Shown here: piece by piece, positions 1 to 37,309 of the stretch
How the letters are laid out: the number at the start of each line of letters is the position of its first letter
Position numbering within the stretch: the first letter of the stretch is position 1
Assembly (NCBI GenBank): GCA_002011735.1
Contig: MTOQ01000016.1
Location: 1-37,309 of the forward strand
Length of the DNA stretch: 37,309 bases
Direction of reading: 5' to 3'
Source of the DNA: Nitrospirae bacterium JdFR-81
GTDB lineage: Bacteria > Nitrospirota > Thermodesulfovibrionia > UBA6902
Position numbers and translations under genes: made by a program
The notes under the pieces: generated by a model
Told to the model about the DNA's origin: nothing
The model's database searches: none
What the model saw: only the letters and a program-made list of their open reading frames with translations

Positions 1-36
1 GGCCAAGCCTATAGAGATGTTAAAGGGAATATCTTA

Positions 37-97
37 CGCGGACAATATTTTGATCGAACCAGTAGCCCATTTCGCGGACAGTCAATTTTGATCTAAC
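37..97. repeat. imperfect direct repeat, two copies 36 bp apart
   Basis: Two near-identical stretches begin at 37 and 73. Each starts CGCGGACA and ends TTTTGATC followed by GAAC or TAAC, with a 2-base length difference. The bases between the copies do not match. An open frame on the plus strand runs from the window edge to a stop at 94-96, so this may be the tail of a gene or the end of a mobile element lying to the left. The rest of 1-161 shows no gene apart from the ubiA promoter. Function unknown. Confidence 0.4.
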
Positions 98-126
98 ACG
101 ATCCAGGTATCATGGCCCATCCCATA

Positions 127-155
127 TTGCTTTTAAGCATCCATAAAATTACAAT
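127..155 (+). promoter_or_regulatory. candidate ubiA promoter giving a leaderless mRNA
   Basis: A -35-like TTGCTT (127-132) and a -10-like TACAAT (150-155) are separated by 17 bases. The predicted transcript start falls at about 161-162, which is the A of the ubiA ATG at 162. No Shine-Dalgarno sequence precedes the ATG. The -35 match is weak, so this rests on the -10 box, the spacing and the missing ribosome binding site. Confidence 0.4.
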
Positions 156-161
156 AAATTC

Positions 162-1019
162 ATGTCCATCCTTAAAAAGACCGCTGATTATCTGAGGCTT
201 ATAAAGTTCTCCCATTCTGTCTTTGCCCTTCCGTTTGCGTTCACAGGCGCACTTATTGCAGCAGATGGCATCCCCTCCCTGAGGCAGATATTCTGGATCA
301 CCATGGCGATGGTCGGCGCAAGGTCGGGTGCAATGGGGCTTAACAGGATAATAGACAGGAGGATAGATGCCCTCAATCCAAGGACAAAGGACAGGGAGTT
401 ACCGAGGGGGGTCATCAAGGCATGGGAGGCCATGGTATTTACCTGCCTCTCCCTCGCAATCTTTGTCATCTCTGCGTATCAACTCAACCCCCTCTGCTTT
501 AAATTATCGCCCCTTGCAATCATCGTGCTCTTGGTCTATCCATACACCAAGAGGTTCACCTCCCTGAGCCACCTAATCCTTGGACTTGCACTCGCCCTCG
601 CACCACTTGGCGCATGGATCGCTGTAAGGGGCACGATAGACATGGAGATAATCCCCCTTTCTGTTGCTGTCCTGTTCTGGGTGGCTGGTTTTGATATATT
701 CTATGCGCTACAGGATATAGAGTTTGACAGGAGATACGGCCTGTTCTCCATCCCCAGCAGATTGGGGATTGCCAGGTCTCTGTGGATAGCAAGGGTCTTT
801 CATCTGATCACGGTCATCATGCTCCTCAGCCTTGTGCCTCTCTTCCACCTCAGGGGTCCTTATATCATCGGGGTCCTGATCGCAGTGGCCATCCTGATCT
901 ATGAACACTCCCTTGTGAAGGTAGATGACCTGAGCAGGATAGACATCGCCTTCTTCAATATGAATGGTTACATGAGCCTGACGATCTTTCTCTTCACACT
1001 CTTTAACTATATACTCTGA
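162..1019 (+). CDS. ubiA: UbiA-family prenyltransferase (4-hydroxybenzoate polyprenyltransferase / MqnP-like)
   Basis: A 285-residue integral membrane prenyltransferase that joins a polyprenyl chain to an aromatic ring in quinone synthesis. The first Asp-rich motif is NRIIDRRID (residues 61-69) and the second is DIEFDRR (about 185-191). These bind the Mg-diphosphate of the prenyl donor. About eight or nine hydrophobic helices fill the rest. The N-terminus (LIKFSHSVFALPFAF) is typical of the bacterial branch often found with the futalosine menaquinone pathway, so the substrate could be the MqnP one rather than 4-hydroxybenzoate. No other quinone gene lies nearby to decide. The start at 162 has no Shine-Dalgarno sequence and may be translated from a leaderless mRNA. 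The 3' end overlaps the convergent ndk end by 13 bases. Confidence 0.88.
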   Translation: MSILKKTADYLRLIKFSHSVFALPFAFTGALIAADGIPSLRQIFWITMAMVGARSGAMGLNRIIDRRIDALNPRTKDRELPRGVIKAWEAMVFTCLSLAIFVISAYQLNPLCFKLSPLAIIVLLVYPYTKRFTSLSHLILGLALALAPLGAWIAVRGTIDMEIIPLSVAVLFWVAGFDIFYALQDIEFDRRYGLFSIPSRLGIARSLWIARVFHLITVIMLLSLVPLFHLRGPYIIGVLIAVAILIYEHSLVKVDDLSRIDIAFFNMNGYMSLTIFLFTLFNYIL

Positions 1020-1756
1020 GTGCCCTCCTGTTTCACATTGATGAGATATTTGGCGACCACTGCCTGGAGAGAGGTGGTGGTTGGAGCAGACCTCTGTATC
1101 AGGTGCAGGGCCTCAAGATCAGACTCCCACACGACATCACCAGGGACAAGGAAACACATACTGTCAGGTTCGTGGGTGGTGTAGAGCCTGTCGTCCTTGA
1201 AGTAATAATAGGAATCGCAGATGGCCGTTGGATAGATGCGCATCAGTGGCGGGATATCATTTGGCTTGAACCAGAGCTTGATCTCCCGTTCTGCCTCAGC
1301 AGGTGAGGCAGAGGCATGGATGAGATTGTCCATGCGCTCACCGATCACATTACCCTCCTCGTCCTTCAGCGGAACCACTGTGCCAAGTGAACGGATGCAC
1401 CCTGGCCTCTCCTCCCTTGCGATATGAGGGTTTGTGGGTCCTGCCACCTCCCTGACCTTCTTTATAGCATCAGGGCCCTGATATACAATGGCTATCACCC
1501 TGTGCTTCCACGGCTCGTCAGGATAATGGATGCGTCCCATGATGTAATCCACGAGCGAGGGGAAGAAGACCTTCCCACGGTGTTCGGCATAGTGCTCCTC
1601 GGCAAGCATCCTGCTGACATTAACGATCTTTGTGGCTGCAAACCTCAGGCCTGTATGGAACTCAGAAAGCTGGGACAGGACATAACCTGTCAGTGAGTTT
1701 TTGAGCGCATCAGGCTTGATAAGGACAAGTGTCTGCTCCCTTTCGGTATCCTTCAT
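1007..1756 (-). CDS. ndk: nucleoside-diphosphate kinase, extended form
   Basis: Transfers the gamma-phosphate of ATP to nucleoside diphosphates through a phosphohistidine. The N-terminal KPDALK motif (15-20) and the active-site region NLIHASASPAEAEREI place the catalytic His at residue 147. At 249 residues it is far longer than the usual ~140-150. There are insertions at about 75-86 and 128-142 and a C-terminal extension of about 80 residues (about 165-249) that resembles nothing I recognise. The start has a good AAAGGGGG ribosome binding site. It lies 15 bases downstream of mdh on the same strand, probably in one operon. The kinase core is clear; whether the extended protein is still a general NDK is not certain. 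Confidence 0.85.
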   Translation of the reverse strand: MKDTEREQTLVLIKPDALKNSLTGYVLSQLSEFHTGLRFAATKIVNVSRMLAEEHYAEHRGKVFFPSLVDYIMGRIHYPDEPWKHRVIAIVYQGPDAIKKVREVAGPTNPHIAREERPGCIRSLGTVVPLKDEEGNVIGERMDNLIHASASPAEAEREIKLWFKPNDIPPLMRIYPTAICDSYYYFKDDRLYTTHEPDSMCFLVPGDVVWESDLEALHLIQRSAPTTTSLQAVVAKYLINVKQEGTQSI

Positions 1757-1771
1757 AAATACCCCCTTTCG

Positions 1772-2698
1772 TCAAACCTCTATCTTTGTGATCAAGCTTC
1801 TTACAGCCTCTGCCGATGCCCTGAGCAACCCCTCCTCCTCCCTTGTAAGCTTGATCTCCACTATCTCCCTGACACCCTCACGGGAGAGCCTCACCGGAAC
1901 GCCAAGATACACACCCCTTATACCGTACTCACCATCAAGGTATACAGAGCAGGGGAGTATCTCATCCTTTATCCCGAACACCGCCTCCACCATCTCAACG
2001 ATGGAGGCCGCAGGGGCGTAGTATGCACTCCCTGTCTTGAGGAGGCCCACTATCTCTGCACCTCCATTCCTTGTCCTCTCCACAATCGCCTCCACCCTCT
2101 CCTCGGGGAGGATATCGGTTATACACTTGCCGTCGATCATCGTCAGTCTCGGCAGGGGGACCATCTGATCACCATGACCACCAAGCACAAGGGTCTGGAC
2201 ATCCCTTGGATGGACTCCCAGCTCCTTTGCGATAAAGCTCCTCATCCTTGTTGAGTCAAGCACCCCACCCATGCCTATCACCCTCCTGTGGTGGAAGCCC
2301 GTGACCCTGTGTGAGAGATAGGCCATCGCATCCATCGGATTAGTAACCACGATGACGATGGCATCTGGGGAGGTCCTGGCCACCTCCCTTGATATCCCTT
2401 TAACTATCTCTGCATTTGCCTGCAGGAGGTCATCCCTGCTCATCCCTGGCTTCCTTGCCAGACCAGCGGTTATCACAACAATGTCAGAGCCCCTCGCATC
2501 CTCAAAGCTGTTCGAGCCTTTAACACTCACGGGGGAATTCCAGAGCGGGCAGGCCTCCTGTATATCCAGTGCCTTGCCCTGCGGCAGGCCCTCAACTATG
2601 TCAACGAGCACCACATCTGCAAGCCCCTTTTCAGCTATGAGCTGGGCCGTGGTGCTCCCGACATTACCTGCACCGACTATGGTGATCTTTCTGTCCAT
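1772..2698 (-). CDS. mdh: malate dehydrogenase (LDH-like type)
   Basis: NAD-dependent interconversion of malate and oxaloacetate in the TCA cycle. The Rossmann motif VGAGNVGS lies at residues 8-15. The substrate loop ARKPGMSR carries the arginines typical of malate rather than lactate dehydrogenases, and VTNPMDAM and the catalytic His in GGHGDQMVPL are present. The length of 308 residues matches the LDH-like MDH family. AGGAGGAAAGG precedes the ATG. The gene lies 32 bases downstream of the PIN toxin gene on the same strand, and I see no convincing promoter in the gap, so it may be partly read from the toxin-antitoxin promoter. Confidence 0.95.
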   Translation of the reverse strand: MDRKITIVGAGNVGSTTAQLIAEKGLADVVLVDIVEGLPQGKALDIQEACPLWNSPVSVKGSNSFEDARGSDIVVITAGLARKPGMSRDDLLQANAEIVKGISREVARTSPDAIVIVVTNPMDAMAYLSHRVTGFHHRRVIGMGGVLDSTRMRSFIAKELGVHPRDVQTLVLGGHGDQMVPLPRLTMIDGKCITDILPEERVEAIVERTRNGGAEIVGLLKTGSAYYAPAASIVEMVEAVFGIKDEILPCSVYLDGEYGIRGVYLGVPVRLSREGVREIVEIKLTREEEGLLRASAEAVRSLITKIEV

Positions 2699-2730
2699 TT
2701 ATGCCCTTTCCTCCTGCCCTGTATCGTAAC

Positions 2731-3168
2731 TCAACCCAACTCAGGATATATACCTATCCACTTTATAAATCTGAAATGATTTTTAAGGCCGTTAAAGAGC
2801 CTCTTATCAGCGGTTAGGAAGGACATGCCCCTTGCCTCTGCAAGGGCCACATAAGAGCCATCATATGCGCTTATCCTGTGTCTCGTGGCAATATGAAATA
2901 TCCTCTCCCTCAAAGGGGCCACATCCTCCTTTATGATCTCTATCCCCAGCATCTCACTAATCAGATCCCTTGCCTTCTCCTCTGAAAAACGGGCCACCCT
3001 TGATGCCACAAGACAGGCATTTATTATCTCATATACTATAAGGGAAGGGGCATAAAAGGTCACCTTCCCTCTTGCATAATCACCAATGAGGTCCTGTGCC
3101 TTCCGGTGTCCTTCCTCGTCAAAGAAGTATGCCTTGAGCAGGATGCTCGAATCTATCACTATGTTCAT
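2731..3168 (-). CDS. vapC: PIN-domain toxin, VapC-like ribonuclease
   Basis: A 145-residue PIN-domain protein, predicted Mg-dependent RNase toxin of a type II toxin-antitoxin pair. The acidic residues expected of the PIN site are present: D6 in IDSSIL, E47 in VYEIIN, D103 in AYDGSYVALAE and D121 in TADKRL. The start overlaps the antitoxin stop by 4 bases (ATGA type), the translational coupling usual for such modules. The gene is intact with all catalytic residues, so the toxin should be active. Its RNA target cannot be told from sequence. Confidence 0.88.
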   Translation of the reverse strand: MNIVIDSSILLKAYFFDEEGHRKAQDLIGDYARGKVTFYAPSLIVYEIINACLVASRVARFSEEKARDLISEMLGIEIIKEDVAPLRERIFHIATRHRISAYDGSYVALAEARGMSFLTADKRLFNGLKNHFRFIKWIGIYPELG

Positions 3169-3434
3169 AGCCCCCTCTTCTCAAGTTCCTTTCTGGATAA
3201 GGCATGGATATCCTTTGCCCTGATGCCCGCCTTCTGCATCTCCCTGGAGATCTCGAGCATCCTCAGGTATGTCCTCAGCCTCTTCAGGCCTGTATACTCC
3301 TGATAGGGTAAAATAGCCGCTACAGGGTGCCCCCTCCTTGTGATGATGATCTCCTCTCTCATTGCGATAGATTCTTTAATGAGCTGGGTGAAGTCCTTTT
3401 TCCCCTCAGATATAGTCACATTCTTTGTTCTCAT
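3165..3434 (-). CDS. Phd/YefM-family antitoxin
   Basis: An 89-residue antitoxin. The N-terminal part (about 1-50) matches the Phd/YefM fold: TISEGKKDFTQLIKES, then EEIIITRRGHPVAAILPYQEY. This region usually dimerises and binds the operator. The charged C-terminal part (about 52-89) is the likely toxin-neutralising region. It is the first gene of the module and precedes the PIN toxin. A textbook promoter with a palindrome over its -10 lies just upstream, so autorepression is very likely. The ATG is preceded by AAAGGG. Confidence 0.88.
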   Translation of the reverse strand: MRTKNVTISEGKKDFTQLIKESIAMREEIIITRRGHPVAAILPYQEYTGLKRLRTYLRMLEISREMQKAGIRAKDIHALSRKELEKRGL

Positions 3435-3448
3435 ATAGATACCCTTTG

Positions 3449-3486
3449 TGACTATATAATATAGTCATTATTCCATGGATTGTCAA
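3449..3486 (-). promoter_or_regulatory. toxin-antitoxin promoter with overlapping operator palindrome
   Basis: On the minus strand there is a perfect TTGACA -35 (plus 3481-3486), a 17-base spacer and a TATATT -10 (plus 3458-3463). A perfect inverted repeat, TGACTATAT-T-ATATAGTCA, covers 3449-3467 and contains the -10. A third copy of the half-site (ATATAGTCA on the plus strand, 3410-3418) lies inside the antitoxin coding start. This layout fits autorepression by a Phd-type antitoxin, with the extra half-site allowing cooperative binding. Confidence 0.8.
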
Positions 3487-3555
3487 GTACAGTCGCTGTT
3501 GTATAATCCCCTGGGAGGGCCCTCCTTGATTCATCACCACGGTGAATCTTATAAT
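3480..3555 (+). promoter_or_regulatory. tandem candidate promoters of the cupin operon
   Basis: Promoter 1 is TTGTCA (3480-3485), 16 bases, TATAAT (3502-3507). It shares its -35 region with the divergent toxin-antitoxin promoter. Promoter 2 is TTGATT (3526-3531), 18 bases, TATAAT (3550-3555). It would start transcription at about the cupin ATG (3561), making a leaderless mRNA. An inverted repeat GATTCA...TGAATC (3528-3548) sits between the -35 and -10 of promoter 2, and the palindrome GGAGGGCCCTCC (3514-3525) lies just before it. Both are candidate operators. Confidence 0.5.
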
Positions 3556-3560
3556 CAATT

Positions 3561-4013
3561 ATGCCAGGACGATACTCCTCCTGCGAACTGCCGGTAAAGA
3601 AGACAAGGAGGTCATCCCTCCGCAACAGGCTCTATCCCTTCCAGGGGAATTTTGTATGGAAGGGGATAAGGGTTGAAAGGTATAAACCCTCAGGAGACGA
3701 CTGGTCTGAGATCATAAGGCAGACCATCATAGGCAATCATGGCGAAAGGACCGATTTCGAATTGAGGTATTTCGAGATCAGACCAGGTGGTTATAGCAGT
3801 CTTGAGACCCACAGGCATGAGCATGTGGTTATCGGGATAAGGGGCAGAGGGTGCGTCAGATTGAACAGGAGGGACGTTGAGATCGGCTTTCTGGATGTGC
3901 TTTATATCGCACCCCACACCGTCCACAGGCTATATAACCCGCACAATGAGCCTTTTGGCTTCTTCTGCATCGTGGATTCAAAAAGGGACAGGCCGAGGCC
4001 TGTCAGGAGATAG
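3561..4013 (+). CDS. cupin-domain protein
   Basis: A 150-residue single-domain cupin. Motif 1 is seen in GGYSSLETHRHEHVVIGIRG (the HxH pair and a following His as metal ligands). Motif 2 is in FLDVLYIAPHTVHRLYNP. Residues 1-31 form a basic, Arg/Lys-rich extension before the beta-barrel. A small cupin of this kind could be a metal-dependent enzyme, a sugar or small-molecule binder or a sensor; the sequence does not decide. No Shine-Dalgarno sequence precedes the ATG. The stop lies 6 bases before the DUF763 gene, so the two are almost certainly co-transcribed. An 8-bp inverted repeat with a 2-base centre (3987-4004) lies in the last codons. Confidence 0.8.
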   Translation: MPGRYSSCELPVKKTRRSSLRNRLYPFQGNFVWKGIRVERYKPSGDDWSEIIRQTIIGNHGERTDFELRYFEIRPGGYSSLETHRHEHVVIGIRGRGCVRLNRRDVEIGFLDVLYIAPHTVHRLYNPHNEPFGFFCIVDSKRDRPRPVRR

Positions 4014-4019
4014 GAACCG

Positions 4020-5120
4020 ATGCACCGCACAGGCACAGCAACACTTCCGCTACATTATGGCAGGGCGCCAAGGTGGCTATTTGAGAGGATGAGCCTCCTT
4101 GCGAGGGAGATCGTCATAGCCCTCGTCTCTGAATTCACACCCGAGGAGGTGCTGAAGAGGCTGTCTGATCCATACTGGTTCCAGGCTTTAGGGTGTATCC
4201 TTGGCTTTGACTGGCACTCAAGCGGGCTCACCACCACGGTCACAGGCGCGTTAAAGGAGGGTATCAGGGGGCTTGAAGGAGAGATAGGCCTCTTTATCGC
4301 AGGTGGCAAGGGCACGACATCAAGGAAGACGCCGGAGCAGATCCACCTTATCGGCGAGAGATACTCCATCGAGGCGGATAGACTGATCTATGCAAGCAGG
4401 ATGTCTGCAAAGGTGGACAACTCCGCCGTGCAGGATGGATATCAGCTATATCACCACACCATCTTCTTCACGCGCAATGGCAGGTGGGCAGTGGTCCAGC
4501 AGGGCATGAGTGCATCCACCAGGACTGCAAGACGATACCACTGGATCGGTGAGGGGCTGGAGAGCTTTGTCATCGAGCCCCATAGGGCGGTCTGCTGTGA
4601 TGAAAAGGGCATGACGCTTAATATGGTCGCATCAGAGAGTGAGGGGGCAAGGAACATATCCACGGCCATCGCAAGGGAGAGGCCTGAGAAGGTGATCAGG
4701 GAGATCAAGTCCACGATCAACATGGCCCTTGCAAAGAGACACGGTATAGACCTATCTGACATCAATCCTGAGAGACTGTACACCATATTCCTGAAGACCT
4801 ATGAGCACCAACCACAGGACTTCGAGTCCCTGCTCGGTATAAGCGGTGTCGGGCCAAAGACCATAAGGGCACTGAGCCTCGTCTCTGAATTGATATATGG
4901 AGAACCACCGAGTTACCGCGACCCTGCAAGGTTCAGCTTTGCCCATGGTGGCAAGGATGGAACCCCCTATCCTGTTGACAGGGCCACCTATGACAGGACG
5001 ATAGAGGTCATGCGAAGGGCCATAAACTCCGCAAGGCTGGGGAATCGTGAAAGGATGGATGCAATAAGGAGGCTTTCAAGGTATGAAGATCGTGTTCCTT
5101 GGTGTGGGAGAGGCATGTGA
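4020..5120 (+). CDS. DUF763-family protein with a helix-hairpin-helix motif
   Basis: A 366-residue protein matching DUF763, an uncharacterised family known mainly from archaea and thermophilic bacteria. The family-typical opening GTATLPLHYGRAPRWLF is at residues 4-20. A region rich in conserved Asp/His/Trp follows (FDWHSSG; YQLYHHTIFFTRNGRWAVVQQGM). Near residues 268-293 LLGISGVGPKTIRALSLVSE is a helix-hairpin-helix, the non-specific DNA-binding element of DNA glycosylases and ligases, followed by YGEPPSYRDPARF. This suggests a nucleic-acid role, but the activity is unknown. AGGAG lies 8 bases before the ATG. The last 38 bases overlap the downstream metallo-hydrolase gene in another frame, implying translational coupling. 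Confidence 0.85.
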   Translation: MHRTGTATLPLHYGRAPRWLFERMSLLAREIVIALVSEFTPEEVLKRLSDPYWFQALGCILGFDWHSSGLTTTVTGALKEGIRGLEGEIGLFIAGGKGTTSRKTPEQIHLIGERYSIEADRLIYASRMSAKVDNSAVQDGYQLYHHTIFFTRNGRWAVVQQGMSASTRTARRYHWIGEGLESFVIEPHRAVCCDEKGMTLNMVASESEGARNISTAIARERPEKVIREIKSTINMALAKRHGIDLSDINPERLYTIFLKTYEHQPQDFESLLGISGVGPKTIRALSLVSELIYGEPPSYRDPARFSFAHGGKDGTPYPVDRATYDRTIEVMRRAINSARLGNRERMDAIRRLSRYEDRVPWCGRGM

Positions 5121-5829
5121 TGAGTATCAGCCAAACAATTCACATCTGGTGATATCAGAGACCATACTCCTGCTTGATTGTGGATACACAACACCTCCAC
5201 AGTTATGGAAATACAACCCCGACCCTTCGTTCCTTGATGCGATATACATCACGCACAGACACGCTGACCACTACTTCGGTATCCCCCCGCTCTTTGTGAG
5301 GCTCTGGGAGGAGAGGAGGACCAAGCCCCTCACCATCGTATGCCAGAAGGGGCTAAAGGGCACGATAGAGGAGTTGATAGAATACGGATACAGGGGCCTT
5401 TATGAGAGGCTCACATTCCCTGTGGAATTCCTTGAGATCGAGGAGGAAAGGGAATACAGACTCAATGAGCTCACCATCAAGGCCGCACCAACCGTCCACT
5501 CGGTAAAGAACCTCGCCATCAGGATATCGGATGGGAGGAACACGGTATGCTTCAGTGGCGATGGCAGGTTTAACAGCAGGACAGAGGCCCTGTACAGGGG
5601 TGCTGACCTGCTCATACACGAGGCATACCTGATCGAGGGGCACCACCCGAACCACGCCTGTATAATGGAGCTGGCGGATATGGCCCAGAGGAATGGTATA
5701 GGCTGTCTTGCGCTCACACACCTGCAGAGGGGCATAAGGAGGAGAGAGATAGAGACCATAAGGGCGATGATCGAGAAGAGGGGGCTGAACATCATAATCC
5801 CTGAGGCCCTTGGGGAATACACATTTTAG
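5083..5829 (+). CDS. MBL-fold metallo-hydrolase, RNase Z-like
   Basis: A 248-residue metallo-beta-lactamase-fold hydrolase. The metal site is visible as THRHADH (57-63), TVHSV, the bridging Asp in FSGDGR and the late His in ALTHLQRG. The order, the opening MKIVFLGVGEA with NNSHLVIS, and the section HPNHACIMELADMAQRNG resemble tRNase Z and its relatives. The long flexible exosite arm of true tRNase Z is not evident, so it could instead be another phosphodiesterase of that superfamily. The start lies inside the end of the DUF763 gene, so the two proteins probably act together. Confidence 0.82.
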   Translation: MKIVFLGVGEACDEYQPNNSHLVISETILLLDCGYTTPPQLWKYNPDPSFLDAIYITHRHADHYFGIPPLFVRLWEERRTKPLTIVCQKGLKGTIEELIEYGYRGLYERLTFPVEFLEIEEEREYRLNELTIKAAPTVHSVKNLAIRISDGRNTVCFSGDGRFNSRTEALYRGADLLIHEAYLIEGHHPNHACIMELADMAQRNGIGCLALTHLQRGIRRREIETIRAMIEKRGLNIIIPEALGEYTF

Positions 5830-5850
5830 CTGATCATGCACCATCCCTTT

Positions 5851-5892
5851 ATGATTTAAATCATAGCCTCTTCAGGCCATATAAGGTATCCT
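5851..5892 (+). promoter_or_regulatory. FNR/CRP-family-like operator and promoter of the redox protein gene
   Basis: ATGATTTAAATCAT (5851-5864) is a perfect 14-bp palindrome containing TGAT-N4-ATCA, the core of FNR-type sites (TTGAT-N4-ATCAA). Its centre, 5857.5, is 41.5 bases before a predicted start at 5899. A -10-like TATCCT (5887-5892) is in the correct place for that start. This is the class II activator geometry. No FNR-family gene is in the window, so the regulator is inferred. Confidence 0.5.
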
Positions 5893-5930
5893 CATCATAA
5901 GAGAAAGACCTGTTCAGAAAGGAGGTAGCC

Positions 5931-6401
5931 ATGAGAGAGTTTTGTGGATGTCCTGGCTCAGCCATGCAGGACCTCAGGGATAAGGCCCCAGAGACCCATC
6001 AGGAGACAACCTCAAGGGGCTCTGAGTTGAGGCAGTGGCCTGTCCAGCTCCATCTGATAATGCCAACCGCACCATACTATGAGAATGCGGATGTCATCCT
6101 GACCGCTGACTGCGTTGCCTATGCACTGGGCAACTTCCACAGCGATTATCTCAAGGGCAAATCCATCGCCATAGCATGCCCGAAGCTCGATGATGGTCAG
6201 GATGTCTATGTTGAGAAGGTCACATCATGGATCGATGATGCAAATATCAACAGCCTCACCGTGATGATCATGCAGGTGCCCTGCTGCAGGGGACTTGTAA
6301 ATATTGCAAGACAGGCGGTGGAGGCAGCAAAGAGGAAGATCCCGATAAAGGTCATAGTGGTGGGCATCCAGGGAGATATACTCTCTGAGGAGACCGCCTG
6401 A
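5931..6401 (+). CDS. cysteine-rich redox protein, C-terminal half of the 4Fe-4S protein family with CGCPGS motif
   Basis: A 156-residue protein that I recognise as the C-terminal part of a family usually fused to an N-terminal two-cluster ferredoxin in anaerobes. Conserved features are CGCPGS (5-10), RQWPVQLHLIMPTAPYY (34-50), TADCVAYA, IACPKLDD and VPCCRG. Cysteines are at 5, 7, 61, 83, 118 and 119. The ferredoxin half is absent: the 100 bases upstream encode no Cys-rich stretch, and a strong AGAAAGGAGGT lies just before the ATG, so this is a real stand-alone start. It could bind a cluster or partner with a separate ferredoxin. Its physiological role is not known to me. Confidence 0.75.
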   Translation: MREFCGCPGSAMQDLRDKAPETHQETTSRGSELRQWPVQLHLIMPTAPYYENADVILTADCVAYALGNFHSDYLKGKSIAIACPKLDDGQDVYVEKVTSWIDDANINSLTVMIMQVPCCRGLVNIARQAVEAAKRKIPIKVIVVGIQGDILSEETA

Positions 6402-6445
6402 ACCATCCCCAACAACCCTCCTATCCAGAGGGGCCATGCCCCTTG

Positions 6446-6480
6446 ATATATACCCCTGAAAAGGGGTATATATTTTTTTT
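6446..6480 (+). terminator. rho-independent terminator
   Basis: A perfect 12-bp stem, ATATATACCCCT and AGGGGTATATAT (6446-6457 and 6462-6473), with a GAAA tetraloop is followed by a run of T (6473-6480). It should end transcription of the redox protein gene. The stem is symmetrical but the T run lies only on the plus-strand side, so it acts on plus-strand transcripts. Confidence 0.92.
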
Positions 6481-6485
6481 AATTT

Positions 6486-6494
6486 TGGTATAAT
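6486..6494 (+). promoter_or_regulatory. extended -10 promoter of the AdoMetDC/aminopropyltransferase gene
   Basis: TGGTATAAT is a perfect extended -10 element (TGnTATAAT). It begins six bases after the T run of the preceding terminator. The expected start is near 6501, giving a leader of about 28 bases that ends in the purine-rich ribosome binding site AGGGGGAGG. No good -35 is seen; the -35 position falls within the terminator stem. Confidence 0.6.
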
Positions 6495-6528
6495 ATTAAC
6501 CTCTCAAATCTATCAGGGGAGGGGGAGG

Positions 6529-7608
6529 ATGAAGCCTGTCGGGACGCACCTTGTTGCTGAATTCATCCACTGTGGCAAGAAATACCTCAACGACAAGGAC
6601 GCCCTCGAGGAGATACTGAGGGACGGTATCCAGAGGTGTGGTATGAACCTCGTCAGCATGGAGGGCAAGCAGTTCAACCCTGTTGGTGCCACCGTGGTCG
6701 CCATCATCAGTGAATCCCACATAGCGATCCACACCTATCCCGAGGCCCGCCATGCCTCCATCGACATATTCACCTGTGCCTCCGTATCAAGGGCTGTGAA
6801 TAGGCTCCTGCAATTCCTGAAGAATAAGCTCAGGCCAAAGACCGTAAGGGTGATAGAGCTACTGAGGGGTAACCCTATTGAGATAATAGATCAGGACTGG
6901 GTGACCTCGTTCTCAGGCGCAGGATGTGGCTTTGAGGTGAGGTATCACTCTGTGAGGAAGCTCTTCAGCAAGAGATCGAAATATCAGCAGATAGATATCA
7001 TTGAGAATGAGAACTTTGGCAGGGTCCTGTTCCTTGACAAGGATGTGCAGATTGCAGAGATAGACTCCCATATATACAGCTGGAACATGATATCACCCAT
7101 CCTTGAGGCAGGTAAAAGGCTCAATAAGGTTGCTATACTTGGCGGAGGCGATGGTGGCATACTCTATGACCTCCTCAGGTACAACCCTGGCAAGGTCGTG
7201 CTTATTGATATAGACGAGGAGGTCATAAAGGCGGCAAAGAGATACCTCAGGCGTATCTGTCATAATGCATTCGATGATCCCAGGGTCAAGATCGTCATAG
7301 CGGATGTCAATAAATACCTTGAGAAGAGACACGGCTTTGACGCCATCATCTATGACCTCACCATGCATCCAGAGGCACTGACGAACATGGGGAGGACGGA
7401 GTTTCTGAGCGGGGTCTTCTCGAAGATGAGCAAGAACCTGAACAAGGATGGTATGGTCACATTCCAGTGCTGTTCTGAGTTCGATACGACAACACAGAAA
7501 CTCCTGAACAGGCTATTGCCAAGATACTTCACCAACATCACATTCAGAAAGGCGTTCATCCCCTCATTCTGTGAGAACTGGATATTCGCCTCTGCAGAGC
7601 CGAAGTAG
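6529..7608 (+). CDS. speD-speE: fused S-adenosylmethionine decarboxylase and spermidine/spermine synthase-like aminopropyltransferase
   Basis: A 359-residue fusion that would both make decarboxylated AdoMet and use it to add aminopropyl groups to a polyamine. Residues 1-115 are a prokaryotic AdoMetDC: SESHIAIHTYPE holds the pyruvoyl-forming Ser63 and His68, and FTCA holds Cys83, the same numbers as in the Thermotoga enzyme. Residues about 130-359 are an aminopropyltransferase with LGGGDGGIL (204-212) and the acidic residue D276 in YDLT. The usual spermidine-synthase signatures QxxxxDExxYHE and DSSDP are replaced by VQIAEIDSHIYSWN and DLTMHPEA, which look like human spermine synthase (VNLAESDLAYTR, DLTAVP). 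Residues IPSFCENWIF also match the human C-terminus in pattern. The product may be spermidine, spermine or thermospermine. Confidence 0.9.
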   Translation: MKPVGTHLVAEFIHCGKKYLNDKDALEEILRDGIQRCGMNLVSMEGKQFNPVGATVVAIISESHIAIHTYPEARHASIDIFTCASVSRAVNRLLQFLKNKLRPKTVRVIELLRGNPIEIIDQDWVTSFSGAGCGFEVRYHSVRKLFSKRSKYQQIDIIENENFGRVLFLDKDVQIAEIDSHIYSWNMISPILEAGKRLNKVAILGGGDGGILYDLLRYNPGKVVLIDIDEEVIKAAKRYLRRICHNAFDDPRVKIVIADVNKYLEKRHGFDAIIYDLTMHPEALTNMGRTEFLSGVFSKMSKNLNKDGMVTFQCCSEFDTTTQKLLNRLLPRYFTNITFRKAFIPSFCENWIFASAEPK

Positions 7609-7610
7609 GA

Positions 7611-8015
7611 TCAGCCGACTATCTTCACCACAACCTTCCTGCTCCTTGGCCCATCGAATTCACAGAAGAAGACAGACTGCCATGTGCCGAGCATGAGCCT
7701 CCCGCCCTCTATTATCACCGAGGTGGAGACACCCGTGAGGGAGGACTTTATATGGGCCGGTGAGTTGCCCTCTGCATGGGAGTAATCGCCATCAAAGGGT
7801 ATGAGCCTTGAAAGGCTCCTCTGGATGTCCCTCTGGACAGATGGATCAGCACCCTCATTGATTGTAATGCCTGCCGTGGTATGTGGCACATATATACAGC
7901 AGATGCCATCCTTTACACCTGAATCCCTGACCAGCCTGTTGACATCATCGGTTATATCAATGAACTCAACCCTTGAGTTTGTCCTGATATTGATGGTCTT
8001 CAGCATATCCCTCAC
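7611..8015 (-). CDS. yjbQ: YjbQ family protein (UPF0047)
   Basis: A 134-residue protein of the YjbQ/UPF0047 family. Conserved segments are YVPHTTAGITINEGADPSV, DGDYSHAEGNSPAHIKSSLTG and LGTWQSVFFCEFDGPR. His and Glu residues in these motifs form a putative metal or phosphate site. Members have weak thiamine-phosphate synthase activity in vitro and an uncertain role in cells. It overlaps the start of lpxK by 4 bases and is the last gene of the lipid A operon. Its stop lies 2 bases from the stop of the convergent polyamine gene, so no separate terminator fits between them. Confidence 0.9.
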   Translation of the reverse strand: MRDMLKTINIRTNSRVEFIDITDDVNRLVRDSGVKDGICCIYVPHTTAGITINEGADPSVQRDIQRSLSRLIPFDGDYSHAEGNSPAHIKSSLTGVSTSVIIEGGRLMLGTWQSVFFCEFDGPRSRKVVVKIVG

Positions 8016-9022
8016 CCCTCCTGGAATATTAGGTTATAGAAATCACGCTCTACCGTGAATTCTATCCTGAGTGCAAAGAGGTTGTCCAGCCTCCTGAGGC
8101 CCTTCAACCTGACCATGTCCTTCTCGGTCGTTATTATGTCCAGGCCCCCTGCCTCCTCCTCTATCTCCTTCAGATCTGCCTCTGTATATTTGTGATGATC
8201 TCTGAACCGCCTGAAGCCCACAACATCTGCCCCGAGTGAGAGGAGCATGGATCTGAAGTGTGATGCATTGGCAATGCCTGCAAAGGCATAGACCCTTCTG
8301 TGCCCCAGTCTCCCCACATCCCCTGTATCACCCTCTGCATCCACCAGACAGACAGGCACGAAATATGCCGTGTATACAGGCGAAGATGGATTATACCTCT
8401 TTATCACCTCAACATTCTCAGCAATGACCCGTGGCTCTGTGCCTTCAAGCTTTGTCAGCACTATGATATCGGCCCGTTCCAGTGCCCTCAGGGGCTCCCT
8501 CAACCTCCCCTCAGGGAAGAGACGCTGTTCATCAAGATGGCAGGAGGAATCAACAAGCACTATATCCACATCCCTCTTTAATCCCCAGTGCTGGAAGCCG
8601 TCATCAAGGATGAGCAACATCTTTGACGGATCTATATATTCAGGCAGGTGCTCAAGAAGGAACCTGCCTGCCCTGTATCTGTCAGCTCCCTTGACGATCG
8701 GTACCCCTCTGAGGAGTCCTGCCATCATGTATGCCTCATCCCCTGCCTCAGCAGGCCCCATGAGCGGCCTATCACCCATGGTCACAAAACAGGGTCCCTT
8801 TGCCCTGCCCCTGTAGCCCCTTGTGAGTATGCACGGCCACAATCCCCTCTTCTTAGCCTCACGGGCTATCGCCATCGTGGCAGGTGTCTTGCCTGTCCCC
8901 CCAAGGGTCAGATTCCCCACGCTGATGACCCTGACAGGAAGCCCCCTCGGCCTCCTGATCGTAGAATACAAAAGCCCCCTTCCTGAAAGGAGGAGACCAT
9001 ATAAAGAACCCATCAGTGCCAA
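8012..9022 (-). CDS. lpxK: tetraacyldisaccharide 4'-kinase
   Basis: Phosphorylates the 4' position of the tetraacyl disaccharide to make lipid IVA, at the inner face of the inner membrane. The P-loop GGTGKT is at residues 41-46 and is preceded by VISVGNLTLG. The motifs LTRGYRGR, GDEAYMM, LLDDGFQH and TTEKDMVRL are all family-typical. Length 336 is normal. The chosen start is TTG, with GAGG about 7 bases upstream; an ATG three codons in is the alternative. It follows waaA by 9 bases. Confidence 0.95.
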   Translation of the reverse strand: MALMGSLYGLLLSGRGLLYSTIRRPRGLPVRVISVGNLTLGGTGKTPATMAIAREAKKRGLWPCILTRGYRGRAKGPCFVTMGDRPLMGPAEAGDEAYMMAGLLRGVPIVKGADRYRAGRFLLEHLPEYIDPSKMLLILDDGFQHWGLKRDVDIVLVDSSCHLDEQRLFPEGRLREPLRALERADIIVLTKLEGTEPRVIAENVEVIKRYNPSSPVYTAYFVPVCLVDAEGDTGDVGRLGHRRVYAFAGIANASHFRSMLLSLGADVVGFRRFRDHHKYTEADLKEIEEEAGGLDIITTEKDMVRLKGLRRLDNLFALRIEFTVERDFYNLIFQEG

Positions 9023-9031
9023 AACTCAGCC

Positions 9032-10282
9032 TCAGTGAACCAGACAGGTATGGATTAGCCTGAGTGCCCTGTCGGTTGCACCCCTGTGCTTCTCGATCAT
9101 CGCCCTTGCCCTGCGCCCCATGCCCTCAGCCCTTTCAGGCTCCTCAAGGAGTTCTATCACAACCCCTGCCAGATCCTTGGCATCCCTCACCATAATGGCT
9201 GCTGACCCGTCGAGGAAGTCCCTCGCAAACGGGAAGTTATCCATATGTGGGCCAAAGATTATGGGTTTGCCCCAGTAGGCAGGCTCCAGGATATTGTGCC
9301 CACCATATGGCAGGAGGCTCCCCCCTACAAATGCAATGGTTGCTATGGAGAAGAGCCATGACAACTCCCCTATGGTATCAAGCAGGAGGATATCATACAA
9401 CCTTCCTGTGTGTAAATCGCCCTTCTCTATGGCCGTCCGTCTTATATAATTAAACCCCCGCCCCCTCAGCATCCCCTCCACATCATCGAACCTCTCAGGG
9501 TGCCTGGGTGCAAGTATAAGGCTGACGTCATCAAACCTCCTCCTGATCACCTGATAGGCATCCAGTATCAGCTCATCCTCGCCCCTGTGAGTGCTCCCTG
9601 CAAGAAGTATCCTCTTCCTCAGGGCCTGGATCCACCCTGGTGTCTCACGGCCATCTATCTGTATGTCAAACTTCAGGTTCCCCATTACACGCACCCTGGC
9701 ATCATCCGCACCAAGGGCGAGTATCCTCCTGGCATCAAGCGGTGTCTGCATATAGATGTGATCAACATTCGCAAGCACCCTCTTCATGAATGGCCTTATC
9801 CTCATGTATCCTTTGAAAGACCTCTCTGATATCCTGCCATTCAGCAGTATTATCCTTGAGCCCCTCTTCTTCAATGAGTTAAAGAGCACAGGCCATAATT
9901 CTGTCTCAACGGTGATGAAGAGGTCGGGACTTATAAGGTCTATGACCCTCTTCATACATGCCCATGAATCCCATGGCATATACATGATCCTGTCAGCCCC
10001 CTGAAAGCCCTCCATCGCAAGCCTCTGCCCTGTATGGGTGGTGGTCGAGAGGACGATCCTCCTGTCTGGAAACTCTGCCTTCAGTCTCTTCAAAAACGGG
10101 AGTATCGCCATCGTCTCTCCAAGGGACACCGAATGGACCCATATATCCGCCTTCTGGTAACTATCCATACCGAGCCTCTCTTTTATATACCTGAGACCAT
10201 TGCCAGACCTGCCCTTCATTACCAAGACGGGCAGATAAAAGAGCAGCGCCATGGTGGAGAGGAGGTTATAGAGCAGAAGCAT
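9032..10282 (-). CDS. waaA: 3-deoxy-D-manno-octulosonic acid (Kdo) transferase
   Basis: Adds Kdo residues from CMP-Kdo to lipid IVA; a membrane-anchored GT-B glycosyltransferase. The N-terminal hydrophobic anchor (LLLYNLLSTMALLFYLP) precedes IWVHSVSLGETMA, with the active-site Glu in SxGE. LAGSTHRGEDE, APRHPERF, FVGGSLLPYGGHNILEPA and the Pro-rich loop FGPHMDNF follow. An upstream ATG at 10327 is possible, but the ATG at 10282 gives the usual N-terminus and reduces the overlap with msbA from 62 to 17 bases. Whether it adds one, two or more Kdo cannot be read from sequence. Confidence 0.93.
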   Translation of the reverse strand: MLLLYNLLSTMALLFYLPVLVMKGRSGNGLRYIKERLGMDSYQKADIWVHSVSLGETMAILPFLKRLKAEFPDRRIVLSTTTHTGQRLAMEGFQGADRIMYMPWDSWACMKRVIDLISPDLFITVETELWPVLFNSLKKRGSRIILLNGRISERSFKGYMRIRPFMKRVLANVDHIYMQTPLDARRILALGADDARVRVMGNLKFDIQIDGRETPGWIQALRKRILLAGSTHRGEDELILDAYQVIRRRFDDVSLILAPRHPERFDDVEGMLRGRGFNYIRRTAIEKGDLHTGRLYDILLLDTIGELSWLFSIATIAFVGGSLLPYGGHNILEPAYWGKPIIFGPHMDNFPFARDFLDGSAAIMVRDAKDLAGVVIELLEEPERAEGMGRRARAMIEKHRGATDRALRLIHTCLVH

Positions 10283-11990
10283 CCTTTCTGAACTGTGACA
10301 TATAGAGTTTCCTGTATACCTCACCATGCCTGAGGAGCTCCTCGTGTGTCCCTGCCTCTACGATCCTTGCCCTGTCAAGAACCAGTATCCTGTCTGCCAT
10401 CCTGACGGTGGACAGTCTGTGGGCGATCACAAAGGTCGTCCTGCCCTTCATGAGGTTGTTCAGTGCCTTCTGGACGATCAGCTCAGAGGCTGTATCGAGT
10501 GAGGATGTTGCCTCGTCAAGGATCAGGATGGGGGGGTTCTTGAGTATCGCCCTTGCTATGGATATCCTCTGTTTCTGACCACCTGAAAGCCTCACCCCCC
10601 GCTCCCCGATGACGGTATCATATCCGTTGGGCATATTCATTATGAATTCATGGGCATAGGCTGCCTTTGCCACCTCTATTATATCCTTCTCAGAGGCGTT
10701 CAGGTCTCCAAAGGCTATATTATCCCTCACCGTCTCATTAAAGAGGATGACATCCTGACTGACTATCCCGATATGCCTCCTCAATGACTCAAGGGTCAGG
10801 TCGTTTATATCGATACCGTCTATGGTGATCTTCCCCTTGGTGGGTTTGTAAAACCTTGGGAGCATGTCAAGGAGTGTGGTCTTGCCCGCACCACTGCTGC
10901 CCACTATGGCTATAACCTCCCCCTTCTTCACCCTGAAGTTGACATCCTCAAGCACCTTCCTCTTTGTCCCTGGATAGTGAAACGATACATTGCTGTATAC
11001 AATCTCCCTCTCAAAGGAGGTGAGCTCGATCCTTCCGTCCTCCTCAACCTCCTGGTCAAGGAGGTAGAATATCCTCTCTGCCGCTGCCCTCGCCTGCTGG
11101 AGGCTGTTGTTTGCCCCGCCTATCCTCTTTATGGGTGTAAGCATAAGGCTTATCGCACCAAAGAAGGAGAAGAACTCACCAAAGGTCATCTTCTCATAGT
11201 ATATCAGTGAGAAGCCATAGAACATGATGATGGTCAACCCTATGCCTGCTATAATCTCATGGACAAGCTTGGAATACTCAGCAGTCCTCGCACCCTTGAT
11301 GGCTATCCTGTAGTAGTTTCTGTTCTCCTTCTCAAACCTCTCCCTGTGCAGATCCTCCCTCATGAACGCCTTTATCATCTTTATACCTGATATGCTCTCT
11401 GTCAACCTCACGATCAGGCCGGATATCTGCTCCTGTGCCCTCTGGGAGATCATCTTCATCTTTCTACCAAACCTGTCTATCACAAACAGGGAGAATGGCA
11501 GAACAATCAGGGCGAGCAGGGTGAGGTCCCACCTCCTCACGAATGCAACAACAAGCAGGACTATGAATGTTGCGCCCTCAACAAATATGTCCTTTATTGA
11601 ATACCCAAGCATACTCTGGAGGACATTGGAGTCGTTTATGACCCTGGAGATGAGCTCTCCGGAAGGCTTCTTTATATAGAAGCTCATCGGCAGGAGGATC
11701 ATCTTATTGAACAGCTCCTGCCTCACATCCCTCACCACCTTTGCCCCAACAACACGCATCAGGAATGAATGGGCAAAGGAGAAGAGCCCCTTGAAGAGGA
11801 AGAAGGCGATATATATGAGTGGATAGAACTTTATGATATTCTTGTCCGTCTTGAGGCCGTCTATCAGTGGCTTTATATACCATGCCATCGCCCCTGTCAC
11901 CGCTGAGGCGCAGAGACTGAAGATGGTCGCAATCACTATTATCCACCAGTAGGGTCTTATGTAGCCCAGGAGGCGTCTGTACTGGTCCAT
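10266..11990 (-). CDS. msbA: lipid A export ABC transporter, permease and ATP-binding protein
   Basis: A 574-residue ABC half-transporter that flips lipid A-core from the inner to the outer leaflet of the inner membrane, acting as a homodimer. Six transmembrane helices occupy about residues 15-300. The ATPase has Walker A IVGSSGAGKTT, a Q-loop in IVSQDVILFNETV, the signature LSGGQKQRISIARA, Walker B ILILDEATSSLD and the H-loop IAHRLST. Its position between lpxB and waaA supports MsbA over other exporters. The start overlaps the end of lpxB by 34 bases. Confidence 0.94.
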   Translation of the reverse strand: MDQYRRLLGYIRPYWWIIVIATIFSLCASAVTGAMAWYIKPLIDGLKTDKNIIKFYPLIYIAFFLFKGLFSFAHSFLMRVVGAKVVRDVRQELFNKMILLPMSFYIKKPSGELISRVINDSNVLQSMLGYSIKDIFVEGATFIVLLVVAFVRRWDLTLLALIVLPFSLFVIDRFGRKMKMISQRAQEQISGLIVRLTESISGIKMIKAFMREDLHRERFEKENRNYYRIAIKGARTAEYSKLVHEIIAGIGLTIIMFYGFSLIYYEKMTFGEFFSFFGAISLMLTPIKRIGGANNSLQQARAAAERIFYLLDQEVEEDGRIELTSFEREIVYSNVSFHYPGTKRKVLEDVNFRVKKGEVIAIVGSSGAGKTTLLDMLPRFYKPTKGKITIDGIDINDLTLESLRRHIGIVSQDVILFNETVRDNIAFGDLNASEKDIIEVAKAAYAHEFIMNMPNGYDTVIGERGVRLSGGQKQRISIARAILKNPPILILDEATSSLDTASELIVQKALNNLMKGRTTFVIAHRLSTVRMADRILVLDRARIVEAGTHEELLRHGEVYRKLYMSQFRKDASAL

Positions 11991-13111
11991 CCTGCCATCT
12001 CCCCTGCCATTAATGCCACCCTCTCTGAGGGCCTCTTGCCCTCCATGGCCTCCTTCACCATCCTTAAGCCTGAGAGCACACGATCCCTGTATGAATGATC
12101 CTCAATAAGGGCCTTCAGCTCCGAGAATATATTCTCGGGTGTCACATCCCTCTGTATGAGCTCCTTGACCACCCCCCTGCCTGCTATGAGGTTGACCAGA
12201 CTGATATACCTAACCCTCACCAGGAGCCTCGCAATTAGATATGTAATATATGAGACCCTGTAAAAGACGACCATTGGGACACCAAGGAGGGCTGCCTCAA
12301 GGGTGGCAGTGCCTGATGCTATTGCAGAGGCCTCAGAGCAGGCAAGGGCCTTTATGGTCTTCCCCCTTATAATCCTTATATAATCCTCTATCTCCATGTC
12401 CAGCCCTGTGTCCTCTGTAACAGGTATGGCGATCTGGAATCGTGGCCACTGTCTGTGGAGTATTGATGCAACCTCCTTCAGGATGGGTATGTGTCTTCTG
12501 ACTTCTACAGGCCTGCTTCCTGGCAGTAGTGTTATCAATGGCCTTTCAGGGTCAAGCCCTATCTCTTCCTTCATCTCCCTCTGTGAACCACCAGGCTCAA
12601 TCGTCTCAACAACAGGATGACCGACAAACTCAAAGGGTACACCTGTATCTTTATAATAATCAACCTCAAATGGCAGAAGCAATGCCACCCTGTCGACAGT
12701 TGATGCGATCCTCTTTATCCTGCCCTTACGCCATGCCCATACCTGGGGACTGACATAGTAAAGGACAGGTATCCCCATCCTCTTGGCCCTCCTTGCAAGG
12801 GCGAGGTTGAAGTCAGGATAATCTATGAGCACGAGGAGGTCAGGCCTCAGCCTCCTCAGGGCATCTGAGGCCCTCCTGAAGCCCTTTAATGCCCCCATGA
12901 GCTGCCCTATTGCCTCTGTGATACCCATTATGCCTGAGCCCTCGGCGATCATACTGATACCCTCGGCCCTCATCCTTGAGCCACCGATACCGAATATCTC
13001 TACATCAGGCCACAGCCTCTTTATCTCCCTGCTCAGCAGTACCCCATAGAGTTCGCCTGATGCCTCACCTGTGCTGATCATCAACCTCTTTGACACAGGA
13101 TAACATATCAT
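11957..13111 (-). CDS. lpxB: lipid-A-disaccharide synthase
   Basis: Condenses UDP-2,3-diacyl-sugar with lipid X to form the beta-1',6 disaccharide; peripheral GT19 glycosyltransferase. Family motifs are STGEASGELYG (13-23), FGIGGSRMRAEG, VLIDYPDFNLALAR, YYVSPQVWAWRKGR, LPFEVDYYK, GHPVVE, LLPGSRPVEVRRH and ASGTATLEAALLGVPMVVFYR. Length 384 is normal. The ATG at 13111 lacks a Shine-Dalgarno sequence and has TATAAT only 2 bases upstream; a start at 13081 would remove the first beta strand, so 13111 is kept. In this organism the acceptor and donor sugars are probably GlcN3N derivatives (see gnnA and gnnB). Confidence 0.94.
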   Translation of the reverse strand: MICYPVSKRLMISTGEASGELYGVLLSREIKRLWPDVEIFGIGGSRMRAEGISMIAEGSGIMGITEAIGQLMGALKGFRRASDALRRLRPDLLVLIDYPDFNLALARRAKRMGIPVLYYVSPQVWAWRKGRIKRIASTVDRVALLLPFEVDYYKDTGVPFEFVGHPVVETIEPGGSQREMKEEIGLDPERPLITLLPGSRPVEVRRHIPILKEVASILHRQWPRFQIAIPVTEDTGLDMEIEDYIRIIRGKTIKALACSEASAIASGTATLEAALLGVPMVVFYRVSYITYLIARLLVRVRYISLVNLIAGRGVVKELIQRDVTPENIFSELKALIEDHSYRDRVLSGLRMVKEAMEGKRPSERVALMAGEMAGWTSTDASWAT

Positions 13112-13183
13112 GAATTATAGGTTTATTCAATCAGGATGGGTCTGGAAGAGGATTCATCAAGCCGTGATCAGATGTCCTCCTGA

Positions 13184-14287
13184 TTACAGGGACGAGAGCG
13201 CATCAAGTATCGTGCGGGCTATGAGCCTCACCTCATCCGGTCTGAGCTCAGGATAGATGGGCAGTGAAAGGACCCTCCTTGATGCCCTCTCACTCTCAGG
13301 GAAGTCACCCCTTTTATACCCCAGGTACCTGAATGCATCCTGGAGGTGAAGGGGCAAAGGGTAGTAGATGACAGAGGATATCCCCCTCTCCCTCAATGCC
13401 TTTATAACCCTTGCCCTCCTTGCCGTCTTTATGGTGTATTGATGGTATACATGATAGGTTCCTGGCAATTCAACAGGACACTCAACAGCATCTGAAAGCA
13501 TGGATGTATAGAGCCGTGCTATCCTGCGCCGCCTCCTGTTAAATGTGTCGATGTGCCTCAGCTTCACCCTGAGGACAGCTGCCTGGATTTCATCGAGCCT
13601 GCTATTGAAACCGATAAATCTGTGCTTATAGTCTGTATTGGCCCCGTGGTTCCTGAGCAATCTAACGGCCCTGTATATCTCCTTATCATTCGTTATAATC
13701 ATCCCCCCATCACCATAGGCACCAAGGTTCTTACTCGGGTAAAAGCTGAAGCAACCAGCATCACCTATCCCCCCAACCACCATATCCCTGTATCTTGCAC
13801 CGAATGCCTGGGCACAGTCCTCGATCACCCTGAGCCCGTGCCTCCGTGCTATCTCCATCACAGGCCCCATATCCACAGGCTGGCCGAATAGATGCACAGG
13901 AATGATCGCCTTTGTCCTGCTTGTTATCTTTCCCTCTATCTTTGAAGGGTCCATATTGAGGGTATGCCTGTCTATATCCACGAATACAGGCCTTGCCCCG
14001 ACATATGTGATGGCCTCAGCGGTTGCAATAAATGTGAAGGGCGTGGTTATGACCTCATCATCCTCACCCACGCCTGCTGCCCTGAGGCTCAGGTGGAGGG
14101 CATCTGTGCCAGATGCAACACTGATGGCATATCGGACATTGTGGTAGTCTGCTATCTCCCTCTCAAGGGCCTCTACATTCTCACCGAGCACAAAACGGCC
14201 GCTCCTGAAGATCGGCTCAATGGCCTTCTTGATATCCCTCTTCAGGCCCCTGAACTGACGGGTGAGGTCAAGCATGGATATGTGCAT
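13184..14287 (-). CDS. gnnB: DegT/DnrJ/EryC1 aminotransferase, probable GnnB (UDP-GlcNAc3N synthesis)
   Basis: A PLP-dependent sugar aminotransferase. The Schiff-base lysine is in SFYPSKNLGAYGDGG; GTDALHLSLRA, TTPFTFIATAEAI and IEDCAQAFGA are family motifs. GnnB converts UDP-3-keto-GlcNAc to UDP-2-acetamido-3-amino-2,3-dideoxyglucose with glutamate. The specific call rests on context: the gene lies between lpxA/lpxI and lpxB and directly follows an oxidoreductase, like the gnnA/gnnB pair between lpxA and lpxB in Acidithiobacillus. An ATG at 14317 is an alternative start that overlaps gnnA by 20 bases. The other possibility is an O-antigen sugar aminotransferase, but no other O-antigen gene is present. 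Confidence 0.82.
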   Translation of the reverse strand: MHISMLDLTRQFRGLKRDIKKAIEPIFRSGRFVLGENVEALEREIADYHNVRYAISVASGTDALHLSLRAAGVGEDDEVITTPFTFIATAEAITYVGARPVFVDIDRHTLNMDPSKIEGKITSRTKAIIPVHLFGQPVDMGPVMEIARRHGLRVIEDCAQAFGARYRDMVVGGIGDAGCFSFYPSKNLGAYGDGGMIITNDKEIYRAVRLLRNHGANTDYKHRFIGFNSRLDEIQAAVLRVKLRHIDTFNRRRRRIARLYTSMLSDAVECPVELPGTYHVYHQYTIKTARRARVIKALRERGISSVIYYPLPLHLQDAFRYLGYKRGDFPESERASRRVLSLPIYPELRPDEVRLIARTILDALSSL

Positions 14288-14297
14288 CCTGTTGTAT

Positions 14298-15221
14298 CTA
14301 TCCGTCCCTGTTTTCATGGTTTATCAGCTCTGATATCCTCAGTGCCACACCGAGGGCCTTCTTTGCCTCCTGGCCTGAGACGACCGGTCTCTGCCTCTCC
14401 CTGACACACCTTATAAATGAAACAAGCTGTTCCCTCAGGGGTTCCTTTCTCTCAGGCCTTATAACATCAACACTTATAACCCCGTCCCTCTTCCTCCGGC
14501 ACGTAACCTCCTGTGTCTGGTAGTCAAGGCTCAGCAGGGTATTATGCTGGAAGATATTGAGCCTCCTTGAGACGTCCTCTGCTATCCTGCTCGTGGATAC
14601 CTCTGCAACACATCCGTCCTCAAACTCTATCCATGCATGGGCAACATCTATGCTGTCTGTAAGGACATTCGCCCCTGTCGCCCTTATATCTATGATCCCT
14701 GAGTCAACGAGGCTCAGGATGATATCGATATCATGGATCATGAGGTCAAGGGTAACATCGACATCCGCACCCCTGCCTGAAAAGGGAGAAAGGCGATGTG
14801 ACTCTATAAATTGGGGATCTTTGGTCAGCCTGCTTACCAGCTCAACACCTGCATTAAACCTCTCTATGTGTCCTACCTGCAGGACAAGCCCCCTTGCCTC
14901 TGCCTCTGATACGAGGGTCTCGGCCTCATTCAGTGTTGAGGTGATCGGCTTCTCTATAAAGAGGTCCTTCCCATGCCTTATAAAGTCCATCGCTATAGAG
15001 AAATGGGATGTTGTGGGCACGGCAATACTTACCGCATCAACAGAGTCTATTACCTCCAGATGGTTGAGATACGGCCTGCTGCCGTATCTTGAGGCCGCAG
15101 CATACGCCCTTTCAGGGTTTATATCAACCACACCCACAAGCCTCACACCCTCCATCTCCGAGAGTATCCTCGCATGATGGGTGCCGATCGCACCAACGCC
15201 TATGACAGCCACCCTGATCAT
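14298..15221 (-). CDS. gnnA: Gfo/Idh/MocA oxidoreductase, probable GnnA (UDP-GlcNAc 3-dehydrogenase)
   Basis: An NAD-dependent sugar dehydrogenase of about 307 residues. The Rossmann motif VIGVGAIGTHHARIL opens the protein, EKPITS is the classical Gfo/Idh/MocA lysine motif, and GHIERFN and MIHDIDI follow. GnnA oxidises the 3-OH of UDP-GlcNAc so that GnnB can transaminate it. The ATG at 15221 has AGGA 6 bases upstream; a TTG two codons earlier overlaps the lpxI stop. Its place between lpxI and gnnB in a lipid A operon is the main reason for the specific call. Confidence 0.82.
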   Translation of the reverse strand: MIRVAVIGVGAIGTHHARILSEMEGVRLVGVVDINPERAYAAASRYGSRPYLNHLEVIDSVDAVSIAVPTTSHFSIAMDFIRHGKDLFIEKPITSTLNEAETLVSEAEARGLVLQVGHIERFNAGVELVSRLTKDPQFIESHRLSPFSGRGADVDVTLDLMIHDIDIILSLVDSGIIDIRATGANVLTDSIDVAHAWIEFEDGCVAEVSTSRIAEDVSRRLNIFQHNTLLSLDYQTQEVTCRRKRDGVISVDVIRPERKEPLREQLVSFIRCVRERQRPVVSGQEAKKALGVALRISELINHENRDG

Positions 15222-15223
15222 CT

Positions 15224-16063
15224 TCAATCCTGACTTACCATCCTCTTTGATATCCCGATAACGCTTATACCCTCTTCATCGGCCCTCTTTATAAACCTGT
15301 CCTTATCAAGGATGATACACCTTCTTGCCTCAAGTGCAAGGGCAGACGCCCTGACCCTCTTCATCATATTAAGGGTCTTCATCCCCACCACAGGCACATC
15401 ATAACGCATGTCCTGACCAGGCCTGCTGAGCTTCACCACCACCGCACCCTCGCCTGCCAGAGTGCCTCCCCTCTTTATTGTCTGGTCAGTGCCCTCAATC
15501 GCCTCAATAGCCACCACCGCCCTGTCCTTGACAACCACGGTCTGTCCTATCTGGAGCCCCCCGATCTTCCTTGCTATATCCCAGCCAAAACGTATGTCCA
15601 TCCACTCCCTCCTCTCAGGCCTCCGATGTGTCAATATCCCTTCCTCTGTAATAAGTTCATTTGTGAAGAGTGTTGTCTTCATAACCCTTATCCCGTTCTG
15701 TTCAAGTTCTCCTATCAGGGCCTTCATGATGGTATCATCCGAAAGGTCTTTGAGCGAACCCAAAAGCCTCCTTGCCAGTGGGTCAGGGCTTATCCCGTTG
15801 TTACCCCTGAAGAGCATATCCTTCGGCACCTTCCCTGCCATGACCACATCCTCGATGCCAGAATCCCTGAGGAGTGAGATCAGGCCTGCAAGGTGCCCGA
15901 TATGGATACGGTGGGCCTCGTCAGCTACACTCCTGAGTTTTTTATTATCCAAGGGGGAGAGGATAATGGCGGTGACATGCAGGCCCATCCTCCTGGCCTT
16001 AAGTGCTATAACATGGGGAAGCTCTCCAGAGCCTGATATAAGACCGATCCTCTTTATCGACAT
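15224..16063 (-). CDS. lpxI: UDP-2,3-diacylglucosamine pyrophosphatase LpxI (DUF1009)
   Basis: Hydrolyses UDP-2,3-diacyl-sugar to lipid X and UMP, replacing LpxH, which I do not see here. The N-terminal domain opens RIGLISGSGELPHVIA. The C-terminal catalytic domain has FGWDIARKIGGLQIGQTVVVKDRAVVAIEAIEGTDQ, RGGTLAGEGAVVVKLSRPGQDMRYDVPVVG and SALALEARRCIILDK, all conserved in LpxI. The length of 279 is typical. It overlaps lpxA by 10 bases. If gnnA and gnnB work as predicted, its substrate here carries an amide rather than an ester at position 3. Confidence 0.95.
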   Translation of the reverse strand: MSIKRIGLISGSGELPHVIALKARRMGLHVTAIILSPLDNKKLRSVADEAHRIHIGHLAGLISLLRDSGIEDVVMAGKVPKDMLFRGNNGISPDPLARRLLGSLKDLSDDTIMKALIGELEQNGIRVMKTTLFTNELITEEGILTHRRPERREWMDIRFGWDIARKIGGLQIGQTVVVKDRAVVAIEAIEGTDQTIKRGGTLAGEGAVVVKLSRPGQDMRYDVPVVGMKTLNMMKRVRASALALEARRCIILDKDRFIKRADEEGISVIGISKRMVSQD

Positions 16064-16836
16064 ATACCTCTCTTATTCTTCTCTATGAACTCTATGAGGT
16101 GCTTGACCTCCTCTGACTGTTTCACCTCTCTCCTCACCATATCGATCGCCTCCTTCAGCGTGAGCTTGCTCCTGAAGAGTATACGATACGCCTGCTTCAG
16201 TTCCTTGATAGTAGAGTCCTTAAAACCATTCCTCTTCAACCCCACGGTATTCAGGCCATAGAGCTTGGCCCTGTTTCCAGATGCGGTTGTATAGGGTGGG
16301 ATATCCTGAACAACACCACTGAAGCCACCCACCATGGCATACGCCCCGATCCTTGTGAACTGATGTATGGCAACGAGTCCGCCTATCACCACAAAGTCCT
16401 CCACCTCAACATGCCCTGCAAGGGTCGTTGCATTCGCCATTATGGTTGAGCTCCCTATCTTACAGTCATGAGCGATATGAACATACGCCATAAGGAAGTT
16501 GTTGTCCCCTATCTCTGTCACCCCGTCTCCACCCACCGATGCCCTGTGGATGGTGGTGTATTCCCTGATTATATTGTTATTCCCGATCCTTACGGATGTC
16601 TTCTCCCCCTTGTATTTGAGATCCTGGGGTGGAAGGCCTATGACGGTAAAGGGGTATATGGTGCAGTTGTCTCCTATCTCCGTGTTCTCTATAACGACAT
16701 GGGAGATGAGGCGTGTATTCCTGCCTATCTTGACACCCTTGCCAACGATACAGTAAGGCCCGATCTCGGCACCCTCGGAGAGCCTGACATCCTTTGAGAC
16801 CTGGGCTGTTGGATGGATCCTCCCCTTCTTAGGCAT
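16054..16836 (-). CDS. lpxA: acyl-ACP:UDP-GlcNAc (or UDP-GlcNAc3N) acyltransferase
   Basis: First enzyme of lipid A synthesis; a trimeric left-handed beta-helix built from hexapeptide repeats (about residues 5-185) with a C-terminal helical part. The catalytic His is H123 in HIAHDCKIG. GGFSGVVQD (170-178) contains the position that acts as the hydrocarbon ruler. It is Gly here, as in E. coli, which fits a long (about C14) 3-hydroxyacyl donor. With gnnA and gnnB downstream, the acceptor is probably the 3-amino sugar, giving an amide. Overlaps fabZ by 8 bases; AGGAG precedes the ATG. Confidence 0.94.
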   Translation of the reverse strand: MPKKGRIHPTAQVSKDVRLSEGAEIGPYCIVGKGVKIGRNTRLISHVVIENTEIGDNCTIYPFTVIGLPPQDLKYKGEKTSVRIGNNNIIREYTTIHRASVGGDGVTEIGDNNFLMAYVHIAHDCKIGSSTIMANATTLAGHVEVEDFVVIGGLVAIHQFTRIGAYAMVGGFSGVVQDIPPYTTASGNRAKLYGLNTVGLKRNGFKDSTIKELKQAYRILFRSKLTLKEAIDMVRREVKQSEEVKHLIEFIEKNKRGICR

Positions 16837-17269
16837 TCTTCAGCTCCTTCTCAGAGACCATGGCCGTAAATTCAGCCTCTGAGACGAGATTGTCCCCGAC
16901 AAAGGCCGAGCCCGAAAACCTCCACACATTGCCCCTCTGCTGGATCACGTTTATCTCAAGCCTCAACTGGTCACCTGGCAGGACGGGCTTGCGAAACTTG
17001 GCCTTCTCTATACTCATGAAGTAAACCATATTCCCCTTTGCCCCTGAACGAAAGGCCAGTATGCCTGCCACCTGTGCCATCGCCTCCACGATCAACACAC
17101 CTGGCATAATGGGATACTCAGGGAAGTGCCCCTGAAAGAATGGTTCATTGATCGTTATGTTCTTGATCCCGGTTGCCTTCACCTTTGGCTCAATCTCGAT
17201 AATCCTGTCAATGAGAAGGAATGGGTATCTGTGCGGTAAGATATCCTGTATTCCCTGAATATCAATCAT
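16829..17269 (-). CDS. fabZ: 3-hydroxyacyl-[acyl-carrier-protein] dehydratase
   Basis: Hot-dog-fold dehydratase of fatty acid elongation, competing with LpxA and LpxD for 3-hydroxyacyl-ACP. The catalytic pair is H48 in FFQGHFPEYPIMPG and E62 in LIVEAMAQ. The N-terminal LPHRYPFLLIDRI is the usual FabZ opening. Length 146 is normal. GGAGG lies about 6 bases before the ATG. The lpxD-fabZ-lpxA order is the standard arrangement. Confidence 0.96.
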   Translation of the reverse strand: MIDIQGIQDILPHRYPFLLIDRIIEIEPKVKATGIKNITINEPFFQGHFPEYPIMPGVLIVEAMAQVAGILAFRSGAKGNMVYFMSIEKAKFRKPVLPGDQLRLEINVIQQRGNVWRFSGSAFVGDNLVSEAEFTAMVSEKELKNA

Positions 17270-17306
17270 TACTAACCTCCTTATAAATCAATTCTACCTG
17301 ATCCAT

Positions 17307-18332
17307 CTATTTTTTATGCCCCTTGTCTGATCCACCCAGTCGCCTCTCAAGCCTCTGGAGTCGCCGTATATACTCGGGCAGTTTTGAATAAATAGCCTGA
17401 GCCCTCAACCATTCCCTGTGTGATATCGCAGGGAAACCAGAGACGATCTGACCATCAGGGATATCGTGGGTAATACCTGCCCTTGCAGCACCCATAACAC
17501 CCCTCCCCACCCTCACATGATCCCTTATACCCACCTGTCCACCGAGCACGGTATTATCACCTATCTCGCTGCTACCCCCTATACCAACCTGGGCAACGAT
17601 GATACAGTTTCTGCCTATCCTGACATTATGGCCCACCTGAACGAGGTTATCGATCTTTGTCCCTGCACCAATCACCGTTGCGCCTGTCGTCGCCCTGTCG
17701 ATCGTTGTATTGGCACCTATCTCCACATCATCCTCTATGACCACCGTTCCCACCTGCGGTATCTTGTGGTGTCTGCCGCTGTCATGGACATATCCAAACC
17801 CGTCTGCCCCTATAACGGCACCTGGATGCACGATCACCCTCTTGCCTATCCTGACATTCTCCCTTATGGTAACATTCGGGTAGATTATGCTCTCATCACC
17901 TATACTGACATCCTCACCTATATATGCATTCGGGAATATAGAGACACGGTCTCCTATGCGTGCCCTGCTACCGATATATACAAATGGATAGACACTCACA
18001 TCCCTGCCCAGGGTTACATCCTTCCCGATGATCGCCTTGTCACTCACACCAATGGGGGTGTATGGCTTAGAGTGCAGAATATCGAGCACCCTTGCAAAGG
18101 TCAGGGCAGGGTTATCAACAATGAGCATGGACTTTGATAGCCCCTCTATCTCCTCCTTTACTATTATGGCCGTGGCCTTTGTGGTAAAGGCATATCCCCT
18201 CTTCCTCCTGTCAGCAAGGAATGTTATATCCCCCTCCCCTGCATCCACAATCCCGGAGGCAGCCTTTATCTCCACCTCTGGGTCTCCTATAATCCTGCCA
18301 CCTGCTATCTCTGCAATCTCCCTCAGCCTCAC
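17307..18332 (-). CDS. lpxD: UDP-3-O-(or N-)acylglucosamine N-acyltransferase
   Basis: Adds the second 3-hydroxyacyl chain, at the 2-amino group. The N-terminal uridine-binding domain (about 1-100) includes [11 protein letters not shown]. The left-handed beta-helix follows, with many hexapeptide repeats and the catalytic His in [28 protein letters not shown] is the family-typical segment near the active site. Length 341 is normal. The ATG overlaps the ompH stop by 4 bases. The C-terminal tail is basic. Confidence 0.95.
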
Positions 18333-18862
18333 TTCTTCTCTTCTTGGGCCTTCACTGCCTCATTAAACCTCTTGATGAGTTCATCGGTTATATCAAGCCC
18401 CTCGGGTGCATAAAGCAGGGGGCCTCCCTCGGCCTTCTCAAAGATGGCGGTATACCCTTCCTCCTTTCCGATCTGCCTGATCAGATTCCTGAGGTCAGTG
18501 AGTATGGCACGCATGAATTCGTTCCGCTTCTTCTCCAGCTCCTCATTGGAGTCCTCCACCATCCTTTTATACTCCTTCTTGAGCCTTTCCAGCTTCTCCT
18601 GTTTCTCCTTCAGGCTCTCTGGGTTAAGCACTGCCGATTGTTTCGAGAGCTCCTCTTCAAGCCTTCTTATCTCCTCCCCCTTCTTATCGATTATCGCCTG
18701 CTTCTCCTTGACCATATTCTCAAGGATCCTGATCGCCTCTTTACCCCTGTCACACTCGTTCAATGCCCTGTTCAGATCCACGAACCCGAACTTCAACTCC
18801 TGGGCATATGAATTCAGGGCAAGGAACGATATTATTAATGTTACAAGAAAGAACTTCCTCAT
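18329..18862 (-). CDS. ompH: OmpH/Skp-family periplasmic chaperone
   Basis: A 177-residue periplasmic chaperone for unfolded outer-membrane proteins. The signal peptide is residues 1 to about 20 ([18 protein letters not shown]). The conserved start of the mature domain is [20 protein letters not shown]. Residues about 50-125 form a long, highly charged alpha-helical hairpin ([36 protein letters not shown]). It follows bamA by 15 bases with an AGGAGG before the ATG, as in the usual bamA-skp-lpxD order. Confidence 0.93.
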
Positions 18863-18877
18863 TTAAACCTCCTGTAT

Positions 18878-21133
18878 TTAAAAGATTGTCCCTATTGAAA
18901 ACTCTATCTTACTCCTGCCCTCATCCTCCTTCCTGTCAAGATTATACCCCCATTCAAGCCTGATGGGCCCGAAGGGGGATACCCACCTGAATCCAAAACC
19001 AGCGGTTGGCCTCAGCTCCGTAATGGAGATCTCTTCACTGCTGTCAAAGGCCCTGCCGGCATCGAAGAAGACCAGGGCCTTAAGCCTTATCTCCTGGGCA
19101 AGGGGGAATATATATTCAAGATTAAATATAACCTCTCTATCCCCGCCTATCTTCTCTCCCTCTTCATTCCTTGGACCTGCCTCTCCAAACCCCAGTCCCC
19201 TCACGGTATTGATCCCACCGACATAGAACCTCTCATAAAGCGGAAGCTCCCTGCCTGCATAGCCTGTCGCATATCCGAACCTCCCCCTTATACTGAATGT
19301 CGTATTCCACATCAGGGGGAAGTACCATATCGAGTCAACGACACCTTTAACAAAGTAGTTATCCCCTCCGAGGCCTGCAATGGTTGTGTAAAGTGCGTGC
19401 CTTGTCCCCCTGGTAGGATCGATATAACTGTCCCTTGTATCCCTCCATATAGAGGGGCTGATACTGCTTGTCACCCTTGTCCCCTCCTGCTCTTTTATAA
19501 GTGAGGAGGCATCCTCGGCAATATCCCCTATAGTTGCCTCTTCAAGATTATACCTTATATTACCTCTAACATATTCTGAGAGCTCCTTACCGAATCCGAT
19601 GGCAAAACCCCTTGCCCTCTTGTCATAGTCAGGGTATTCAAATGACTCATCATATATACTGAATGATGCCGAGATGGGTTTATCAAGAAACCACGGATCC
19701 CTGAGGGCGATCCTGTATTCCGTCCTTATAGAACTGAGCTCGGCCTTGAGGTTGAGCCTCAACCCCCTGCCAAAGAGGTTCCTCTGTGTCACCTCACCAA
19801 AGAAGATAAACTTGTCAATAGAACTATATCCACCCCCGATACTCAGCATGCCTGTCATCTTCTCCTTTACCTTTACATCCAGATCAATAAGCCTCTCCTC
19901 AACACGGGGGACGGGTGTGATACTGACGGACTCGAAATAATCAAGGTTATTTATCCTCTGATAGCTCCTCCTGAGGAGCTTGCTGTTAAATATGTCGCCC
20001 TCATCAAGCCTCATCTCTCTCCTTATCACCTTATCCCTCGTCTTTGTATTGCCTGTTATCTCTATCCTCCCTATACGGAACACCTCTCCCTCTGTAATAG
20101 AGAGTGTGACATCCACGGTCCGGTCTTCCTCGTTCACCTTTACCAGGGGCTCTATATCAGCCCTTGCATATCCCCTCTCCATATAGAGGTCTATAATCCT
20201 GTCTATGTCCTCCCTCAAACCCTTCCTGCTGAAGACGGCACCAGGCCTGCTCTTGATATATGCAAAGAGCTCATCCTGTGAGAATACCTTGTTGCCCTCG
20301 ATACCGATCTTTCCCAATTTATACTGCTGACCCTCTGACACGGTTATATCAATATACAGGCTCCTCTTATCCTCGCTGAGTCTAACCACTGGCTCCGAGA
20401 TCTCAACCTTTATATACCCATGGTTATGATAGAGTGCCCTGATCCTCTCCACATCCTTCCTGACCACCTCGTCCCTGTAGACCCCAGAGCCTGTCAAGAA
20501 CGAGAATATCCACCACTCCCTTGTCTTCATCACCTTCTTGATCTCCCTGTCCGAGAGGGCATGATTACCGTGGATGCCTATCCTCCTCACCTTCACCTTC
20601 TCACCCTCATCCACCTTATATGTCAGAAACACCGATCCTGGAGACACCTCCCTTATAATGGGTATCACCTCTGCAAGATAATATCCCTGGGACTGATAGT
20701 AAGAGACCAGCCTTCTTGCATTATCCATGATAAGTCCTGGATTTGCCATGCCCCCAGGGGTTATGGTTAACTGCTCTTTCAGCTCCTCGGTCTCGATCTC
20801 CCTGTTGCCCTGAAGGTCTATGCCTGTGATGGTTGGCCTTTCTTCAAATATAAATATCAACTTCAGACCCCCTTCAAACGGTTCCACATCAACCCTCACA
20901 TCCTCAAAGTATCCCGTGCCGTATAGCCTCTTGATGTCCTCTTTCACCTTCTCATCAGAAAAGAGATCACCTGCCCTGCTATGTATATTCGCATAGATGG
21001 TCTCCTGGCTTATCTTTCTGTTGCCCCTGAGCTCGATCACCTTTATTATAGGCGCCTCCTCTGCACATAGAGCGGATAGATCAAGCATCAGGCAGGTCAG
21101 CAGGAGGATTACGATCCCTATCCTGTATCTCAT
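18878..21133 (-). CDS. bamA: outer membrane protein assembly factor BamA
   Basis: Central pore of the BAM complex, inserting beta-barrel proteins into the outer membrane. A signal peptide (about 1-25, IGIVILLLTCLMLDLSALCA) is followed by five POTRA domains (about 30-400) and a C-terminal 16-strand barrel. YVGGINTVRGLGFGEAGP contains the lid-loop VRG(F/L) motif, and the C-terminus ends in Phe (SIGTIF), the outer-membrane signal. The frame is open further upstream, but the ATG at 21133 has AAGGTG and starts exactly at the signal peptide, so it is preferred. It is the first gene of the long operon. Confidence 0.96.
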   Translation of the reverse strand: MRYRIGIVILLLTCLMLDLSALCAEEAPIIKVIELRGNRKISQETIYANIHSRAGDLFSDEKVKEDIKRLYGTGYFEDVRVDVEPFEGGLKLIFIFEERPTITGIDLQGNREIETEELKEQLTITPGGMANPGLIMDNARRLVSYYQSQGYYLAEVIPIIREVSPGSVFLTYKVDEGEKVKVRRIGIHGNHALSDREIKKVMKTREWWIFSFLTGSGVYRDEVVRKDVERIRALYHNHGYIKVEISEPVVRLSEDKRSLYIDITVSEGQQYKLGKIGIEGNKVFSQDELFAYIKSRPGAVFSRKGLREDIDRIIDLYMERGYARADIEPLVKVNEEDRTVDVTLSITEGEVFRIGRIEITGNTKTRDKVIRREMRLDEGDIFNSKLLRRSYQRINNLDYFESVSITPVPRVEERLIDLDVKVKEKMTGMLSIGGGYSSIDKFIFFGEVTQRNLFGRGLRLNLKAELSSIRTEYRIALRDPWFLDKPISASFSIYDESFEYPDYDKRARGFAIGFGKELSEYVRGNIRYNLEEATIGDIAEDASSLIKEQEGTRVTSSISPSIWRDTRDSYIDPTRGTRHALYTTIAGLGGDNYFVKGVVDSIWYFPLMWNTTFSIRGRFGYATGYAGRELPLYERFYVGGINTVRGLGFGEAGPRNEEGEKIGGDREVIFNLEYIFPLAQEIRLKALVFFDAGRAFDSSEEISITELRPTAGFGFRWVSPFGPIRLEWGYNLDRKEDEGRSKIEFSIGTIF

Positions 21134-21249
21134 AGCCACCTTAAAAGAACCCTTAAAAATTAAGTGGTAGTATATCACTAAACCACCATCAAAATCCAAC
21201 AAATATGTTTCTGGTTGTCTTTTGCTATTAACTATGATACACTCTTGTT

Positions 21250-21732
21250 GTGAAAATCTTGCGGTTAAAAAAGGGATTTTCTATTATGGAGCTCCTAATA
21301 GTTGTTTCAGTTATAAACATACTCGTTGCTGTTGCAATTGTTGCTTATATAGGAGCAAGGGATAAGGCAAGACTGTCATTCATGCTCGCCACAGCAGAGA
21401 CTGCCAGATCAGACCTTTACCACTGGCTTCATTCATCCCTATCCAATAAATCAAACTTCAGGGAGGTTGATACAAACTTTGATGGAAAGATAGATGAAAA
21501 CGACAAGACAAATGGAGAGCTATATAATCATGTTGCAGAGATATATACCCATGGTAGAAATACGAAACTTAAAGAGAGGTCCCCCTGGTTCAATATCCCT
21601 CTATGGAGTCAGGACGACCCTCCGCCTGCAGGGACGATTGGGTTGATACAGTTAACTGAGAGGAGGTTAAAGATTATTGTAAAGGAGAAGAATGGTCAGA
21701 CGGCCTATGAACAACTTTTAATTGCAGAATAA
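21250..21732 (+). CDS. type IV pilin-like protein with EF-hand-like calcium loop (copy 1)
   Basis: A 160-residue prepilin. The leader KKG|FSIMELLIV has the peptidase cleavage site after G9, Phe at +1 and Glu at +5; a hydrophobic helix follows (10-35). Residues 74-85 (DTNFDGKIDEND) match an EF-hand/dockerin-like calcium loop with ligands at positions 1, 3, 5, 9 and 12. SPWFNIPLWSQ and PPPAGTIG follow. Copy 2 at 23910 aligns without gaps over nearly the whole length. The start is GTG without a Shine-Dalgarno sequence; TATGAT at 21233-21238 could be its -10. It is a minor pilin or pseudopilin candidate; the machinery is not in the window. Confidence 0.85.
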   Translation: MKILRLKKGFSIMELLIVVSVINILVAVAIVAYIGARDKARLSFMLATAETARSDLYHWLHSSLSNKSNFREVDTNFDGKIDENDKTNGELYNHVAEIYTHGRNTKLKERSPWFNIPLWSQDDPPPAGTIGLIQLTERRLKIIVKEKNGQTAYEQLLIAE

Positions 21733-21748
21733 AAAGGGGATGAAGAAT

Positions 21749-22312
21749 ATGGAAGAAAAGGTCGTACGCAAACCTGACAGTGATACGGCAAAGAAGTATC
21801 TGACTCTTATTGAGATAATCACACGCATGGAGGACCGCCTGAAGTGGTCAGAACTGGTCTTTCTGTCCCTGAACATAGTCATATTTATATTTACCGTCAT
21901 ACTCACTGCGCACTATACGGGCAGGGTCGGTTATCTGCTTACCCATATAGACCTCACCCTCATCTTCTCCTGTATAATCGTAGGGGTCTCCATCAATGCC
22001 TACTGGATAGCCTCCTCCATGAGGGCACAGCTCAAGCTCAAGCTGAGGTATTTCCAGGCCAGGGCACTGGAAAGAAAGATCAATAAGCCAGGGGAATACT
22101 GGCTTACTGATGAGTCTGTCTTTTTTGACCGCAAGGTCAACCGCCTTGAAAGTCCTGATAAGGAAGAAGTGCTCGAGTATCCATCGCAGGGTCTGACACG
22201 CATGGATGGTTTCATCGGTTCTGCCAAACCAAGACATCTCACCATCCTGTTGCCTGCGCTCTTTGTATTCATCTACTGGTTTATATTCTTTGTCGTCCTG
22301 AGCAGGGTCTAA
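21749..22312 (+). CDS. unknown membrane protein, three predicted helices
   Basis: I do not recognise this family. Hydrophobic segments lie near the start (LVFLSLNIVIFIFTVILTA), in the middle (LTLIFSCIIVGVSINAYWIA) and at the very end (ILLPALFVFIYWFIFFVVLS). A charged loop of about 70 residues (KLKLRYFQARALERKIN to KPRHL) joins helices 2 and 3. The ATG at 21749 has GGGG about 10 bases upstream. ATG at 21740 and TTG at 21722 are alternatives, the latter overlapping the pilin stop. It follows pilin copy 1 closely and is probably co-transcribed with it, so a role with the pilin system is possible but unproven. Confidence 0.7.
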   Translation: MEEKVVRKPDSDTAKKYLTLIEIITRMEDRLKWSELVFLSLNIVIFIFTVILTAHYTGRVGYLLTHIDLTLIFSCIIVGVSINAYWIASSMRAQLKLKLRYFQARALERKINKPGEYWLTDESVFFDRKVNRLESPDKEEVLEYPSQGLTRMDGFIGSAKPRHLTILLPALFVFIYWFIFFVVLSRV

Positions 22313-22326
22313 AAAGCCTTCCATGG

Positions 22327-22356
22327 TTGTCTGTTAGGTGGCTAAAATTGTAAAAT
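22327..22356 (+). promoter_or_regulatory. weak candidate promoter for gatA
   Basis: TTGTCT (22327-22332) and TAAAAT (22351-22356) are separated by 18 bases in the 80-base gap before gatA. Transcription would start near 22363, leaving about 30 bases of leader with GGAG before the GTG start. Both boxes are imperfect. Confidence 0.3.
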
Positions 22357-22392
22357 GTCCTCTACATATAACCTCTCACTACGGAGATTTGG

Positions 22393-23838
22393 GTGGAGCT
22401 CTACAGACTGGGCATAAGAGAGGCGATTGAACTCATAAGCAAAAAGGAGATATCACCCTTAGAACTGCTTGAGTCGGTATTCCAGAGGATTGACTCTGTG
22501 GAGGAGAGGATAAAGGCGTATGTCACGATTGAAAGGGAGTCTGCCTTTAACAGGGCCAGAGGACTGGAAAACAAACCCATGGAAGGTAAGCTTCATGGGA
22601 TTCCCGTTGCTGTAAAGGATAATATATGCACGAGGGGTGTAAGAACGACATGTTCATCAAGGATACTTGAGAATTTCATCCCGCCATATGAGAGCACCGT
22701 GACATCAAGGCTTACAGTCCAGGGGTACATACTCGCTGGCAAGACAAACCTTGATGAGTTTGCCATGGGCTCTTCAACCGAGAATTCTGCCTTCTTCATA
22801 ACCCGCAACCCATGGGATACAGAGAGGGTTCCAGGTGGTTCAAGTGGCGGCTCTGCCGCAGCGGTTGCTGCGGATGAGTGCATTGCTGCACTCGGCTCTG
22901 ATACAGGAGGCTCCATAAGACAGCCGGCTGCATTCTGCGGTATTGTGGGCCTTAAGCCAACCTATGGCAGGGTCTCAAGATATGGCCTTGTGGCCTTTGC
23001 ATCATCGCTCGATCAGATAGGTCCTTTGACAAAGTGTGTTGAAGATGCGGCGATACTTCTAAATATCATAGGCGGCCATGACCATCATGATTCCACCTCT
23101 GTAGCGATGTCTGTGCCTGACTTCACATCAGCACTTGGTATGGATATAAAAGGTCTGAAGATAGGTATCCCCAGGGAGTACTTTATCGAGGGCGTTGATA
23201 AGGAGGTCGAAAACGGCGTAAGGGATGCTATAAAGAGGCTTGAGTCCCTTGGTGCTGTGCCACTGGAGATCTCGTTACCCCATACAGAATATGCCGTGGC
23301 AACATACTATATCCTGGCAACCTCTGAGGCCTCGTCCAACCTTGCAAGGTATGATGGTGTAAAGTATGGCCTGCGGATGGATGGAGAGAATCTCATCGAG
23401 ATGTATATGAATACGAGACACCATGGATTTGGTGCAGAGGTTAAAAGGAGGATAATCCTTGGCACATATGCCCTGTCTTCAGGATACTATGAGGCGTATT
23501 ACAGGAAGGCACAGCAGGTAAGGACCCTCATAAGGCAGGACTTTGAGAACGCCTTTAAAGAAGTGGATGTCATCATCACACCCACAACCCCAACCCCTGC
23601 CTTCAGGATAGGTGAGAAGACAAGAGATCCCCTCCAGATGTACCTATCTGATATATTCACCATACCGGTGAACCTTGCAGGGGTGCCCGCCATCTCCATA
23701 CCATGCGGATTCTCAGGTGAGGGCCTGCCTATAGGGCTACAGATAATCGGGAGGCACTTTGACGAAGAGAACATACTAAAGGTGGCCTATGCCTATGAAC
23801 AGGATACAGAATGGCATAAGAGGAGGCCTGTTTTATAG
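22393..23838 (+). CDS. gatA: Asp-tRNA(Asn)/Glu-tRNA(Gln) amidotransferase subunit A
   Basis: Glutaminase subunit of GatCAB, which converts misacylated Glu-tRNA(Gln) and/or Asp-tRNA(Asn). It has an amidase-signature fold with the Ser-cisSer-Lys triad K75 (VAVKDN), S150 (PGGSSGGS) and S174 ([10 protein letters not shown]), at the spacing seen in other GatA proteins. The starts GTG (22393) and GGAG 7 bases upstream agree. Length 481 is typical. A pilin-like gene separates it from gatB, and gatC is not in the window, so GatC must be encoded elsewhere. Confidence 0.96.
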
Positions 23839-23867
23839 AGATCATTCAAGGATCTACTTTTCTATTA

Positions 23868-23896
23868 TTGAGATAGTTTTTTATAATTGATATAGA
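23868..23896 (+). promoter_or_regulatory. candidate promoter of pilin copy 2
   Basis: TTGAGA (23868-23873, 5 of 6 to TTGACA), a 17-base spacer and an extended -10 TGATATAGA (23888-23896). The predicted start near 23903 leaves about 7 bases before the ATG at 23910, with no Shine-Dalgarno sequence. A second TATAAT at 23882-23887 overlaps but has no properly spaced -35. Confidence 0.45.
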
Positions 23897-23909
23897 GCGT
23901 ATTTAAAAA

Positions 23910-24389
23910 ATGAAGAATATCCGTCCACATCTGGGATTCTCTCTTATAGAATTACTAATAATAATCTCCATCATTAATGTCCTTGCCGCTGTCTCCACCG
24001 TTCTTTACCTTGGCGTGAGGGATAGAGCAAAGGTATCATCCATAGTAAGGACGGCAGAGAGTGCCAAGCCAGAACTGGAATTCTGGCTACAGTCCTCACT
24101 CTCAAATAATGTGAATTTCAGAGAGGTAGACACCAACTTCGACGGGAAGATAGACGCCAATGACAAGACAAACGGGGAGTTATTCAATCATGTTGCCGAG
24201 ACATATGTGGAGGGCAGGAATTCTGCGCTGAATGAGTTCTCTCCATGGTTTGATGTCCCTCTGTGGAGTCAGGACAATCCCCCACCTGCAGGGACGATCG
24301 GGGTTATACAGCTGTCCCCAAGGAGCCTGAAGATCATAGCAAAGGGGAAGAGTGGTGATACGGTTTATGAGCAGGTGCTGACAGACTGA
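23910..24389 (+). CDS. type IV pilin-like protein with EF-hand-like calcium loop (copy 2)
   Basis: A 159-residue paralogue of the protein at 21250, co-linear from residue 9 on. The prepilin site is HLG|FSLIELLII with Glu at +5. The calcium-type loop DTNFDGKIDAND again sits at residues 74-85, inside the identical stretch FREVDTNFDGKID. SPWFDVPLWSQ and NPPPAGTIG are also shared. Differences are concentrated in the segment just after the hydrophobic helix (about 36-58). It lies between gatA and gatB on the same strand. The function is unknown beyond assembly by a type IV pilus or type II secretion machine. Confidence 0.85.
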   Translation: MKNIRPHLGFSLIELLIIISIINVLAAVSTVLYLGVRDRAKVSSIVRTAESAKPELEFWLQSSLSNNVNFREVDTNFDGKIDANDKTNGELFNHVAETYVEGRNSALNEFSPWFDVPLWSQDNPPPAGTIGVIQLSPRSLKIIAKGKSGDTVYEQVLTD

Positions 24390-24443
24390 AACCAGGCATA
24401 GAGATTACCTGATGCTAACACAATCCAAAGACAGCAGAGGAAG

Positions 24444-25871
24444 ATGCAATACGAGGCAGTAATAGGGCTTGAGATACACGCACAGCTACTGACGGAGTCA
24501 AAGATGTTCTGCGGGTGTCCAACGAAGTTTGGTGCAGAGCCCAACACCCAGACATGCCCTGTGTGTGTTGGTCTGCCAGGGGTTTTACCTGTCATAAACA
24601 AGAGGGCCATAGAATATGTGGTTAAAACAGGGCTTGCCTTAAACTGTGAGATAACCCAATACAGCAGGTTTGCAAGAAAAAACTATTTCTATCCCGACCT
24701 CCCCAAGGGCTACCAGATAAGCCAGTATGAACTGCCCCTGTGCAGGGGTGGCTATCTTGAGATAGCCCTTAATGGCAGGAGGAAAAAGATCAGGCTTACC
24801 AGGATCCACCTTGAGGAGGATGCAGGAAAGAATATACACGAAGGTGGGGACTACAGCCTTGTTGACCTTAACAGGGCAGGTGTGCCATTGATGGAGATAG
24901 TAACAGAACCTGACATAAGGAGCGCCCAGGAGGCAGCAGAATTTATGAGGAGGCTCAGGATGATCCTCCGTTATCTTGGTGTGTGTGATGGCAATATGGA
25001 GCAGGGTTCCCTCAGGTGTGATGCCAATGTCTCTGTGAGACCTGCCGGGCAGGAAGGGTTTGGGGTCAAGACAGAGATAAAGAACATGAATTCATTTAAG
25101 TTTATCGAGAAGGCACTTGAGTATGAGATAAATCGGCAGATCAGGCTACTGAGCAAGGGAGAAAAGATCGTACAGGAGACAAGGCTGTGGGATGCAAAGA
25201 GGGGGATTACTGAGTCCATGCGTTCAAAGGAAGAGGCACATGACTACAGGTATTTCCCCGAGCCTGACCTCATGCCTGTTGAGATAGACGAAGGATGGCT
25301 CAATGAGATAAGGGCACAGATAGTGGAGCTTCCTGATGCCAGAATGGAGAGGTTTATCAAGGAATATAACCTTCCTGAAGATGATGCAAGGCTCCTTACA
25401 GAGGAAAGGGCAATGGCAGATTGGTTTGAAGAGGCCGTAAGGCTTGGAGGTCATCCCAAGACCGTGGCCAACTGGATGATGGGGGAGTTACTGAGGCTGC
25501 TTAATAAGGACGGTATACAAATAGAAGACAGTAAGGTGAAGCCAGCACAGCTTGTAGGTCTTCTGAGTTTAATAGACAGGGATGTGATAAGTGGTAAGAT
25601 CGCCAAGACGGTTTTTGAAGAGATGTATCAGACAGGCAGAGAGGCAGAGGTTATTGTGAAGGAGAAGGGCCTGTTGCAGATAACGGATACAGAAGAAATC
25701 GAGAGGATAGTTGAAGATATCCTCAACAACAATCCGAAGGAGGTTGAAAGGTTCAGGGCAGGGGAGCAGAAGCTACTGGGCTTCTTTGTCGGTCAGGTGA
25801 TGAAGGCAACAAAGGGCAAGGCCAATCCAAGGATCGTAAATGAGTTATTGAGGAAGAAGCTCTCGGCATAA
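24444..25871 (+). CDS. gatB: Asp-tRNA(Asn)/Glu-tRNA(Gln) amidotransferase subunit B
   Basis: Kinase/transamidase subunit of GatCAB that binds the misacylated tRNA. Opens [11 protein letters not shown]; zinc-binding cysteines are in CGCPTKFG and [53 protein letters not shown] and SLRCDANVS are hallmark motifs. The helical and YqeY-like tail domains occupy about 295-475. Length 475 is normal. AGAGGAAG precedes the ATG. The 177 bases after it hold only a weak inverted repeat (25936-25955) and no recognisable gene. Confidence 0.96.
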
Positions 25872-26072
25872 AGACGTGCTGCTATCTTGACAGGTCAGGG
25901 ATAAACATTGAGGTCTTCCATACACAACAGCAGAGATAAAAGATTCCCCTTTTATAACAGGACAGAGAATAATCGGGCCTCATTAAGGATGAGAGCAATC
26001 CTGTTGTGGCCATATTTGTGAGGGCTTGATTGTCTTAAGAAGGATAGTTTGCAGACTACCAAAGGTGACCTT

Positions 26073-27446
26073 GTGAATGAGAAAATGGAGACCATCCTTA
26101 TTGTAGAGGACAAAGACTCAATGGCCCAGATGCTCAGGCATACGCTTGAGCTTGAAGGATACGGGGTTATTATTGCAAAGGACGGGGTAGAGGGAATAAA
26201 AAGGTTAAAAGACTCACGGGTTAATGTGGTGCTTACTGACCTGAAACTTCCAAAGAAGGACGGACTCGAGGTCCTGAAGGCATCAAGAGAGGAGAATCCT
26301 CTTGTACCAGTGATAGTGATGACCGCATACGCCACTGTGGATCATGCCGTTAATGCCATGAAGTTAGGGGCATATGATTTTATAACAAAGCCCCTTGACA
26401 TAGAACACCTCCTGCTACTCATCAAGAGGGCACTCAGCAATCAGAGGCTGTTAACAGAGAACATCCTTCTTAAGGACAAGCTGACCGACCGTGTTGGCAT
26501 GCCCACCATTATAGGGAAGAGTCCAGGGATGCTTGAGGTCGCAGACAAGATACAGCGGGTTGCGCCTGCCAGGACAACCGTGTTGTTGCTTGGAGAGTCA
26601 GGCACTGGCAAGGAACTTTTTGCAAGGGCCATACACCATCTGAGCCCACGAAAGGACAACCCATTTGTGCCTATAAACTGCGCTGCCATCCCCAGGGAGC
26701 TGCTTGAGTCAGAACTGTTCGGGCATGAGAAGGGAGCCTTTACAGGTGCTGATGAAAGGAAGCTTGGCAAGTTCGAACTCGCATCCAGTGGCACGGTCTT
26801 CCTGGACGAGATAGGAGAGATGGATATGGCACTTCAGTCAAAGCTCCTGCGAACGCTCCAGGAGGCAGAGATAGAGAGGGTTGGTGGGACAAAGCCGATA
26901 AAGGTTGATGTGAGGATCATAGCAGCGAGCAATAAGAACCTTGAGGAACTGGTTGCACAGGGCAGGATGAGGGACGATCTTTATTATCGCCTGAGCGTCT
27001 TCCCTATCGTGATCCCCCCATTGAGGGAAAGGAAGGAGGACATCCCGCTCCTTGTTGAACATTTTATATCCAAATACAATGCCGAGATGAATATGCAGAA
27101 GAAGGGTGTCACCGAAGGCGCAATGAAGAAGCTCATGAATTATGAATGGAAGGGCAATGTGAGGGAGCTTGAGAATGTCATAGAGAGGGCGATGATACTG
27201 AGTGATGGTGACATGATAACCGAGAGGGAGATAAGTCTCGTCCCTGTAGCACAGCCAGCCATGGATTTCCCTGCTGATGGGACACTCGATGAGGTGGCAA
27301 AGGCAGCCCTGAGGATGGCCGAGTCAAAGAGGATAAAGAAGGCCCTTGAGGATTGTGGCGGGAATAAGACCAAGGCAGCAGAGGTGCTCAAGGTCAGCTA
27401 TAAGACCCTCCTCACGAAGATCAAGGAATACGGCCTGGAAAAATGA
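26073..27446 (+). CDS. sigma-54-dependent response regulator, NtrC family
   Basis: Three domains: a receiver (about 1-125) with the phosphorylated Asp in VVLTDLKLPKKDG; an AAA+ ATPase (about 145-375) with Walker A GESGTGKELF and the sigma-54 contact loop GAFTGA; and a Fis-type HTH at the C-terminus (NKTKAAEVLKVSYKTLLTKI). GTG at 26073 has AAGGTG 5 bases upstream; TTG at 26049 is an in-frame alternative without a good site. No histidine kinase gene is adjacent, so the signal is unknown. It lies shortly downstream of two pilin genes, and a PilR-like role is possible but not shown. Confidence 0.9.
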   Translation: MNEKMETILIVEDKDSMAQMLRHTLELEGYGVIIAKDGVEGIKRLKDSRVNVVLTDLKLPKKDGLEVLKASREENPLVPVIVMTAYATVDHAVNAMKLGAYDFITKPLDIEHLLLLIKRALSNQRLLTENILLKDKLTDRVGMPTIIGKSPGMLEVADKIQRVAPARTTVLLLGESGTGKELFARAIHHLSPRKDNPFVPINCAAIPRELLESELFGHEKGAFTGADERKLGKFELASSGTVFLDEIGEMDMALQSKLLRTLQEAEIERVGGTKPIKVDVRIIAASNKNLEELVAQGRMRDDLYYRLSVFPIVIPPLRERKEDIPLLVEHFISKYNAEMNMQKKGVTEGAMKKLMNYEWKGNVRELENVIERAMILSDGDMITEREISLVPVAQPAMDFPADGTLDEVAKAALRMAESKRIKKALEDCGGNKTKAAEVLKVSYKTLLTKIKEYGLEK

Positions 27447-27504
27447 GGACTATCTCCATGAATTACAGGCCCATCACATACACGCATCACCTTGAGCCCT
27501 GAGT

Positions 27505-28368
27505 ATGTGGATATTCTATGCCCTCCTTACAGCCTTCTTTTTTGCCACGAGTGACGCCCTTACAAAGAGGGCCCTGAGGTCAAGGGATGAGTATTTCATA
27601 GCGTGGATAAGGCTCGCCTCTGCACTGCCTGTGCTTATCACAAGCCTTTTCTTCATCCAGATGCCCGAACTTGACAGGACATTCTGGATCGCAACCCTTC
27701 TTGCCCTGCCCCTTGAGATTACAGCCATCGTGCTTTACACAAAGGCGCTGAAGGCATCACCCCTCACACTTACCATGCCGTTTCTTTCACTCACACCCGT
27801 GTTCCTGATAGGGGTCTCATATCTCATAGTGGGGGAGAGGGTTAGCATACAGGGGGCGGTGGGGATCCTGCTTATAGCCCTTGGCAGTTACATACTCAAT
27901 ATCCACAAGACACAGAGGTCACTCCTTGAGCCCTTAAGGGCTATATTCAGGGAGAGAGGCTCTGTAATGATGATCATCGTTTCGTTCATCTTCAGCATCA
28001 CATCATCCCTCGGTAAGATGGCAATAGAGCACTCCTCTCCCATATTCTTTGGAAGCCTCTATTTCATCCTCGTTACTGTATTCTTCACGCCCATAGCCAT
28101 TGGCAGGATCAGGGAAGAGGCCCTGATCAAAAAGGGAGAGATCCTGTCTCTCATCCCCATCGGACTGACCTACTCCCTGATGATCATATTCCACATGATC
28201 GCAATGAGCCTTGCGAATGTGGCCTACATGATCTCGGTAAAGAGGATGTCCCTCTTCTTCAGCATACTCTATGGCTATATCATGTTCAGAGAAGAACGGA
28301 TAGGCGAGCGGACCATCGGAACGGCGTTAATGTTTACAGGTTTTGTACTTATAGTGACGGGTGGATAG
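27505..28368 (+). CDS. DMT-superfamily (EamA) transporter
   Basis: A 287-residue membrane protein with about ten hydrophobic helices arranged as two EamA repeats (about 1-130 and 145-287). The first repeat starts MWIFYALLTAFFFATSDALTKRAL and the second VMMIIVSFIFSITSSLGKMAI; each ends in a GERVS/GERTIG-type loop followed by a glycine-rich helix. Family members export amino acids or other metabolites. Substrate unknown. It follows the response regulator by 58 bases without a clear promoter and may share its transcript. Confidence 0.85.
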   Translation: MWIFYALLTAFFFATSDALTKRALRSRDEYFIAWIRLASALPVLITSLFFIQMPELDRTFWIATLLALPLEITAIVLYTKALKASPLTLTMPFLSLTPVFLIGVSYLIVGERVSIQGAVGILLIALGSYILNIHKTQRSLLEPLRAIFRERGSVMMIIVSFIFSITSSLGKMAIEHSSPIFFGSLYFILVTVFFTPIAIGRIREEALIKKGEILSLIPIGLTYSLMIIFHMIAMSLANVAYMISVKRMSLFFSILYGYIMFREERIGERTIGTALMFTGFVLIVTGG

Positions 28369-28452
28369 TTATTTAAAGTGCAGACACCCTATCTCATTCC
28401 TTCATGGCATCCTCAATCTCTTCCCCCTTGTATAACGGTGTCGAAAAATACC

Positions 28453-28505
28453 GAGAACCCTCCTGGGAGTGTCTCTCCTGCGTGACTCCATAAGTAAGGG
28501 TTCTC
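28453..28505. repeat. 9-bp inverted repeat upstream of hisC
   Basis: GAGAACCCT (28453-28461) and AGGGTTCTC (28497-28505) are perfect inverted copies separated by 35 bases. The element lies in the 184-base gap before hisC, just upstream of the hisC promoter. Neither strand shows a proper T run after it, and no T-box or His-codon leader is visible. It may be an operator or an RNA hairpin at the end of the upstream transcript. Confidence 0.4.
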
Positions 28506-28510
28506 AAAAA

Positions 28511-28539
28511 TCGATAATGTCCATGGTTTATGCTATAAT
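28511..28539 (+). promoter_or_regulatory. hisC promoter with perfect extended -10
   Basis: TCGATA (28511-28516), 17 bases, and TGCTATAAT (28531-28539), a perfect extended -10. The predicted start near 28546 leaves about 7 bases of leader before the ATG at 28553, with no Shine-Dalgarno sequence. Confidence 0.6.
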
Positions 28540-28552
28540 TCAAATTAATTTC

Positions 28553-29617
28553 ATGGGCAGGTTAGATATAAAGAGGCTCGTAAAGGACAACGTCAGATCT
28601 CTCCACCCCTATGAGGTCAAGGCCTACCCGTGTGATATAAAACTTGATGCAAACGAGAGCCCCTATCCCCTGACTTTATCTCCCCGTGTAAGATCCGAAT
28701 TTAACAGGGTCTTAAGGGTGCTTAATCGCTATCCTGATCCTGAGGCAAGGCGGTTAAGAGGAGCCCTTTCGAGGACACTGAAGGTAAGGATTGATAATAT
28801 CCTTCATGGCAATGGCTCTGACGAATTGATATATTACCTCATCACCACCTTTGGTGGGCCTGTGATGTATCCTGTCCCTACATTTTCAATGTATGGCGTT
28901 ATTGCTCAGGCACTTGGTGAAGAGAGGATAGAGGTTCCACTTGACAGGGACTTTGATATAGATGTGGACAGGATACTTACGGCAATAAGGAGACACAGGC
29001 CAAAACTGATATTCCTCAGCTCTCCAAATAACCCAACAGGCAATTGTTTTTCACAAGAGAGGATTTTAGAGATTATTGAATACACCTCTCATCACCCATC
29101 ACTTGTAGTCATTGATGAGGCATACCAGCCATTCTCAAAGAAGGGAAGCCTTGTGCATTTTATAAGGAATTATGGAAATGTCCTCATAATGAGGACCCTG
29201 AGCAAGATAGGACTCGCAGCATTGAGGGTCGGTTTTATAATAGCACAGGAGGACATCATCAGGGAGGTCAATAAGGTGAGATTGCCGTTCAATCTTAACT
29301 CTATCTCACAGGCAGTGGCACTGGCAATAATGAAGGACAGTGAGACAGTAAGATCGAATATAAACATGATAACCTCAGAGAGGAGGAGGCTCTTCTTAGA
29401 GATGCAGCAAATCGATGGTATTCACCCATACCCTTCGGATGCGAACTTCATACTATTCAGGGCAGAAAGGGTCGATGCCATTTTTAACGGACTGATCAAG
29501 AAGGGTATATTGATAAGAAATATGAAGGGAGCTGTCGATGGTTGCCTCAGGGTAACCGTTGGCACCCCCCGTGAGAATACAATATTTTTAAATACCCTGA
29601 AGGAGTTATCAGGGTAG
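28553..29617 (+). CDS. hisC: histidinol-phosphate aminotransferase
   Basis: PLP-dependent class II aminotransferase that converts imidazole acetol-phosphate to histidinol-phosphate. Visible motifs are KLDANESPYPL, GNGSDELI, FLSSPNNPTGN, VIDEAYQPF, and the Schiff-base lysine in TLSKIGLAALRVG. The frame is open back to 28469, but the ATG at 28553 gives the family-typical N-terminus of about 355 residues and lies just after a strong extended -10. Followed 21 bases later by hisB. Some homologues also act on aromatic amino acids. Confidence 0.92.
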   Translation: MGRLDIKRLVKDNVRSLHPYEVKAYPCDIKLDANESPYPLTLSPRVRSEFNRVLRVLNRYPDPEARRLRGALSRTLKVRIDNILHGNGSDELIYYLITTFGGPVMYPVPTFSMYGVIAQALGEERIEVPLDRDFDIDVDRILTAIRRHRPKLIFLSSPNNPTGNCFSQERILEIIEYTSHHPSLVVIDEAYQPFSKKGSLVHFIRNYGNVLIMRTLSKIGLAALRVGFIIAQEDIIREVNKVRLPFNLNSISQAVALAIMKDSETVRSNINMITSERRRLFLEMQQIDGIHPYPSDANFILFRAERVDAIFNGLIKKGILIRNMKGAVDGCLRVTVGTPRENTIFLNTLKELSG

Positions 29618-29638
29618 AAGGCAGGGAGGAGGATATAA

Positions 29639-30232
29639 ATGCAGAGGAAGGCCACAATCGAGAGAAAGACGAGGGAGACAAGGGTAAAGGTGAAGATCAA
29701 CCTCGATGGCAAGGGGGACTACAGGATCAATACCACCATCCCTTTCCTGGACCACATGTTGAGCCTGATGTCAAGACACGCCCATATAGACCTTGAGGTG
29801 GAGGCAAGCGGGGATATAGAGGTTGATTATCACCACCTCATTGAGGACATCGGTATCGTGATTGGAGAGGCCATAAAGAAGGCCCTTGGAGAGAAAGAAC
29901 ACATAAGGCGATACGGCGAATCCCTGACCCCTATGGATGAGAGTCTTGCACAGATCGCCATAGACCTGAGTGGAAGGCCCTATCTGGTATATAAGGTCAG
30001 GACACCAAGGGGTGGTGCAAGGATAAAGGATATAGCCGTCTCATTGTTTGAGGACTTCTTCAGAGCACTTACAAACCATGCAGGCATGAACCTGCATGTG
30101 ATCCTGCATCATGGACGCGATCCACACCACATCTTTGAATCTATATTCAAGGGTTTTGGAAGGGCCCTCCAGAATGCCGTCTCCATCCACCCAAAGAAGA
30201 CGGGCATACCCTCAACAAAGGGGAGATTGTAA
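29639..30232 (+). CDS. hisB: imidazoleglycerol-phosphate dehydratase
   Basis: Mn-dependent dehydratase of histidine synthesis. Motifs PFLDHMLSLMSRHAHIDLEV, DYHHLIEDIGIVIGEA, FFRALTNHAGMNLHV and HHIFESIFKGFGRAL supply the His/Glu metal ligands. At 197 residues it is the monofunctional form without a histidinol phosphatase domain. GGGAGGAGG precedes the ATG by about 6 bases. Only hisC and hisB are here; the rest of the pathway must be elsewhere. Confidence 0.96.
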   Translation: MQRKATIERKTRETRVKVKINLDGKGDYRINTTIPFLDHMLSLMSRHAHIDLEVEASGDIEVDYHHLIEDIGIVIGEAIKKALGEKEHIRRYGESLTPMDESLAQIAIDLSGRPYLVYKVRTPRGGARIKDIAVSLFEDFFRALTNHAGMNLHVILHHGRDPHHIFESIFKGFGRALQNAVSIHPKKTGIPSTKGRL

Positions 30233-30268
30233 ATCCCTCAGGTGTTGTGGCATATAGACCGCAGGAAA

Positions 30269-30277
30269 TGCTAATAT
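30269..30277 (+). promoter_or_regulatory. candidate extended -10 of the amidase gene
   Basis: TGCTAATAT (30269-30277) resembles TGnTATAAT. It lies 7 bases before the ATG at 30285, so the transcript would start at or next to the start codon. No ribosome binding site or convincing -35 is seen. Confidence 0.35.
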
Positions 30278-30284
30278 CTTCATT

Positions 30285-31247
30285 ATGAAGAGGATAGCCT
30301 GTCTGATCGCCTTTATTTTACTCTCAACCCACTCACTTTATGTTTATGGTATAAGCCAGCCATTGAGGTTGAGGGTCGGCTATCACAGGGACTTCCTCAG
30401 GATTGTGCTTGAGGGCAGAAGGTCACTCATAGAGAAGGCCATAGTGAATCAGAAGGCAAAGGACATCCTTGTCACCTTCCCTGACAGGGAGATATCGGTT
30501 GAGCCAGAGGGAGAGATCAGCATCTCCTACAGGAAGGTTGGCTTTAATGCGATCCTCTTCTCTCCTGGAAACTTCAGGGGACTCAAGGTCTTTACACTCA
30601 GGAGGCCAGATAGGCTGGTGATAGATGTATACCTTGAGGGTGTGGTGAAGAAGACAAGGAGACCACCGCTCAGGGTAGAGTCTGTCGTGATCGATCCTGG
30701 CCATGGTGGATATGAATACGGGATTTTAATGGGTCGATATAGTGAGAAGAGCGTAGTCCTTGACATTGCAAAGAGGCTTGCTGTGCTCATCGGCAGGGGA
30801 AACACAAAGGCTACACTCACAAGACAGAGCGACCTCTATCTGCCCTTGGGTGAAAGGGTGAGGCTTGCGAACTCAGGTAAGACTGATGTCTTTATCAGCC
30901 TCCATGTAGGCAGCCATGAGAATGTGGTTATATACACCCCTGTGCTTACAGAGTCTATCCCTGAGTTCATAAGGGGATATCTGGTTCACAGGGGACAGGT
31001 GGATTATCTTGGCAAGACATCCATCCTTGCCAGGGCTATCAAAAAGGCCATAGCCTCTGAGTTTGGAGAGGAGATGGTGAAGATAGAGCCTCTTCCGTAC
31101 ACCATGCTTTCAAGGGTCGAGGCCGCAGCCGTGATCATAGAGCTTCCCTCATTTAAGGATGTCAATTATACAGAAGGATTCAAGGCCCAGATTGCACACA
31201 CGATTTATAAAGGACTTTATATCTATGAAGAAGACTCGTCAGGTTAA
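30285..31247 (+). CDS. N-acetylmuramoyl-L-alanine amidase (Amidase_3), secreted
   Basis: Periplasmic zinc amidase that cleaves the peptide stem from muramic acid during cell separation or recycling. A signal peptide (1 to about 22) is followed by an AMIN-like beta domain (about 26-118, RLRVGYHRDFLRIVLEG and RLVIDVYLEG). The catalytic domain from 133 keeps zinc ligands H140 (DPGHGG), E154 (SEKSV) and H207 (SLHVGS) and the catalytic E286 (IIELPSF). The segments GSH and ELPSF differ from the usual AN and ELGFLSN. Overlaps the GerMN gene by 23 bases. Confidence 0.9.
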   Translation: MKRIACLIAFILLSTHSLYVYGISQPLRLRVGYHRDFLRIVLEGRRSLIEKAIVNQKAKDILVTFPDREISVEPEGEISISYRKVGFNAILFSPGNFRGLKVFTLRRPDRLVIDVYLEGVVKKTRRPPLRVESVVIDPGHGGYEYGILMGRYSEKSVVLDIAKRLAVLIGRGNTKATLTRQSDLYLPLGERVRLANSGKTDVFISLHVGSHENVVIYTPVLTESIPEFIRGYLVHRGQVDYLGKTSILARAIKKAIASEFGEEMVKIEPLPYTMLSRVEAAAVIIELPSFKDVNYTEGFKAQIAHTIYKGLYIYEEDSSG

Positions 31248-31794
31248 GGGTGACCTCGGCAGAAGAAAGAGAAGGAGGAGAAGGCTGCTCACGCCCCTTT
31301 TCCTCACCCTCTGTATGCTCCTCTTTGTGATCTCTGCAGGCATAAGTTACATATATTTCAAACCCATATTCGCCTTTAAGACCCCCTCCACAGTCCGCTC
31401 CCTCCATGAAGGCACTGACAGGTCTGAAAAGGCCGAGTCGTATCAATCAAGGCTATACAACACCGAACCACTGTATAGGGCAGGTGTTAAGAGGACAGCC
31501 ACGGTTGTCATAATCGAGGATGTGATAAGGGAGTATCTGAGGCCATACGGGGTGAGGCTGCTTGACCTTTATATAGACAGACAGGGCATCGTCTATATCG
31601 ACCTTGGTGACGAGATAATAAAAAACTTCAGTGGAGACCTCAGGCAGGAATATGACCTCGTCGTTGGGCTCTATCTGCGCATTAAAAACTCTGTTAAGAA
31701 TATAAGAGCCATAAGGCTATTGATAGAAGGGAAAGAGGCTGATAGCATAGGTGGCCATATAGACATCTCAAGACCGATAGGAGGAAATGTTTGA
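31225..31794 (+). CDS. GerMN-domain membrane-anchored protein
   Basis: About 189 residues. A very basic N-terminus (RRKRRRRRLL) is followed by one transmembrane helix (LFLTLCMLLFVISAGISYIYF), placing the rest outside the inner membrane. The C-terminal domain (VYIDLGDEIIKNFSG, EYDLVVGLYLRIKNSVKNIRAIRLLIEGKEADSIGGHIDISRPI) is a GerMN domain, found in spore germination proteins and also in cell-envelope proteins of non-sporeformers. The ATG at 31225 has AAAGGA about 10 bases upstream and lies inside the amidase end, so the two are coupled and probably act together on peptidoglycan. Confidence 0.8.
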   Translation: MKKTRQVKGDLGRRKRRRRRLLTPLFLTLCMLLFVISAGISYIYFKPIFAFKTPSTVRSLHEGTDRSEKAESYQSRLYNTEPLYRAGVKRTATVVIIEDVIREYLRPYGVRLLDLYIDRQGIVYIDLGDEIIKNFSGDLRQEYDLVVGLYLRIKNSVKNIRAIRLLIEGKEADSIGGHIDISRPIGGNV

Positions 31795-32603
31795 GCCCTT
31801 CAAGTAAGGAACGCCCCATAGGGATATTCGATTCAGGCGTGGGTGGACTCACCGTCGTCAAGGAGATAATGAAGGCCCTCCCTCGGGAATCCATCATATA
31901 TCTTGGAGACACCGCAAGGGTCCCCTATGGTATAAGGTCACCTGAGACTGTATTGAGATACTCCAGGGAGAACGCCAGGTTCCTGATCTCCGAGGGCATC
32001 AAACTGCTTGTCATAGCATGTAACACCTCGTCCTCTGTAAGCCTCCAGCATTTAAGACAGAGCCTCGATGTGCCGGTTATCGGTGTGATAGAGCCAGGGG
32101 CAAGGGCAGCGGTTGCAAAGACAAAGAACGGAAGGATAGCGGTCATAGGGACAGAGACAACGATCAGGAGCAACGCATATGAGCAGGCCATAAAGGCGAT
32201 CAACGGCTCTGTGGAGGTCAGGGGCATCGCATGTCCCCTGTTCGTCCCGCTTATTGAGGAGGGCTGGATAGATGGAGAGGTGATAAGGCTTGTTGCAGAA
32301 AGATACCTCTCACCATTAAAATACGATAACTTTGATACCCTTGTGCTTGGATGCACCCATTATCCCATTATAAAGCATGTGATAGCAGAGACGGTGGAGG
32401 CAGGGCTTATAGACTCTGCCATAGAGACGGCAAGGGAGGTAAAGAAGGTGCTCGAGGCCAATGATATGCTGAACAGATCAGGAGGTCAGCCATCAAGGAG
32501 GTTCTTTGTAACCGATGCACCTGAGAAGTTCAGGGAGATGGGCAGGAGGTTTCTTGGCCATGAGCTGACGAGTGTATCCAAGATAGTGCTTGGAGGTGAA
32601 TAA
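31791..32603 (+). CDS. murI: glutamate racemase
   Basis: Makes D-glutamate for peptidoglycan. [13 protein letters not shown] opens the protein; the two catalytic cysteines are in VIACNTSSS and [10 protein letters not shown]. Length is 270. The start is TTG, overlapping the GerMN stop by 4 bases, with TAGGAGGA just upstream. Position after an amidase and a GerMN protein makes a small cell-wall operon. Confidence 0.95.
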
Positions 32604-32604
32604 A

Positions 32605-33327
32605 TTGAGACCTGATGGAAGAGGACCTGATGAGCTGAGACAGATAAGGATAACAAAGGACTTCCTGAAGACAGCCGAAGGCTCTGTCCTGATAGAGGCA
32701 GGTGACACGAGGATCATATGCACCGCCTCGATCGAGGAGAAGGTGCCCCCGTTTCTCAAGGATACGGGCAAGGGGTGGATCACCGCAGAATATTCGATGC
32801 TTCCAAGGTCCACCTCTACAAGGACAGTGAGGGAGTCCACGAGTGGCAGGATCGGTGGCAGGACCCATGAGATACAGAGGCTCATCGGGAGGGCGATGAG
32901 GGCCGTTGTTGATCTTGATCTCCTTGGTGAAAGGACCATATGGCTTGATTGCGATGTTATACAGGCAGATGGCGGGACAAGGACCCTGTCAATAACAGGT
33001 GCGTTTGTTGCCCTCAAGTCTGCCATCAGATATGCCCTCGAGCACAAGATAATAGAACAGGACCCTATACGGGAGTATGTCGCAGCCATAAGTGTTGGTA
33101 TTGTGGAGGGTGAGCCCAGGCTTGACCTCACATATCTTGAGGATTCGACTGCAGAGGTTGATATGAACATAGTGATGACCGACTCTGGAAGGTTCATAGA
33201 GATTCAGGGCACTGCTGAGACAACGCCATTTGATATGGAACGGCTTGAGGTGATGCTTGAGCTTGCCAGATCAGGTATAAGGCAGATCATATCCATACAG
33301 AAGCAGGTGCTTGGAGAGGACGGATAG
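32605..33327 (+). CDS. rph: ribonuclease PH
   Basis: Phosphorolytic 3'-5' exoribonuclease that trims tRNA 3' ends, working as a hexamer. The start is TTG at 32605 because GGAGGTG lies 6 bases upstream, inside the end of murI, and the product then opens [12 protein letters not shown] as in other RNase PH proteins. Motifs include [61 protein letters not shown] split across the core, and [10 protein letters not shown]. Length about 241. Confidence 0.95.
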
Positions 33328-33370
33328 TCCTTGAATCATCCCTATAGAATCTTGTATCCTGTTACTCACC

Positions 33371-34060
33371 ATGGGTTACAGGAGCATAAAACAATGGCCA
33401 GAGGATGAGAGGCCAAGGGAGAGGCTGCTGAGGTTTGGTGCCCACACCCTGAGCACGGCAGAACTCCTTGCCATAATCCTCAGGACAGGCAATCGTGAGA
33501 AGAGCGCTATTGAGCTTGCAAGGGAGATAACGATGCGGTTCAAGGGGCTCAAGGATATAGAGGATGCCACACCTGCTGAATTCCTTGAGATCAAGGGGAT
33601 GGGCAGGGCGAAGGTTGCACAGGTCAAGGCAGCGTTTGAACTTGGCAGAAGACTCCTACGGTCTGACCAGGATATGTCATCCAGATGTATATTCAGAAAC
33701 AGCTCTGATGTGTTCGAGTATTATAGACCGAGACTCTTTGGTCTTAAGAAGGAGCGGTTTATATGTGCCATGCTTGACAGCAAGAACAGACTGTTCAAGG
33801 ATATGCAGGTCTCTGATGGCACATTGACGTCATCACCTGTTCATCCAAGGGAGGTCTTCAGATACGCAATAAAGGAGGCCGCTGCATCTGTCCTGTTCGT
33901 CCATAACCATCCAAGTGGCGATCCCTCACCAAGCAGGGACGACCTTGCCATAACAGAGCGTCTCGTCGAGGCAGGCAGGATCGTGGGCATAAATGTCCTT
34001 GACCATGTGATAATATCAGATAACACATATATAAGCCTTAAGGAGAAAGGCTATTTATGA
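33371..34060 (+). CDS. radC: RadC-family protein (JAB/MPN domain)
   Basis: A 229-residue RadC. The N-terminal UPF0758 part (IKQWPEDERPRERLL, LSTAELLAIILRTG) contains a helix-hairpin-helix around IKGMGRAKVAQVKAA. The C-terminal JAB domain has the zinc motif in VHPREVF, VHNHPSGDPSPSRDD. The protein was named for DNA repair, but that role is doubtful and the true function is unknown. The ATG has no strong Shine-Dalgarno sequence. It follows rph by 43 bases. Confidence 0.95.
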   Translation: MGYRSIKQWPEDERPRERLLRFGAHTLSTAELLAIILRTGNREKSAIELAREITMRFKGLKDIEDATPAEFLEIKGMGRAKVAQVKAAFELGRRLLRSDQDMSSRCIFRNSSDVFEYYRPRLFGLKKERFICAMLDSKNRLFKDMQVSDGTLTSSPVHPREVFRYAIKEAAASVLFVHNHPSGDPSPSRDDLAITERLVEAGRIVGINVLDHVIISDNTYISLKEKGYL

Positions 34061-34124
34061 CCGTGGATTGCAGATGGAATTTCACCTAATGACCAATGAC
34101 AATTTTTAATAAAAAGGAGGCAGG

Positions 34125-35675
34125 ATGGCAAGGATTCAGAGGGCGTTAATAAGCGTTTCAGACAAGGAGGGCATAGTCGATTTTGCCCAGGGGCTGAGGT
34201 CACTCGGTATCGAAATCATCTCAACAGGAGGTACCGCAAAGAGGCTAAAGGAGGCCGGCATAGAGGTGAGGGATGTATCAGACTACACGGGCTTCCCTGA
34301 GCTCCTTGGCGGTAGGCTCAAGACGCTACATCCAAAGATACACGGTGGCCTCCTGTGGAGGAGGGACAGCGAGCAGGACAGGAAGGAGATAGAGGCCAAC
34401 AATATAGAGTCAATAGATATGGTTGTGGTAAATCTCTATCCCTTTGAGCAGACCGTCTCAAGGCCTGATGTCAGTTTTGACGAGGCCATAGAGAATATAG
34501 ACATCGGAGGCCCAACGATGCTCAGGTCTGCTGCAAAGAACTTCAGGGATGTGGCGGTTATCGTTGATCCGTCTGATTATCCCATGATATTAAACGAGCT
34601 GAAGACAAACAACGGTGAGCTATCAATAGATACAAAATTCAATCTCGCAAGAAAGGTGTTCTCCCATACAGCAAGATACGATACGCTCATATCAGAATAC
34701 CTCAATAGACAGGCAAAACAGCAGGAGACATTCCCTGTTACACTCAATCTCACCCTGTCCAAGGTCAATGAGCTCCGTTACGGGGAGAACCCTCACCAGA
34801 AGGCGGCTATCTACAGGGATTCTCTCTACACGGGCCTCAGCCTTGTTGATGCAAAGATCCTGCAGGGCAAGGAGATGTCATACAATAATTACCTTGATTC
34901 CTCTGCTGCGATCGACCTTGTAAGGGAGTTTGATGAACCTGCAGCGGTCATCGTCAAGCACAACAACCCCTGTGGTGTTGCAATAGGGGATACGATCAGG
35001 TCTGCCTACATAAAGGCGCTGGAGACAGATCCTGTCTCGGCCTTTGGTGGTGTTATAGCCCTGAACAGGCCGCTCGATCCCCCCACGGCGGAGGAGATAA
35101 TAAAGCTGTTCGTAGAGATAATCATCGCACCATCCTTTGATGCAGAGGCACTGAAGATACTCAGCAAGAAGCCCAATATCAGGCTCCTTGAGCTGGATGT
35201 CACGATATCCCCATCAGGCCTTGAGATGAGAAAGGTTCAGGGTGGTGTGCTTGTGCAGGAGAAGGATATGGGTATGATAGAGGATTTTGAATCCCTCAGG
35301 GTGGTAACAAAGAGGAGGCCCACTGATGATGAACTTGCCGCCCTCAAGTTTGCGTGGAAGGTATGCAAACATGTAAAATCAAACGCCATTGTCTATACAT
35401 CAAAGGATCAGGCCCTTGGCATAGGTGTTGGCCAGACCAGCAGGGTGGATGCTGCAAAATTAGGTGCAATGAAGGCTCTCAAGAGCCTTGAAGGCTCGGT
35501 TGTTGCATCTGATGCCTTCTTCCCTGCAAGGGACGGAATCGATGTCATTGCAAAGGCAGGGGTTACGGCCGTCATCCAGCCAGGTGGCTCTATAAAGGAT
35601 GAGGAGGTCATCAAGGCCGCAGATGAGTATAATATGGCCATGGTCTTTACAGGGATGAGACACTTCAGACATTAA
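34125..35675 (+). CDS. purH: bifunctional AICAR formyltransferase/IMP cyclohydrolase
   Basis: Last two steps of IMP synthesis. The N-terminal MGS-like cyclohydrolase (about 1-195) contains [25 protein letters not shown] and [14 protein letters not shown]. The C-terminal formyltransferase (about 200-516) contains [11 protein letters not shown], the catalytic Lys-His in [19 protein letters not shown], and [11 protein letters not shown] near the end. Length 516 is typical. AAAAAGGAGG precedes the ATG. First of three purine genes in a row. Confidence 0.97.
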
Positions 35676-35693
35676 CATCAAGCTGGAGGACAA

Positions 35694-36971
35694 ATGAAGG
35701 TTCTTGTAGTCGGCAGTGGAGGAAGGGAACACGCCCTTGTGTGGAAACTGAGCCAGAGCTCAAGGGTCGACAAGATATTCTGCGCCCCTGGGAATGCTGG
35801 CATAGCAGAGACAGCGGAGTGCGTGGAGATAAATGCAGAGGATATAGAAGGCCTGCTTAATTTTGCCAAATACGAGGGCATAGACCTGACAGTGGTTGGG
35901 CCAGAGGCACCCCTCACAAAGGGCATTGTCGATGCCTTTGTTAAAGAGGGGAGGAGGATATTCGGGCCTGACTCATCGGCCGCAAGGCTTGAAGGGAGTA
36001 AGGTCTTTGCAAAGGACTTCATGCTCAAGTATGGCATACCAACCGCTGAATACAAGACCTTTACCTCCTACCTCCATGCAGAAGAATACATAAGGCTGAA
36101 GGGGGCACCGATCGTCATAAAGGCAGATGGCCTCGCTGCAGGCAAAGGAGTGGTGGTTGCAGAGAACATGGATGACGCCATCAAGGCGTTGAGGATGATA
36201 ATGAAGGACAGGGTATTCGGTGATGCAGGTGAAAGGGTCGTTGTAGAGCAATGCCTGAAGGGTGAAGAGGCCTCATTCATGGTCCTCATTGATGGCAAGA
36301 CCGTCCTGCCCCTCGCATCCTCACAGGATCATAAGAGGGTCTTTGATAATGACCAGGGCCCGAACACAGGCGGTATGGGTGCATACAGCCCTGCACCTGT
36401 CATCTCAAGAAGGGTGAAGACGAGGATAATGGACTCCATAATAAACCCTTTAATGAAGGGTCTCAAAAGGGAGAGGATAAACTACAGGGGGGTGCTCTAT
36501 CTCGGTCTCATGATATGTGATGGCAGACCCTATGTCCTTGAGTTCAATTGCAGGTTTGGTGACCCCGAGGCACAGCCTGTGCTTATGAGGCTCAACACAG
36601 ACCTCTTCGATGCCCTCAAGGCAACCGCCGAAGGGAGGCTCAGGGAGATAAAGCTCAGATGGAGACGGGATGCCTCTGTATGTGTGGTGCTCGCATCCAG
36701 TGGCTATCCAGGGAAGTATGAAAAGGGCAAGCTCATCAAGGGTCTCGAAGCCCTTAAGGACAGGGACGACATAGTGGTCTTTCATGCAGGAACAGATATC
36801 GATAATGATGGCAACTTCATAACATCAGGTGGCAGGGTGCTTGGTGTTACCGCCCTTGGCAGGGACATAAAAGCCGCAAAGGAGAATGCCTATAAGGCAA
36901 TAAAGAAGATACGCTTTGAAGGGATGCATTACAGAAAGGATATAGCTGATAAGGCAATTAAGAGAGGGTAG
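35694..36971 (+). CDS. purD: phosphoribosylamine-glycine ligase (GARS)
   Basis: ATP-grasp enzyme joining glycine to phosphoribosylamine. Motifs are VLVVGSGGREHALVWKL (1-18), APGNAGIAETAECV, VVGPEAPLTKGIVDAF, IVIKADGLAAGKGV, GEEASFMVLIDGKTVLPLASSQDHKR, GPNTGGMGAYSPAP and LEFNCRFGDPEAQPVL (metal and ATP site). Length 425 is typical. It lies 18 bases after purH. Confidence 0.97.
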   Translation: MKVLVVGSGGREHALVWKLSQSSRVDKIFCAPGNAGIAETAECVEINAEDIEGLLNFAKYEGIDLTVVGPEAPLTKGIVDAFVKEGRRIFGPDSSAARLEGSKVFAKDFMLKYGIPTAEYKTFTSYLHAEEYIRLKGAPIVIKADGLAAGKGVVVAENMDDAIKALRMIMKDRVFGDAGERVVVEQCLKGEEASFMVLIDGKTVLPLASSQDHKRVFDNDQGPNTGGMGAYSPAPVISRRVKTRIMDSIINPLMKGLKRERINYRGVLYLGLMICDGRPYVLEFNCRFGDPEAQPVLMRLNTDLFDALKATAEGRLREIKLRWRRDASVCVVLASSGYPGKYEKGKLIKGLEALKDRDDIVVFHAGTDIDNDGNFITSGGRVLGVTALGRDIKAAKENAYKAIKKIRFEGMHYRKDIADKAIKRG

Positions 36972-36989
36972 TTAAAGGAGAATAAGATC

Positions 36990-37309
36990 ATGAAACCAAA
37001 GGTATTAATAATCATGGGGAGCGACTCTGATATACCGGTGATGCAGGAGTCTGCAAACCTCCTTAAGGAATTTGGCATACCTTATGAGATCACCATCTCC
37101 TCTGCCCATAGAAGCCCTGAGAGGACCATGAGACTTGCAAAAGGGGCTGAAGACAGGGGCATCGAGGTCATCATTGCAGGAGCAGGCAGTGCCGCCCATC
37201 TGGCAGGTGTTATAGCATCTCATACCACATTACCTGTGATAGGGGTCCCGATCGACTCCTCTCCTCTGAAAGGTGTTGATGCCCTTTATTCAACAGTCCA
37301 GATGCCTCC
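36990..37309 (+). CDS. purE: N5-carboxyaminoimidazole ribonucleotide mutase, cut by the window edge
   Basis: The first 106 codons are present and the gene runs off the right edge. The opening [14 protein letters not shown] is the PurE CAIR-binding loop. [10 protein letters not shown] holds the catalytic His, and [25 protein letters not shown] and [17 protein letters not shown] are family hallmarks. The latter is typical of class I PurE, which needs PurK to make N5-CAIR. AAAGGAG lies upstream of the ATG, 18 bases after purD. Confidence 0.96.

Follow-up and report, generated by a model that had tools for sequence, protein, structure and literature searches.

What does a DUF763 protein do in the cell, and does the metallo-hydrolase gene that overlaps its gene in this Nitrospirota genome take part in the same function? 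The window, that is, the whole stretch of DNA analysed, covers positions 1 to 37,309 of a contig that is 41,911 bases long, in a genome of 2.05 Mb. Its DUF763 gene (4020-5120, forward strand, 366 residues) is separated by 6 nt from the 3' end, at 4013, of a gene for a 150-residue cupin protein (3561-4013, forward strand; Cupin_2, 38.4 bits, over the cut-off). At its other end it overlaps, in a different frame, the start of a gene for a 248-residue RNase Z-like hydrolase of the MBL fold (5083-5829, forward strand). An earlier note took the three genes for a translationally coupled unit of nucleic-acid processing or repair; the 38-nt overlap (5083-5120, forward strand) and the intact metal site of the hydrolase are indeed as it described them. 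A promoter-like site, TTGTCA-16-TATAAT, is located 5' of the cupin gene (3480-3507, forward strand; 11 of 12 consensus positions) and could be the start of a transcript of the three genes. It is a candidate only, as seven sites of this type occur in the stretch against 2.4 expected and a match of this sort does not demonstrate function. Judged from the sequence, a single transcript is plausible, and the cupin, DUF763 and hydrolase genes are probably co-transcribed in the window.

Several other genes surround the trio. Upstream, on the reverse strand, are a 249-residue nucleoside-diphosphate kinase that continues for about 80 residues past the C-terminal end of the family match (1007-1756) and a toxin-antitoxin-like pair composed of a PhdYeFM antitoxin (PF02604) and a PIN-domain protein (PF01850) at 2731-3434. 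Downstream, a 156-residue ORF (5931-6401, forward strand) has no Pfam or NCBIfam match and resembles a ferredoxin-like protein of locus L210 (E=1.9e-31; name assigned by eye). It is followed by a 359-residue ORF (6529-7608, forward strand), in which an AdoMet decarboxylase is fused with a spermidine synthase-like domain, and by a YjbQ-like protein (7611-8015, reverse strand; named by eye), whose homologues directly adjoin DUF763 in 5 of the 203 loci surveyed below.

To compare DUF763 neighbourhoods, genes were called in 222 stretches (the window, L016-L100, L182-L241 and L306-L381), of which 203 loci were kept and 19, with DUF763 proteins at least 95% identical, were dropped. The short loci L002-L015, L101-L181 and L242-L305 were left out of the neighbour counts and archaeal chromosomal loci out of the sample. 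Flanks were of unequal length, the shortest below 1 kb and the longest about 6 kb, with 8-10 kb for plasmid records; the calling of genes was approximate. None of the 202 loci other than the window carries a hydrolase homologue adjacent to DUF763; a distant one is found in L054, 2.3 kb away and on the opposite strand. A cupin homologue stands beside DUF763 in a single one of these 202 loci (L227), also on the opposite strand. Among 61 related genomes, a hydrolase homologue at E<=1e-10 is present in 32 (own genome included), and a close one, with 63% identity, in G046 only, where the hydrolase and DUF763 sit on separate contigs and the gene next to DUF763 codes for a PCC-domain protein. The idea of a conserved DUF763/hydrolase module was rejected on these grounds, since the linkage does not recur in the 202 other loci, an outcome that the earlier note had itself named as speaking against its proposal, and the genes are unlinked in G046. 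As far as sampled, the trio is a local arrangement, and the DUF763-hydrolase pairing looks particular to the source genome and is of little general interest.

The claim of coupled translation fares no better. The overlap spans just the last 12 residues of DUF763, within a variable tail of differing length, and a Shine-Dalgarno-like site of the hydrolase's own, AAGGAGG (5066-5072, forward strand; assigned by eye), stands 10 nt 5' of the hydrolase start. An overlap of 38 nt is not extraordinary: among the 359 close same-strand gene pairs of the survey, 148 overlap, no more than 29 of them by 30 nt or beyond (start codons approximate). The two genes could still have been joined newly, in the source lineage only, as a working pair with coupled translation. 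The overlap, the tight cupin spacing, the intactness of both genes and the occurrence of the hydrolase orthologue in G046, a DUF763 carrier, would fit such a history, whereas the separate ribosome-binding-like site, the unlinked genes of G046 and the lack of adjacent pairs in the other loci make it quite improbable.

The hydrolase displays H58-R-H60-A-D62-H63, H139 in a VHS motif, D160 in SGDG and H213 in THLQ; we take H58, H60, D62, H63, H139, D160 and H213 to be the metal-site residues by their roles in the MBL fold. It matches the RNase Z model TIGR02651 at E=3.5e-30 over its N-terminal half, the best stretch covering model positions 1-148 of 302, and its closest solved relative is the RNase Z 1y44 (1.9e-15). 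With 105.1 bits against a cut-off of 292.95 for this curated equivalog, it is RNase Z-like but no curated RNase Z. The anti-Pycsar family Apyc1 (PF23023) gave 28.3 bits against a cut-off of 50, over the N-terminal part only. A second RNase Z-like ORF of 324 residues (named by eye) is present on contig C58 of the same genome.

The family assignment of the DUF763 protein is clear, with a PF05559 match at E=1.2e-134 and 449 bits, where the cut-off is 35.5, covering positions 1-319 of the 319-position profile. Pfam gives PF05559 no assigned function. In the part of PMC554113 that concerns it, the family is described as one of unknown function found in archaea and plant-associated bacteria; beyond this paper, the literature searched contained nothing on DUF763 or PF05559, no mention of COG1415 and no other occurrence of the five locus tags that it names. 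The nearest named relatives, at 70% identity, come from two Nitrospirota metagenome-assembled genomes (L016 and L017). Over 202 sequences, 60 positions of the window protein are at least 97% identical. These near-fixed residues include D64, W65, H66, S67, S68 and G69, D133, D139, H146, Q160, Q161 and G162, R171 and R172, and G310, G311, K312 and D313. Most of the near-invariant polar ones are carried by an N-terminal alpha/beta domain (residues 14-204; 4059-4631, forward strand), with the motifs DWHSSG (64-69), QQG (160-162) and ARRY (170-173).

An AlphaFold2 model built with 65 sequences (pLDDT 83, pTM 0.80) predicts this N-terminal domain and a helical C-terminal part, and the N-terminal domain modelled in isolation reaches a pLDDT of 86 and a pTM of 0.85. 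Two conserved segments, LPLH in the N-terminal region and the near-invariant HGGKD (residues 309-313; 4944-4958, forward strand) in the C-terminal one, are disordered in the single-chain model, a behaviour that can be akin to that of substrate-binding loops. Foldseek returned no match at E<=0.001 in the PDB, for either the whole model or the N-terminal domain, nor in BFVD for the DUF763 model. The best VIA Z scores, 5.0 for the whole model and 4.7 for the N-terminal domain (HutP), are both under the level that the tool regards as meaningful. As modelled, the N-terminal domain is without a clear structural match, an absence that is no proof of a new fold.

More can be said of residues 204-300 (4629-4919, forward strand), where the earlier note had recognized a helix-hairpin-helix (HhH) motif. 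The hairpin GVGPKT is present at residues 276-281, and a family profile of this region retrieved 14 chains at E<=1, with RuvA hairpins as the best (E=0.0025) and ComEA, endonuclease III, topoisomerase V and RecR at E values of 0.3-1. HNF1-alpha accounts for two of the 14 chains, matched elsewhere in the profile, and most of the further weak matches are other HhH proteins. Moreover, residues 181-292 align with the N-terminal domain of TEFM (VIA Z 5.0, rmsd 3.0, 77 residues). The motif was thus recovered at the family level, but the single sequence scores 17 bits with Pfam HHH_5, under the cut-off of 27, and for this reason we term the C-terminal part HhH-like. The assignment rests on the profile and the VIA match, since profile comparisons with UvrC and PolX were weak (hhalign probabilities of 0.9% and 10%, respectively). 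An HhH-GPD glycosylase, considered for the likeness of the GVGPKT...PVDR stretch, was also rejected, with no PF00730 match at E<=0.01 and no such structural match among those listed.

The neighbourhood survey offers the second line of evidence. A repair-type gene occurs near DUF763 in 38 of the 203 loci with a strict set of labels and in 42 with a loose one. The most frequent is the gene for EndoQ (11 loci), followed by those for a PD-(D/E)XK nuclease (9, all in one Dehalococcoidia lineage), PolX (6), RarA (6, counting a chimera in L326), HhH-GPD glycosylases (5) and LigC with a Pnkp-like kinase (3; L378-L380). UvrC, whose gene is the second upstream of DUF763 in L233 and L237, a UvrD-type helicase, an AlkB-type dioxygenase (L098 and L198) and an Rv2578c-type radical SAM protein are found in two loci each, and a tight array DUF763-PolX-Nth is observed in L205, L208 and L210. 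Family identities were checked on representatives: PolX, Nth, LigC and UvrC score over their NCBIfam cut-offs; EndoQ is under that of TIGR00375, yet matches a solved EndoQ at E=3.8e-55; the similarity of the Pnkp-like kinase to bacterial Pnkp is limited to the kinase domain and scores under the Pnkp cut-off. Weak RarA matches in L209, L040 and L203 (E about 1e-10 to 1e-13), probably other AAA proteins, were dropped. The L326 ORF (2842-3885) consists of a truncated N-terminal half of RarA joined to hexapeptide repeats, either a chimera or an assembly join. The PD-(D/E)XK protein, Cas4-like and of about 445 residues (L038, 7208-8545, and relatives), lies downstream of DUF763 in its nine Dehalococcoidia-type loci.

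These genes are concentrated at the positions closest to DUF763, with 30 of 383 genes at rank 1, 10 of 353 at rank 2, 11 of 318 at rank 3, 2 of 222 at rank 4, 1 of 130 at rank 5 and none of 117 at rank 6 or beyond. Ranks 1-2 thus hold 40 of 736, whereas from rank 4 onward there are 3 of 469; this comparison is descriptive because the repair families were picked after seeing the neighbours. Related loci are not independent in these counts: FastTree parsimony counted 7 state changes for EndoQ and 21 when the loose labels were used, and many of the linkages are confined to a single lineage. Since the family often adjoins DNA-repair genes in other bacteria, DUF763 is probably a DNA-repair protein.

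Other neighbours recur as well, several of them named by eye. The commonest specific one is an EF-Tu-domain-2-like protein of 85 residues, under the Pfam cut-off, found in 15 of 203 loci (L029, L030, L314 and 12 others) and adjacent in 10. Another, found on the opposite strand in 5 of 137 loci, was judged by eye to be a TruA-like pseudouridine synthase. Together with the RNase Z-like hydrolase of the window and the Pnkp-like kinase, a family whose members can act in RNA repair, these genes could suggest that DUF763 serves RNA or translation, for example in RNA repair or tRNA maturation, in the window with the hydrolase. We consider this unlikely: the hydrolase does not recur and its genome has the other RNase Z-like ORF, and the more specific recurrent enzymes, namely EndoQ, PolX, Nth, LigC, UvrC and AlkB, are DNA enzymes.

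Sensor kinases (16 of 203 loci), OMP decarboxylase (8, 7 of them adjacent), YjbQ (5) and PCC-domain proteins (5) accompany DUF763 in other lineages, and no repair gene of the strict set lies within the fetched flanks of 165 of the 203 loci. DUF763 might then be a housekeeping or metabolic protein, placed near repair genes by lineage-specific clustering without shared function. The EndoQ presence data given below would agree with this account, for which we see a minor chance; against it, different repair genes recur across unrelated lineages at the closest positions, and DUF763 bears an HhH-like signature suggestive of DNA binding.

EndoQ allows linkage to be separated from mere presence. Of 80 genomes sampled in a single phylum, half with DUF763 and half without, the first 40 include 31 with EndoQ and the other 40 include 28 (Fisher P 0.61), so the two proteins are not mutually dependent. 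However, among the 31 that have both, 8 carry the two genes no more than 5 kb apart, where genome size would predict about 0.12, although shared ancestry leaves the Poisson P for this contrast too low. The two genes are on the same strand in G1115, G1041, G1044, G1250, G1118 and G1082, and on different strands in G1051 and G1089. The DUF763 proteins linked to EndoQ are 52-88% identical with each other (median 60, versus 54 for random pairs); since they diverge to 52% identity, the linkage is old or repeated.

The distribution of the family is wide and patchy. DUF763 occurs in 13 of 61 relatives (own genome included), in 30 of the 295 genomes from the phylum of the window, in 21 of 398, 46 of 296, 75 of 297 and 13 of 251 genomes of four other phyla and, among 14 control genomes, in Sulfolobus acidocaldarius. 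There are also 230 plasmid records with DUF763, mostly rhizobial and a few haloarchaeal. On the plasmid of Rhizobium sp. WYJ-E13 (L099), the genes for an ASCH protein, a small P-loop kinase and DUF763 are packed closely one after another, with that for an N-6 DNA methylase nearby, and L201 has a trio of this kind. The patchiness, the plasmid records and this methylase locus are what a part in mobile elements or anti-phage defence could leave behind. Such a part seems very improbable, as the window protein belongs to no PADLOC family, no match was found among 50,697 phage records, two peptide-pattern scans of IMG/VR confirmed no relative, and the recurrent neighbours found are non-defence genes.

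Collectively, these data are best read as pointing to an HhH-containing DNA-repair factor of the cell, possibly an excision-repair enzyme. With a confidence of about 0.55 in this reading, we place its role at or near incision or the processing of ends in base- or alternative-excision repair. What supports repair is the share of loci with a repair-type gene and its concentration at the closest positions, the excess of EndoQ within 5 kb, and the HhH profile combined with the near-fixed positions and the lack of phage matches. It is weakened by the majority of loci without a repair gene in the fetched flanks, the failure of EndoQ presence to track DUF763, the single-lineage linkages, the recurrence of non-repair neighbours, the HHH_5 score and the choice of families after inspection. 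Of the earlier proposal of a nucleic-acid processing or repair unit, the trio is lost, while repair as the role of DUF763 itself gains from the neighbourhoods and the HhH-like part.

The step is suggested by the recurrent neighbours: EndoQ, Nth and UvrC incise damaged DNA, PolX is a polymerase that fills gaps and bears a PHP nuclease domain, the Pnkp-like kinase and LigC heal and seal ends, and RarA is also among them. Most likely, the HhH-like C-terminal part would hold the DNA backbone near a nick, a gap or an abasic or damaged site, and the N-terminal domain, with DWHSSG, QQG, ARRY and the flexible LPLH and HGGKD loops, would act on or sense the lesion or the cut end. After incision by EndoQ, strand displacement with Fen1, a 5'-3' exonuclease, or EndoV together with EndoQ are among the proposals in the pertinent part of PMC4357722; the corresponding part of PMC6202378 passes the nick to a downstream pathway that it leaves unnamed. 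As a guess, DUF763 could be the missing activity after EndoQ, which agrees with the neighbourhoods but not with the data on EndoQ presence, making a broader role likelier. A new class of repair enzyme, with a catalytic alpha/beta domain and an HhH-like module in one chain, which would remove the damaged nucleotide or clean the end after incision by EndoQ, Nth or UvrC, before PolX and ligase, is a tentative and rather doubtful extension.

DUF763 is a conserved, widespread and almost unstudied family, present in many bacterial phyla and in archaea. Were it a repair factor, EndoQ, PolX-Nth and LigC with its kinase would be directly testable partners, and it could help explain how alternative excision repair of deaminated bases is completed in bacteria and archaea.

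Compared with known systems, the window hydrolase shares HxHxDH and the later His/Asp/His with RNase Z and other MBL-fold hydrolases, but differs from RNase Z in its length of 248 residues, in a score far under the TIGR02651 cut-off and in a best-matching stretch limited to model positions 1-148. Within PF05559, the window protein has a median identity of about 58% to the other sampled members and, as far as found, differs solely by the overlapping hydrolase gene. EndoQ-dependent alternative excision repair is connected to the family through the 11 of 203 loci in which an EndoQ gene adjoins DUF763 or lies close to it, whereas DUF763 itself is no EndoQ, none is seen next to it in the window, and the presence of the two is uncorrelated. 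Finally, an HHH_5 score under the cut-off and an N-terminal domain without clear structural counterpart distinguish DUF763 from the HhH proteins RuvA, ComEA, endonuclease III, RecR, topoisomerase V and TEFM, with which it shares the GVGPKT hairpin signature.
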